A DNA stretch of 64,000 nucleotides from Actinomycetota bacterium. Lineage in GTDB: Bacteria > Actinomycetota > Thermoleophilia > BMS3ABIN01. The notes beneath the pieces were generated by a model. The model made no database searches. It was not told where the DNA came from and saw nothing but the letters and a program-made list of their open reading frames with translations. Positions within the stretch are counted from its first letter, which is position 1. Every line of letters starts with the position of its first letter. Shown one piece after another: positions 1 through 64,000 of this stretch. The position numbers and the translations under genes are program-made. The stretch is from assembly GCA_023382335.1 (NCBI GenBank), contig JAMCPM010000001.1, positions 1-64,000 on the forward strand, written 5' to 3'.

Positions 1-35
1 GCTTTGCGCCCTCCGCCCCCGCCCGGTCTGCTCTT

Positions 36-272
36 TTAAGGGAGCTCGACCACGACGCTGGTCATAGTCTGGGTGATGCCGTCGATCGACTGGATCTGGG
101 AAACGATCGTCTTGCCGAGTTCGCTGATGTCGCCGCCCTCGATGTAGGCGATGAGATCGTAAGCCCCCGTTACCGCATGGGCGCTCTTCACTCCCGGGAT
201 CTCGGCCATCTGCTTGCGGGCGTCGCCCGCTTTTCCCGGAGCCGTATTAACGAGAACGTAGGCTGCTGCCAT
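36..272 (-). CDS. Stand-alone AsnC/Lrp-type ligand-binding (RAM) domain protein
   Basis: This is a 78-residue protein made only of the AsnC_trans_reg (RAM) fold, with no helix-turn-helix. It starts MAAAYVLVNTAPGKAG and has the family's Gly-rich loop (VTGAYDLIAYIEGGD, about residues 34-48). Stand-alone RAM proteins usually bind amino acids or similar ligands and may modulate other regulators; the ligand here is unknown. The start is supported by an AAGGGGGT ribosome site 6-7 bases upstream. It points away from the deacetylase gene on its right and seems monocistronic in the part visible. Confidence 0.85.
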   Translation of the reverse strand: MAAAYVLVNTAPGKAGDARKQMAEIPGVKSAHAVTGAYDLIAYIEGGDISELGKTIVSQIQSIDGITQTMTSVVVELP

Positions 273-423
273 CTGTCATACCCCCTTCGGAAAAGTGTAA
301 AATGAGCCGGCCCATAACATATGACGCTGGCCGTGCCTGCGTCAATTATGCTGGCTGGGGCGCAATCCTAAACTTCGCGCCGTCCCCATCCGGCATACGC
401 TCAGAAGTGCGGCGGTACACACC

Positions 424-1224
424 ATGAAAAGACTAATTGTCAACGCAGACGATTTTGGCCTCACCTCCGGCATCAACCGCGCGGTCATCGAATGTTACCT
501 TGGCGGTTCCGTGACCAGCACCACTCTCATGGTCAACGGCCAGGCCGCCGTGGAGGCCGCCCTGGAGGCGGCCGACAACCCGGGCCTCGGAGTCGGCCTG
601 CACCTGAACCTGACTGCGGGCCCGCCGACAGCCGCCGCAAGCAAGGTCAGCTCCCTGCTCGGCTCCGATGGCAATTTCCCGGGGATGCGCCAGGCTTTGT
701 GGCGCCTTACCACCGGCCGGGCCAAGGCTCACGAACTGGAAAACGAGATCGTCGCCCAGGTAGAGCGGCTGCGCTCGCTGGGCGTCAGCCCGACCCACAT
801 CGACAGTCATCACCACCTGCATGCGCATCCGCGGCTGCGCTCGCTGATAAAAAGGACCTGTCCCCGCCTGGGAATAACCAGGATGCGGGGATATCACCTG
901 CCGCCGAAGAGCGCCAAGGCCCTGGCGGTGACGATGGCCGCGCGTCTACCGGCGCCCGGCAACGCCATGCAGATGCCGTCTGCGTTTGCCGGCATCGAGG
1001 TTATGGGTAGCACCAACATGACCGCCGAGCTGGAGCGCGGGCTTGCCGGCGACGGCGACGCCCTCGAGTTCATGTGCCATCCCGGCTACGCCGATGAGGC
1101 GCTGGCGCGTTTGAGCAGTTACAATCAGCCCAGACAGACCGAACTCGAGACGCTGCTTTCGGAGGGCTTCGCCGCCGCGATCGAGAGCTCGGGCGTGCAG
1201 CCGATTTCATTCGCGGCGCTCTGA
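424..1224 (+). CDS. ChbG/HpnK (YdjC) family carbohydrate deacetylase
   Basis: A 266-residue protein of the YdjC/ChbG family, metal-dependent amidohydrolases that remove N-acetyl groups from sugars (diacetylchitobiose in ChbG, a hopanoid-linked sugar in HpnK). It shows the opening NADDFG motif (residues 7-12), GLHLNLT (58-64), the His-rich THIDSHHHLHAHP (124-136) that contributes metal ligands, and FMCHPGY near the C-terminus. The length is normal for the family. No hopanoid genes are in view, so the substrate is open. A glycan or lipid-linked sugar is a guess from the neighbouring gpgS. Confidence 0.85.
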   Translation: MKRLIVNADDFGLTSGINRAVIECYLGGSVTSTTLMVNGQAAVEAALEAADNPGLGVGLHLNLTAGPPTAAASKVSSLLGSDGNFPGMRQALWRLTTGRAKAHELENEIVAQVERLRSLGVSPTHIDSHHHLHAHPRLRSLIKRTCPRLGITRMRGYHLPPKSAKALAVTMAARLPAPGNAMQMPSAFAGIEVMGSTNMTAELERGLAGDGDALEFMCHPGYADEALARLSSYNQPRQTELETLLSEGFAAAIESSGVQPISFAAL

Positions 1225-1292
1225 TATCTCGAAGACGCAGCGAATGCTGGCGGCGCTCCGACCCCTGGCGGCGTCGATACTACGGGGGAAGC

Positions 1293-2282
1293 ATGAAACT
1301 GGACGAATGGTTCACCCGGCGGACCTATCACTACACCCAGTTCGCCGACGTCGAAGAGCTGGTCAGGCTCAAGCGGCAACAGGGCCTGACGATCAGCGTC
1401 TGCCTGCCCACCCGTAACGAAGCCGACACCATCCCCTACATCCTCCCGGTCATCAGGCGCGCGCTTATGGAACGTCACCAGCTCGTGGATCAGCTGGCGG
1501 TCATAGACTCGCGCTCGACCGACGACACCGCCAGCGTCGCCGCCGGCCTCGGCGCCGAGGTCTTCTTCGACGATGAATACCTTACCGGTCAGCCACGGGC
1601 CTCGGGCAAGGGCGAAGCCCTGTGGAAGAGCCTGGTGCCGCTGACCGGCGATATCATCGTCTGGATCGATTCCGATATCAGAAACTTCTCGCCCCATTTC
1701 ATTTACGGCCTGGTCGGGCCGCTGCTGACCGAACCCGGCATCGGCTACGTCAAGGGCTACTACCGCCGGCCGCTGTTTTTAGGAGAGATGAAACGTGAGA
1801 CCGGCGGCGGGCGGGTCACTGAGATCTGCGCCAGGCCACTGCTGAGCATGTTCTATCCCGAGCTCTCGGGACTGATCCAACCGCTTTCGGGTGAGTATGC
1901 CGGCCGCCGCAGCATCCTGGAGAGCGTGCCCTTCTTCACCGGCTACGGCGTGGAGATCGGACTGGACATAGATATCTTCAGGAAGTTCGGGCTGGAGGCG
2001 ATCGCACAGACCGACCTGCGCCGCCGCGTCCACCATAACCAGAGCACAGTGGCGCTGGGGCGCATGTCTTTCAACATCATGCAGGCGGTTTTCAAGCGGT
2101 TGCATGATGAAGGCCGCCTCGAGCTCAGGGACGAGCCCGGCGCCGACTACCACCGCATCTATTTTCGCGACGGCAATTACGGGATCGAATCCCTGGAGAC
2201 CCGGGTCATCGAGAGGCCGCCACTGGCCTCGCTGCCAGAGTACCGCCGGCTGCATCCTCAAAAGGAAGAAGGAAGACTGTGA
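1293..2282 (+). CDS. gpgS: Glucosyl-3-phosphoglycerate synthase (GT-A, GT81 type)
   Basis: A 329-residue GT-A glycosyltransferase that transfers glucose from an NDP donor to 3-phosphoglycerate, the first step of glucosylglycerate or methylglucose lipopolysaccharide synthesis. Visible motifs are LPTRNEA (38-44), IDSRSTDDT (71-79), GKGEAL (105-110), the metal-binding DSD (126-128) and KGYYRRP (154-160). It overlaps the phosphatase gene by 4 bases (GTGA), so translation is probably coupled. This pair suggests a two-step route to glucosylglycerate. Mannosyl specificity cannot be excluded from sequence alone. Confidence 0.88.
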   Translation: MKLDEWFTRRTYHYTQFADVEELVRLKRQQGLTISVCLPTRNEADTIPYILPVIRRALMERHQLVDQLAVIDSRSTDDTASVAAGLGAEVFFDDEYLTGQPRASGKGEALWKSLVPLTGDIIVWIDSDIRNFSPHFIYGLVGPLLTEPGIGYVKGYYRRPLFLGEMKRETGGGRVTEICARPLLSMFYPELSGLIQPLSGEYAGRRSILESVPFFTGYGVEIGLDIDIFRKFGLEAIAQTDLRRRVHHNQSTVALGRMSFNIMQAVFKRLHDEGRLELRDEPGADYHRIYFRDGNYGIESLETRVIERPPLASLPEYRRLHPQKEEGRL

Positions 2283-3103
2283 ATCCGCAATCAAAGACGC
2301 GCGCCCTCTACACCGACCTCGACGGAACGCTCCTGGGAAAGGGGGGCTCTCTATTCCACACGGCCGCGGGACGATTCACCCTTGCCGGAGCCCGCGCGCT
2401 GCAGCTATGCGCAGACGGCTGCATCGAAGTCTGTATTTCTTCCGGACGCAGCGTCAAGCTGCTCCGGGAGGACGCCCGCATTCTGGGAATAGGCAGATAC
2501 ATCGCCGAGGCGGGATGCGTTCTGGTGCGAGAGGGCGGCGCCGCGGTTCTCAATTGTGCCCCGTTCGGCGAGAGCAGCGGCGTCAGTGTTTTCGACGAGA
2601 TTGCCGCGACCGGGGCGCCGGCGTTGCTGTTCGAGAGCTTCGGGCCGGCGCTCACCTATCATGACCCCTGGCATAGCGATCACAGCTTTTCCCACCTGAT
2701 GCGGGGCAAGATCGATGTCGCCGAGGCGAACCGGTTGCTGGCGGACCGGGGCCACGGCGACCTGAAGGTAGTGGACAACGGCATCGTCGAGGACAGGGGT
2801 TACGGCATGCCGGTGCCCGAGATGCATGCCTATCACCTGATCCCGAAGTCGGCGGGCAAGGGCTCGGCCATCGAACGGGACCTGCTCCTGTCGGGATTAA
2901 ACCGGGACCAAGCGGTGGCCTGCGGGGATTCGGCTCAGGATCTGGAGATGGCCGCGGCTGTGCGCAAGCTCTATCTCATGGCCAATGCCGCGCAGAACCA
3001 TTCGGGACTCAAAGAGATGCTGGCGGAATACGGGAACGTCGAGCTGGTTTCCCTTCCCATGGTGGAGGGGTTTGCCGAAGCGGTCGGGCGTGAGACGGCC
3101 TAG
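2279..3103 (+). CDS. HAD-family glucosyl/mannosyl-3-phosphoglycerate phosphatase
   Basis: A 274-residue HAD hydrolase of the MPGP group. Motif I is DLDGT (13-17), the Thr/Ser motif II region is CISSGRS, and the C-terminal GDSAQDLEMA near residue 216 gives the acidic metal ligands. It should dephosphorylate the product of the upstream GpgS to yield glucosylglycerate, a compatible solute. It starts at GTG overlapping the gpgS stop (GTGA). Its last codons and stop lie in a 29-base sequence that is repeated 35 bases downstream. Confidence 0.87.
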   Translation: MNPQSKTRALYTDLDGTLLGKGGSLFHTAAGRFTLAGARALQLCADGCIEVCISSGRSVKLLREDARILGIGRYIAEAGCVLVREGGAAVLNCAPFGESSGVSVFDEIAATGAPALLFESFGPALTYHDPWHSDHSFSHLMRGKIDVAEANRLLADRGHGDLKVVDNGIVEDRGYGMPVPEMHAYHLIPKSAGKGSAIERDLLLSGLNRDQAVACGDSAQDLEMAAAVRKLYLMANAAQNHSGLKEMLAEYGNVELVSLPMVEGFAEAVGRETA

Positions 3104-3147
3104 TCGTTCAGGGATTCTTCGGGCGTGAGACGGCCTAGTCGTTCAGG
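3084..3147. repeat. 35-bp-period tandem repeat across two convergent stop codons
   Basis: A 29-base sequence at 3084-3112 recurs identically at 3119-3147, and the intervening bases are also similar (ATTCTTCGGG against GTCTTCGGGG). Each copy carries both the plus-strand TAG that ends the phosphatase gene and the minus-strand stop context (FLND/SLND then stop) of the DUF151 gene. It looks like a small local duplication of a convergent gene junction. Confidence 0.85.
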
Positions 3148-3620
3148 AAGTCTTCGGGGGTAACGTCGTTGAGGAAGGCGCGGAACTTCTCCACGACCTC
3201 TTCGGCGTCCTCGACCTCGTGCTCGAACTCGATGGCGTTCTCCTCGACAAGTCTGTCGGAGGCAAAGATGGGAGCGTTGGTCCTTACCGCCAGCGCCAGC
3301 GCGTCGCTGGGACGGGAATCCACGTCGACCTCGCCGTTGTCAAGCTTGAGGGTCAGAAGGGCATAGAAAGTGTTTTCCTTCAGCTCTGTGACCGTGACCT
3401 TGAGCACCTCCGCGTGCAGCTCGCTCAGTATGGAGGTCATGAGGTCGTGTGTCATCGGACGCGGCAGCTCCGTTCCCTGCAGCTTCATGAGAATAGCGGC
3501 GGCTTCCTGGTGTCCGATCCAGATGGGAAGGAATTTATTGGCTTCGGCGGTCTTGAGCAGAATGATCGGCTGTTTGCCGATGACATCGAAGCTTATGCCG
3601 TAGAGGACCATCTCTTTCAT
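3135..3620 (-). CDS. Bifunctional nuclease family protein (DUF151)
   Basis: A 161-residue DUF151 protein; relatives have been described as nucleases with DNase and RNase activity, but the cellular role is poorly defined. The conserved core is visible: LPIWIGHQEA, RPMTHDLM and the SRPSDALALAVR motif. The open frame extends 18 codons upstream, but I place the start at ATG 3620. It has an AGGGGTG ribosome site, and a TATAAT -10 box lies inside the upstream extension. A C-terminal acidic helix (FEHEVEDAEEVVEKF) follows the domain, as is common in actinobacterial members. Confidence 0.88.
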   Translation of the reverse strand: MKEMVLYGISFDVIGKQPIILLKTAEANKFLPIWIGHQEAAAILMKLQGTELPRPMTHDLMTSILSELHAEVLKVTVTELKENTFYALLTLKLDNGEVDVDSRPSDALALAVRTNAPIFASDRLVEENAIEFEHEVEDAEEVVEKFRAFLNDVTPEDFLND

Positions 3621-3641
3621 AACTTTCACCCCTGTCAAGCT

Positions 3642-3671
3642 ATTATAGAAGGAAGCGAATGCGCTTGCCAG
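3642..3671 (-). promoter_or_regulatory. Probable sigma-70 type promoter of the DUF151 gene
   Basis: On the minus strand there is a perfect TATAAT (3642-3647) with CTGGCA about 18 bases upstream (3666-3671, 4 of 6 matches to TTGACA). Transcription would begin about 15 bases before the ATG at 3620. Prediction from sequence only. Confidence 0.55.
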
Positions 3672-3701
3672 CAACCTGCCGCATTGGCTAAACTAACAGT
3701 C

Positions 3702-3731
3702 CGGATGGCGCTGGGGGCCATCCGCTGTTTT
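3702..3731 (+). terminator. Perfect 8-bp hairpin with T-rich tail just upstream of tRNA-Ile
   Basis: CGGATGGC (3702-3709) and GCCATCCG (3717-3724) form an 8-bp stem with a 7-base loop, followed by CTGTTTT. It has the shape of a short intrinsic terminator and ends five bases before the tRNA. No plus-strand gene that it would terminate is visible, so it may act in the tRNA leader or insulate the tRNA from transcription arriving past the DUF151 gene. Confidence 0.45.
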
Positions 3732-3735
3732 GCCC

Positions 3736-3812
3736 GGGCGTATAGCTCAGTTGGTTAGAGCGCATCTCTGATAAGGATGAGGTCCCTGGTTCGAATCCAG
3801 GTACGCCCACCA
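3736..3812 (+). tRNA. tRNA-Ile (anticodon GAT)
   Basis: A 77-base tRNA with encoded CCA. The acceptor arms GGGCGTA and TACGCCC pair fully, the D loop has the usual AGCTCAG..TTGG, the anticodon loop is CTGATAA (anticodon GAT) and the T loop is GGTTCGAATCC. It stands alone rather than in an rRNA operon. Confidence 0.97.
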
Positions 3813-3908
3813 GCTTCCCCTCCGCAGCCAAAAGTCCCACACTCTCCCATTACCCCCTTCGACGGTAAAGCAGTCGCTTCCGGCAGCACCGCGTCCGCAA
3901 GATCCTTC

Positions 3909-4982
3909 TCACTGTCCCTGGATCTTTTGCCAGGTGCGGCCGCCGTCACGGCTATGGAGTATGGTCTCGCCGTCGCCCACCGCGAAAATATTGTTTGCAT
4001 CCATGAAAGCCATGGAGCGAATGGCTCGGGTGGTGTGGGAAACCAGGGTGGTCCAGTTATTGCCGCCATCGTTGGTCCGGAGGATCTGTCCGTCCCAGCC
4101 TGCAGCGACCAGATCGTTCGGGCCTACAAATTTGATCGTCAGCACCGAAACGTTGAGGTTGCGGGGGCCGTAACCCCAGCTTGTGCCGCCATCGTAGGTT
4201 TTCAGAAACACAGTGGTGCCTCCGTAAATGAACACCTTGTCCTGGTCCACATTCCCGGCAAGGATGACGTTCCGATTGTCCAGCAGGTCGACTCCGTAGA
4301 GTTTCTGATCCGAGTTCGGCAGGGTCACCTGTTGCCAGTTGACTGCGTCCGTGCTTTTGAAAGCGCTTCCGGTGGAGCTGACCGTAAAGCCGGTGCCGCC
4401 GGGAGAAAAACTCACGCTTTGGAGATTCAGTGAAGTATCCTGGCTTGCAAACAGCGGCGTCCAGGTCTTGCCGCCGTCACGGGTGCTGATGATGGTCCCA
4501 CGCCAGCCCACGGCCACTGCGCCTCCCCCTCCGGTCGACGCGACCGAGTTCAGGGTCTCTTTCGTGGGCGAATCGATCTTCACCCAGGTCCGGCCGGCAT
4601 CGGTGGAGCGCAGGATGTTGCCGCCGCCGCCGACGGCAATCGCGGTGTCGGCATCAAGGCAGACCACGGAATAGAGATCGGCGGTCACCGGGAGTTTTAC
4701 CGGAGCCCAGGTGGCGCCTGCATCGGTGGAGCGCATTATGGTCCCGTTCCATCCGGATATCAGCCCCAGACCCGACCCGGAGAAACTCACTCCCGTATAG
4801 ATCCGCTGCCATGAGGGCGTAGGCGGAGGCGGGGCGTCGGCGGGTATGGTCGGAGTCGGTGCCTCTCCCGGAATTATGCAGCCGGCAGTCAGCAGCACCG
4901 CCAGCAAAACCAGGCAGGCCGCGATCACGACTGCGCTCTGGCGCAGGTGGCGCACGATGAAAATTTTGGCAGGGAGAAACAT
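3909..4982 (-). CDS. Lipoprotein with YCF48/BNR-type beta-propeller repeats
   Basis: A 357-residue exported protein. The N-terminus is a signal peptide with the lipobox LTAGC, giving lipidated Cys35, followed by a Pro/Thr-rich linker. The rest is a series of about six repeats with the pattern 'DGGxTW' or 'DAGxTW' (for example STDAGATWAPV, STDAGRTWVKI, TRDGGKTWTPL, TNDGGNNWTTL, SRDGGRTWQKI), which is the YCF48/HCF136 and BNR signature. YCF48 itself helps assemble photosystem II, but such propellers are common in non-photosynthetic bacteria and the role here is unknown. It follows the glycosidase-like gene by about 25 bases and may be co-transcribed with it. Confidence 0.85.
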   Translation of the reverse strand: MFLPAKIFIVRHLRQSAVVIAACLVLLAVLLTAGCIIPGEAPTPTIPADAPPPPTPSWQRIYTGVSFSGSGLGLISGWNGTIMRSTDAGATWAPVKLPVTADLYSVVCLDADTAIAVGGGGNILRSTDAGRTWVKIDSPTKETLNSVASTGGGGAVAVGWRGTIISTRDGGKTWTPLFASQDTSLNLQSVSFSPGGTGFTVSSTGSAFKSTDAVNWQQVTLPNSDQKLYGVDLLDNRNVILAGNVDQDKVFIYGGTTVFLKTYDGGTSWGYGPRNLNVSVLTIKFVGPNDLVAAGWDGQILRTNDGGNNWTTLVSHTTRAIRSMAFMDANNIFAVGDGETILHSRDGGRTWQKIQGQ

Positions 4983-5007
4983 GGGGCACCTATGATTCTA
5001 CAACAGC

Positions 5008-6351
5008 CTAACGTTCGTTCACAAAGACCGGTGTCGAACCGAGGGTCAGCTGCTCCGCGGTGGTCTCGGCAGTGTCGCCCTCGACATCGGTGACCAGGAT
5101 GGGGCCGCGGAGCTCGGATGGCGGTTCGGTGCCGCCCGCATTCCAGAGAACGTAGACCGGGCTGCGGTCGTCAGGGAAGGAAAACCTGTATTTGCCGTCA
5201 TCGATGCGGCTCACCTGGGAACTGCCCGTCAGCTGCGAGATCAGGGTCTGGTAGGCGCGAAAACCGAGTTTTTTTGTTCCCGCGGTTATGCCGGAGCCGG
5301 CCTCGGTGCCCAGGCCGTTGTAAACCAGACCGCAGTGGTCGAAGAAACCGTCCTCGATATCCTCGTACCGGTAGTTCTCATAAAACCGGGCCCACGATAC
5401 GCGATCGACCTGGGCTCCTAACATGGTAACGAAACGGGCGACCAGTTCGGCAGCCTGCTGATCCTCAGTCTGGCTGGGAGCGTTGGGCGGCCAGGAGAGG
5501 CTACCAGTCGGCGTGGCGCATTCCGATACCCAGAAATCGATCTCGGGACTGAGGCCGTGACGCGGCAGCAGGCTCTGATAGTCCTTCATCGTTTCCAGCA
5601 TCCGTTCCTCGGTCCCGGCGAAGTCGTAAAAGTGCATATCGATTATGTCGAACGGCTTGGCGTTCCCGGGTGACTGAGATGCGATGTCCCCGATAATCCG
5701 ATCGTATACGTCCAGCGAGTGCCGCCAACCCTCCATGTCCTGTCCGGGCCAGCGAGCGCCAGCCCCCGCAAGCGCGATCTTGCAGTCGTGGCAATTAGCC
5801 AGGACCTCATCGCGCGCGGCAAAGAAAAAACGCGGATAGTCATCGGGGTTATCCCACGACAGGTCGGGCTCGTTGCCGATCTGCCATATCTTGATCCATG
5901 GGTAGCGGCGGACAAGATGGTCCAGGTTGGTGCGGAAGGTAGTCAGGTCTTCAGGTGCGGAAGAATTCATCGGCAGCACGCAACCGACTACTTCGAAGCC
6001 CCGCGCATGCAGCTGCTCGAGATAAGCCGGCTGCTCTATGAACTTCCATCCGTCGAAGTAGAAATCCATCCGGACCCAGCTGACGCCAAGCTCCGTGGTG
6101 AGGCCGAGCGAATAGTTCTGATACTGTTCGATCGTATCGAACCCAAGAGCGTCCATCATCATCTGACTGGCGCTCGTTGGCAGCGTGCCAAGAGTGCCCG
6201 GACTGTAGAGGCCGAAAGGCGAGTACACGTCCACCGGCGCGTTTTCGAGCGCATCTTCGCCATAAGCGGACAGGATAATCAACATGGCGATCAGCGCGGC
6301 CGCGGCCGCGGCGGCAATACTTGGAGGCACAATCTTTTGGAAGTTCGACAT
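5008..6351 (-). CDS. Membrane-anchored or secreted glycoside hydrolase-like protein (clan GH-A fold)
   Basis: A 447-residue protein with an N-terminal hydrophobic signal or anchor (Ala/Ile-rich, about 9-30) and a TIM-barrel resembling GH39/GH5-like families. The presumed acid/base is Glu161 in QIGNEPDLSW, at the end of strand 4. The presumed nucleophile is Glu277 in DFWVSECAT, and the spacing of about 116 residues suits clan GH-A. The C-terminal part (SPVYVLWNAGGTEP) looks like a beta-sandwich. The substrate cannot be told. The ATG at 6351 has no good ribosome site, so the start is uncertain. The YCF48-like lipoprotein gene follows on the same strand. Confidence 0.75.
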   Translation of the reverse strand: MSNFQKIVPPSIAAAAAAALIAMLIILSAYGEDALENAPVDVYSPFGLYSPGTLGTLPTSASQMMMDALGFDTIEQYQNYSLGLTTELGVSWVRMDFYFDGWKFIEQPAYLEQLHARGFEVVGCVLPMNSSAPEDLTTFRTNLDHLVRRYPWIKIWQIGNEPDLSWDNPDDYPRFFFAARDEVLANCHDCKIALAGAGARWPGQDMEGWRHSLDVYDRIIGDIASQSPGNAKPFDIIDMHFYDFAGTEERMLETMKDYQSLLPRHGLSPEIDFWVSECATPTGSLSWPPNAPSQTEDQQAAELVARFVTMLGAQVDRVSWARFYENYRYEDIEDGFFDHCGLVYNGLGTEAGSGITAGTKKLGFRAYQTLISQLTGSSQVSRIDDGKYRFSFPDDRSPVYVLWNAGGTEPPSELRGPILVTDVEGDTAETTAEQLTLGSTPVFVNER

Positions 6352-6495
6352 CTGTTGAGAACGCTGTTGTTGAGTGACTTTTCCCCGGGAAGACGTGGGA
6401 TGAAGATACCCGCTGTACCAAGCCTATTAACTGTAACAGAAGTTTATCGCCAATAAATATCGGGGAGAAGGGCTCTCACCACGCTCAGCAATGTC

Positions 6496-8178
6496 ATGCC
6501 ATCGGTCCAGTTCAAGCAGCAGAGAGGCGCTGCCGATGGTTTTCAACAGAGAGAACCTTTTATCGCGCTGGCTGGAATCGTCGCGATTTCTCTCTTCCAG
6601 CAAGGGGCAGGATCTTTGGCAATAGACGCGACCAATAACTCCGGGAGCAGTTTTTCCGACCGCCAGACTGGATATAGCGGCGTACTTGGTCACGTTCTGC
6701 GCTCGGCCTATTTCTGGATCGGCATCATCCTGGCGGTACTTGCGGGCGCACAGGTTGCCGCGACCGGTATCCACGAGGTCCAGGGATTTCTCTTTCTCGG
6801 CTATTTCATGCCAATTGCCATTGCCGCTCGGTATCTCCCCCGGAGCCGGGCCCTGGCGGTGACCGCAGTCTCGACCGCCATTTATGCTCTCGCCTTTATT
6901 CCTGACATGCTGGCGATCGGCGCGAAGCACGGCGAGCTCTCGGTGGAACTCATGGACCGCATCGCCATGTTCATGGCTGCCGGCATTGTTCTTAGCAGTT
7001 TCCGGTTCGGCCTCACCCGCGAAAAAGAGCGGGCGCTGCGCGCCGAAAGAGACAGGGCTGACCGCCTCAAGCTGATGCTCGAGATTTCAACCACGGTTTC
7101 TTCTTCACTAAAGATCGATCAGGTTCTGCAGTTGCTGGCCGAGCGTATTGTTGAAGCCGTAGACGCAACGTTCTGCAGTGTCTTTCTGCTCGAGGGCGAC
7201 GGCGATTATCTCCGTATCGTCGCGGCTCATCCTTCCAGAGATCTGAAATTGGGGCCCCCGATCGGCATGACCATACCGCTTTCCCAGTTGCCCGATTTCA
7301 AGAAGGCGATCGAAACCAAGACCGCAGTCATCGCTGGTGGCAGGCGCCTGGAATCAATCGAAACCAAGTCCTCGCATTTCCAGTTCCTGCATGATGTCAA
7401 ATCGTTGATGGTTTATCCACTGGTCGTAGGGGAGAAAGCCGTGGGAGCCGTGGCCATCGGGGAACATCGAGATTGGAAGCGCAGCCCGATGACGATGGAA
7501 AAAACAGCGCTCTGTCAGACAATCGTCAATCAGGGCGCAGTAGCTGTCGGTCATGCCCTAAATCACCAGGCGCTCGAGGAAACGTTCGTCGGCACCATCC
7601 GCTCGCTTGCCGAGGCCATCGACGCCAAGGATCCCTCAACGCGCGGCCATTCCGACTGGGTTTCCAAGTATGCGCTGATGATCGGCAGACAGATGGGGCT
7701 GACTAATGGAGCGCTTGACGAACTAAAATACGCCGGATATCTGCACGACGTGGGCAAGATCGGCATTCCCGATGAAATTCTGGTCAAGAGCAGTCAGCTT
7801 TCCCTGGATGAATGGAAGCTGATGAAGAAGCATCCGATCGTCAGCGCCCGCATCCTCGAACCGGTGCCGATTTCGGGCACGATCAAGGCCGCCATCCGCC
7901 ATCACCACGAGCGTTTCGACGGCAAGGGTTATCCTTACGGCTTGGCCGGCGAGTCGATTCCGTTGGCGGCAAGGGTCCTGTCGGTGGCGGATTCCTACGA
8001 AGCCATGACTTCTGACCGGCCCTACAGGCAGGCGCTCTCAGACGAACAGGCGGTCACCGAACTCGTGCGTTGCTGCGGAACCCAGTTCGATCCGGTAGTT
8101 GTCGACTCATTTCTGAAATCACTGGGAAGGACCCCCGTCTCGTCGGCTTCCAGTGAAGGCGAATCGCTTACCGGTTAG
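6496..8178 (+). CDS. Membrane GAF/HD-GYP domain protein (probable cyclic-di-GMP phosphodiesterase)
   Basis: The protein has three to four hydrophobic helices (about 68-175), a short coiled segment (LTREKERALRAERDRADRL), a GAF domain (about 195-350) and an HD-GYP domain (about 360-545). The HD-GYP site is complete: HDVGKIGIP (417-425), HHERFDGKGYP near 470-480 and SVADSYEAMTSDRPYR. This suggests a membrane-linked sensor that hydrolyses c-di-GMP. ATG 6496 lacks a ribosome site. TTG at 6616, behind CAGGA and just before the membrane region, is a credible alternative start that would give 520 residues. Confidence 0.82.
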   Translation: MPSVQFKQQRGAADGFQQREPFIALAGIVAISLFQQGAGSLAIDATNNSGSSFSDRQTGYSGVLGHVLRSAYFWIGIILAVLAGAQVAATGIHEVQGFLFLGYFMPIAIAARYLPRSRALAVTAVSTAIYALAFIPDMLAIGAKHGELSVELMDRIAMFMAAGIVLSSFRFGLTREKERALRAERDRADRLKLMLEISTTVSSSLKIDQVLQLLAERIVEAVDATFCSVFLLEGDGDYLRIVAAHPSRDLKLGPPIGMTIPLSQLPDFKKAIETKTAVIAGGRRLESIETKSSHFQFLHDVKSLMVYPLVVGEKAVGAVAIGEHRDWKRSPMTMEKTALCQTIVNQGAVAVGHALNHQALEETFVGTIRSLAEAIDAKDPSTRGHSDWVSKYALMIGRQMGLTNGALDELKYAGYLHDVGKIGIPDEILVKSSQLSLDEWKLMKKHPIVSARILEPVPISGTIKAAIRHHHERFDGKGYPYGLAGESIPLAARVLSVADSYEAMTSDRPYRQALSDEQAVTELVRCCGTQFDPVVVDSFLKSLGRTPVSSASSEGESLTG

Positions 8179-8250
8179 CCGGCGTCCGGCACGCGCGGCA
8201 GGAAAGACCCTTCGTAAGGCCCGAACGCCGAATTCCCCTTTTATCCCGTG

Positions 8251-10786
8251 TTATTGCCTGCCAAGTCCGACGCTGGTGCGGCTGTTCTTCAACAGCTTTA
8301 GAGAATGCAGATAAAGAGGGCTTTTGCCGCTGCGGATAATATCAGCTTCGCGCAGGCTCGCCAGCAGCTCCTGAGGCGAGGAAAACTTCCTCAGCGAAAG
8401 CATGGCAGTGCCGATTCCCTGGACAACATGGCAATCGCTGCCGGCCCCGCCCGGGATATCATATTTGCGCGCAAGCCTGCGCGCTTTCTCGTTGAAGGTC
8501 GTGAAGGTAATCCTGGGATTAAAGACTTCGAGGATGTCTATGTCGGCAGCGTTCCTGGCCAGAAGCTCGTAAGTAGGCGTTAAGTGCAGAGGGTCGAACG
8601 GGTGGGGCACATAGACCAGGCCCCCCTGTGCCTTGATCCGCGAGATTGTCTCTTCCGCGGTAAGGCCCTTGGGAATTTCCTCTTTTAGGTAAAGGCCGAT
8701 GATCTCGCCCTCGCTGGTCTTGATCTCAGCGCCGACGATGACGTGCATCCCTGCCGGAGCCAGCTGCGCCACCGCCAGGCCGCCGGCGATGGTGTTGTGA
8801 TCGGTGACAGCTATGGCCGCAAGCCCGGATTCTTCACAGGCGGCCAGCAGCTCTTCGGGCGTGGTCACGCAGTCACCCGAAAAACTCGTATGCATGTGCA
8901 GGTCGGCGAGGATTGTGCCGCTTGAGCGGATCGATTCGATCGCCCCGTGAGCCGGACGAGTCCGCCGCCTGCGGCTATAAGCCTGGTGATAGGCTTTCTC
9001 CACCCGGGGCGTGATCTTTTCCCACGAATACCTGGCTGCCTTGCGGGCCGCGGCAGCTTTAAGCGATCGCCGCTCCTTTTCCCCATGGAGGAGGTCGACA
9101 AGGCTGGCGGCAAGATTGTAAGTATAGGGATGATCGAGAAGCAGCCCTTCGTTGCCTTCTCCCACCAACTCCTTGAGCCCGCCCTGGCCGGGCACAAGAA
9201 CGGCGACGCCGCAGGCCATCGCCTCGAGGATCGAACTGGCAAGACTGGAGGCGGCGTAAGGAGCGCACAGGATGTCCGACCGCTGATACTCCTCGGCCAG
9301 CCTGCCGCCGCCGATGACACCAGCCCAACAAACCCTTTCGCGAAGCCGGCGCGGGATCAGCAGCCGGCCGCGCCAGGCCAGCGCCTCGCCGCCGACTACG
9401 CCCAGCTCGAACCGGGGCACGTCGTCGGGAAGCAGGCGGATAGTCCTGGCCAGCAGCCCCAGGCCCTTGCGGGGGTCGCTCCAGGCTGCGAAGATGATTC
9501 GCGGCAGCCTCTCCCGTTTCTTTTCGGTTTCCTCCGGGGGCTGGAAACGGTGACTGTCGACACCTCCGCCGATGACGGCATAATCGCCGGGAAAATAACT
9601 GGAGACCATGCGGCGGGTGTTGTGCGATGTGCATATGCGTCCGTCGAGGCGCGAAAAGAAGCGCTCCACGACAGGACGCATGAGCAGGTAGCTCAGAAAA
9701 CGTATAGGGATGATCGAGAAGCAGCCCTTCGTTGCCTTCTCCCACCAACTCCTTGAGCCCGCCCTGGCCGGGCACAAGAACGGCGACGCCGCAGGCCATC
9801 GCCTCGAGGATCGAACTGGCAAGACTGGAGGCGGCGTAAGGAGCGCACAGGATGTCCGACCGCTGATACTCCTCGGCCAGCCTGCCGCCGCCGATGACAC
9901 CAGCCCAACAAACCCTTTCGCGAAGCCGGCGCGGGATCAGCAGCCGGCCGCGCCAGGCCAGCGCCTCGCCGCCGACTACGCCCAGCTCGAACCGGGGCAC
10001 GTCGTCGGGAAGCAGGCGGATAGTCCTGGCCAGCAGCCCCAGGCCCTTGCGGGGGTCGCTCCAGGCTGCGAAGATGATTCGCGGCAGCCTCTCCCGTTTC
10101 TTTTCGGTTTCCTCCGGGGGCTGGAAACGGTGACTGTCGACACCTCCGCCGATGACGGCATAATCGCCGGGAAAATAACTGGAGACCATGCGGCGGGTGT
10201 TGTGCGATGTGCATATGCGTCCGTCGAGGCGCGAAAAGAAGCGCTCCACGACAGGACGCATGAGCAGGTAGCTCAGAAAACGCTCGCCAGCCGTGTGGAA
10301 GGTCGCGACGGTAGGACTTTGGGCCAGTCTCAGGGCGGTGAAGGAAAGGCTGGGAGGATACGGCTCGTGGACATGCAGGAGATCGAACCTCTCGTGCTCC
10401 AGAAGGTCGTTGAGTTGTTCGGTGACCTCTAGCGGCAGGGAAAGGTTGGCCAGTGAATCACTGTAGGGGACGCGGAAGGTCCCGGTGATCTTGATCAGTC
10501 TGTACGGTGGGCGCTCACCGGCGACCACGGGGTCGCCGGTATCGGACGCGCGGCTGCCCGGGGTCAGCTTGCGTGTGCTCTTGGCGGTACGCCGGGCCGC
10601 CTTCGCCTGTTTGCGGGCGGCGCGCAACTCGGTCCGTTCCTCCGAGGGCGCGATCACCGAGACCTCGTGCCCGTTTTGTGACAGGGACGTGGCCAGACCG
10701 GCAATATAGCGGTTGACGCCCCAGACCGAAGTCCAGGCGTGGGGGGAAACCAGTGCTATCTTGAGTTTTCCCGGCGCGGCGCGCAT
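8251..10786 (-). pseudogene. GT4 glycosyltransferase-PHP phosphoesterase fusion, split by a 580-bp tandem duplication
   Basis: Removing one copy of the 580-bp repeat leaves a continuous 651-residue frame. The N-terminal part is a GT4 glycosyltransferase resembling PimA (IALVSPHAW, GVNRYIAGLA, LLHVHEPYPPS, then SSLASSILEAMACGVAVLVP). The C-terminal part is a complete PHP domain (LADLHMHTSFSGDC, AVTDHNTIAGG, GAEIKTSEGE, VYVPHPFDP, GAGSDCH). As written here, the reading frame shifts after about residue 361 and ends near 9059. The C-terminal frame survives as 8251-9900. The gene lies downstream of ino1 and a PI-phosphate synthase-like gene, so a role in inositol-lipid mannosylation is likely. Either a real mutation or an assembly error explains the break. 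The ATG at 10786 has no clear ribosome site. Confidence 0.8.
9122..10282. repeat. Perfect 580-bp direct tandem duplication
   Basis: Bases 9122-9701 are repeated at 9702-10281 with no difference I can find, and the shared G at 9702/10282 is the only overlap at the junction. The unit lies inside the glycosyltransferase domain. Its length is 3n+1, so it breaks the reading frame, and losing one copy restores it exactly. Confidence 0.95.
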
Positions 10787-10816
10787 GGCTAAAGGTTAAA
10801 GGAAAGCCCCGGAGGT

Positions 10817-10844
10817 GGCAACAAAAAGGGCCGCCGGAGTTGCC
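10817..10844. other. Inverted repeat in the ino1-glycosyltransferase spacer
   Basis: GGCAAC (10817-10822) and GTTGCC (10839-10844) form a perfect 6-bp stem around a 16-base loop containing a poly-T run on the minus strand. It sits 30 bases upstream of the glycosyltransferase start. Function unknown; it could be an RNA structure in the intergenic mRNA. Confidence 0.35.
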
Positions 10845-10886
10845 CTGCAATATGTGTAATCCGTGGAGGTCCCTTGGTGCGAACCG

Positions 10887-10909
10887 AAAATGCCCGCCCG
10901 GAGCGGGGC
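10887..10909 (-). terminator. Possible weak intrinsic terminator after ino1
   Basis: On the minus strand, just past the ino1 stop, CCCGC-TCCGG-GCGGG forms a 5-bp GC stem followed by CATTTTC. It may cause partial termination between ino1 and the glycosyltransferase gene. Confidence 0.4.
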
Positions 10910-10919
10910 TGAAGCCTCT

Positions 10920-12137
10920 TTAGCGCTTCTTCGTCGACTTTTTTGCGGTCGCCTTCCTGGTGGTCGACTTCCTGGCAGCCGGTTTTCTAGCCGCGGCTTT
11001 CTTTGCCGGGGATTTCCCTGCCGCCGGTTTTGCCGACGAGCTGTCGCCGGTCAAGGCTGCGGACGATGTGCCGGCGATGAATTCCTCGGTCATGTTGCGG
11101 CAGATATCATCCGGATGCTGCGCCGGCGGCGACTTCATGAAATAGGATGCCGGCCCTTCAAGCGTTCCGGAGATGCCGCGGTCGAGCGCCAGCTTGGCGC
11201 AGCGGACGGCGTCGATGACGATGCCGGCGGAGTTGGGAGAGTCGACGACCTCGAGCTTGAGCTCGATGTTGAGGGGCACATCGCCGAAGGAGCGGCCCTC
11301 GAGACGGATGTAGGCCCACTTGCGGTCGTCGAGCCAGGCGACGTGGTCGCTGGGTCCGATATGGACGTTGTCCGCGCCGATGTCATAGTCGAGCAGAGAA
11401 GTAACGGCGTTCGTCTTGGAGATCTTTTTACTTTCCAGGCGCTCGCGTTCCAGCATGTTGAGGAAGTCGGAGTTGCCGCCCACGTTTAGCTGACTGGTTC
11501 GCTCCATCCTCACGCCGCGGTCCTGCATCAGGCTGGCCAGGATCCTGTGCACGATCGTGGCGCCTACCTGCGACTTGATATCATCACCTATTATTGGTAA
11601 TCCCTTTTCCGCGAAGCGGGCCTGCCAGTAAGGTTCGCGGGCGATGAAGACAGGGATACAGTTAACCATGGCGCATCCGGCCGTGAGGATCTGTTCCGCA
11701 TACCACTTGGTGGCCTCCTCGCTGCCTACCGGCAGGTAACTTACCACCACATCCGTCCTGGTCGACTTGAGGATGCCGACAATGTCGTCTGTCTTGCCCG
11801 GCGCCTTGGTAACGATTTGTGACAGGTACTTGCCGATGCCGTCGTGGGTCATTCCCCGGGAGACCTTGACTCCCGTTTTGGGGACGTCGCAGAACTTGAC
11901 GGTGTTGTTGGGGTGGGCGAAGATGGCCTCGGAAAGGTCCTTGCCTACCTTGCCCTGAACTACGTCGATGGCGGCAACGAACTCGATGTCACTGATGTGA
12001 TATCCGCCCAGGTTGACGTGCATCAGCCCAGGGACCCTGTCGGTCGCTTTCGCGTTCTTGTAATACTCCACACCCTGCACAAACGATGAGGCGCAGTTGC
12101 CCACGCCGATGATGGCAACTCTCACAGTGCTGCTCAA
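10920..12137 (-). CDS. ino1: Inositol-3-phosphate synthase with a histone H1-like C-terminal tail
   Basis: A 405-residue myo-inositol-1-phosphate synthase, which isomerises glucose 6-phosphate using NAD. The N-terminal NAD loop is [12 protein letters not shown] (7-18). Core motifs include [28 protein letters not shown] and the DSPNSAG segment. The enzyme core ends near residue 355. After it comes an added basic tail of about 45 residues rich in Lys, Ala, Pro and Ser (repeats such as [14 protein letters not shown]), resembling histone H1 C-termini and absent from most bacterial Ino1. The product should feed the CDP-alcohol phosphatidyltransferase encoded just upstream. Confidence 0.93.
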
Positions 12138-12209
12138 GATATTCTTACCTCCAGGTTGTCGAGGAACGATGCGATAACGTGGCTGCGATGGAGCCCGGCA
12201 GCCGCCGCA

Positions 12210-12842
12210 TCAGGGTTTCCGGTCGCCCTCGCGGGCGGAAGCTTCAGCGAACTGTCGCCTGACGTGCAGGATGCGCTGCAGCACGGTGTAAGCGGTCAGC
12301 ACCGCTAGAATATACATCACCACGGCCAGCACGCCAAACTTCTGCAGCAGCAGACCCGCTCCCAGGAGCACCAGGCGTTCGGGCCGGGTCATGAGGCCGA
12401 CCTTGCAATCGAGCCCCAGAGCCTCTGCCCTGGCGCGCGTGTAACTCACAAGAAACGAGCCGATCATGGTGACGAAGGCTGCGCCCACGAGCCAGAGGTT
12501 GCCGTCGCGGGCGTAAACGAGGGCGATCGAGGTCAGCACCGCTCCTTCCCCGACGCGGTCGAATGTCGAATCGAGGAACGCCCCCATCGGCGACACCCGC
12601 TCCGAGAGGCGCGCGACGGCGCCGTCGAGCATGTCGCAAACGCTTCCGGCGGTGAAGACGATGGCGGCGGTGACGAAGTAGCCGTACCAGACCAGAACCG
12701 CGGCGCCCAGCGTCATGGCAAGGCCCAGGACCGTAAGAAGATTGGGTGAGATGCGGGTCCGCCCGATGGCGGCGGTGAGTGGCTTGAATAGCCGTCTGGC
12801 CTCGGTGCTGTAGAAGTACCTCAGCTTTTCAATATAAAGCAT
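12210..12842 (-). CDS. CDP-alcohol phosphatidyltransferase, probable phosphatidylinositol-phosphate synthase
   Basis: A 210-residue integral membrane enzyme with the CDP-alcohol phosphatidyltransferase signature complete: D70, D73-G74, A77-R78, G87, D91 and D95 (DMLDGAVAR then GAFLDSTFD). It has about six membrane helices. The adjacency to ino1 makes phosphatidylinositol-phosphate synthase, joining CDP-diacylglycerol and inositol 1-phosphate, the most likely activity. A PgsA-type phosphatidylglycerophosphate synthase is the alternative. It is first in a probable three-gene operon (this gene, ino1, GT4-PHP). Confidence 0.85.
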   Translation of the reverse strand: MLYIEKLRYFYSTEARRLFKPLTAAIGRTRISPNLLTVLGLAMTLGAAVLVWYGYFVTAAIVFTAGSVCDMLDGAVARLSERVSPMGAFLDSTFDRVGEGAVLTSIALVYARDGNLWLVGAAFVTMIGSFLVSYTRARAEALGLDCKVGLMTRPERLVLLGAGLLLQKFGVLAVVMYILAVLTAYTVLQRILHVRRQFAEASAREGDRKP

Positions 12843-12973
12843 GTATACAGTTTCCCGTTTTTTCCAGCCAACAGCAGGCGTTCGGGGGAGATTCTAACAG
12901 AAAGCGGCAGAAGGATGCCACCGGCGCCCTGTCATTTGGAGGAATTTGCCCCGATTCCAGCGAACTGGCATTC

Positions 12974-13654
12974 ATGATCGGCTGGGAAGAAGAGGTATTG
13001 AGAATCGTAATCGGAGCCGCCCTTGGCGGCATGATCGGGCTCGAACGGGAAGTCCGCGGCCAGGCTGCCGGATTTCGCACCCACACACTGGTCGCGATGG
13101 GGGCGACGCTGTTTACCCTGGTTTCGATCTACGGATTTAACGGCATCGCAGGTCCGGCAGGCCAGCTTTTACCCCATGACCCCTCGCGGGTCGCCGCCCA
13201 GATCGTCGTCGGCATCGGCTTCCTCGGCGCCGGGGCCATCATGCGGCACGGCACCAGCGTCAAGGGGATCACGACCGCGGCCAGCCTCTGGGTGGTTGCC
13301 GCCATGGGGCTTGCGGTCGGCGCCGGTTATTATCTGGGCGCGGTAACGGCCTTTATCCTGTTGTTTGTGATCCTGCGGGCGCTCAGAACGGCGGAGGGCT
13401 GGATCATCAGAAGGGTCCGGCCCGACGAGGCGGCGCTGACGGTCCGCATCGAAAACAAGAAAGCCGCCAGCCACGACGTCCTGGAGTTTTTGGAGCACAA
13501 GGACATACTGGTGCGTGAGATCAGCATTGACAGCACGCCCGATGAAACAATCCTGAGACTGAGCGTCAAGTTCCCCCGGCAGATGAAAGCCGAGCGGGTG
13601 CTCGAGGAGTTAGGCGCCGCTTCGGGAGTGCTCGGCGCTCACTGGAAACGGTAG
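12974..13654 (+). CDS. MgtC/SapB family membrane protein
   Basis: A 226-residue protein with four to five hydrophobic helices at the N-terminus and a soluble C-terminal domain. Conserved MgtC features are GMIGLEREVRGQAAGFRTH, VVGIGFLGAGAIM and VKGITTAASLWVVAAMGLAVG. The C-terminal region (about 155-226) has an ACT-like length and strand pattern. MgtC proteins help growth at low magnesium or in host cells, and several inhibit F-type ATP synthase; which role applies here is unknown. It faces the PI-synthase gene divergently. Confidence 0.88.
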   Translation: MIGWEEEVLRIVIGAALGGMIGLEREVRGQAAGFRTHTLVAMGATLFTLVSIYGFNGIAGPAGQLLPHDPSRVAAQIVVGIGFLGAGAIMRHGTSVKGITTAASLWVVAAMGLAVGAGYYLGAVTAFILLFVILRALRTAEGWIIRRVRPDEAALTVRIENKKAASHDVLEFLEHKDILVREISIDSTPDETILRLSVKFPRQMKAERVLEELGAASGVLGAHWKR

Positions 13655-13727
13655 CCCGGAAAGGTAGTGCGCGATCAGGCTTGCAGGTCAAGCGCCCAGG
13701 ACGTCCTTCTAAACCCGGCATTCCCTA

Positions 13728-15620
13728 TCAGGGCGATTTCCCTACGAAGATGGTGACCGTGGAACCCCCATCCACCTTGGCGCCGGCCGCGGGGTCCTGA
13801 TCGTAAACCTTCCCCCAGGTGGTCGGATCCGGATTGGCAACCTCGCTGACGGACGCGACCAATCCCTGGGCCGCGATCGCGTTTTGGGCGGCCGCGCTGC
13901 TCATAGTGACGAAATTTTGCACAGTGACCTTGGGCGGAGCCGGCTGCGAACCCTTGCTTATCACGATGTTGACAGCCGTTCCCTGCCTGGCGGATTGTCC
14001 GGCGACCGGGCTCTGGCTGATGACCTTCCCCGATCCCACTGAATCCGAAAACTGCTCAGTGGTCGTACCGAGCGCCAGGTTCGCCTGTGACAACCGGGTC
14101 GAAGCCTGCTCTACGGTCAGGTTGGAGAGATCGGGAACGGTGGTCTGCTTGGGAGGCTCCGCTCCCTTGCTGACGACGTATTTTACCGATGAGCCTTTCT
14201 GCACCTGAGTGGCGGGATCCGGATCCTGGCTGACGACATTGCCTGCAGCAACCGTGTCGGAAAAGACGTCGGGCTGCCGGTCGGGGCTCAAGCCCGCCTC
14301 TTTGATCTTGGAATCCGCGAAGCTCGCCGACTGGCCGCGCACGTCCGGAACCGCGACCTTGCTGCTGCCCTTGCTGACGACCAGGTGCACCGTGTCGCCG
14401 CTGTTGAGCTTCGATCCCTTGGGCGGGTTCTGGCTGATGACCTTGCCCGGGGCGACTGTATCGCTGAAATCCTCGGCATCGAGCTGGGGCGTCAGACCCT
14501 GGGCCCGGATGGCGTCCTCGGCCTGGGCCCGGTCGAGCCCCACTACGTCGGGGACGTCGATGCTGGCGCCTCCCTGGGCGAACGCCAGCATGTATATGCC
14601 GGCGGCGACAGCTATCATCGCCAGCAAGGCCATAAGCGCATAAAGGGTCTTTCTCCTGCCACTCATCTTATCTGGCGGCTGGCCTCCCGCGGAGGCTCCT
14701 CTCACCATCGTTCTTGACGCATCGTCTCCGTATCCGGGAATGTCACCGGCCGCGATGACGCTGGTCATGGCCGTGTCTGCGGATGCAGCCGGCGCGGCCA
14801 CAGGCAGGTCATTACGGCAGCGCTCGAGGTCGGCAAGGAAATTCTCCGCGCTCGGGTAGCGGTCCTGCGGATTCTTGGCCAGCGCCCTCATGACTACGGA
14901 GTTGAGATTGTCCGGAATCTCGGGGACCAGCGCCTGGGGCGGAACCGGCTCGTCGCTTAAATGCATGAGTGCGATGGCGACCGGGTTCTCCCCCTCGAAG
15001 GGGACTCTCCCGGTCAGCATCTCGTAAAGGACCACGCCCAGGGAATAAAGATCGGAGCTGTGTTCCACAGCCTTGCCCTTGGCCTGCTCGGGCGAGAGGT
15101 ACTGGGCCGTGCCGATGATGGATCCGGTTTCAGTCATCGCCGGCGAGGTTCCCGCCCTGGCAATGCCGAAATCAGTGACCTTCACCTGATTGCGGCCGCT
15201 GATGACGATGTTATGCGGTTTGATGTCACGGTGGATGACGTTATGTTCATGCGCGAACTGCAGCGCCAGCAATATCTGTTCAGCGTAGTCGATCGCCTGT
15301 GAGGGCGGCAGCGGCCCCTCCTCGGTGATCACGTCCTTGAGGCTTCTGCCCTCCAGGTATTCCATGGCGATGTAATAGCTGTCCTCGGCCTCACCGCGGT
15401 CATAGATGCTTACTATGTGCGGATGGTTGAGGCCGGCGGCCGATTGCGCCTCGCGCCGGAAGCGGGCGACGAACTCTTCGTCGCGGGCGTAGCGCTTGTA
15501 GAGGACCTTGATGGCGACTTCCCGTCCCAGCTGGGTGTCGCGGGCAAGATAGACGTCGGCCATGCCGCCGCTTCCCAGCCGGCGGATGATCTCATATCTG
15601 TTGTCAAGTAGTTCAGCCAT
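13728..15620 (-). CDS. pknB: Ser/Thr protein kinase PknB with four PASTA domains
   Basis: A 630-residue transmembrane kinase. The cytosolic kinase domain shows GSGGMADV (16-23), catalytic Lys38, HRDIKPHN (130-137) and DFG (150-152). It is followed by a linker, one membrane helix near 333-355, and four extracellular PASTA repeats (about 360-630), each ending in a VVSKG- or VGKSP-like strand. PASTA domains bind peptidoglycan fragments and lipid II, so the kinase couples wall status to phosphorylation of growth proteins. It is the last gene of the operon, 52 bases after pbpA. Confidence 0.95.
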   Translation of the reverse strand: MAELLDNRYEIIRRLGSGGMADVYLARDTQLGREVAIKVLYKRYARDEEFVARFRREAQSAAGLNHPHIVSIYDRGEAEDSYYIAMEYLEGRSLKDVITEEGPLPPSQAIDYAEQILLALQFAHEHNVIHRDIKPHNIVISGRNQVKVTDFGIARAGTSPAMTETGSIIGTAQYLSPEQAKGKAVEHSSDLYSLGVVLYEMLTGRVPFEGENPVAIALMHLSDEPVPPQALVPEIPDNLNSVVMRALAKNPQDRYPSAENFLADLERCRNDLPVAAPAASADTAMTSVIAAGDIPGYGDDASRTMVRGASAGGQPPDKMSGRRKTLYALMALLAMIAVAAGIYMLAFAQGGASIDVPDVVGLDRAQAEDAIRAQGLTPQLDAEDFSDTVAPGKVISQNPPKGSKLNSGDTVHLVVSKGSSKVAVPDVRGQSASFADSKIKEAGLSPDRQPDVFSDTVAAGNVVSQDPDPATQVQKGSSVKYVVSKGAEPPKQTTVPDLSNLTVEQASTRLSQANLALGTTTEQFSDSVGSGKVISQSPVAGQSARQGTAVNIVISKGSQPAPPKVTVQNFVTMSSAAAQNAIAAQGLVASVSEVANPDPTTWGKVYDQDPAAGAKVDGGSTVTIFVGKSP

Positions 15621-15672
15621 GGTATGGATCCGTGTTTTTCAAAGTCCCATCAGAATATCAAAAAGCCAGCGC

Positions 15673-17106
15673 TCAAAGTCCCAGCGCCGACAGTAATGTT
15701 TCTCGCATGACCGGGCCGGCAATGCCGCCGCCGGCGTCGGAATCCTCGACCACAACGGCGATCGCGTAACGTGGATTGTCGGCCGGCGCGAAGCCGACGA
15801 ACCAGGCGTTAGGACCGCGGCCGGTCACTTCTGCTGTTCCCGTTTTCGCGGCAACCTGCACCTTGCTGGTCTTGGTCTTGGTGCCCGTTCCTTCATTGAC
15901 CACCTTGACCATCATTTCCTTGAGGTCGTTGGCTGTTTGCGGCTGGATCGGCGTCTTCCAGACATCCGGGCTGGCCTGCTTGACCACGGTGCCGTGCTTG
16001 TCCACAACCGAGTCGACCACGTATGGCCGCATCATCTTGCCGCCATTGGCTATCGATTGGGCGACCATGGCCATCTGCAGCGGCGTCACCTGCAGCTGTT
16101 CCTGACCGAAGGCCATCGAAGCCACCTGCGCCTGGTCCATGGGCGCCCCCGGGGAAAGCAGCTCTCCGTTTCCGTAACGGCCGCTCTCCATGACCTCGTC
16201 AGCGGGCAGGTCGAAAGGCGGCTTTTCGTAGAAACCGTATTTCTGCATGTATTCTATCAGCTTGTCACGCCCGAGCTTGTCTCCAACCTGAGCGAAGGTC
16301 GTATTGATCGACTGCGAGAAAGCCTCGGCCAGGGAGTGCTGCCCAAACGGCGCGGCCCGGTAGTTGTGGATGGTGAAGCCGCCGATATCGATGGTTCCCT
16401 TTTCGTCGTTGAACTGGCTGTTGGGGTTAAACTGCCCGCTTTCGAGCGCGGCCGAGGCAGTGATGATCTTAAAGGATGATCCGGGTGTGTAAAGTCCTTG
16501 CGTGGCGCGGTTGAACAGCGGCGAGTCGGGATCGCTGTTGAGCTGGCTCCAGTTGGCCGCCAGCTGATTGGGGTCGTAGGTCGGGTTGGAAGCCATGGCC
16601 ACGACTGCGCCGGTTTTGGCGTCCAGCACGACGACGGCTCCCCGCTTGCCGATCTTTTGCAGCTGATCGAGCGCGGTGCGCTGTACCTTGGGGTCGATGG
16701 TCAGCCTGAGGTCGGCGCCGCTCTTCTGTTTTCCCGAAAGCGTATCGAAGAGGTTCGCCAGCTCCACCTCGTCGGCGGTGCCGGTAAGATAGCTGTTCTG
16801 CGAATGCTCAAGCCCGACCTGGCCGTATGTCGGGTCGCTGTAGCCGACAAGCTGCGGCGCCAGGTCCCCGGCCGGATAAGTGCGGTAATAGAGGTCTTCC
16901 TCCTTGCGGTTCTGCGCCAGCACCGATTTGTCGTTTGCCAGCACCAGGCCGCGGTCGATGCGCATCTGGGCGAAGACCTTGCGTGTGTTTTGTGGATTAT
17001 CCGCGAGGTCCTGGGCCTGGATCACCTGGCGGTAGGCCAGCATGGCAAACAGGCTGGCGAAAAGGATCACTGCGACCAGGAAGAGTCTGCGTATGGAGCC
17101 GTTCAT
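15673..17106 (-). CDS. pbpA: Class B-like penicillin-binding protein (PbpA family transpeptidase)
   Basis: A 477-residue peptidoglycan transpeptidase with an N-terminal membrane anchor (about 7-25), a dimerisation region and the penicilloyl-serine domain. The active-site motifs are PGSSFK (Ser near 209), SIN (SxN, near 264) and KTGTAE (near 420). It cross-links the wall together with the RodA glycosyltransferase, whose gene overlaps it by 4 bases (ATGA). The gene order matches the actinobacterial rodA-pbpA pair. Confidence 0.94.
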   Translation of the reverse strand: MNGSIRRLFLVAVILFASLFAMLAYRQVIQAQDLADNPQNTRKVFAQMRIDRGLVLANDKSVLAQNRKEEDLYYRTYPAGDLAPQLVGYSDPTYGQVGLEHSQNSYLTGTADEVELANLFDTLSGKQKSGADLRLTIDPKVQRTALDQLQKIGKRGAVVVLDAKTGAVVAMASNPTYDPNQLAANWSQLNSDPDSPLFNRATQGLYTPGSSFKIITASAALESGQFNPNSQFNDEKGTIDIGGFTIHNYRAAPFGQHSLAEAFSQSINTTFAQVGDKLGRDKLIEYMQKYGFYEKPPFDLPADEVMESGRYGNGELLSPGAPMDQAQVASMAFGQEQLQVTPLQMAMVAQSIANGGKMMRPYVVDSVVDKHGTVVKQASPDVWKTPIQPQTANDLKEMMVKVVNEGTGTKTKTSKVQVAAKTGTAEVTGRGPNAWFVGFAPADNPRYAIAVVVEDSDAGGGIAGPVMRETLLSALGL

Positions 17107-18386
17107 GATTTCCTCGCCTTGTTGGTGCGGTTGCTGATCAGCAGTAGCAGCGCCAGGGCGCCGAAATTAGCAACGATGGAGCTGCCGCCGTAACTGACGA
17201 ACGGCAGCGTGATGCCCGTGAGCGGGATCAGTTTCATGACGCCGCCGATGATGACAAAAACCTGCAGGGCGAAACCGGCGCCGATCCCCGCCGCCAGGAG
17301 TTTGGAGAAGCCATCATCGGAATCGACGGCGATCTTGAAGACCCGGTAACAGAAGATCAGGAAGAGGACCAGCAGCGCCGTAGCTCCGGCCAGCCCCAGC
17401 TCCTCGGCGATAGCGGAAAAGATGAAGTCGGTCTGCAGCGCCGGGATGATCGTGTCGCCGTTCTTGAAGAGCAGATAGCCCTTGCCAAGGCCGGTGCCGA
17501 ACAGCCCTCCATCGCCGATGGCGAACAGCGACTGCACTATCTGGTAGCCGCGGTCGGCTGTGTCCGACCAGGGATTGATCCAGATGTCAAAACGGTTGTG
17601 CACCGTGCCCTTGACGTAATATGCCAGCACGGCGCCGCCGGTGAAGAGCACACCACCTATCACCGGATAGGTCAAGCGGCCGGTGGCCACGTAAGTCATC
17701 GCCAGGAAGATTCCAAAGAAGAGCAGTGACGTGCCCAGGTCGTTCATCAGCAACAGCAGCGCAAAGGACATTCCCCACATGGTGATCATGGGGCCCAGAT
17801 GCTTGAGCGCCGGCATGGGGACGCCGAAGGCGTGCCACGTGGTCGTCGAAAGCAGCTCCCGTTTGCTGTTGAGGTAGCCGGCCAGAAAGATCGTGATCAG
17901 CACCTTGGAAGCTTCGCTGGGCTGGAACGACATGGGTCCGATCTTGAGCCAGAGCCGGGCGCCGTTGATCTCCTGACCGCCCACGATCGCCACGATCAGC
18001 AGCAGCACTCCCAGGATTCCGCAAAGATAGATGTAATCATCCAGCTTGCGGTAGTCGCGCAGAAAGATAACGGTCAGTATCAGCACCGCCAGGCCGGCCA
18101 TGAGCCAGGTGGTCTGGGCCGCAGCCAGGTCCGGATCGATACGGTAGATCATCATGATGCCGATGGCCGACATCAGCGCCGCCAGCGGCAGCAGGAACGG
18201 ATCGGCGTCAGGCGCCGCCAGCCGCAGGAACAGATGCACGATCAGGAACAGGCCTACAAAGAGCAGCCCGTAGCTCAGGGAGCTGGCGTCGATCTGCGAA
18301 GAGCGCGCGGCGTAGACGCTGGCAAAGCCGATGACCATCAGCACGACGACGGGGATGAAATTTATCAGTTCACGGTTGCGCTGCAT
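17103..18386 (-). CDS. rodA: RodA/FtsW family peptidoglycan glycosyltransferase (SEDS protein)
   Basis: A 427-residue polytopic protein with about ten to twelve helices. It carries the SEDS signatures LWLKIGPMSFQPSEASK and DLGTSLLFFGIF, plus the C-terminal PLTGITLPFVSYGGSS. It polymerises lipid II into glycan strands and works with the PBP encoded next. It abuts the pstP stop with no gap and overlaps pbpA by 4 bases, so the three should be made together. RodA is preferred over FtsW because of its place in the fha-pstP-pbpA-pknB operon. Confidence 0.93.
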   Translation of the reverse strand: MQRNRELINFIPVVVLMVIGFASVYAARSSQIDASSLSYGLLFVGLFLIVHLFLRLAAPDADPFLLPLAALMSAIGIMMIYRIDPDLAAAQTTWLMAGLAVLILTVIFLRDYRKLDDYIYLCGILGVLLLIVAIVGGQEINGARLWLKIGPMSFQPSEASKVLITIFLAGYLNSKRELLSTTTWHAFGVPMPALKHLGPMITMWGMSFALLLLMNDLGTSLLFFGIFLAMTYVATGRLTYPVIGGVLFTGGAVLAYYVKGTVHNRFDIWINPWSDTADRGYQIVQSLFAIGDGGLFGTGLGKGYLLFKNGDTIIPALQTDFIFSAIAEELGLAGATALLVLFLIFCYRVFKIAVDSDDGFSKLLAAGIGAGFALQVFVIIGGVMKLIPLTGITLPFVSYGGSSIVANFGALALLLLISNRTNKARKS

Positions 18387-19622
18387 CTAGGGAAGCCCCC
18401 CTGCCGGGATAGTAGGCGTCTGTGGCGTGGTCGATGTCTGGGCCGCTTCGGCGGCCTTGCGGTCGGCCTCCTGTTTCTTCTGCCGGGCTTCGGCGCTGTA
18501 ATTGTCGAGCATGGTTTCGGCCCCGCCCTGGGTCTGTATCTCCGCCTGGTCGACCCGGTCCTGCTCGAAAGGCTGCAGTTCGCTGTACTTCACAGGGCTT
18601 TTGCGGTAGATGCCTGAGAGCGACCAGGGACCAAGATTGTAAGGCACGCCGCGATAGATGACGACATTGTCCCCCTCGACGCCTACGTAATACAGCTGCC
18701 GGCTGACGAGCCAGCCACCAGCCAGGAGAATAACCGCCAGGGCCATGCCTGTGACTATTCGTCCGGGAATGGTGGTGAGCCAGGCGCGGATCCTGCCGAC
18801 GGCCGTGCCCGGAGGCGCCTTGGCCTCTGCGGCTTCAAAGGTTTCCGGCCCGCTCCCGTCCAGTCTGAGCTTGCCGGTCTGCGAGCCTGGCTCGGAGCCG
18901 GTCTCCCCTGCTACGGAACCATCCGGCGAAAAAAGCACCAGGGAAATATTATCGCGCCCGCCGGCGGCGATCGCCGCCTTGATCAGCTCGCGGGCGCCGG
19001 CCCGTAGATCTTCTCCCCGAGCCAGGACCGCGGCGATAGCCGTGTCCGGGATCATCGAATGCAGGCCGTCGGAGCACAGCAGGAAGATATCTCCGGGGCT
19101 CCAGGGCACGCTCATGGTGTCGACCTGGACCTCCGGATCGACTCCCAGGGCCCGGGTGATGATGCTCCGCTGTGGATGCTCCTCGGCTTCCGCCGAGGTC
19201 AGCTGGCCGGAGCGCACCATCTCGCCTACGAGTGAGTGGTCTTCGGTAAGCTGGGTGAGCGCTCCCTGACGCCAGAGATATGCGCGGCTGTCCCCGACGT
19301 GGGCCAATGCGACATCTTCCCCGCGGATAACCGCCGCTGTAAGGGTCGTTCCCATGCCGGCAAGCGCCGGATCGGAAACCGCAAGCTCGTGGATGCCGGC
19401 GTTGACCTTGGCAATCAGCCGCGCCAGCTCCTGCTCGGGAGACTTGTCCTGGGGGGCGAACCATTCGAAAGCCTGGGCCGCCATGCCCGAGGCGACCTCA
19501 CCCGCCTGGGCGCCTCCCATGCCGTCAGCCACTGCAAAGACGGGGGTGCGCGCGAAGAGCGAGTCCTCGTTGGACCTGCGCACCAGACCGGTATGGGTTG
19601 CTGTGGCGAATGTGGGGGGCAT
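18387..19622 (-). CDS. pstP: PP2C-type Ser/Thr phosphatase, membrane-anchored (PstP)
   Basis: A 411-residue protein. The N-terminal PP2C domain (about 1-235) carries the metal-binding NED (18-20), ADGMGG (32-37) and the C-terminal SDGLHSM and GGRDNISL motifs. One membrane helix follows near 290-315, with an extracellular C-terminal region ending in a Pro/Thr-rich tail. It should reverse phosphorylation by the operon's kinases. Position between fhaB and rodA is the canonical one. Confidence 0.94.
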   Translation of the reverse strand: MPPTFATATHTGLVRRSNEDSLFARTPVFAVADGMGGAQAGEVASGMAAQAFEWFAPQDKSPEQELARLIAKVNAGIHELAVSDPALAGMGTTLTAAVIRGEDVALAHVGDSRAYLWRQGALTQLTEDHSLVGEMVRSGQLTSAEAEEHPQRSIITRALGVDPEVQVDTMSVPWSPGDIFLLCSDGLHSMIPDTAIAAVLARGEDLRAGARELIKAAIAAGGRDNISLVLFSPDGSVAGETGSEPGSQTGKLRLDGSGPETFEAAEAKAPPGTAVGRIRAWLTTIPGRIVTGMALAVILLAGGWLVSRQLYYVGVEGDNVVIYRGVPYNLGPWSLSGIYRKSPVKYSELQPFEQDRVDQAEIQTQGGAETMLDNYSAEARQKKQEADRKAAEAAQTSTTPQTPTIPAGGLP

Positions 19623-19695
19623 TAAAGGTATTTGTGATTCACGGGTTTGCTCTCGGCGCTACGATTTACGGATTGCACTATGGGCGCCAGCTGTC

Positions 19696-20337
19696 TTATT
19701 CCTCGAAGCGGAAGATCGTGTCACCGATGACGATCTCCTGCCCGGGCTTGATCTGCAGCTCGCCCTCGATCCGGCGGCCGTCGATGAAAGTGCCGTTTGT
19801 GCTGCCCAGGTCCTCGAGAAAGAGGAACTGCTTGCGGGCGAAGATGCGGGCGTGGGTCGAAGAGACAAAGTCGTCAGGCAGCACGATCTGGCTGCGGGGC
19901 GAACGCCCGATGGTAGCGCCGCCCTTGACCTCAAAGACCTGGCCGTCTTCGACGACCTTGCTGTGTTGCACGACCAGCCTGGGTTTGAGCTGGGTAACCA
20001 GGTAATCAAATTCACGGGTCGAGGTATCCGGCTCTTTGGGGGCAGCCTCCGGGGCGCGCTCGCGGCTGCGCTTTGGCGGCCTGGCCACAGGAACCACCGC
20101 CGGTCCGGATGCAGAAGCGGCCGGTGCGGCTGGCGCCGGCGCCGGCATGGGCCTGGCTGACGGCGCGGGCGGAGGCGCGGACACTGGTGAAGCCGCCTGA
20201 GCGGACCGGGCAGGCATGCCGATGGGCTCTTCCCCCCGCCTGAGGTCGCGCGACAGCCGCCGCACGATCACGAAGATGAACAGATATAGCAGAACCAGGA
20301 AAAGAATCTTGGAGCCGAAAAGGACCGGTTCTAACAT
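19696..20337 (-). CDS. fhaB: FHA-domain membrane protein, FhaB/FipA-like
   Basis: A 213-residue protein with an N-terminal membrane helix (FLVLLYLFIFVIVRRL), a Pro/Ala-rich linker, and a C-terminal FHA domain (about 130-205). The FHA motifs are ATIGRSPRSQIVLPDD, SSTHARI and DLGSTNGTFID. FHA domains bind phosphothreonine, so this is a probable reader of PknB-type phosphorylation in wall growth or division. It overlaps fhaA by 7 bases. Confidence 0.93.
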   Translation of the reverse strand: MLEPVLFGSKILFLVLLYLFIFVIVRRLSRDLRRGEEPIGMPARSAQAASPVSAPPPAPSARPMPAPAPAAPAASASGPAVVPVARPPKRSRERAPEAAPKEPDTSTREFDYLVTQLKPRLVVQHSKVVEDGQVFEVKGGATIGRSPRSQIVLPDDFVSSTHARIFARKQFLFLEDLGSTNGTFIDGRRIEGELQIKPGQEIVIGDTIFRFEE

Positions 20338-21131
20338 AGTTGCCGCTCGAACCTCACTCTCGTTGTTCCCATTATCATTTCATCACCATTCTCAAGCGCC
20401 CTGCTTTTCACCTTCTGACCTTTGATCTCGATGCCGTTGGTGCTGTCGAGATCGACGATCATGTAATCGTTGCCGCGCTGCCGCAGCTCGGCGTGGCGCC
20501 GCGAGACGTTCGGGTCGGTCAGGACCAGGTCGCACTGGCGGCTGCGGCCGATGAGCACGACCCTCTTGGTGACCTGGAAAGCCTGCTCGCCCACGGTCAG
20601 GGTGATGCACTCGCGCGTAAGGCCCATCTCAAGGGCATCGCTGGCGCTGACCGCCATGGTGCCGTCGGGCTGCTGTGTCGGCCGGTACACTACTGTCTGG
20701 CCGACGTCCGGGCTCAGTGCGGCTGCCGGCACCGGCGGCGCTTCCTGCCGTGCCGGGCCCGGCGCCGAGACCATGCAGGTAGCGATACCGAACTCGCCGA
20801 CCACGAGATCCTCATCGGTCTTGATGATGACGATGGGCCGGCTCAGCAGCTCGTACTTTTCCTTGCGGGCGTGCTCTAAAAGATAGTCCGCCAGATCGGC
20901 CTTGAGCTGTTCCTCATAGGCCTCGAATTGCTGAAAGTCCTCGGGCGCCAAAAAAAGCGTGTATTCGTTGGGCACATAGACCCGCGAGACGCTGATGACC
21001 TTGTTGTCCACCATCTCCTTGACCAGCTTGCGCGCCAGCTCCACGGGCTGAACCGGGGACTTGAAGGCACGGCCGAAACCGCCCTCGAAAAGGCCCTGGA
21101 TCTTTTCCTCGAGTTTCTTTAATACGCTCAC
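20331..21131 (-). CDS. fhaA: FhaA-like protein (DUF3662 plus FHA domain)
   Basis: A 266-residue protein with the FhaA N-terminal domain (LEEKIQGLFEGGFGRAF through about residue 130) and a C-terminal FHA domain with VVLIGRSRQCDLVL, SRRHAEL and DLDSTNGIEI. In mycobacteria FhaA binds phosphorylated MviN and tunes peptidoglycan precursor export. I choose GTG at 21131, which overlaps the kinase stop as GTGA. The frame also runs back to a TTG at 21203, but a TATAAT box lies in that stretch. Confidence 0.92.
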   Translation of the reverse strand: MSVLKKLEEKIQGLFEGGFGRAFKSPVQPVELARKLVKEMVDNKVISVSRVYVPNEYTLFLAPEDFQQFEAYEEQLKADLADYLLEHARKEKYELLSRPIVIIKTDEDLVVGEFGIATCMVSAPGPARQEAPPVPAAALSPDVGQTVVYRPTQQPDGTMAVSASDALEMGLTRECITLTVGEQAFQVTKRVVLIGRSRQCDLVLTDPNVSRRHAELRQRGNDYMIVDLDSTNGIEIKGQKVKSRALENGDEMIMGTTRVRFERQLC

Positions 21132-22861
21132 GGGGGGGAGAGAGGTTTCTGCAATTTGTTTCTGGGAGATATCAGGAGAAGCCCGGTCTGAATTATAGCG
21201 CAAAGCACGAACGTTTTCAGAAATGATGCCACCGGCAGCTGATAACCGGTGATGATCACGGGCAGCAGGAAATAACCGCCGGCGATGAGCGCGTTGGCAA
21301 GCACCAGGCCGCCGAGGTCCATAAAGAGGTTGCGGCGCCTGATCAGAAGCGCCGCCGGCAGCGCCGCCGCCAGCCAGATGGCAGGCTGCAGCAGCAGTAC
21401 CGGCTGGGAGCGGAAAGGCTCGGCCAGAGCCTGTAGCGCCAGCCAGGGATTATATTGCCCGGAAAGTTTCTCAGCCAGGCCGTAGCTGTCGGGCACGCCC
21501 AGGTAATCAAGGGGTGTAGCGCCGGCCAGCAGCTGGAAGGCGCCGAAGCCGGCGGCGCCGACCGCGGCCAGCAACAGACCGCTGCGCAGGCGTCCGACCG
21601 ACCCCGCTATCGCCGGATAGACAAGGCCCAGACCCACCGACCCCAGGCCCGTTGCCAGAACCGGCAACAGAGCCGACCGGGGCCAGACCAGGCCGACGGA
21701 AATGAAGTAGACGGCGGCGAAAACGCTTGCCAGGGCTCCAAGAGCCACGGAGAAGGTGAAGATGGGAACGACAGCGACAATGCTCAGGGCCGCCAGGCCG
21801 ATGCGCGGCAGCAAGCCCACCACGGCGGCCGCAGCGACAACAAGCGGCAGCCGCCAGGGCGCCGGGTACAGGTCGAAGCGATAGGCGACGGCGCCGGCCA
21901 GCAGACCGGCCATCGCGGCATTGGCTGATCGCGCCGCGATGAAGCCGTAGCGGTCGGAAAGATCTTCATAGATGGAGGGCCGGTGCTGGTCGACCCGCCG
22001 CAGGACGGTGGTCGCCCGGCCGTCATCGGCCATGTCCGGAAGCAGCTGGCCCAGCCCGACGGCGAAACTCTTGACTCCGATCCGCAGTTGGGGGTTAGGT
22101 TCCATGGCTTCCTCGAGGAGGTCGGAGAGTTCTGCCGGCAGGTCGGGGCGGACCATTGAGAGCGGAGGCGCTCCGGCCTGGAGGCGGCCGATGATCTCGG
22201 CGGCGGTGCCGCCCCCGAAGGGGTTGGCGCCGGTCAGGCATTCATAGAGCGTGAGCGCGGTCGAGTAGACATCGGTGGCGCCATCGACGGTGCGCCCGTC
22301 CGCTTGCTCCGGCGACATATAGGCGATCGTGCCCAGCACGTCTCCCTGCCGGGTGATCCGCTGGGTGTTTTCCAGCTGGGCGATACCGAAGTCCATTACC
22401 TTGACCCGGGGCGGACGGTCTCCGGCGAGCATGATGTTGTCGGGCTTGATGTCGCGGTGGATGACGCCGCGGTCGTGGGCGTGCTCCAGGGCCTCCAGGG
22501 TCTGCAAGGCTATCTCGAGGCTGTCCCTGTCTGTGAGCGTGCCCGAATCGATGCGAGCGCCCAGCGTCTCTCCGCGGACGAGCTCCGAAACCAGGTAGAT
22601 CTCGTCTTCGTCCTCCGCCAGCTCGAAGACGGTGACGATATGCGCGTGGCCGAGCTTGGCCGCCGCCCTGGCCTCGAGGGCGGCGCGGTCGGAGAACTCC
22701 TCGGTCCTGCGCACAGCCTTGATCGCCACCTCGCGTCCCATCTTGCGGTCGCGGGCGCGGTACACGGTCGAGAAGCCGCCGCTGCCGATGCGCTCGAGGA
22801 GTTCGTAGCGGTTCAGCACCAGGGGCCCCGGCTGGTTATCATAGGTCATGGTCGAAGACAT
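21128..22861 (-). CDS. Ser/Thr protein kinase with a polytopic membrane C-terminus
   Basis: A 577-residue protein. The kinase domain (about 18-280) has GSGGFSTV, the VAIK lysine, HRDIKPDN, DFG and the APE-equivalent MSPEQADG. From about residue 315 to the end it is almost entirely hydrophobic, with roughly nine membrane helices and no PASTA or other sensor. It heads the operon in place of the usual pknA and overlaps fhaA by 4 bases. The membrane part may sense a lipid or place the kinase near the wall machinery; this is inference. Confidence 0.88.
   Translation of the reverse strand: MSSTMTYDNQPGPLVLNRYELLERIGSGGFSTVYRARDRKMGREVAIKAVRRTEEFSDRAALEARAAAKLGHAHIVTVFELAEDEDEIYLVSELVRGETLGARIDSGTLTDRDSLEIALQTLEALEHAHDRGVIHRDIKPDNIMLAGDRPPRVKVMDFGIAQLENTQRITRQGDVLGTIAYMSPEQADGRTVDGATDVYSTALTLYECLTGANPFGGGTAAEIIGRLQAGAPPLSMVRPDLPAELSDLLEEAMEPNPQLRIGVKSFAVGLGQLLPDMADDGRATTVLRRVDQHRPSIYEDLSDRYGFIAARSANAAMAGLLAGAVAYRFDLYPAPWRLPLVVAAAAVVGLLPRIGLAALSIVAVVPIFTFSVALGALASVFAAVYFISVGLVWPRSALLPVLATGLGSVGLGLVYPAIAGSVGRLRSGLLLAAVGAAGFGAFQLLAGATPLDYLGVPDSYGLAEKLSGQYNPWLALQALAEPFRSQPVLLLQPAIWLAAALPAALLIRRRNLFMDLGGLVLANALIAGGYFLLPVIITGYQLPVASFLKTFVLCAIIQTGLLLISPRNKLQKPLSPP
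21192..21220 (-). promoter_or_regulatory. Possible internal promoter ahead of fhaA
   Basis: Inside the 3' end of the upstream kinase gene, minus strand: CTGAAA (21215-21220, 4 of 6 matches), a 17-base spacer and a perfect TATAAT (21192-21197). It would allow fhaA to pknB to be expressed without the kinase gene. Prediction only. Confidence 0.45.
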
Positions 22862-22990
22862 TCCGTGGTGCCGTCCGGTTCTTGAAGTTGGATAAGACCC
22901 AGTTCTGTACTAGGATTACGATTCCTTTACTTAATGCCTGCAAGATACATTAGAATATAAACGTTTAGAGGCGAAAGCCATGGGAGGAAA

Positions 22991-23545
22991 ATGAAACGCG
23001 CATTCTTTATTCTGATTTCATTGATGATATTTGTTCCGGTTGTTGCCGGCTTAGCCGGCTGCGGACAGCAGACCGCGGAAGCCAACCAGCTGGTCGACGA
23101 GGTTAATCAGATCGCAGGCGATGTGGCGCCCAAGCTCGACCAGGCCGACAAGCTCCTGACGCAGGCGACCGACCAGCTGTCCCAGGGAAAGACCGACGAG
23201 GAGAAAGCCAGCCTGACCCAGGCCCAGGCTCTCATCGATGACATCATGGGAGACATCGCCACCGCCAAGTCGAAGACGGAACAGGCCGCGGCCCTCGATA
23301 TCAGCGACACCTACAGGCAATACCTGCAAGCCAAGGGGCGCGCCCTCGACGAGGCGCTGGGACTCAATCAGACGAGCAGGGACATCACCGTGCTGCTGCT
23401 CGCCGATCCGACGATGCAGCAGCCTGACACCCTGACCAAGCTGAACAATCTCAAGACCAACGGAGAGGCGCAGTCCCAGCGGCTGAAGGATGCCGAGGAC
23501 GAAGCCAACAACATTGCCTCCGCTCACGCGGACGAGATCAAATAG
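22991..23545 (+). CDS. Helical lipoprotein of unknown function
   Basis: A 184-residue protein with a signal peptide and lipobox LAGC (lipidated Cys24). The mature part is predicted helical with heptad-like Gln/Asp/Lys patterning, much like periplasmic coiled-coil proteins. GGAGG lies 5 bases before the ATG. It has no enzymatic motif. It is transcribed away from the kinase operon, across a 129-base divergent spacer containing a TAGAAT box near 22952. I do not recognise the family. Confidence 0.75.
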   Translation: MKRAFFILISLMIFVPVVAGLAGCGQQTAEANQLVDEVNQIAGDVAPKLDQADKLLTQATDQLSQGKTDEEKASLTQAQALIDDIMGDIATAKSKTEQAAALDISDTYRQYLQAKGRALDEALGLNQTSRDITVLLLADPTMQQPDTLTKLNNLKTNGEAQSQRLKDAEDEANNIASAHADEIK

Positions 23546-23701
23546 CGGTTCCGGAATCGGCCGCGCAGCCCCCGCCGACGCGCTTGTGGCTGTGTTATAA
23601 TACAGTCGCTTTTGGCGAGGGTGCCGGAGTGTTCACGTTAAACGCTTGATTGCAGGCATTTTTGTTTCTGGAATCACTCGAGTAAGTACCTTCGGTTTCA
23701 C

Positions 23702-23788
23702 GGGCGAGTGGTGGAACTGGTAGACACGCTAGGTTCAGGGTCTAGTGCTCTTACGAGCATGGGGGTTCAAATCCCCCCTCGCCCACCA
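23702..23788 (+). tRNA. tRNA-Leu (anticodon CAG)
   Basis: An 87-base class II tRNA with a long variable arm and encoded CCA. Acceptor arms GGGCGAG and CTCGCCC pair. The anticodon stem CTAGG/TCTAG encloses TTCAGGG (anticodon CAG), the variable arm is TGCTCTTACGAGCA, and the T loop is GGTTCAAATCC. A TATAAT sits about 100 bases upstream (23596-23601). Confidence 0.97.
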
Positions 23789-23825
23789 ATTTCGGGCCCT
23801 CTCGAGCTTCGCCAGACGAAAGGAC

Positions 23826-25043
23826 ATGCCAGTGTCTTTCTTCGAGGATGATGAAGATCGGATCGAGGAAGAAGAACAGGAGACCGAGCCACGCCGGCGA
23901 TCCCGGCGGCGCCAGCCCAAGGAACGAAAGGCTAAAGAGCGCAAGCCCAAGAAAAGCAAGGAACCCAGGGCTCGTAAAGAGCGCAAGGTGCGCCAACCAC
24001 GCGAACGCAAGCCGCGCGGCGCCGGTGGCGGACCGACCCTAGGCCAATCTCCGCTTGCTCGCGTGCTGATAATCCTGGCCGCGGTCGTCGTCCTCATCCT
24101 CCTCCTCAGCCTCGGCGTCAAAAGCTGCCTCAACAGCAAGAAGGTCGGGGAATACAAGGACTATTTCAATTCCATCGACGGCATCATCAAGGACTCCGAC
24201 GACATCGGCAACCAGCTCTCGGACATGTTCATGAAGCCCGACGAAGCGGTGCGCCAGTCTCTGGAAGGCAAGATGAGCGAATTCCTGGCCGCGCAGGACC
24301 AGATCCTGGAGAGGGCCAAGGCCGTTCAGGCCCCCGATCAGTTCAAGAAGGCCAACGAGTGGTTTGTCGCCAGCATGCAGGTGCGCGATCGCGGCCTCAG
24401 GGGGCTGCAGCCGGCGATGCTCAACGCACTCGAGGCGCGCGACAACCAGGCCGGCGCCGCCCAGGTCTCCCAGGAGATGCTGATCCTGCTCACCAGCGAC
24501 GTCGCTTACGACGAATTCTTCTATCAGCCCGCCCAGCAGGTACTTAAGGACGAGGACATCACCGACATCAAGGTGCCGCAGGCCAAGTTCCTCAAGGATC
24601 CGGCCCTTGCCAGCCAGCAGACCGCTGTCACCGTTCTCGACAAGCTCAAGGGCGGCACGGTTCAGGTGACAGGGCTTCACGGCGTGGCGATCGTCGGTGT
24701 CAAAGCCGAGCCTAGCGGCATGGCCCTGGCCACCGACAGCGACAACAGCCTCAAAGCTGCCGATTCTCTTACCTTCCAGGTAGAGATCGAGAACCAGGGC
24801 GAGGCCACCGAGACCGATGTGCCTGTCTCGCTGACGCTGACCGCTCCGGGGCGTCCGACGCCGCAAAAGGTCGATGGCACCATTCCTACGATCGCCCCTG
24901 GTGAGCGCAAGACTATCGAGCTTACCGGACTGGCTGCCGACGCCGGCACGCAGCCGGCGCTGCTTCATGCCGAAGTCGGACCGGTTCCGGGCGAGGCCAA
25001 CACCCAGAACAACGTCGGGGAATACAAAATAGTCTTCAGCTAG
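23826..25043 (+). CDS. Membrane protein with charged N-terminus and CARDB-like extracellular domain
   Basis: A 405-residue protein. It begins with an acidic stretch (FFEDDEDRIEEEEQE), then a strongly basic Arg/Lys region to about residue 70, then one membrane helix (VLIILAAVVVLILLLSLGV). After that comes a helical extracellular region and a beta-rich C-terminal domain (about 300-405) with the pattern of CARDB adhesion-like modules (VEIENQGEATETDVPVSLTLTA). The open frame extends into the tRNA-Leu gene and that part is excluded. ATG 23826 or GTG 23832 could be the start; AAAGGA is better spaced for the GTG. Function unknown. Confidence 0.75.
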   Translation: MPVSFFEDDEDRIEEEEQETEPRRRSRRRQPKERKAKERKPKKSKEPRARKERKVRQPRERKPRGAGGGPTLGQSPLARVLIILAAVVVLILLLSLGVKSCLNSKKVGEYKDYFNSIDGIIKDSDDIGNQLSDMFMKPDEAVRQSLEGKMSEFLAAQDQILERAKAVQAPDQFKKANEWFVASMQVRDRGLRGLQPAMLNALEARDNQAGAAQVSQEMLILLTSDVAYDEFFYQPAQQVLKDEDITDIKVPQAKFLKDPALASQQTAVTVLDKLKGGTVQVTGLHGVAIVGVKAEPSGMALATDSDNSLKAADSLTFQVEIENQGEATETDVPVSLTLTAPGRPTPQKVDGTIPTIAPGERKTIELTGLAADAGTQPALLHAEVGPVPGEANTQNNVGEYKIVFS

Positions 25044-25066
25044 GGCCGCTGACCGGCGGCCCGATA

Positions 25067-25600
25067 ATGAGTACTTTCATCGATAACAATCTCACTCTTG
25101 CCGTGCTGGCGCCTCTGGCGCTGGCAATCCTGGCGCTGATCCTGGCCGGTTACCTCTTCACGGTCATCAGGCGCCTTCGGCGTGACCAGAAAGTGGTCAT
25201 GGGCGCCGGTGGCGAGCGCGACCTGGTGGCCCACGCCAATGCGGTGCAGCTGAACGTCGAGGAGCTGTCCCGCGATATCACCCATCTGACGGCGGAGCTG
25301 CAACGCACCGGAAAGCGCCTCGATGACTGCCTGACCTTCCGCAGCGTCATGCGTTACGACGCCTACAACGATTTAAGCGGGATGCAGAGCACCTCTGTAG
25401 CGCTGCTGGATGCACAGTTCTCGGGCATCATCATCAGTTCGATCCAGTCCCGCGACCACGCCCGCATCTATGTCAAAGAGGTTCGACACGGGGAAAGCCG
25501 CGAGCAACTTTCGCCGGAAGAGATCCAGGTTCTCAAGGAAGCCATGGGCCTGAAATCACACAAGCTCAGCCGCGTGGCTGGAGGCGGAGATGATGATTAA
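25067..25600 (+). CDS. DUF4446 family membrane-anchored protein
   Basis: A 177-residue protein with one N-terminal membrane helix (about 9-32), a coiled segment (about 55-90) and the DUF4446 core: FRSVMRYDAYNDLSGMQS, then SVALLDAQFSGIIISSIQSRD. Function of the family is unknown. In Gram-positive genomes it is often near chromosome-partition or cell-envelope genes. It overlaps the prephenate dehydratase gene by 11 bases and follows the CARDB-like protein by 23 bases, so the three are probably one operon. Confidence 0.85.
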   Translation: MSTFIDNNLTLAVLAPLALAILALILAGYLFTVIRRLRRDQKVVMGAGGERDLVAHANAVQLNVEELSRDITHLTAELQRTGKRLDDCLTFRSVMRYDAYNDLSGMQSTSVALLDAQFSGIIISSIQSRDHARIYVKEVRHGESREQLSPEEIQVLKEAMGLKSHKLSRVAGGGDDD

Positions 25601-26450
25601 CGCCGACGAGCCCGGCGGCGGCAAGACCGGATTCCTGGGCCCCGCGGGCACCTGGTCCGAAGAGGCGCTGATGACCAACACCACCTTGACCGCGGATGAT
25701 ACCGTGCCCTTTCCCTCGATCACCGAAGTCATCGCCGCAGTCGCCTCGGGCGCGGTGGCGCAGGGAATCGTCCCCATGGAGAACGTCATCGAAGGCTCGG
25801 TGACGGCCACACTGGATATGCTGGCATTCGAAGTCGAAGGCGTCTCCATCACCCGCGAGATCGACCATCCCATCAGCCTCAAGCTGATCGCGCGCCAACA
25901 GCTCGAGCTCGATCAGATCGAAAAAGTGATTTCGCTTCCTCACGCCTATGCACAGTGCCGCCGCTATTTGCGCGAAAGACTTCCCGGCGCCGAGGTGGTT
26001 GCGGCCAACAGCACCGCCGAAGCGGTGCGGATCGTGAGCCTCTCCGACGAGAAATGGGCCGCGATCGGCAGCGGCCTGGCAGCCCGGAGCTATGGCTGCA
26101 CGGTGCTCGATGACGAGATCGAGGACTATCCCGGCAACCAGACACGTTTCGTCATATTGTCAAAGACGCCGGCGCCTCAGGACCTCGACCTTCCCTACAA
26201 GACTTCGATCGTATGCACTATCGCACACGATCAACCGGGCAGCCTGCTGCAGATCCTCCAGGAATTCGCCAATCGCTACGTCAATCTGACAAAGATCGAA
26301 TCGCGCCCATCAAAAAAAGGCCTTGGCGACTACATCTTCTTCATAGACGTCGAAGGCAAAAAAGACGACCCGCAGATCGGCGCGGCTATCAAGTGCCTCG
26401 AATGCAAGCTGGCGCGGGTAAAGTTGCTGGGCTCCTATCCCGTCGGCTGA
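25590..26450 (+). CDS. pheA: Prephenate dehydratase with ACT domain
   Basis: A 286-residue enzyme converting prephenate to phenylpyruvate in phenylalanine synthesis. The catalytic domain shows GFLGPAGTWSEEA, GIVPMENVIEGSV and the diagnostic NQTRF (Thr essential). The C-terminal ACT domain (about 207-280) has the ESRP motif that binds phenylalanine for feedback control. There is no chorismate mutase fusion. Start at ATG 25590 overlaps the DUF4446 gene; a second Met follows immediately. Confidence 0.94.
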   Translation: MMINADEPGGGKTGFLGPAGTWSEEALMTNTTLTADDTVPFPSITEVIAAVASGAVAQGIVPMENVIEGSVTATLDMLAFEVEGVSITREIDHPISLKLIARQQLELDQIEKVISLPHAYAQCRRYLRERLPGAEVVAANSTAEAVRIVSLSDEKWAAIGSGLAARSYGCTVLDDEIEDYPGNQTRFVILSKTPAPQDLDLPYKTSIVCTIAHDQPGSLLQILQEFANRYVNLTKIESRPSKKGLGDYIFFIDVEGKKDDPQIGAAIKCLECKLARVKLLGSYPVG

Positions 26451-26492
26451 GGCGCGCGCCGCGGACAACACATTCCAAGACCGGAGTTAACA

Positions 26493-26777
26493 TTGGGTGA
26501 GACCAGCATCTTCGAGTGCGCCGTCTGCGGCTACAAGAGCGGCCACATCCGCTGGGGCGTGGGTGAGAACGACTCCAGTAAACGTTTCCTTCCCGGCGCC
26601 TGCCATCATTGCAAGGAAATAATCGAGATCGATCTTACCGGCCGCGACATCCTCATCGAGAAATTCTCCTGCAGCACGTGCGGCCGCCCTGTCTTTTTCT
26701 TCGAGAAGGCGGAAACCTTCGAATGTCCCCGCTGCGGCGAGCCCAATCTCCGTATTACCCAGGAAGAATACTGGTAA
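26493..26777 (+). CDS. Small zinc-ribbon protein
   Basis: A 94-residue protein with four CxxC knuckles (CAVC, CHHC, CSTC, CPRC), enough for two zinc ribbons. It starts at TTG 26493 behind GGAG. It is the last gene before a clear intrinsic terminator, so it probably belongs to the pheA operon. The function is not recognisable; nucleic-acid or protein binding is typical of such ribbons. Confidence 0.8.
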   Translation: MGETSIFECAVCGYKSGHIRWGVGENDSSKRFLPGACHHCKEIIEIDLTGRDILIEKFSCSTCGRPVFFFEKAETFECPRCGEPNLRITQEEYW

Positions 26778-26813
26778 ATCAAGCAAGCTCTTCCCTCTGC
26801 CGATTACTCCATT

Positions 26814-26837
26814 AAGCCGTAAAAAACGGCTTCTTTT
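26814..26837 (+). terminator. Intrinsic terminator after the zinc-ribbon gene
   Basis: AAGCCGT (26814-26820), loop AAAAA, ACGGCTT (26826-26832), followed by CTTTT. A 7-bp stem with T-tract, 37 bases after the stop. Confidence 0.8.
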
Positions 26838-26838
26838 G

Positions 26839-26858
26839 CCTGCCTCGGGCGAGGCAGG
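26839..26858. repeat. 20-bp perfect palindrome
   Basis: CCTGCCTCG, a GG centre, then CGAGGCAGG: 9-bp arms with only 2 bases between. It lies between the terminator and the next gene, 30 bases before its start. It could extrude a hairpin, bind a dimeric protein, or be a dispersed repeat element. Confidence 0.7.
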
Positions 26859-26888
26859 TCAGATCAAGGGACGAGGCCAGGGCACAAC

Positions 26889-29288
26889 TTGAAAAGACTC
26901 TTTAGTAGTCTGATTTTCCGGCGCATCAGCACCAAGATGGTCGCCGGATTCATCGCAATCGTCATAATCTTCTCGGTTCTTGGACTGCTGGTGTCCCAGA
27001 AAATCACCGAATCACGCGCCAGGACAAACGAAGCCCTGGACCGCTCCGAAGCTGTCTCCCGCATCGAAGAAGCCAAGACGGCCGCAGGCGAACAGATCCA
27101 GGCCCACTATGAGTTGATGCTGGAAAACGACGCGTCCAAAATAGGCGCTTTCGAGGCAGCCCGTTCGAGGCGTCAGGAGGCAGTTGCGGCTGCGCGCTCG
27201 CACGCCGGCGACGCAGAGGAGCTGGCGCAGTTCGACCGCCTCGAGGCGACCTCGGCGGAGTTCGATGACAACTTCCTCAACAAGCTGGTGCCGGCGTGGC
27301 GGGCTGGCGATTCGGTCACGGCGCAAGCCGTCGAGAAGCGAAACGATGGCCTGTTGCAGTCCATGAGCGACTACAGCGGTCTGCTTGCCTCCGAGTTCAA
27401 GGTTCGCGATCGGGCAGCGCAGGACGCAGCCGACCTTGCGGCAGGCGACGCCAGGTCATATCTCATCTTCGCCGGCATCGCCGGCATCGGCCTCAGCCTG
27501 CTGGTGACGATGGTGGCCGCCCGGCGTCTGAGCCGGCCGGTCAGGGAACTCAATGAGGCCAGCCTGGCAATGACTCACGGCGATCTGAACCGCCGCGTGC
27601 AGGTCCGGACCAATGACGAGATCGCCGAGCTGGGCTCATCGTTCAATCTCATGGCCGATTCGATGCAGAGGAAGTTCGAGCAGCTTACCAACCTCTCCGA
27701 CATCGCCCTGGCGGTAAGTTCCGAGCTCGACTGGGAACGGGTCGTCGGTATCGTCATGGAAAAAGGCATGGAGCTTACCAGTTCGGAGGCAGCTGCAATC
27801 GCGCTCTTCGATGAGGAGAAAGGCGACTTCACCGACACCTATACACGGGGACTGAGCGACGTCTTTGTCAGCAAGATGCAATTCCGTAAGGGAGGGCTGG
27901 CGGAGGAAGTGCTCGTGGGCGACAAGGCCGTCTTCAGTGACGACATTCAATCGGACCACAGACTCAGCCGGCTTTCGAGAACCGAAGGAATCAGGGCGTT
28001 TATCTGCCTGCCGCTGAAAGTACGCAAGAAAAAGCTTGGCGTCTTCTACGTATACAGTAAAGAAATGGAAGCCTACGGGCGCGATGAACTCTCGGTGCTG
28101 ATGATCCTGGCCAACCAGGCGGCCATCGCCATCCAGAACGCGCTCATGTTCGAGCAGAGCCAGGAGGAAGCGGTTACCGACGGCCTCACCGGCCTCTATA
28201 ACCAGCGTTATTTCTATTCTCGCCTGCGGGAAGAGATCGACCGCGCCAACCGCAACCAGAAATCGCTTTCGGTCATATTCTGCGACCTCGATCGGTTCAA
28301 GAGCTTCAATGATGTCAACGGTCATGCCATGGGCGATCAGGCGCTCAAGGAAGTCGCTCGCGTCATCTCGGAATCAAAGCGGGCCATCGACATCGCCGCC
28401 CGCTACGGCGGTGAGGAATTCGCCCTGATCCTTCCGGATACAGACACGTCGGGAGCCCAGATCATCGCCCACCGCATCCGCAGGAGGGTGGCCGGCTTTA
28501 ACTTCAACACCAAAGCCCGCAACGGGTCGCCGCTGACAACCAGCATCGGCGTTGCCAGTTATCCCGAGGACGCCGGCCACGCCGGCGATCTGGTTGATAA
28601 GGCGGACTGGTCCATGTATTACGGCAAACGGCAGGGAGGCAACCGGGTAACGCTGTTCCATGAAGAGTCGGGCGATTACGGCCGCGTCTCGTTGGAGGAC
28701 CTGGTCCGGGAAGAGCTGCATCTCGCGGCGGCTCAGGCCATCGCGGCCTCGGTCGACGAGCGCACCGAGCGAGATCAGCGGCACGCCGAATCGGTTGCGC
28801 GCCTGGCCTCGGTGATAGCCGCGGAGATGAAGATGGACGAAGACGAAGTGCATCGCATACGCGTGGCCGGCCTTCTGCATGACATCGGCCTGGTGACCGT
28901 CCCGGCGGAGATCATCAACAAGCGCGATCATCTGAACGCCGAGGAGTGGCAGCGCATCAAGGAACATCCCGAGGTCAGCGAGACCATCCTCAAGCATATC
29001 TCAAGCCTGCAGAGCTTCCTGCCGGTCGTGCGCCACCATCACGAACATTACGACGGCGCCGGCTATCCGGATGGCTTGATCAGGGATCAGATCCCTCTGG
29101 GAGCCCGCATTCTCGCGGTAGCCGACGCGTTTCAGGCAATGATAAGCGACCGGCCCTACCGGCGCGCGCTGACGACCGACGAGGCGTTGAACGAGTTACA
29201 GATGAGAGCCGGCACCCAGTTCGACCCGGCTGTTGTCGGCGCATTCATCTCGCTTTTCCAAGGCCGGCGGGAGCAGAAAGTATCCTGA
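26889..29288 (+). CDS. HAMP-GAF-GGDEF-HD-GYP cyclic-di-GMP turnover protein
   Basis: A 799-residue membrane receptor with two membrane helices flanking a helical sensor (about 33-195), then HAMP (about 215-268), GAF (about 285-425), GGDEF (about 430-595) and HD-GYP (about 620-790). The GGDEF domain has GGEEF (about 507-511) and an intact RxxD inhibitory site five residues upstream (RAID), so it should make c-di-GMP with product feedback. The HD-GYP domain has HHEHYDGAGYP, but the usual HDIGK reads HDIGL (Lys lost), which may impair hydrolysis. It starts at TTG. It ends directly against the stop of the ABC permease gene on the other strand. Confidence 0.9.
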   Translation: MKRLFSSLIFRRISTKMVAGFIAIVIIFSVLGLLVSQKITESRARTNEALDRSEAVSRIEEAKTAAGEQIQAHYELMLENDASKIGAFEAARSRRQEAVAAARSHAGDAEELAQFDRLEATSAEFDDNFLNKLVPAWRAGDSVTAQAVEKRNDGLLQSMSDYSGLLASEFKVRDRAAQDAADLAAGDARSYLIFAGIAGIGLSLLVTMVAARRLSRPVRELNEASLAMTHGDLNRRVQVRTNDEIAELGSSFNLMADSMQRKFEQLTNLSDIALAVSSELDWERVVGIVMEKGMELTSSEAAAIALFDEEKGDFTDTYTRGLSDVFVSKMQFRKGGLAEEVLVGDKAVFSDDIQSDHRLSRLSRTEGIRAFICLPLKVRKKKLGVFYVYSKEMEAYGRDELSVLMILANQAAIAIQNALMFEQSQEEAVTDGLTGLYNQRYFYSRLREEIDRANRNQKSLSVIFCDLDRFKSFNDVNGHAMGDQALKEVARVISESKRAIDIAARYGGEEFALILPDTDTSGAQIIAHRIRRRVAGFNFNTKARNGSPLTTSIGVASYPEDAGHAGDLVDKADWSMYYGKRQGGNRVTLFHEESGDYGRVSLEDLVREELHLAAAQAIAASVDERTERDQRHAESVARLASVIAAEMKMDEDEVHRIRVAGLLHDIGLVTVPAEIINKRDHLNAEEWQRIKEHPEVSETILKHISSLQSFLPVVRHHHEHYDGAGYPDGLIRDQIPLGARILAVADAFQAMISDRPYRRALTTDEALNELQMRAGTQFDPAVVGAFISLFQGRREQKVS

Positions 29289-30038
29289 CTATTCCCTCTC
29301 CTTGAGAGTGAGGCTGGCGCTAGCGAGCAGCGCCACGCCGATGCCCACAAGCACCAGGAAGGGAACCAGCTCGTAGAAGAAAGACCGGCCCTCCAGTACG
29401 ACTCCCCGCAATACTTCGATCGCATACCGCAAAGGGACCAGATAACTGCACCACTGTAAGAAAACGGGCAGGTCCCCTATCGGGATGGCCATGCCCGAAA
29501 GCAGAGCCGAGGGCAGCACCACCATGGGGATGAAGGGGAAGACCTGGCCCTCGTTGCGGGCAAAGTTCGAGATGAAGACTCCCAGCCCCACAGAGACGAC
29601 CGCCAGCGCCAGCACGGTGAGCACGATGGCGCCGAGATCGCTTGCAAGGTTGATATCAAACAGATACTTGGTAAGAATGAGGACCATGGCCGTCTGCACC
29701 GAGGCGATGGTCGAGTAGCCGGCTACGTAACCCAGGACGATCTCGCGCCGGCGGAATCCATAGACGAACATGCGCGCCAGGGTTCCCTCCACCCGGTCCC
29801 TCACCAGGACGATGGCCGAGAGTATGTAGGCCAGAAAGTGCACCAGATAGGCCGCCAGCAGTATCGAGTAATCGGAGATGTGCACGTTCAGCCGGGCCAG
29901 CCCGGGCAGCGAATCGAAGACGTATTTGATGAGCAGCATCAGCAGCATCGGCACCACCAGCGAAAGTCCCAGGAAGCGGCGGTCACGCAGGAACTGGCGG
30001 TTGATGCGTGCGGCGATGAGTCCGATGTTCCTGATCAT
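29289..30038 (-). CDS. ABC-2 type transporter permease
   Basis: A 249-residue membrane protein with six helices in the ABC2_membrane arrangement. Conserved features include VRDRVEGTLARMFVYGFRRREIVLGY and a C-terminal FLQWCSYLVPLRYAIEVLRGVVLEG. It pairs with the ATPase encoded 40 bases upstream as an exporter of unknown substrate (drug, lipid or polysaccharide). Its stop codon touches that of the convergent c-di-GMP gene with no spacer. Confidence 0.9.
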   Translation of the reverse strand: MIRNIGLIAARINRQFLRDRRFLGLSLVVPMLLMLLIKYVFDSLPGLARLNVHISDYSILLAAYLVHFLAYILSAIVLVRDRVEGTLARMFVYGFRRREIVLGYVAGYSTIASVQTAMVLILTKYLFDINLASDLGAIVLTVLALAVVSVGLGVFISNFARNEGQVFPFIPMVVLPSALLSGMAIPIGDLPVFLQWCSYLVPLRYAIEVLRGVVLEGRSFFYELVPFLVLVGIGVALLASASLTLKERE

Positions 30039-30078
30039 CTCGATCCGCCAGCGGCCTTTTTGGCTTTATGCCGGATCG

Positions 30079-30939
30079 TCATCGTGCTTCCCCGATCAAC
30101 TCGAGAATTACTTCCTCAAGGCTGGGACGCCTGACCGAGATCTTTTTCACCCGGTTGGTCAGCCCGAACTCGGCAAGCAGCTTGGGGAGCTCCTCTTCGT
30201 AATGCGCGACCTGCCAGTTGCGGACGCCATTTTCGAGTTCCACGGTGACGCGGGCACGCCCGCGATCGCGTATGGCCTCGGGTGTCTCGGTGATGATGAT
30301 CCTGCCTTCGAGGATGACTGCCACCTGGTCGCAACGCAGGGCCTCGTCCATCTGGTTGGTGCTGAGGAAGATGGTGCGCCCGCGTGCGCGCAGCTCGGTG
30401 AAGTGGTCCCAGAAATCCTGCCGCAGCGCCGGATCGACGCCGGCCGTCGGCTCGTCGAGCAGAAGCAGCTCGGGGTCGTGCAGCAGGGCGCAGGCAAGAG
30501 AAACCCGCTGGCGCATGCCTCCCGAGAATGTGTAAAGCGGGTCGTCGCGCCGTTCCCATAACTGCACAAATTCCAGGACGGTTCGCAGACGCGCGGCGAG
30601 ATCGGGTACGCGGAAGCCGCCGCCGAAGAAGCGCAGGTTCTCGGCCGGGCTCAAATCTTCGTACAGGGCCGGCGACTGAGGCATGTATCCCAGATGCTTG
30701 CGCACCGCGTAGCGGTCGCGGTCAGCTTTCAGCCCCAGCACCCGGACGCTGCCGCTGTCTGGTTTGAGGATGCCGCAGAGGGCCTTGATGAGAGTGGTTT
30801 TGCCCGAGCCGTTTGGTCCGACCAGTCCGAAGACCTGCGCCGGCGAAACCTCAAGGTTCGCTCCCTTGAGCGCCTGGATGGAGCCGTAGCTCTTGGTGAG
30901 TTCCTCAATCCCGATGGCAAGGTTATTTGCGGGTTCCAT
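30079..30939 (-). CDS. ABC transporter ATP-binding protein
   Basis: A 286-residue ATPase of the DrrA/NatA-like exporter group. It shows Walker A GPNGSGKTT, Q-loop YMPQSPALY, signature SGGMRQR, Walker B LLLLDEPTAG and the switch His-equivalent in STNQMDEA (an Asn precedes the Gln where His is usual). The C-terminal extension (about 215-286) is typical of exporters. It energises the permease downstream. Its start overlaps the 87-residue gene by 17 bases. Confidence 0.92.
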   Translation of the reverse strand: MEPANNLAIGIEELTKSYGSIQALKGANLEVSPAQVFGLVGPNGSGKTTLIKALCGILKPDSGSVRVLGLKADRDRYAVRKHLGYMPQSPALYEDLSPAENLRFFGGGFRVPDLAARLRTVLEFVQLWERRDDPLYTFSGGMRQRVSLACALLHDPELLLLDEPTAGVDPALRQDFWDHFTELRARGRTIFLSTNQMDEALRCDQVAVILEGRIIITETPEAIRDRGRARVTVELENGVRNWQVAHYEEELPKLLAEFGLTNRVKKISVRRPSLEEVILELIGEAR

Positions 30940-31186
30940 CTTCCTCCAGATGGTATTTTTCAGAGAACTCGCTGGCGCTCAAGCTTTCGTAGTCGCTTTT
31001 GATCTTGGCGACATCGCGGCGCTCGGAGGAATTCCCCAAGCTGTAACGCGAGTGCAGATATTTGATGATGTTCCCCTTGGCGTCCGAGACCTCCACCACC
31101 TTGTCATTCTTTCCTGCCGGCAGCACGCGCAGGCGGTAGAGGTTGATGGCCGGCTCGTCTTCGCCGGAAACGGGAGCGCCGCTCAT
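30923..31186 (-). CDS. Conserved-looking 87-residue protein of unknown function
   Basis: A small soluble, charged protein with a beta-rich start (INLYRLRVLPAGKNDKVVEVSD) and a helical Lys/Glu/Ser-rich end (SASEFSEKYHLEEDG). It overlaps the cca stop by 4 bases (ATGA) and the ABC ATPase start by 17 bases. It is therefore translated in the middle of a coupled chain. I do not recognise the family. Confidence 0.7.
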   Translation of the reverse strand: MSGAPVSGEDEPAINLYRLRVLPAGKNDKVVEVSDAKGNIIKYLHSRYSLGNSSERRDVAKIKSDYESLSASEFSEKYHLEEDGTRK

Positions 31187-32715
31187 GGACCGGAGCTTTC
31201 CGGCCCGGCCGGCTTTTGCGCGTCAGCCTGCCGGCGGGCCTCCACCAGCCTCCGCGCCTCTGCAAGCGCCTGCTGGCTGCTGCTGATATTGCCGAGGTGC
31301 TGCTCCTCGCGGATGTGATCGAGGATGCTGCCAATAAACGGGCCGGGAGTCAATGCCAGCTCGCGCATCAGCACCTCACCGTCGATCAGCTTCGGCAGCG
31401 GCTCCGCGTCTTCCCTGGCGAAGGCGCGCTCCATCATGCCGCGCGCGATCTCGAGGTGGCTGGCGATGTCGGCTTCGGTTACCAGGACGCCGCGAACGGA
31501 CAGCCGGTCGGCGACTGAAAGAATGATGGCCTCGGGGGAAAAGGGCTCAGTGGCTCGCAGGTAGCGCAGGCGTGCGCGTTCGCTTGGCTCTTCTTCCTGC
31601 AGCAGCCCCTCGAAGCGCATGTGGCGGCGCACCAGGTGGGCGACGGCGTCAGTAGCGGCCGAACTGACCCTGAAACGGGAGAGGATATCGACAGCCATGT
31701 CGCTGCCTCGGCGGTCGTGCTCGAAGAAGCGGACCAGGCCGTTGTCATCGGTGAAGCGGCAGAAAGGCTTGGCGACGTCGTGGAAGAGGCCGGCCAGGAT
31801 CAGAACCAGCCGGCAATCGGCATCTCCGGCGATCCGGCGATCGAGCCTTTCCCCGATGCGCTGACCGCGGCCGGGGAAGAAGCGCTCCGGGTCGGCGGCG
31901 ATGCTTTCGAGGGCCTCGATGAAGGCCAGAGTGTGTCCGTAAACGTCGAGGTGGTGATATTCGTTCTGGACGATGCCCTCGAGCGCGGTGACCTCCGGCA
32001 GGATCACCTGTAACAGTCCCAGCCTGTCCAGGCGCCGGATGGCCATGGCGGCGCCTGGGGGCTCCAGCAGGCGCGAAAGCTCGGCGAAACTGCGCTCGCC
32101 CGCGGGCCGCACCGCCAGCGGCGCCCCGGAGCCGATCAGACCCGCCAGCCCCGGTCCGATGATAAGTCCGTGTGTCTTTTCCAGACGGACGGCGCGCAGG
32201 AGCCTGAGCGGGTCGCGCTCGAAGATCCGGTCGTTCACCGGAACCAGCTCGCGGCCTGCCAGGTGGGCGCCGCCGCCGAAGGGGTCGATGAGCCTGGCGT
32301 CCGCCGCGTTGCCGGCGCCGGGCTGCTGTCGTGACGCGCCGCCTGTCTGTATGCGTGACGCGCCGCCGGGCAGCTCGACGGCCATCGCGTTCACGGTAAA
32401 ATCGCGCTCGGCGAGATCCTCGAAGATGTTGCTGCCGCGAAGAGCTGAGAAATCATAATTGAGGTCTTTTTCCGAAGAGATGACCCGGCAGGTGAGGAAT
32501 TCCTCGGAAGCGACGAAGAAACCGCCGCCGATGGCGTCGGCGAACTTTCTGGCCGGCGCGACCGGATCGCCGGCGATCACCAGATCGATGTCATGGGGAT
32601 CGAGTCCGAGGATGAGGTCGCGCACGGTGCCGCCCACCAGCCAGGCGCTCTGGCCGTCTTCCGCCAGGAATTTCGCGGCGGCGGCGATCGCCGGTGTCGC
32701 CAGGTCGATGGCTAT
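31183..32715 (-). CDS. cca: CCA-adding enzyme / poly(A) polymerase family nucleotidyltransferase with HD domain, atypical start
   Basis: About 510 residues. The head domain has WLVGGTVRDLILG and the catalytic DIDLV, then GSNIFEDLAERDFTVNAMA and RLLRAVRLEKTHG. The HD domain has LAGLFHDVAKP and HLVRRHM. It should add or repair the 3' CCA of tRNAs, or act on related RNA ends. No ATG, GTG or TTG lies at a sensible place. The frame before the domain lies inside alr, and the first usable codon behind an AGAAGG ribosome site is ATA 32715, overlapping the alr stop as ATAG. The start is therefore tentative. Confidence 0.82.
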   Translation of the reverse strand: MAIDLATPAIAAAAKFLAEDGQSAWLVGGTVRDLILGLDPHDIDLVIAGDPVAPARKFADAIGGGFFVASEEFLTCRVISSEKDLNYDFSALRGSNIFEDLAERDFTVNAMAVELPGGASRIQTGGASRQQPGAGNAADARLIDPFGGGAHLAGRELVPVNDRIFERDPLRLLRAVRLEKTHGLIIGPGLAGLIGSGAPLAVRPAGERSFAELSRLLEPPGAAMAIRRLDRLGLLQVILPEVTALEGIVQNEYHHLDVYGHTLAFIEALESIAADPERFFPGRGQRIGERLDRRIAGDADCRLVLILAGLFHDVAKPFCRFTDDNGLVRFFEHDRRGSDMAVDILSRFRVSSAATDAVAHLVRRHMRFEGLLQEEEPSERARLRYLRATEPFSPEAIILSVADRLSVRGVLVTEADIASHLEIARGMMERAFAREDAEPLPKLIDGEVLMRELALTPGPFIGSILDHIREEQHLGNISSSQQALAEARRLVEARRQADAQKPAGPESSGP

Positions 32716-33821
32716 CCCGCGTACCTTCTTTCCACTCGGGAAGAGAGATTGCAGGTGACTTCGTAGTTGATCGTTTCCAGCAGGCCGGCGATCTCTTCGG
32801 CGCTGATCGCCTCGTCCGCCTGCGCGCCGATCAGCACGGCTTCCTCGCCGGCGCGGACGGTGGCGCCGGGCCCGAGGTCGACGGTGATCTGGTCCATGGA
32901 GACCCTGCCGACGACCGGGCATGAAGTGCCGCCGACAAGCACGCGGCCGCGGTTCGACAGCCTGCGGCTGAAGCCGTCGCCGTAGCCGATGGGGATGATG
33001 CCGATGCTGGTCCGCTGCGGGGCCGACCAGGTGCGCCCGTAGCCGACGCTGTCGCCCTCGGCCACCTCCTTGACGTCGGCGACATACGAGGTCAGGCTCA
33101 GCGCCGGCCTCAGGCCGTCGGCGCCGGGGTCTTCCTGAAAGGGAGAGAGGCCGTAGATGGCGATGCCGCACCGCACCATATTGAAGTGCGAGCGCGGATG
33201 GCGCAGGGTGGCGGCGCTGTTGGCTGCATGGAAGACGGGCGTCGCCCCGGTGGTAAGAACGGTCTGAACCGCCTCCTCGAAAGCATGCAGCTGGAACTCG
33301 AAGAAATCGGTGTCGTCCTCGTCAGCGGTGGCGAAATGGGTCATGACGCCGGCCAGCTCGACCTCCGGGGCCGGCTCCAGCGTATCCAGGAACTCGACCA
33401 GGCGCCGCGGATAGAGGCCCAGGCGCCGCATGCCCGTGTCGATCTTGACGTGGCAGCGCAGGCTGGCGGCGCGCGAATGCGCAGTATTCATCAGGTTCTT
33501 GAGGAAGGGAAGACTCCAGATGACGATTTCGGCTTCAGCGCCGATGGCCTCGCTGATATCGCCGCCGGTCAGGGGGCCGAGCACGACGATGGGGCAGGTG
33601 AATCCGGCCCGCCGCAGGCTTGCGGCCTCTCCGGTCGTAGCCACCCCGAGGGTGGAAGCGCCAGCATCGAGGCAGGCCTGGGCTACCGGCGAGGCGCCGT
33701 GCCCGTAGCCGTCCGCCTTGACCACGGCCATGAAGCTGCAGCCCGCCTTGAGCCGCTCGCTAAGCGCGCCCACGTTGTGCCGCACGCACTCGAGGTCGAC
33801 CGTAGCCAGGGCCCGGTTCAT
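32712..33821 (-). CDS. alr: Alanine racemase
   Basis: A 369-residue PLP enzyme making D-alanine for peptidoglycan. The PLP lysine is in VKADGYGHGA near residue 34, and the second catalytic base Tyr is in GDSVGYGRTW. Conserved DTGMRRLG and PIGYGDGFSRRLSNRG are present. It starts 2 bases after the CBS-domain gene ends and its stop overlaps the presumed cca start. Confidence 0.95.
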   Translation of the reverse strand: MNRALATVDLECVRHNVGALSERLKAGCSFMAVVKADGYGHGASPVAQACLDAGASTLGVATTGEAASLRRAGFTCPIVVLGPLTGGDISEAIGAEAEIVIWSLPFLKNLMNTAHSRAASLRCHVKIDTGMRRLGLYPRRLVEFLDTLEPAPEVELAGVMTHFATADEDDTDFFEFQLHAFEEAVQTVLTTGATPVFHAANSAATLRHPRSHFNMVRCGIAIYGLSPFQEDPGADGLRPALSLTSYVADVKEVAEGDSVGYGRTWSAPQRTSIGIIPIGYGDGFSRRLSNRGRVLVGGTSCPVVGRVSMDQITVDLGPGATVRAGEEAVLIGAQADEAISAEEIAGLLETINYEVTCNLSSRVERRYAG

Positions 33822-33823
33822 CG

Positions 33824-34282
33824 TTAGCCTTTGGCCATGGCCCGGACGACGTCGGCGCGGGTGATCATTCCTACGAGCATGTCGCCGTCAACCACCGGCA
33901 AGCGGTTGATACGGTGGTCGGTCATGACTGTGGCGATCTCGTGGAGCGGCGCTTGCCGCTGCACGGTGTGAACATGCTTGGTCATGATTTCCCCAACCTC
34001 GACCGCTGCGGCTTTCTCCAGGCGCTCTTCGTATTTCTTGACGCTTTCGAGATAGATGATATTGCCGAGCAGCTCTATGTAATGGGGAAAGTGGATATCG
34101 GCGTCGGCCGCCACCAGATCGCCCTCGGAGACGATGCCGACGACGCGGTTCTCGTCGTCGACGACGGGGACGCCGCTGATCTTCTTGCCGGCCAGAAGCT
34201 TTGCCAGATGCTCGACTGTATCGTTCTCCTTGATGGTGATGACGTTCGACTGCATGATGTCGGCGGCGGTGATATCGTTCAA
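33824..34282 (-). CDS. Two-CBS-domain protein
   Basis: A 152-residue protein made of two CBS domains (about 10-60 and 90-148), with GVPVVDDENRVVGIVSEGDL and RLPVVDGDMLVGMITRADVV. CBS pairs bind adenosine nucleotides and often regulate a partner. No partner domain is fused here. It starts at TTG 34282 behind AAGGAAGGA and lies between nnr and alr, so a metabolic energy-sensing role is possible but unproven. Confidence 0.9.
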   Translation of the reverse strand: MNDITAADIMQSNVITIKENDTVEHLAKLLAGKKISGVPVVDDENRVVGIVSEGDLVAADADIHFPHYIELLGNIIYLESVKKYEERLEKAAAVEVGEIMTKHVHTVQRQAPLHEIATVMTDHRINRLPVVDGDMLVGMITRADVVRAMAKG

Positions 34283-34327
34283 GGAATCCTTCCTTTCAAT
34301 ATGCTTTAACCCGCGAAACCGGCGGGG

Positions 34328-35920
34328 TTATTCCTCTTGATGTAGGCTGGCGAAAGCCAGCGGCAGATAGTCTATCAGGTCGGACGCGATCAGGTTATCC
34401 TCACCGGTGTCCTCGGCCGCCATGTCGGCCGCGAGGCCGTGGATGTAGACTCCGGCGGCTGCGGCGTCGAAGGGCCTGAGACCCTTGGCGGCAAGAGCGG
34501 AAATGATGCCCGTCAGTACGTCACCGGAGCCGGCGGTGGCCAGGCCGGGGTTTCCGGTCGGGCACAGCACGGTCTCGACGCCGTCGGTGATGATTGTCGA
34601 GGAACCCTTGAGGACGACGATGGCGCCGGCTTTTTTAGCGGCGGCTTTGGCGGCCGACAGCCGGCGGGTCTTTATCTCGGCCGGGTCCATCTGCAGCAGC
34701 CGGGCCAGCTCGCCCGTGTGGGGAGTCAGGATCGTCGGCGCCGGGCGCTTTTTCAGCGCAGGCAGCCGGCCGGCGATGGCGCCCAGCCCGTCGGCGTCCA
34801 GCACGACCGTCGTCGAAGCCCTGGCAAGAAAGCTCGCCACCAGCGCGGCGCTCTGCTGGTCGCGGCCAAGGCCGGGTCCGAGGGCCACGCAGTCAAAACC
34901 GGCGGCGGCGTCGAGCAGGCGGTCGAGCGCCTTTTCCGCCAGGTTGCCCGATCCGGTATCGGCCAGGGGCAGGGTCATGATCTCGAGGAGCTTCTGCTCG
35001 AAGATAGTATTGAGGCTGGCCGGCACCGCGGCGGTGACGACGCCCGCGCCGGAGCGCAAGGCTGCCTCGGCCGCCATGCAGGCGGCCCCGGTCAGGCCGG
35101 TGGAGCCTCCGGCCACCAGCACGCGGCCGGTGGTGAACTTGTTGTCGTAGTCCATCTTGGGCGGCAGCAACAGGGCGGCTTCCGCCTCGTCCGCGAGGAA
35201 ATGATCGGCGTACGCGGAAACCTCCTGGGGAATGCCGATATCGGCGAGGACCAGGTCGCCGGTCAGGTAGCTGCCGGGCGCCACGAAATGCCCGACCTTG
35301 GGTGCGTGGAAGGTCACAGTGGCGTCGGCGGGAAGGCTGACGGCGGCGGTCTCGCCGGTGGAAGCGTCCACTCCGGAAGCTATGTCAACCGCGACGACCG
35401 GAGCGCCGCTGCGGGAAACAGCCCTCACGGCGGCGTTGATGAATTCGGCCGGTTTGCCTGCCGGCTCTCCGGAAAAACCGGTGCCGAAGACGGCGTCGAC
35501 GATGATGCAGTCGGTGTCCAGGGTCCGCTTGAGCACGGCCGCGCTCGGGGAGTGGTTGACTTCGATGCCGAGTTTTCCCAGGATCTTCAGATTGGTGAGG
35601 GCGTCGCCGCGGTACTCGCGGGCCGGAGCCGAAGCCAGGACGCGCACGTCGAAACCGGCTTCCCAGACGTGACGGGCGGTGACGAAGCCGTCGCCGCCGT
35701 TGTTGCCCTTCCCGGCGAGTATCACAAAACAGTGATGCTCACAAAAGTGTTCGAGCAGGTACTCGGCCACGGCGATGCCGGCGCGCTCCATGAGCACGGC
35801 GCCGGGTATGCCCAAGCCCTTGATGGCCGCGGCGTCGGTCTTGCGCATCTGGCCGGCGGTGTAGACCGGCAGGCCGAAAATCGTCCCTGAATCGTGGTGG
35901 CCCGATCTTCCCTCAGCCAT
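34328..35920 (-). CDS. nnr: Bifunctional NAD(P)H-hydrate epimerase / ADP-dependent dehydratase
   Basis: A 530-residue repair enzyme. The N-terminal YjeF_N epimerase (about 18-225) has LAGKGNNGGDGFVTARH. The C-terminal ribokinase-like dehydratase (about 235-520) has ALGPGLGRD, LDADGLGA, TPHTGELARL and NPGLATAGSGDVLTG. Together they salvage hydrated NADH and NADPH. Placement next to acpS and alr is frequent in Gram-positive genomes. Confidence 0.95.
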   Translation of the reverse strand: MAEGRSGHHDSGTIFGLPVYTAGQMRKTDAAAIKGLGIPGAVLMERAGIAVAEYLLEHFCEHHCFVILAGKGNNGGDGFVTARHVWEAGFDVRVLASAPAREYRGDALTNLKILGKLGIEVNHSPSAAVLKRTLDTDCIIVDAVFGTGFSGEPAGKPAEFINAAVRAVSRSGAPVVAVDIASGVDASTGETAAVSLPADATVTFHAPKVGHFVAPGSYLTGDLVLADIGIPQEVSAYADHFLADEAEAALLLPPKMDYDNKFTTGRVLVAGGSTGLTGAACMAAEAALRSGAGVVTAAVPASLNTIFEQKLLEIMTLPLADTGSGNLAEKALDRLLDAAAGFDCVALGPGLGRDQQSAALVASFLARASTTVVLDADGLGAIAGRLPALKKRPAPTILTPHTGELARLLQMDPAEIKTRRLSAAKAAAKKAGAIVVLKGSSTIITDGVETVLCPTGNPGLATAGSGDVLTGIISALAAKGLRPFDAAAAGVYIHGLAADMAAEDTGEDNLIASDLIDYLPLAFASLHQEE

Positions 35921-35990
35921 GTCCCTCCCTCGATAAGTATTTTTGGTCAGGCCGTGCCGGCGGCTCGGCTGGCGGCAGCCCGCCCGGGGG

Positions 35991-36365
35991 TCATTCCGGG
36001 TCCGGTACGGCCGCCGCCGCGACCGCGACTGAAACCATTCCGCAATGGCTCAGCGACAGCGACAGCTCGCCGGCTCCCAGCGCGGCCGCCCTGCGGCCGG
36101 TGACGCCCGACATATGCACGCCCGGTTTTCCGCCCGACCCGATCTCGATCTCCCGCCAGCTGCTGACGCCGGTGCCGAGCGCCTTGCCCACGGCCTCCTT
36201 GGCCGCGAAGCGCGCGGCGAAATGCTGGGCCGGATTCGGCCGTGACAGACAGTATTCCCTTTCACCGGCGGTAAAAACCCGCTCGGCAAGGCGAGGCCGC
36301 CGCTCCAGCGCCCGCGCGAATCTTTCGTTTTCGATGACGTCGATGCCGATCAGCATCCTGTTCAT
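35991..36365 (-). CDS. acpS: Holo-[acyl-carrier-protein] synthase
   Basis: A 124-residue phosphopantetheinyl transferase that activates acyl carrier protein. The AcpS motifs GIDVIENERFARAL (metal-binding Asp) and FAAKEAVGKALGTG (Glu/Lys) are intact. The start overlaps the glmS stop as ATGA; a second Met is three codons in. Confidence 0.94.
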   Translation of the reverse strand: MNRMLIGIDVIENERFARALERRPRLAERVFTAGEREYCLSRPNPAQHFAARFAAKEAVGKALGTGVSSWREIEIGSGGKPGVHMSGVTGRRAAALGAGELSLSLSHCGMVSVAVAAAAVPDPE

Positions 36366-38191
36366 TCCACTGTCACCGTCTTGGCGAGGTTGCGCGGCTG
36401 GTCGACGTTGCAGCCCTTGAGCTGGGCGATGTAATAGGCCAGCAGCTGCAGCGGCACCACCGACAGCAGCGGCGAGAGCATCTCTGAGGTCCCGGGGATG
36501 TACATGACGTCTTCGCTCAGGGTCCTGATGCTTTCGTTGCCTTCCGTGGCAACGGCGATGACCGAGGCGTCGCGGGCCCGGACTTCCTCGATGTTGGAAA
36601 CCACCTTCTCGTAGACGTGGCCGTCGTTGGCGACCACTACCACCGGCGAGCCGCGGTCCAGCAGGGCGATCGGCCCGTGCTTCATCTCGCCGGCTGCGTA
36701 AGCTTCCGTGGGGATATAGGAGATCTCCTTGAGCTTCAGCGCGCCCTCGAGGCAGACAGGCAGTCCGACGCCGCGTCCGAGGTAAAGGAAGAAGGGTTGC
36801 TGATAATAGCGCTTGGCGATCTGGTGGGCGGAGGTCTCGTTGTCCAGATAGCTGCGCATCAGGTCCGGCACCGAACGAAGCTCCCGGGCGATGCCGTCGA
36901 TCTCGTCGCCGGGTATCGTTTTCCTGATCTGCGCCAGGTAGAGCGCCAGCAGCTGGATGGCGGCGATCTGGGATACGTGCGTCTTGGTTGCCGCCACGCC
37001 GATCTCGAGGCCGGCGCGCGTGTAGAGGACGCCGTCGGCATCGCGGGTGGCCTGGCTTCCCATGATGTTGGTGATAGCCAGGACCTTGGCGCCGAGGCTG
37101 CGCGCCTGGCGCATGGCCACGAGCGTGTCCGCTGTCTCGCCCGACTGCGAGATGCCGACTACCAGCGTCGTGGGCGAGAGCACCGGATCGCGATAGCGGA
37201 ACTCCGAAGCCACGTCGAGCTCCACCGCCACCCGCGCCCAGTTCTCGAGCACGTAGCGGCCCACGAGGCCGGCGTGATAAGAAGTGCCGCAGGCGACGAT
37301 GTAGACCTTGTCGATCTTCGCCAGTTCCTCGGCGGAGATGGCGAGCTCCTCCAGGACCACGCCGCCTTCCTCGGGCAGCCGGCCGGCCAGCGTATCCGCC
37401 AGGGCATCGGGCTGCTCGTAGATCTCCTTGCGCATGAAAGTCTCATAGCCGCCCTTTTCGGCGGCTTCGGCATCCCAGCTTACCCGGGTGACCTCGCGAT
37501 CCAGCGGCTGCAGCTCGAGGTCGAGGATCTGAACGCCGTCGGGCGTCACCACGACCATCTCGTCGTCGCCCATCACCATGACGTCGCGGGTCTCGGAGAG
37601 GAATGCGGGAATGGCGGAAGCGATGAAGTTCTCGCCCTTGCCGACGCCGATGAGCAGGGGGCATTCCTTGCGGGCCCCGACGATGAGGCCGGCATGGTCC
37701 TCGTGGATGACGCAGAAGGCAAAATGGCCGCTGATCTCGCTGATGCTTTTGCGCACGGCTTCCACCAGGTCGCCCTGATAAAATTTTTCCACCAGGTGGG
37801 CCACGACTTCGGCATCGGTCTGGGAGGCGAACTCATGGCCCTCGGCTTTCAGCGATGTGCGCAGCTCCTGGTAATTCTCGATGATGCCGTTTAGCACGAT
37901 GGAGATCTTGCCATCGCAATCGAGGTGGGGGTGGGCGTTCTCGGTGGAGGGGCGTCCATGCGTGGCCCAGCGGGTGTGCCCGAGCCCGAGGTTGGCCCCG
38001 GTGCAGCCGTCGCCTTCCAGCACCTGCTCCAGGCTGTCGAGGTTCCCCACAGCCCGCGCCAGCTCGATGCCGCTGTCAGTGAGAACGGAAAGGCCCGCGG
38101 AATCGTAACCGCGATACTCCAGTTTGCGCAGACCCTGGTAAAGCAGGTCCTTGCACTGCCGCTGGCCCGTGTAGGCGATTATGCCGCACAT
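36362..38191 (-). CDS. glmS: Glutamine-fructose-6-phosphate aminotransferase (isomerising)
   Basis: A 609-residue enzyme that makes glucosamine 6-phosphate for peptidoglycan. Cys2 (MCGIIAYTG) is the glutaminase nucleophile, and HTRWATHGRP and the two SIS domains (GTSYHAGLV, SQSGETADTL, CLEGALKLKEISY) follow. The C-terminal PRNLAKTVTVE is typical. Its leader is short: a GATAAT box (38206-38211) lies only 14 bases upstream of the ATG and no purine-rich ribosome site is seen, so the mRNA may be nearly leaderless. No glmS ribozyme is evident. Confidence 0.95.
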   Translation of the reverse strand: MCGIIAYTGQRQCKDLLYQGLRKLEYRGYDSAGLSVLTDSGIELARAVGNLDSLEQVLEGDGCTGANLGLGHTRWATHGRPSTENAHPHLDCDGKISIVLNGIIENYQELRTSLKAEGHEFASQTDAEVVAHLVEKFYQGDLVEAVRKSISEISGHFAFCVIHEDHAGLIVGARKECPLLIGVGKGENFIASAIPAFLSETRDVMVMGDDEMVVVTPDGVQILDLELQPLDREVTRVSWDAEAAEKGGYETFMRKEIYEQPDALADTLAGRLPEEGGVVLEELAISAEELAKIDKVYIVACGTSYHAGLVGRYVLENWARVAVELDVASEFRYRDPVLSPTTLVVGISQSGETADTLVAMRQARSLGAKVLAITNIMGSQATRDADGVLYTRAGLEIGVAATKTHVSQIAAIQLLALYLAQIRKTIPGDEIDGIARELRSVPDLMRSYLDNETSAHQIAKRYYQQPFFLYLGRGVGLPVCLEGALKLKEISYIPTEAYAAGEMKHGPIALLDRGSPVVVVANDGHVYEKVVSNIEEVRARDASVIAVATEGNESIRTLSEDVMYIPGTSEMLSPLLSVVPLQLLAYYIAQLKGCNVDQPRNLAKTVTVE

Positions 38192-38272
38192 GGGAAAAAG
38201 GAATTATCTGTTATTAAAGTCAGGTTCACGTCGGTTTCGGGTGGCTTTGACGCGTAAAGCTGTGGGGTCCGC

Positions 38273-39610
38273 TTATTCCGCGGCGCCCAGGCTCTCCACG
38301 ACCACCGCCACAATTCTATCGCAAACCTGGTCGCAAAGCTCTGCGGTAGCCGCTTCGACCATCACCCGGACGACGGGCTCGGTGCCCGAAGGCCTCACCA
38401 GGATCCTGCCCGAATCCCCCAGGATGCTGGTTTCCGCTTGCACGCTGTCCCAAACCTGGGATGCCTGCTGAAGGCCCCGCATGTCCCGGACTTTCACGTT
38501 TACGAGCTTCTGGGGAAGCCGCTGCATGATGCCGGCGAGCTCGGCCAGTGATTTCCCGGTGTTGACCATGACCTCCAGCAGCAGCAGCGAGGTCGCCAGG
38601 CCGTCGCCGGTGGTCCCGGTCTCGAGATTGATCAGGTGTCCGGACTGCTCGCCGCCGAAGCCGTAACCGCCGGCCAGCATCTCCTCCAGCACGTAACGGT
38701 CGCCGACGGCAGTGGTCTTCACACCGATGCCGAGCTCCTTCATGGCCATGTGAAAGCCCAGGTTTGTCATCACCGTGGTGACGATCGTGTCCTGGGGAAG
38801 TTTTCCCTGCTGCTTGAGATAGTTGGCGCAGATAGCCATGATGAAATCCCCGTCGATGACGACGCCGCCGGCGTCGACCGCCAGCACCCGGTCGCCGTCG
38901 CCGTCATAGGCCAGGCCCAGATCGAAACCGTCGGACCTCACCGCCTGGCAAAGCTGCTCCATGTGCGTCGAGCCGCAATTGTCGTTGATGTTGAAGCCGT
39001 CGGGCTCGGCGTTGATCACGTTGACATCGGCTCCCAGCAGGCTGAACGCCCGCGGCGAGCTGTCAGAGGTGGCGCCGTTGGCGCAGTCGAGAAGGATGCG
39101 CAGCCCCGAGAGGTCGAGATCGAAGCGTGATGTCAGTCCGGCCACGTATCCCTCAACGGCGTCGTCCAGCTTTTCGACGATGCCGGGGTTGGCGGGCAGG
39201 ACAGCGTCGGCGGTCCCGATCAGGTAGCGCTCCATCTCGTGCTCCTGCTCGTCGGTGAGTTTGAATCCCGAGGCGCCGAAGAACTTGATGCCGTTGTCCT
39301 GATAAGGGTTGTGTGAGGCTGAGATGACAGCCCCGGCGTCGGCGCCCGAGGCGATCACCAGACCCGCCACCGCCGGCGTCGGGATGACCCCCGCCAGCAG
39401 CGCCCGGCCGCCGGCCGAACTGACGCCAGCCACCAGCGCCGCCTCCAGCATGGGGCCGGAGACACGGGTGTCACGGCCTATGAGGACGACGGGATTGTCG
39501 GACGGCAGGACCGCCACGGCGGCCCGCCCGACCGCCAGGGCCAGGTCCGCCGAAAGGGCTTCGTTGGCGAGGCCGCGTATGCCGTCGGTGCCGAAATATT
39601 TTCTGGTCAA
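38273..39610 (-). CDS. glmM: Phosphoglucosamine mutase
   Basis: A 445-residue phosphohexomutase interconverting glucosamine 6- and 1-phosphate. The start is RKYFGTDGIRG, the phosphoserine loop is VISASHNPYQDNGIK (near residue 100), the metal loop is DGDGDR and the C-terminal loop is RPSGTEPVVRVMVEA. I choose TTG 39610, which gives normal family length. The frame runs 26 codons further upstream but without similarity to the family. It is immediately upstream of glmS. Confidence 0.93.
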   Translation of the reverse strand: MTRKYFGTDGIRGLANEALSADLALAVGRAAVAVLPSDNPVVLIGRDTRVSGPMLEAALVAGVSSAGGRALLAGVIPTPAVAGLVIASGADAGAVISASHNPYQDNGIKFFGASGFKLTDEQEHEMERYLIGTADAVLPANPGIVEKLDDAVEGYVAGLTSRFDLDLSGLRILLDCANGATSDSSPRAFSLLGADVNVINAEPDGFNINDNCGSTHMEQLCQAVRSDGFDLGLAYDGDGDRVLAVDAGGVVIDGDFIMAICANYLKQQGKLPQDTIVTTVMTNLGFHMAMKELGIGVKTTAVGDRYVLEEMLAGGYGFGGEQSGHLINLETGTTGDGLATSLLLLEVMVNTGKSLAELAGIMQRLPQKLVNVKVRDMRGLQQASQVWDSVQAETSILGDSGRILVRPSGTEPVVRVMVEAATAELCDQVCDRIVAVVVESLGAAE

Positions 39611-39691
39611 AGCATGATCCCTGGAAGATTTTGAAAAAGCCCTGATATGAGACGGCGCCGCCGGATTCAGGCCGCGGTTCTCAAGCATATG

Positions 39692-39697
39692 ATTATA
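39692..39697 (-). promoter_or_regulatory. TATAAT -10 box upstream of glmM
   Basis: A perfect TATAAT on the minus strand about 80 bases before the glmM start. The -35 region is only a T-run, so this is a moderate prediction. Confidence 0.4.
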
Positions 39698-39714
39698 GAA
39701 GTTTTTGGGGAAGG

Positions 39715-39757
39715 AAAAAAAGCGGCCGGAGCGCCGGTGAATCTGAGCCGGCGGCCG
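39715..39757 (-). terminator. Probable terminator after yqeK
   Basis: On the minus strand, directly after the yqeK stop, GC-rich inverted repeats (CGCCGG/CCGGCG at 39748-39753 and 39732-39737, with an outer GGCCG/CGGCC) are followed by seven T (39715-39721). Confidence 0.55.
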
Positions 39758-39763
39758 GCGGCC

Positions 39764-40327
39764 TCAGCCGGCGAGGAGTTCCTTAAGGAGGTAGGTGTCG
39801 GGATCGACTATCCTGCCGGTGCGGTCGAGGTGGTCGGTGTTGATCTCGATGGCCATGAGCACGGCGCGGTCGACGTTCTCATGAGCCACCACTCGCAGCT
39901 CGGGCACCCAGGGCAGGGGCGATGTCGGTTCGAGTACATCGGCCAGGTAGAAAAGCTTGTCCGACAGGCTCATCTGCGGATGGCCGGCTGTGTGCCAGCG
40001 GACGGCGCTCACCATGGCCGGGTCGGTGAGCCCAAGATCGCGTTCGGCGATGACGACGGCCAGCTTGCCGTGCAGGAGCACCGGGCTCTGGCGGTCGACG
40101 TCGCGCACCGGCAGGCCCCATTCCTCGGCGCGCGCGACCAGTTCGCGGGCCGAGAACTCACGGGCGCAATCATGGAGCAGCGCGGCCTGCCGCAGCGGCG
40201 CCGGGTCGACGCCGTAAAGCTGCGACAGCTCCGTGGCGGCTTCCATGACGCCGACACTATGCTGGAAGCGGCCGGCGGAGACGCGATTTTCGAGCCATTT
40301 GACTATTTCTGTTTCCGATCTGTTCAT
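39764..40327 (-). CDS. yqeK: YqeK-like HD-domain hydrolase
   Basis: A 187-residue HD-domain protein of the YqeK group, symmetrical diadenosine tetraphosphate hydrolases. It shows RFQHSVGVMEAA, the HD pair in ALLHDCAREF, LLHGKLAV, VRWHTAGHPQMS and YLADVLEP. It likely limits Ap4A alarmone. The usual partners nadD and rsfS are not in the window. Confidence 0.9.
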   Translation of the reverse strand: MNRSETEIVKWLENRVSAGRFQHSVGVMEAATELSQLYGVDPAPLRQAALLHDCAREFSARELVARAEEWGLPVRDVDRQSPVLLHGKLAVVIAERDLGLTDPAMVSAVRWHTAGHPQMSLSDKLFYLADVLEPTSPLPWVPELRVVAHENVDRAVLMAIEINTDHLDRTGRIVDPDTYLLKELLAG

Positions 40328-40360
40328 CTTCCATGATTCTAATACAAAACCATGCGGATC

Positions 40361-41404
40361 TCAGATGAACTCCTTTTCCACGAACGGCGAAGTCATCGCT
40401 GCGACCAGCGCGTAATAGGTTGGTAGGAATCTCACAGGCTCGCCAATACGGAGCGGATGCGCTGTCAACTCAGGCGACGAGCAGCTGATGGCGAAATAAT
40501 CGCTGGTTGCCGAAGCCGGCGTGATGCCGGGATGGCAGGGAATCAGAGGGGCGCCGCCGGTGTCCTGCACGCCGAAACCCACCAGCGCCTGCGTCACCAG
40601 GTTTTTTTCATAGACCTCGAGCACCGGGCCCTCGAGCATGAAGGCGTCGCGCCAGGCGCCGTCCAGATAGAGGTCCGGTGAAGACCCGGAAGGGATCCTT
40701 CCCAGCAGGATAGCCTCACCGCAGCGAAGCTCCGTAACGGGAGCGAAGAGGGACATTCCCCAGCCGCGGGGTTTTCCTTCCTGCTCTTCGGGGTCGGTCA
40801 GCAGACGCAGCAGTCCCGAGCCGCCGACCGAGGAGATCAGGCCCTGGCCACGCCCGCGACCCAGACGCCAGTCGATCCTGGCGGCGACATCGTTAAAAAC
40901 GGAAAGAGCCTCTCCTACCGGGGCCCCGGCCCGGGCGCAGGCGGTGTTGGTCGCCAGCCCGGCGAGGTCGGCATCCTCGGCACCGGCGATGCGCAGGGCC
41001 TCATCCGAGGCCATCTCCGGGGGGACTCCCTCGCGGCCGTCGCCGGTCTCGATCATGAGGCAGAACCTCAGCGGCCGCCGGGCCAGCTTCAGTAGCGGCA
41101 GCGCCTGTTCCAGGGAGGAGACGAAATATAGATCAGCGTCGAGGCAGGCCTCGTCGCGCGTGACCGGGGACCTGAGGAATCCGATGCGCGTTTCCGGAAA
41201 ATGGCGCCGCAGGTTGCGGATGTTGCGTCCGCGTGAATCGCAGAGGCCCGCGGCCCCACCGGCGAGCATGGCGCCGGCAACGCGCTCGTTGCCCATGCAG
41301 CCCTTGGTGACGCCGGCCAGCCTTACCCGGTGCGGTCTGAGAAGTTCCACCACCCGCCGGGTGTTATGCTCGATTTTGGCAAGGTCGATGGTCAGGCGAG
41401 GCAT
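40361..41404 (-). CDS. PLP-dependent alanine racemase-fold protein (ornithine racemase-like)
   Basis: A 347-residue protein with the N-terminal PLP barrel of alanine racemases. It opens MPRLTIDLAKIEHNTRRVVE, has the presumed PLP Lys in AGVTKGCMGN (near residue 34), and then a YhfX/ornithine racemase-type pattern rather than the Alr C-terminus (RGWGMSLFAPVTELRCGEAILLG). True alanine racemase is encoded at 32.7-33.8 kb, so the substrate here is probably another amino acid; which one cannot be told. It stands alone between yqeK and rpsI. Confidence 0.78.
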   Translation of the reverse strand: MPRLTIDLAKIEHNTRRVVELLRPHRVRLAGVTKGCMGNERVAGAMLAGGAAGLCDSRGRNIRNLRRHFPETRIGFLRSPVTRDEACLDADLYFVSSLEQALPLLKLARRPLRFCLMIETGDGREGVPPEMASDEALRIAGAEDADLAGLATNTACARAGAPVGEALSVFNDVAARIDWRLGRGRGQGLISSVGGSGLLRLLTDPEEQEGKPRGWGMSLFAPVTELRCGEAILLGRIPSGSSPDLYLDGAWRDAFMLEGPVLEVYEKNLVTQALVGFGVQDTGGAPLIPCHPGITPASATSDYFAISCSSPELTAHPLRIGEPVRFLPTYYALVAAMTSPFVEKEFI

Positions 41405-41432
41405 GAGAAGAAGATATCAGCCGTCCCGCAAT

Positions 41433-41459
41433 AAAAAAAGACGGCGGCCGAAGCCGCCA
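41433..41459 (-). terminator. Strong intrinsic terminator after rpsI
   Basis: On the minus strand GGCGGC-TTCG-GCCGCC (a UUCG tetraloop hairpin at 41443-41458) is followed by GTC and seven T. Ends the rplM-rpsI operon. Confidence 0.9.
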
Positions 41460-41517
41460 TCCTGATAAGTCGAACATGATGCCGCCGGCGCCGGCAAGGC
41501 CGCCGTGGCAGTAACCG

Positions 41518-41904
41518 CTAGCGCTTGGAGAACTGCGGCTTCTTGCGGGCGCTCTTGAGTCCGGCCTTCTTGCGCTCGACCATCCGTGAATCGCGGGTGA
41601 GGAAGCCGCCGACGCGAAGTTCCTTGCGCAGCGAATCATCGGCTTCCAGCAGAGCTTTGGCGATGCCGTGCCGCAGGGCGCCCGCCTGGCCGCCCACACC
41701 GCCGCCCTTGATATTGGCGGAGACGTCGAACCGGCTTTCGGTGCCGGTGGTCGCCAGAGGCATGCGCACCTCGGTCCGCAGCCGCGGCCGGCCGAAATAC
41801 TCGTCCACCGGACGGTTGTTGACCGTGATCTTGCCGTCGCCGGGCGTGAGGATCACGCGGGCGATGGAGGTCTTGCGTTTGCCTGTCGCAGTGTACCTAG
41901 CCAA
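41518..41904 (-). CDS. rpsI: 30S ribosomal protein S9
   Basis: A 128-residue protein with the S9 features [43 protein letters not shown] and the C-terminal tail ending KKPQFSKR, which reaches the P-site tRNA. It overlaps rplM by 8 bases. Confidence 0.98.
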
Positions 41905-42328
41905 GCTTCATCTCCTCCGGATTCTGGGCCGCATGCGGATGATCGGGGCCCACATAAATCTTTAGTTTCCTCAGCTGCGCCCGGCCGAGCCGGTTCTTGG
42001 GCAGCATGCCCTTTACCGCCAGGCGTAAAACCTCTTCCGGCTTCTTGGCCAGCATCTCGGAGAGCGTGCGCTGCTTGAGCCCGCCGGGATAGCCGGTGTG
42101 CCGGTAATAAATCTTGTTATCCATCTTGCGGCCGGTGACGGCGATGCGCTCGGCGTTGACCACGACCACGAAATCGCCCGTGTCGATGTTGGGCGTGTAG
42201 GTCGGTTTGGTCTTGCCGCGAAGGTTGTCGGCGATGCGCGTCGCCAGGCGTCCAAGGCGCTGGTCCTTGGCGTCGACGATGAGCCAGTTTCGCTCGATGT
42301 TGGAAGGTTTGGCGACGTAAGTCTTCAT
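41897..42328 (-). CDS. rplM: 50S ribosomal protein L13
   Basis: A 143-residue protein typical of L13: [60 protein letters not shown]. It is the first gene of the rplM-rpsI operon, behind a near-consensus promoter. The short leader holds a small GCGCC/GGCGC hairpin (near 42346-42359) that could be an L13 feedback site. Confidence 0.98.
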
Positions 42329-42366
42329 ATAAAGTGAAATTCAGGCGCCAACAGGCGCAAAGATGG

Positions 42367-42395
42367 ATAGTAGAGCAAAAAAAAGCGGGTGTCAA
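42367..42395 (-). promoter_or_regulatory. Promoter of rplM-rpsI
   Basis: On the minus strand a perfect TTGACA (42390-42395), exactly 17 bases, then TACTAT (42367-42372). Transcription would start about 30 bases upstream of the rplM ATG. Confidence 0.8.
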
Positions 42396-42515
42396 ATAAT
42401 CCGGGGGCTCAACCGGCCGGCGCCGCCGCGGGCCGCCCCCGAGGCTGCACCACGGGTGAGCCTTTGCTACAGTAGAGTAGATTGTCAATCGACTGCAAGG
42501 CATTTTGACCAGGAA

Positions 42516-43250
42516 ATGAACGAGATGCAAAGTTCCCTGACCAGCCGCGTGCTGGTGGCATGCAGCGAACCTCCCGAGGCCGTGGATCCGCCGGCTGCGA
42601 CCGATCGCTGCTGGCCCATGGCGGAGGCTCTGGCCGCCGGTCATGACGTCATCCTGGCCGTCCCCGCCGTTACCGGGCTTTATCACCGGCGTTTTGCCGT
42701 GGTCTATTATAACTCCCGCAACCTCTGGCTCGTGGCCAGGGATTCCGATGTGGTCGTCTGCGACGCCGCCGTGCTTGCCGGTAATCCCCAGCTCCTTAAG
42801 GCGGGGAAGCCGCTGGCTGTCGATCTGTCCGGCGCCCCGCTTCCCGGGGAGTCCGGGGCCGCGGCCCATGAGATCGGCCGCGTGCTCGGAACGGCCGACT
42901 TCTTCATCTGCGCCAGCGAGGAAGAGCGCCAGGCCTGGCTGCCGGCGCTCAAGGATGCCGGCCGGGTGAACCAGTACACCCTCGAAGGGGACAGCGGCCT
43001 CAGGCGCACGATCGAGGTCGCCCGCCCCGATCGCATCCAGGCGCTCACGGACTTCTGCGCCGTGCCGCGTTATGCCTCCGACCGTGGCTCCGGACTCAGC
43101 CTGGCCAGCCTGCCGGTGGAGGAAAAATCCGCCAAGGGAATCGCGTATTACTGGCGCGCATTTCTTTATCTGCTAAGGACAGGCGGGCCGGGAGCGGTTT
43201 GGTCGCGGGGCAGTCTGGCAATAAAGAGGAGAATCTCCGGCCGCCGGTAA
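42516..43250 (+). CDS. Glycosyltransferase-like protein with only an N-terminal GT-B domain
   Basis: A 244-residue protein resembling the acceptor-side Rossmann domain of GT4 enzymes (RVLVACSEPPEA, WPMAEALAAGHDVILAVP, DSDVVVCDAAVL, TADFFICASEEERQAWL). The donor-binding half with the E-x7-E motif is absent, and the C-terminus is basic with an amphipathic region (YYWRAFLYLLRTGG). It may be an inactive relic, a regulatory or scaffolding subunit, or work with the GT at 45.2 kb. Start ATG 42516; ATG 42525 is also possible. Confidence 0.65.
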   Translation: MNEMQSSLTSRVLVACSEPPEAVDPPAATDRCWPMAEALAAGHDVILAVPAVTGLYHRRFAVVYYNSRNLWLVARDSDVVVCDAAVLAGNPQLLKAGKPLAVDLSGAPLPGESGAAAHEIGRVLGTADFFICASEEERQAWLPALKDAGRVNQYTLEGDSGLRRTIEVARPDRIQALTDFCAVPRYASDRGSGLSLASLPVEEKSAKGIAYYWRAFLYLLRTGGPGAVWSRGSLAIKRRISGRR

Positions 43251-43286
43251 AATATTGAGTCGAAGAAATTCCAGAAAGGGGATTTG

Positions 43287-43700
43287 ATGCTTCATTCAAA
43301 GACAATCCGGGCCGCCCTGGCGGCTCTCGCTATTATCATCATCGCTGGCGCGATGTTGCTGGCCTCCGGCTGCGGCAGCGGCAATACGCCCAGCGCCGCG
43401 ACCCAGGACATGCTGAACCTGCTGGCGAACCGGGACTTCGGCGGCGCTTACGACGCTTTCGCTTCCAGCTCGCAGATCCGCGCCCAGGTATCGCGGGATG
43501 ATTTCATCAAGCAGATGGGAATATCGCTTCCCGACGGCACCACGCTCACCGACATCAACGTCACCGATGAGAAGATCGACGGCGACAAGGCCACCGTTTC
43601 CTGGACGGCGACGGTCAAGTCCACCAATGCCCAGGACCAGCCCCTGACCGACAGCTTTGCCCTGGTCAAGGAAGACGACGCCTGGAAGGTGGACCAGTAG
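43287..43700 (+). CDS. Small lipoprotein with an NTF2-like domain pattern
   Basis: A 137-residue protein with a signal peptide and lipobox ASGC (lipidated Cys29). The rest matches the usual length and pattern of NTF2-like or DUF4878 lipoproteins (NRDFGGAYDAFASSSQIRAQVSRDDF, then beta strands ending KEDDAWKVDQ). Function unknown. AAAGGGGA precedes the ATG. Confidence 0.75.
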   Translation: MLHSKTIRAALAALAIIIIAGAMLLASGCGSGNTPSAATQDMLNLLANRDFGGAYDAFASSSQIRAQVSRDDFIKQMGISLPDGTTLTDINVTDEKIDGDKATVSWTATVKSTNAQDQPLTDSFALVKEDDAWKVDQ

Positions 43701-43820
43701 CGCACACTTCGGTATAGTACTTCACTTAGTTATCCGGAAGGATAGCCGACCGGTAGCAATCCGGAATGACAACCAACCGGAGCGTTCCCTGCGGGAGCCC
43801 TCCAGAACGGGGAAGCAGCC

Positions 43821-45203
43821 ATGACCAGAAGCGTTAATCCGCATATCTTTCGCGAATACGATGTGCGGGGCCTGGTTGATGAAGACCTCGATATCGAGAC
43901 AGTCGAGCTGCTGGGCAAGGGCTACGGAGCCTACGCGAGATCGTTCGGCTACTCCGAGGCCATAATCGCCCGCGACAACCGTCCCAGCTCCAGGCCTTTC
44001 CGCGACGCCCTGATCGCCGGCATTACTTCCACCGGATGCGACGTCATCGACGTCGGCGAGGTGCCGACGCCGGCCTTTTACTTCTCGCTGCACGAATACG
44101 GCAAGCAGGCCGGAGTGATGATCACCGGCAGCCATAATCCACCACAATACAACGGCTTCAAGCTCTGCCGCGGTCACGGCACCATCTACGGCGAAGAGAT
44201 CCAGAAGCTCAGGCAGATCATCGAAGCCGGTGACTTCCCCGAAGGCGAAGGCAAGGTCACCGAAGCCGACCCCCTTCCCGCCTATGCCGGCTACATCGCC
44301 GGCAACATCAAGCTCGAGCGGCCGCTGAAGGTCGTGGTCGACGCCGGCAACGGCGTCGGCGGCAAGGTGGGTCCCGATCTGCTGCGGCGGCTGGGCTGCG
44401 AGGTGGTCGAGCTCTACTGCGACCTCGACGGCAACTTCCCCAATCATTTCCCGGATCCGACCGTGCCCGCCAATCTCGAAGACCTGATCGCCACGGTCGC
44501 TCGTGAAAAGGCGGACCTCGGCATCTCCTTCGACGGCGACGCCGACCGCATCGGCGCCATCGCCGACGACGGCAGCATCGTCTGGGGAGACCAGTTGATG
44601 ATCCTCTTCTCCCGTGACATCCTGGAGTTGCATCCCGGCGGCACCATCATCTTCGAGGTGAAGTGCTCGCAGGCGCTTATCGACGACATCGAAGCCCACG
44701 GCGGCAAACCGCTGATGTGGAAGACCGGCCATTCGCTGATCGAGGCCAAGATCCGCGAGGAGAAGGCCCTGCTGGCCGGCGAGATGAGCGGCCACATCTA
44801 TTTCGCCGACCGCTACTTCGGCTTTGACGACGCCATCTACTCCGCCTGCCGGCTGGTCGAGTACGTCGCCCGCAAGGGAGTAAAGCTTTCCGGGATCCTC
44901 GCCGACATCCCCCGTTACTATGCCACTCCCGAGCTGCGCATAGAAACCACCGACGAGGAGAAGTTCAAGATCGTGGATACGGTCAAAGCGGAATTCTCGA
45001 AGGACAACAAGATAATCGATATCGACGGCGTCCGCGTCGTCTTCCCCGACGGCTGGGGCCTGGTACGGGCGTCGAACACCTCTCCGGTCGTGGTTGTGCG
45101 CTGCGAGGCCAAGACGCCCGAGCGCCGCGACGAGATCGAGGCCATGATCCTCAAGCGCCTGAAGAAATTCCCCTCTGTCGCGGCCAGCCTGGCACGAGAC
45201 TGA
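43821..45203 (+). CDS. manB: Phosphomannomutase/phosphoglucomutase
   Basis: A 460-residue AlgC-type phosphohexomutase. It has FREYDVRGLVDEDL, the phosphoserine loop MITGSHNPPQYNGFK (near residue 97-111), the metal loop FDGDADRIG and the phosphate-binding RASNTSPVVVVRCEA. It supplies mannose 1-phosphate and/or glucose 1-phosphate. It lies in a cluster with phosphomannose isomerase and a sugar nucleotidyltransferase, consistent with GDP-mannose synthesis. Confidence 0.92.
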   Translation: MTRSVNPHIFREYDVRGLVDEDLDIETVELLGKGYGAYARSFGYSEAIIARDNRPSSRPFRDALIAGITSTGCDVIDVGEVPTPAFYFSLHEYGKQAGVMITGSHNPPQYNGFKLCRGHGTIYGEEIQKLRQIIEAGDFPEGEGKVTEADPLPAYAGYIAGNIKLERPLKVVVDAGNGVGGKVGPDLLRRLGCEVVELYCDLDGNFPNHFPDPTVPANLEDLIATVAREKADLGISFDGDADRIGAIADDGSIVWGDQLMILFSRDILELHPGGTIIFEVKCSQALIDDIEAHGGKPLMWKTGHSLIEAKIREEKALLAGEMSGHIYFADRYFGFDDAIYSACRLVEYVARKGVKLSGILADIPRYYATPELRIETTDEEKFKIVDTVKAEFSKDNKIIDIDGVRVVFPDGWGLVRASNTSPVVVVRCEAKTPERRDEIEAMILKRLKKFPSVAASLARD

Positions 45204-45228
45204 CCGCATCTTTTGCGGGAAGGGATCC

Positions 45229-46260
45229 GTGGCCGCTTCAGCTTCACAACCAGCCCTGGTGGATGCCTTCTTCGCGGCGGAGCTCTCCGGCTCGGCCGTC
45301 TCCCTCGACAGCGCCATCGGCCAGAACTATCCCGGCTGGTTTGCGCGTCTGGCTGATCGCTCCGGATTTGCCCGGGGGCTGGCCCTCTTCAGGCTCGGAC
45401 GCTCTCATCCGATCGTCGGCGCGGTCTGTGACGCCCGGGGGTTCTGGACCTTCCTCTTCCTTGAAGCCTGGCTCGGCAAACGCCCGCCGCGCGTGGTCGT
45501 CTTCGAACTTATCCGGCGCCAGCCTTCCGGCTGGCGCCGTGTCCTGTATCCGTTCTGGTTCCGGTTGATCGCCCGGCCGGCGATGAGGCGGACCCTTCGC
45601 GCCGGGCAGGTGATGACGGCCTGGGAGAAGGACAGATACGCCGGCGTCTTCGGCGTTCCCGCCGGGCGCCTCGAACATATCTCCTGGCCGCTTATCCACC
45701 GCGGCGACGAGCTGCCTCCATTCGATGAGGACCCCGGGCACGAGATGGTGCTTTCATCCGGGCGCCCGGCCTGCGACTGGGAAACGCTTTTCGAGGCTGC
45801 CGCCGGCCGTGAGTGGCCTCTGACGGTCGTCTGTGGTAAAAAAGACCTTCGCCGGCTGGAGGAGCTCAACCGCGGCGGAAGGGCGCGCCTGCTGCACGAT
45901 ATCCCTTTCAAGGAGCATGACGCTTTGCTCAAAAGGGCTTCCGTCTACGTCGTCAGCCTCAAGGAGACCGGCGGCAGCGCCGGGCAGGTCAGGCTCTCCA
46001 ACGCCGTGCGCGCCGGAGCCCCGGTGGTGGCCACGGCCGTCCGGGGCCTGGAAGGCTACATAACCGACGGGGAGACCGGCCTTACCGTCCGGCCTGGAGA
46101 CGGGCGGGAGATGAGGAGCGCCATCGAGAGCCTGCTCGCGGATGCGGCCAGAAGGAAGATGCTAAGGACCGCCGCTTTCGAGCGGGCCCGCGGTTGGACT
46201 TTCGAGCAATATATTGACAGGATGCGCGAAATGATAGGGGCCGGGCCGAAGGCCGGCTGA
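45229..46260 (+). CDS. Glycosyltransferase (GT4-like)
   Basis: A 343-residue protein starting at GTG 45229 behind GGGAAGGGA. The C-terminal half is a GT-B donor domain (ARLLHDIPFKEHDALLKRASVYVVSL, then QVRLSNAVRAGAPVVATAVRGLEGYITDGETGLTV). The N-terminal half is less typical and has an amphipathic or membrane-facing region (LYPFWFRLIARPAMRRTLRAG). The nucleotide sugar and acceptor are unknown. It sits between phosphomannomutase and phosphomannose isomerase genes. Confidence 0.82.
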   Translation: MAASASQPALVDAFFAAELSGSAVSLDSAIGQNYPGWFARLADRSGFARGLALFRLGRSHPIVGAVCDARGFWTFLFLEAWLGKRPPRVVVFELIRRQPSGWRRVLYPFWFRLIARPAMRRTLRAGQVMTAWEKDRYAGVFGVPAGRLEHISWPLIHRGDELPPFDEDPGHEMVLSSGRPACDWETLFEAAAGREWPLTVVCGKKDLRRLEELNRGGRARLLHDIPFKEHDALLKRASVYVVSLKETGGSAGQVRLSNAVRAGAPVVATAVRGLEGYITDGETGLTVRPGDGREMRSAIESLLADAARRKMLRTAAFERARGWTFEQYIDRMREMIGAGPKAG

Positions 46261-46347
46261 CAAAGGAACGAAGCAGCGGGCCGGCTCGCAGGAGACTGGG
46301 CCCGGGTATTAAATAAACGATAAGCAAACGAGGCGATAGGTGGTCAT

Positions 46348-47400
46348 ATGCAACAACTGGATGACATAGAGCTTATCCGGAATCTGGATTCCCAGGACCA
46401 GTTCGGCATGGTCGCCGGGCTGCCGGGGCAGATGTTCGACGCCTACACGGCCGGCGGCAAGGTTGCCCTGGAAGCCGGGGGAGAAGTCGGCGGCATCGCC
46501 GTAGCCGGCATGGGCGGCTCCGCCATCGGCGCCGATGTGATCGGTTCGGTATACGACGCCGAGCTGCCGAGCCCGATGGTGACGGTTCGCGGCTACAGGC
46601 TGCCCCACTGGATCAGCAGCCGCAGCCTCGTCTTCATCGTCAGCTATTCCGGAAACACCGAGGAAACGATCTCTTGCCTGCACGAAGCCCTCGAGAGGGG
46701 CTGCCGCATAATCTGCCTGAGCACCGGAGGGAAGATCGGCGAGATCGCCGCCGAGAAAGGTTTGCCCTTAATCCAGGTGCCAAGCAGCCTGCAGCCGCGG
46801 GCAGCCATGGGCTGGCTGTCGGTGCCCATCGCCGCCTGCCTGGAGAATCTCGGCCTGATCGAGGCCGTGGAGGAAGACGTGCGCGAGGCCTCCTCCGAGC
46901 TGCAAAAATGCATCGAGCTATACGGTCCCGGGAATCCGTCGGCGGCGAACCCGGCCAAGCAGCTGGCGGCCGAGCTCTTCGAGCGGGTGCCGGTCATCTA
47001 CGGCTCGGAAGTTACCGCGGTCGCGGCGCTGCGCTGGAAGTGCCAGATCAACGAGAACGCCAAGGCGCTGGCCTTCAGCAACCAGTTTCCCGAGCTCAAC
47101 CACAACGAGATCGTCGGCTGGGAGCATCCGGCCGGGGACATGGAGCGATACCGGGTGATCTATCTCACCGACGGCAAGCTGCACCCGCAAAACGTGAAAC
47201 GGATGGACATCACCGCCGGACTGCTCGAACAGTATGTAGGTGAGATCCGGCGCTATCCCACTTCCGGCGAAGGCCGCCTGGCCCGGCTGCTGTCGAGCAT
47301 AAACCTGGGCGATTACCTCTCGCTCTACCTGGCGATACTTTACGGGATCGACCCCTCTCCGGTGGAGCGGATCGAGAACCTGAAGAAGCAGCTGGCCTGA
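46348..47400 (+). CDS. Bifunctional phosphoglucose/phosphomannose isomerase
   Basis: A 350-residue SIS-fold isomerase of the archaeal/actinobacterial bifunctional type. It has AVAGMGGSAIGADVI, VSYSGNTEETISCL and NELNHNEIVGW-like NQFPELNHNEIVGWE (catalytic Glu/His region). It interconverts fructose 6-phosphate with glucose and mannose 6-phosphates and feeds the mutase encoded upstream. Confidence 0.92.
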   Translation: MQQLDDIELIRNLDSQDQFGMVAGLPGQMFDAYTAGGKVALEAGGEVGGIAVAGMGGSAIGADVIGSVYDAELPSPMVTVRGYRLPHWISSRSLVFIVSYSGNTEETISCLHEALERGCRIICLSTGGKIGEIAAEKGLPLIQVPSSLQPRAAMGWLSVPIAACLENLGLIEAVEEDVREASSELQKCIELYGPGNPSAANPAKQLAAELFERVPVIYGSEVTAVAALRWKCQINENAKALAFSNQFPELNHNEIVGWEHPAGDMERYRVIYLTDGKLHPQNVKRMDITAGLLEQYVGEIRRYPTSGEGRLARLLSSINLGDYLSLYLAILYGIDPSPVERIENLKKQLA

Positions 47401-47544
47401 GGCGCTTTCGCCAGCGCGCCTGACGCCGCAAAAGGCCTCATTTCGTAGTATACTAACCGGACCTAAAAGCAGCGCTTTCCAGCGCCTGCCTCGCGTTTCC
47501 CACAAGGGGATTTCAGTAGAATCTGTTTTCAAGCTGGCTTGTCT

Positions 47545-47572
47545 GCGGCCCATGACACCCGAACAGGGCCGC
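47545..47572 (+). other. Hairpin in the ahcY leader
   Basis: GCGGCCC (47545-47551) and GGGCCGC (47566-47572) form a 7-bp stem with a 14-base loop, 32 bases before the ahcY start. The loop contains ATGACACCCGAACA, faintly like part of the SAM-I core, but the rest of that riboswitch is not visible. It may be a leader structure or a weak regulatory element. Confidence 0.4.
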
Positions 47573-47585
47573 GAATCAGCCGTAA

Positions 47586-48872
<1,287 letters not shown>

Positions 48873-48909
48873 ACAGAGTCAGCCACTTGAATCAGTTACG
48901 AGCCAAATC

Positions 48910-49953
<1,044 letters not shown>

Positions 49954-51069
49954 TTGAAAGCGATGGTTCTGGCAGCCGGTCTGGGAACTAGGCTGCGGCC
50001 GCTCACCGGTTCGATCTCCAAGCCGATGGCGCCGATCGTCAACCGGCCGGTCATGTACCATATCCTCCGGCTGATACGGAAGCACGGCTTCAATCAGGCC
50101 GTCGCCAACCTGCATTACCATCCTCACGCCATCACCAACTATTTCGGGCGCGGCCAGCGGGTCGGCCTCGAGCTGCGCTATTCCCTGGAGCCGGAACTCC
50201 TGGGAACCGCCGGCGGCGTCAAGGCGATGCAGCGCTTCCTCGCCGACGGGACCTTCCTGGTCATCAGCGGCGACGCCCTCACCGATCTCGACCTGACCAC
50301 GCTGCTGAGGCAGCACCGCGAATCAGGCGGCATCGCAACCCTGGCCCTGAAGCGGGTCGACGACCCCAGCAAATTCGGCGTGGTCATCCGCGACAAGGAC
50401 GGCCTCATCCTGGGCTTCCAGGAAAAACCCGAGACCGGCACGGAATTGAGCAACCTCTGCAATTGTGGTATCTACATCTTCGAACCGTCGATCTTCGACC
50501 ACATCCCCAAGGACAATTTTTACGATTTCGGCACACAGCTGTTTCCCGAGTTCGTCACCCGCGAGATCCCCTTTTACGGTTTTGAGATCGACGGTTACTG
50601 GAACGATGTCGGCAGCCTCGAGCAGTACCGCATCGGCAACTTCGACGCTCTCACCGGCAAGGTCGACGTCGAGATCCCCGGGAAGGAGCGCTCTCCCGGG
50701 ATCCACGTGGGCAAGGGCACGCGCATCTCGCGCTCGGCCAAGCTGATCCCGCCGATCCTGCTGGGTGATTACTGCCGCGTCGGCGAGGACGTCAGCCTCA
50801 CCGGCCCGCTGGTCATCGGCGACCATAGCATCATCGAGAAAGGCGCGGCGCTGGAGGGAGTCATCAAGTGGCGCGCGGCCCAGACCGGGGCCGGGGCCAA
50901 GGTCGAGGGCGGCATCATCGGGCGGGGGGCGTACATCCGCGACGAAGTCTACATCCACGACCGGGTGGTCGTCGGCGACCGCTGCGTCATCGGCGCCGGC
51001 AGCGTCCTGGACGAGGCGGTCCACCTCGAACCTTTCACCGTCATCGAGGCCGACAGCCACGTCCGCTAA
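49954..51069 (+). CDS. Sugar-1-phosphate nucleotidyltransferase (GDP-mannose pyrophosphorylase-like)
   Basis: A 371-residue enzyme with an N-terminal nucleotidyltransferase domain (MVLAAGLGTRLRPLT, FLVISGDALTDLD, FQEKPETG, EIDGYWNDVGSLEQYR). The C-terminal part is a left-handed beta-helix of hexapeptide repeats (about 250-371). With the neighbouring mutase and isomerase, GDP-mannose or another NDP-sugar is the likely product. TTG 49954 directly follows the mtnA stop and has GAAAGG 8 bases upstream. Confidence 0.88.
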   Translation: MKAMVLAAGLGTRLRPLTGSISKPMAPIVNRPVMYHILRLIRKHGFNQAVANLHYHPHAITNYFGRGQRVGLELRYSLEPELLGTAGGVKAMQRFLADGTFLVISGDALTDLDLTTLLRQHRESGGIATLALKRVDDPSKFGVVIRDKDGLILGFQEKPETGTELSNLCNCGIYIFEPSIFDHIPKDNFYDFGTQLFPEFVTREIPFYGFEIDGYWNDVGSLEQYRIGNFDALTGKVDVEIPGKERSPGIHVGKGTRISRSAKLIPPILLGDYCRVGEDVSLTGPLVIGDHSIIEKGAALEGVIKWRAAQTGAGAKVEGGIIGRGAYIRDEVYIHDRVVVGDRCVIGAGSVLDEAVHLEPFTVIEADSHVR

Positions 51070-51193
51070 GCCATGCGGTCGTGCCCGCCAGGAGAGGCAG
51101 GACCTGCAGGTTCGCATCCTGGCTCCCGGCCAATTCCCTGTTCTTAATTTCGAAAGCCCGCCTTTCATTTTGATAGGTGGCTATTTTTCTTTG

Positions 51194-51222
51194 TTGACTA
51201 CTTTAATCTCACGTGATAGTTT
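51194..51222 (+). promoter_or_regulatory. Possible promoter of the 1570-residue surface protein gene
   Basis: TTGACT (51194-51199), 17-base spacer, TAGTTT (51217-51222), in a locally AT-rich region about 75 bases upstream of the ATG. The -10 match is weak. Confidence 0.45.
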
Positions 51223-51295
51223 GCGTCTGGGGTAGGAATGTTGGCACAGAATCTCGGGTCAGTTGTTTTTACAATTTGACGGTGGGAGGTAAAGG

Positions 51296-54200
51296 ATGGG
51301 TAGCGCTGCAAACCTTGACCAGCCTTCCCCTAAAGGTGGCCATTTGCGCTACCTTTTTGTTTTCCTGCTTTCCATCGCTGCTTTCTATCTCTGCTTCTTA
51401 TTATATTTCTTTGCATCCGCGCGAGCCCAGATCAATACCAACCCTGGTGACCAATATGTCTTTGGCGCCGATTCACCGGTGTACGTTTTTGGTTTGGATC
51501 AGTCACGACCGGCCTTAAAGAATAACATCGTCCTTTGGTCGCAATATGATTCTTTCTACTTTCCTGGTACTACGACCCCCTCATATCGAAACCGCATATT
51601 CTACAAAGACTTATCCAAGGGCCCCGGTGAAGCTGGCCATGCCCTTTTTGAAAACGAATTAGCGGGGGAAATGCCAGCCATTAGCCAAGGCTCAAACAGG
51701 TTGGTCTGGTCGGAATGGAACGGCTCAAACAGGCAACTGTATGTTAAAGACGTTGATTTCTCCAGCTACAACGGTTGTCAGGAAAAAACACTTGCTTTGT
51801 GCGGCGCCGCACCTCTGCCTACCAGCACCTACTGGCAAGCCTATCCCGCTGTGTCTCCGGATGGAAACAAGGTAGTCTGGCAGGATGGTACAGGCAGCTA
51901 TCCGCAGATCCATTACTATGACTTTAATACGGGTATAGATCAGGTGGTAAATAGTCTATCCATGCACGATCAGGAACAACCCTCGGTCGACAATGAATGG
52001 ATTGTCTGGAGCGAGAACTGGGAGAACAACTATTTTGGCTGGAACCATAGCGCCGTCTATGCCAAGAACATAATCACCGGAAATTTAATAACCGTAGCAC
52101 AAAACAGTGGATCATCAAATACATCGGTCGATAGTGCCAAGCTAGGTCACAACGCCGCCGGGGAGCCGGTAATTGCGTACATATCGAGGAACTACTCGAA
52201 CGGCACGAGCGAACTTAGGATTCACAACCTTTCTACCGGGTCAGATCAGCAACTGATATCGGGTAATGGCCGACTGGATAGACCGTTCATTGACGGCGAC
52301 AAAGTGGTATATCAAGAATCAGTTTCGGGAACTAACAAAATCGCTCTTTACGATCTTACCTCTCATGTTAACCAGACTGTCTCTCAAGACTCTGGAAGAA
52401 ATCCTGCCGTTTCAGCAAGCTCCAAGTACATAGTCTGGCAAAACCTGAAACAAACACCGTATGAGATCTATTACAACCGCATAGGGGATACGGCGCAGAC
52501 GTTCGCAGATCGCTATAAACCGGAGCTTAAGATGACAAATGGGGAAAACTTTGCGCCGATGCCAGTCGAGCAGTTTCTTACCGCTCCCCGAACCATATTA
52601 AGAAAGAGATATCAGGATACACTGCCGGAAACTTTGCAATTTAGAGTGCCTAATCCTTCTGCTCAAGATTTGGCAAAATTCGCAGCGACTCCCGATCTTT
52701 TTGTTGATTTATCTGGCAATTCAATCGATGCGGGTGGTGGTGACCCCTCCACGACCATCGACCGTGGCAACATATACGACAATTACGTTAGGCCTTATCT
52801 TGATCGCAGAAGTCAATTTCCTTGCACGATATATGCCAGGCTGGTTTCAAAACCACCAGATAGAGCAAGTACGGCTATTCAGTATTGGATATTTTACTAT
52901 GCCAATGATTTTTCTGAATTATTTCACGAGGGTGACTGGGAACTTGTGCAAGTAGATCTAGACCGAAATCTCCAGCCTTCCTCAACGCAATACAGCAGCC
53001 ATGGCGGTGGTAGATGGCGACATTGGAATGGTGACGGCGCAGTCGAAAAGTCTGCCCTTTCCCCAGATAAACCAGTTGTTTACGTAGCCATGGGTTCCCA
53101 TGCGAATTACTATCATGCGGGAGAATATGGAATTGCTCCCCTATCATGGGATGTTGCAGGGGGGGATGGCGATACAATAAATGCTCCTGCTAAAGTAATA
53201 CCGGAACCAAATCAAGCTACCGATCCTCAGTTTGATTGGCTGAATTTCCAAGGCCAATGGGGCGAATATACGGGAGCGAATGTGGGAATTGCGGGTCTCG
53301 AATGGGGCGGCTTCAGGGATGGTCCTGACAACCCCCCTGTTCAACCGTATTGGAACAATGCTTTCGCTTGGCCAAATGTAATATGCGATTCGTGCAAGGA
53401 TGAAACCGCAGATGGCACTGAAGCCCAACTAACGGTTCTTTCCCCGGTTGACATCCGCATTTACGATTCTCAAGGAAGAGTAATGGGAAAGAATCTCGGC
53501 CCGAATGATATCCCCATACCTGGAGCGGAGTACATAGAATATCCCGAACTTCATAGAAAAAGCATCATCATTCATGGCAGTGATATAAATCCGGGATATA
53601 GGATCGAAGCAGATGGTACTGATACCGGCACCGCCGATTTTATTGTTACCGCTCCCGATCATCCGGGAGGGTCGGTAGATACGCTTAATTACAATGCGCT
53701 CCAAGTTAATAAGGGAACCAAGGTAACAATGACATTGGATTCAACCAAGAATTACACGATAAATGTTGACGCAACTGGAGATGGCACGAATGTAATCCAA
53801 AAAACACCCGATACGACCACAACAAAAAGCGTTGACTTTACGCCTCCGGCTAAGGTGCCCGATCTTGCCGCAGTCGGGGTTCCAGGAGGTTCTGCTATTC
53901 TAAGTTTTACCGCCCCTGGAGATGATGGCAATACAGGAGCCGCATCGTCATATGATCTGCGTTATTCAACCTCGGCCATCACTGATCAGTACTGGAAAGA
54001 TGCCATTCCAACTAGTGGTCTGCCAACAACCCTGGCTGCGGGGAGTACACAGACTGCAACAATAAATGGACTCCTTCCAGGTACAACCTATTACTTTGGT
54101 CTCAAGGCAATTGACAAAGTGGGTCTGGAATCACCGCTTTCAAACATCGCATCCGCGCGCATCCCAATTGCCACGACGACAACGGGTGCAGCAACCGCAG

Positions 54201-56008
54201 TTCCGTCTTCTCTATATTCCATTGCAGTATCTGTGCCCTACACTGGCGACGAAAACTCAGACGGAGCCGCCCTTATTCAGTACAAGCTCTCGGGCGACGC
54301 CACCTGGAGCGAATATGGCACTGTTTCGCATCCATCAACAACTGCTACCATTTATGACCTGACTGCCAACGCTTCCTACGATGTCTATGTAACCTATCAG
54401 GATCCAGATGGCGTCAACGGAACCGCAGGTCAGCAGATCAGTGCCATCCAGTTACCTGCGCCGCCATCAGCCACTAATGTCGGACCCTCGGGCACCATCT
54501 TTGGCGGCACGGCGACAGTAAACGCCAGTCTTTCGGCGGGTTATGGCATAAACCCGGCTGCTGTCTCTGTGACTCTCGATGGCAACCTGATTTCCGGCTG
54601 CACTGTAACCACCAGTGCTCTTTCCTGCCTGGTCAGCGGTCTAACCTTCGGACCGCATGTGATCGGCGGCTCTGTTGGCGATAACGCCGGCAACACAGCA
54701 CCAATTACAGGCTCTTTTAACGTAGGCGACAACACGGCGCCAGCCGTAGCAGACGTACTTCCCACAGATACCGTCTATGGCGGTTCAGCCATTGTCGGAG
54801 CCGATTACAGCGATCCAGGCATAGCCAGCGGTATCGATACCGCCTCGGTAGTGGTTTACTTGGACGGGAATGAGATAAACAGCTGCACGGCTAATGAGAC
54901 AAACGTCTCCTGTGAGACCAGCGGCCTAGCCTCCGGCACACACACCATTAGTGGCTCGGTTGCAGACAACTCCGGCAACGTTACGTCCTTTAGCGGCAGT
55001 TTCTTGATGATTGAGTGGTCTCAGGCTTCAGTCATCTACCAGTCGGGCCTAATTCCTTCCCAGCCGAGCCTTTACCAGCTTACTGACGGGCGTACCCTGC
55101 TTGTCTATACCGAGCAGTTTACCAATACCCTAAAGTTCGAGGTTTCCTCCGACGGTGTAAACTGGCAGGTGCCCCAGGGCTCCACCGGCACCATTCCCTA
55201 CGCCGCCGGGACGCAGCCAAGTATTACCCAGCTCTCATCGGGACAAATCGTAGTGAGCTACGCCAATTATGTCTATAACCCGTTCCTTGGCCATTACGTT
55301 TGGAATATCGCAATTACAAGCTCAAACGATCTGATTAACTGGTCCTGGCCTAGCGGAGCCTGGGTTTCTGATTCACTGGCCCCTACAGTTACCGCGCTGG
55401 ACAATAACCAGATGCTTTTAACCTACGCCAGGCAAACAGCGCCCAACCCCGGAAACATCGATACCAAAATAGGCATCTGGAACGGCAGTTACTTTAGCTG
55501 GGGACTCTCTGAAACGCTGGTTTACGGCGACTCCCATTACAGCTCCAAGCCCAGCGTGGCCAACCTGGGGAACAACGAAATCCTCTGCGCCTTCTATCAG
55601 GACACCGTCTACCATGATAACAACGACATCCTGGCCAGAAATATCTATGCCGTGCGCTCAACAGACGGGGGCGTCACCTGGCAAAACCAGACGCCCACAC
55701 CTGTCTACACCGGACCCGGCGCCGACTTCTGGCCTTCGCTTATTAAGCTAAGCGACGGCAGAGTAGTCTGCGCTTTTACTACCAGCGACGGGGGCAGCGT
55801 TGACCAGCTAAATATCGAGATGGTGATCTCAAGCGACAGGGGCTGCACCTGGGGCAGTCCGCAGATGATATCTATGGCAGGTCACTCAGAAACCTGGCCC
55901 GCCATTGCCCAAAGACCCGACGGCTCGCTTATCGCCGTCTGGGACAGTGACCCAAGTCAGGTGAGCAATGTGTATTATCTGTATTCGAGCCGGTTGATAG
56001 TGCCGTAA
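51296..56008 (+). CDS. Large exported multidomain protein: TolB-like propeller, Vps62, FN3, Ig-like and sialidase-like domains
   Basis: A 1570-residue protein with GGAGG 7 bases before the ATG and one N-terminal hydrophobic signal or anchor (about 19-40). In order: TolB-like blades (about 50-400; repeated W-S or V-W-Q strands such as KVVWQD, WIVWSE, YIVWQN), a Vps62-like domain (about 470-700; YWIFYYANDFSELFHEGDWE, then VYVAMGSHANYY), and one clear FN3 domain followed by a second FN3-like one (about 850-1060). Next come two related Ig-like repeats, each with a close Cys pair (about 1065-1240), and a C-terminal BNR/sialidase-like propeller (about 1243-1570; STDGGVTWQNQ, SSDRGCTWGS). No C-terminal anchor is seen. 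Base composition and codon use are more AT-rich than neighbours, especially in the first two thirds, suggesting horizontal origin. Confidence 0.85.
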   Translation: MGSAANLDQPSPKGGHLRYLFVFLLSIAAFYLCFLLYFFASARAQINTNPGDQYVFGADSPVYVFGLDQSRPALKNNIVLWSQYDSFYFPGTTTPSYRNRIFYKDLSKGPGEAGHALFENELAGEMPAISQGSNRLVWSEWNGSNRQLYVKDVDFSSYNGCQEKTLALCGAAPLPTSTYWQAYPAVSPDGNKVVWQDGTGSYPQIHYYDFNTGIDQVVNSLSMHDQEQPSVDNEWIVWSENWENNYFGWNHSAVYAKNIITGNLITVAQNSGSSNTSVDSAKLGHNAAGEPVIAYISRNYSNGTSELRIHNLSTGSDQQLISGNGRLDRPFIDGDKVVYQESVSGTNKIALYDLTSHVNQTVSQDSGRNPAVSASSKYIVWQNLKQTPYEIYYNRIGDTAQTFADRYKPELKMTNGENFAPMPVEQFLTAPRTILRKRYQDTLPETLQFRVPNPSAQDLAKFAATPDLFVDLSGNSIDAGGGDPSTTIDRGNIYDNYVRPYLDRRSQFPCTIYARLVSKPPDRASTAIQYWIFYYANDFSELFHEGDWELVQVDLDRNLQPSSTQYSSHGGGRWRHWNGDGAVEKSALSPDKPVVYVAMGSHANYYHAGEYGIAPLSWDVAGGDGDTINAPAKVIPEPNQATDPQFDWLNFQGQWGEYTGANVGIAGLEWGGFRDGPDNPPVQPYWNNAFAWPNVICDSCKDETADGTEAQLTVLSPVDIRIYDSQGRVMGKNLGPNDIPIPGAEYIEYPELHRKSIIIHGSDINPGYRIEADGTDTGTADFIVTAPDHPGGSVDTLNYNALQVNKGTKVTMTLDSTKNYTINVDATGDGTNVIQKTPDTTTTKSVDFTPPAKVPDLAAVGVPGGSAILSFTAPGDDGNTGAASSYDLRYSTSAITDQYWKDAIPTSGLPTTLAAGSTQTATINGLLPGTTYYFGLKAIDKVGLESPLSNIASARIPIATTTTGAATAVPSSLYSIAVSVPYTGDENSDGAALIQYKLSGDATWSEYGTVSHPSTTATIYDLTANASYDVYVTYQDPDGVNGTAGQQISAIQLPAPPSATNVGPSGTIFGGTATVNASLSAGYGINPAAVSVTLDGNLISGCTVTTSALSCLVSGLTFGPHVIGGSVGDNAGNTAPITGSFNVGDNTAPAVADVLPTDTVYGGSAIVGADYSDPGIASGIDTASVVVYLDGNEINSCTANETNVSCETSGLASGTHTISGSVADNSGNVTSFSGSFLMIEWSQASVIYQSGLIPSQPSLYQLTDGRTLLVYTEQFTNTLKFEVSSDGVNWQVPQGSTGTIPYAAGTQPSITQLSSGQIVVSYANYVYNPFLGHYVWNIAITSSNDLINWSWPSGAWVSDSLAPTVTALDNNQMLLTYARQTAPNPGNIDTKIGIWNGSYFSWGLSETLVYGDSHYSSKPSVANLGNNEILCAFYQDTVYHDNNDILARNIYAVRSTDGGVTWQNQTPTPVYTGPGADFWPSLIKLSDGRVVCAFTTSDGGSVDQLNIEMVISSDRGCTWGSPQMISMAGHSETWPAIAQRPDGSLIAVWDSDPSQVSNVYYLYSSRLIVP

Positions 56009-64000: not shown

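What the first reader, a model, noticed from the sequence alone, without database searches (positions are those of the whole stretch)
9122..10282. Perfect 580-bp tandem duplication that frameshifts a glycosyltransferase-PHP gene
Bases 9122-9701 and 9702-10281 are identical by direct reading. The unit is 3n+1 long, so it breaks the frame, and deleting one copy restores one 651-codon gene exactly. Either it is a recombination-reversible off-switch (loss by slippage or recA recombination gives back the gene), a recent lesion, or an assembly error. Perfect identity means it is very recent or artificial.
Basis: seen in the sequence. Interest (0 to 1): 0.75.

Follow-up and report, generated by a model that had tools for sequence, protein, structure and literature searches.

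The report
Exact gene-breaking duplication, short-read assembly
A 580-base stretch inside a conserved sugar-transferase gene of an uncultured actinobacterium is written twice in a row and breaks the gene; it looks like an ordinary accidental duplication whose copy number was inferred by a short-read assembler, not like a built-in switch.

Summary
9122-9701 and 9702-10281 are identical (580/580), shift the frame by +1 and break a 651-codon minus-strand gene (8251-10786). All 18 held relatives of the family have the locus, none with the duplication, and the PIP synthase / Ino1 / GT4-PHP order is conserved, so one copy is ancestral. The gene joins a PimA-like glycosyltransferase to a PHP phosphoesterase and was under strong purifying selection (dN/dS about 0.08 against its sister).

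New here: 21 of the genome's 46 contig ends stop on exact shared 127-mers. It is therefore a k=127 short-read graph assembly that resolved nothing longer in the third of the genome I sampled, except this loop. Two copies is thus an assembler inference. The graph loop needs 126 junction-specific 128-mers, so the junction was probably in several reads, but mixed one-copy and two-copy cells give the same graph. Identity between copies may also be imposed by graph collapse.

The breakpoints share 1 bp, as random sites do. There is no recombinase in the ten larger neighbouring ORFs scanned, and no relative carries the repeat. Best reading: a spontaneous, revertible tandem duplication lesion, frequency unknown. 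A phase-variation switch is not supported. Assembly or library error remains possible.

The parts
9122..9701 (-). copy 1 of the 580-bp unit by + strand order (second copy read by the gene)
   Evidence: 580/580 identical to 9702-10281
9702..10281 (-). copy 2 of the 580-bp unit by + strand order (first copy read by the gene)
9701..9702 (.). duplication junction; 1 bp of shared sequence at the breakpoints
   Evidence: junction 40-mer unique in genome
8251..10786 (-). GT4-PHP gene broken by the duplication (ancestrally 651 codons)
   Evidence: single open frame of about 638-707 codons in the relatives whose full-length gene was extracted
9059..10786 (-). ORF A, 575 aa: native residues 1-361 (GT4 N-domain and most of the C-domain), then out-of-frame tail
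   Evidence: Glycos_transf_1 matched only to 142/172
8251..9900 (-). ORF B, 549 aa: out-of-frame lead, then native residues from 170 (GT C-domain + PHP + PHP_C)
10920..12137 (-). inositol-3-phosphate synthase (Ino1), upstream neighbour, conserved synteny
   Evidence: TIGR03450 550 bits (below the 638 cut-off); synteny
12210..12842 (-). phosphatidylinositol-phosphate synthase-like CDP-alcohol phosphotransferase
   Evidence: NF045883 153 bits (cut-off 170), NF040950 160 bits (cut-off 180); synteny
6496..8178 (+). GAF/HD-GYP-type regulator, convergent neighbour, conserved synteny

Best explanation
A spontaneous illegitimate tandem duplication of 580 bp arose inside a conserved, formerly functional PimA-like glycosyltransferase-PHP phosphoesterase gene in at least part of the sequenced population. 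It shifts the frame after residue 361, so it removes the end of the GT domain and uncouples the PHP domain: a loss-of-function lesion. The copies form a perfect direct repeat, so RecA-dependent or independent recombination would be expected to delete one and restore the gene. The lesion is revertible, but it is not a programmed switch, because the one-copy allele has nothing at the breakpoints that would remake it. Shown: the sequence, the frame break, the ancestral one-copy state, purifying selection, lack of breakpoint homology, and the k=127 graph nature of the assembly. Inferred: that the junction is in real DNA molecules, that the product is inactive, and that it reverts. Unknown: the fraction of cells with two copies.
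For: Exact repeat and restored frame. Single copy in relatives, with GTN and PHP pieces directly adjacent in conserved gene order. dS 0.70 and dN 0.054 against the sister, with no other disabling change in the gene. A loop in a k=127 graph needs 126 junction-only 128-mers, i.e. at least 6 reads of 150 bp or 2 of 250 bp, which argues against one stray chimeric read. No N in the window or in the sampled contig stretches, so no scaffold gap. In a published benchmark SPAdes rebuilt several two-copy tandem repeats of 334-467 bp units at the expected copy number, even without read pairs, while leaving others unresolved (PMC6052550). RecA present.
Against: No reads were available, so copy number and allele fraction are unmeasured. 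Breakpoint homology of 1 bp is what random joining gives, whereas duplications verified in Salmonella had 11 bp or more (PMC3411829). The gene is conserved in every relative searched and its neighbourhood suggests envelope lipid synthesis, so a fixed null would be surprising.
Confidence: 0.6

Rival explanations
1. Assembly or library artefact: the cells carry one copy, and the assembler walked a loop closed by chimeric reads or by a very minor allele, or a later contig-merging step doubled the stretch.
For: Contig ends meet on exact 127-mers, so nothing longer than 127 bp was directly spanned. In about 0.85 Mb sampled, the other exact direct repeats of at least 127 bp lie at contig ends; this loop is the one exception. 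1 bp homology as in random ligation. All relatives are single-copy and the gene is conserved.
Against: The loop needs 126 junction-specific 128-mers, i.e. several independent reads of ordinary length. No N or gap. SPAdes drops chimeric edges in simplification (PMC6736328) and rebuilt several two-copy tandem units correctly in a benchmark (PMC6052550).
Confidence: 0.28
2. Phase variation: duplication and loss alternate as a selected on/off switch of the glycosyltransferase, as described for pneumococcal capsule genes.
For: Glycosyltransferase target, frame-breaking unit, perfect direct repeat, RecA present. Precedent: capsule genes cap3A, cap8E and tts (Waite et al. 2001, 2003, as cited in PMC4022640).
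Against: No relative has the duplication. Breakpoints are random-like, and flanking inverted similarity is weak (3-10% of random pairs do as well). No recombinase domain in the ORFs scanned. The locus looks like core inositol-lipid metabolism, not a variable surface locus.
Confidence: 0.07
3. Functional split: ORF A and ORF B are both made and work as separate GT and PHP proteins.
For: ORF B keeps the PHP and PHP_C domains and metal-ligand motifs, and several internal start codons exist.
Against: ORF A lacks the end of the GT domain (142/172). Only one internal start, at codon 348, has an RBS-like stretch. No relative is split this way.
Confidence: 0.05

Closest known systems
Tandem sequence duplications within pneumococcal capsule genes (cap3A, cap8E/wchA, tts) causing phase variation
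   Same: Internal tandem duplication in a sugar-polymer gene with loss of function, revertible in principle by loss of one copy
   Different: There reversion and high frequency were reported in cultures; here there is one assembled instance, no reads, and no reversion data. Known here only through citations in PMC4022640
Spontaneous tandem duplications of bacterial chromosomes (Salmonella split-read study, PMC3411829)
   Same: Non-programmed direct-order duplication, expected to be unstable
   Different: Verified events there had 11 bp or more of junction homology; this one has 1 bp
PimA, phosphatidylinositol mannosyltransferase (PDB 4n9w, 2gej)
   Same: Best solved relative of the GT4 part (E about 5e-30), and the gene sits beside Ino1 and a PIP synthase-like enzyme
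   Different: Fused to a C-terminal PHP/PHP_C domain, and the first Glu of the usual EX7E motif is Ser, Ala, Gly or another residue throughout the family

Membership tests
Phase-variable locus controlled by internal tandem duplication | frame-disrupting perfect tandem repeat inside the ORF | tested here: met
Phase-variable locus controlled by internal tandem duplication | both alleles (one-copy and two-copy) in one population, reversible at high frequency | not testable with these tools
   needs reads or culture; the mixture and the pure two-copy state give the same 128-mer set
Phase-variable locus controlled by internal tandem duplication | recurrence at the locus in relatives | tested here: not met
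   all relatives single-copy
Spontaneous illegitimate tandem duplication | derived relative to a one-copy ancestor | tested here: met
Spontaneous illegitimate tandem duplication | short direct homology at breakpoints | tested here: inconclusive
   1 bp, equal to the random expectation
Short-read assembly loop artefact | assembly cannot directly span a repeat of this size | tested here: met
   exact 127-bp contig-end sharing
Short-read assembly loop artefact | read depth over the unit equal to flanks | not testable with these tools
   no reads held
PimA (phosphatidylinositol mannosyltransferase) | sequence similarity to PimA over the GT-B fold | tested here: met
   E 5.4e-30 to 4n9w over residues 104-357
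PimA (phosphatidylinositol mannosyltransferase) | intact EX7E motif | tested here: not met
   first Glu replaced in all 16 aligned proteins; mannosyl transfer untested

The most novel reading that the evidence does not exclude
Cells of this uncultured actinobacterium exist as a standing mixture of one-copy and two-copy alleles, so a core inositol-glycolipid glycosyltransferase is stochastically switched off by an unstable internal duplication.
Probability: 0.06. Interest if true: 0.5.

Novelty: new member of a known kind. Interest (0 to 1): 0.2.

Why it matters
It is mainly a caution. Contig-end k-mers show that this genome is a k=127 graph assembly, so a perfect tandem repeat longer than 127 bp records a loop and an estimated copy number, not two observed copies, and 'perfect identity' carries little dating power. 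If reads confirmed both alleles, it would extend capsule-type duplication switching to a core lipid gene of an uncultured lineage.

Tried and rejected
(1) Search for programmed breakpoints: no direct homology beyond 1 bp. An 11/12 inverted match just outside the unit is matched by 3-10% of random pairs, depending on search width, so I do not count it. (2) Mycothiol idea (GT4 = MshA, PHP = missing phosphatase, Ino1 next door): no MshC above its cut-off in the genome; the hits ring in all control genomes, as expected for cysteinyl-tRNA synthetase relatives. Set aside. I took stretches instead, about a third of the genome, and did not rebuild the whole. (4) Another copy of the unit or junction elsewhere in the genome: none. 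(5) No Rfam hit in the window other than two tRNAs. (6) Genome collection scan for other copies of the species: only other species found, all without the duplication; records of the window's own genome may be left out of that scan.

Full report
Observation. The two 580-base blocks are identical at every position; the match extends 0 bases left and 1 base right, and nothing else in the window repeats a 40-mer. The unit is 3n+1 long. On the minus strand it turns one 651-codon gene into two overlapping ORFs of 575 and 549 codons. The junction is unique in the 2.45-Mb, 23-contig genome.

The gene. ORF A carries Glyco_transf_4 and most of Glycos_transf_1; ORF B carries Glycos_transf_1, PHP and PHP_C. 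The GT part is nearest PimA among solved structures, and the PHP part is nearest putative metal-dependent phosphoesterases. Upstream lie Ino1 and a PIP synthase-like enzyme (both just under the curated cut-offs). Wherever contigs are long enough, the order PIP synthase, Ino1, GT4-PHP, convergent HD-GYP holds in relatives. An inositol-phospholipid glycosyltransferase is therefore the likeliest role (inference). In the 15 relatives aligned, the PHP metal-ligand motifs are essentially invariant (one HxH motif has a Met/Ile/Thr middle residue), while the first Glu of the GT4 EX7E motif is replaced throughout.

Ancestral state. All 18 other genomes of the family have the gene. None has the duplication: the native residues on either side of the downstream breakpoint are directly adjacent, and the protein alignment is gapless around both breakpoints. 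Named relatives are metagenome-assembled Thermoleophilia/Actinomycetes, so the host is an uncultured environmental actinobacterium. Against the 90%-identical sister, dS is 0.70 and dN 0.054 (unit alone 0.62 and 0.060), so the gene was under purifying selection, and no other disabling change is present.

How the sequence was made. Across the contig termini, 21 of 46 ends fall into groups sharing an exact 127-base terminus, with divergence at base 128-131. That is the mark of a de Bruijn assembly with k=127, the largest k of SPAdes (established knowledge). IS-like repeats all broke contigs, so no long reads bridged them. In about 0.85 Mb of sampled sequence, the other exact direct repeats of at least 127 bp lie at contig ends; the 580-bp loop alone was walked through. 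In such a graph the duplication adds exactly 126 junction 128-mers and removes none. Two things follow. The junction must have been covered by several reads (six or more of 150 bp, or two of 250 bp), so a single chimeric read is an unlikely cause. And a population in which only some cells carry the duplication gives the same graph as one in which all do. Copy number two was therefore inferred, not read. A benchmark found SPAdes right on several two-copy tandem units of 334-467 bp beyond the insert size, and silent on others (PMC6052550). Bulge removal could also erase differences between copies (my knowledge of the algorithm, not tested here).

Mechanism. The breakpoints share 1 bp; 83% of random pairs 580 bp apart share 1 bp or less. 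Inverted similarity near the breakpoints is weak. No recombinase domain was found among the ten larger ORFs scanned around the gene. This fits an accidental join and not a specific site. Loss of one copy would restore the frame. RecA is present, and direct repeats of 438 bp delete at about 6.5e-4 in Deinococcus with or without RecA (PMC4627823). A duplicate with no benefit should therefore be transient. Its presence in a consensus means that it was caught recently, that it is tolerated, or that the assembler overstated it.

Known kind. Internal tandem duplications that silence capsule genes and revert are described for pneumococcus (Waite et al. 2001 and 2003, via PMC4022640). This locus works like that in anatomy, but it fails the recurrence test and the two-allele test could not be run. 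I therefore file it as a spontaneous tandem duplication, not as a phase-variable locus.

Verdict. Observation confirmed; lesion most likely (0.6), artefact next (0.28), switch unlikely (0.07). Interest low.

Noticed in passing
G000 contig ends C2s, C6s, C6e, C7s, C8s, C11s, C14e, C19s, C19e, C20s, C21s: Eleven contig ends stop 127 bp into the same element (TGAATCGCCCCGGGTTTCC..., then an ORF starting MNTRKRYPKELKERAVRMVLDHAEEY, by eye like an IS3-type OrfA); four more ends stop in what looks like its other terminus. A multi-copy IS fragments this assembly.
   Followed up: partly
L062 12491-20000 (G000:C2 end): Open-ended ORF of more than 2,500 codons of repeated Ig-like/adhesin-type domains; the contig stops where a 127-mer recurs 552 bp downstream.
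   Followed up: partly
G000 C5/C23, C12/C17, C5/C13, C4/C17 ends: Four contig-end pairs share 126 bp (one short of k) with a short non-matching tip, and so were left unjoined.
   Followed up: no
L018 (G010:C92:3767-5656): In one relative the GT4-PHP match carries an in-frame TAG and the PHP part has a shorter open frame (381 codons), so a second, different lesion or an assembly error may exist there.
   Followed up: no
window 8251-10786: The whole GT4-PHP family lacks the first Glu of EX7E (aligned residues S/A/G/M/P) while keeping the second; unusual for a retaining GT4.
   Followed up: partly
window 10920-11040: Ino1 ends in a Lys/Ala/Arg-rich, histone H1-like tail ([35 protein letters not shown]).
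   Followed up: no
window 9557-9584 and 10137-10164 (+ strand): A sigma-70-like promoter match inside the unit, antisense to the gene and doubled by the duplication; consensus match only.
   Followed up: no
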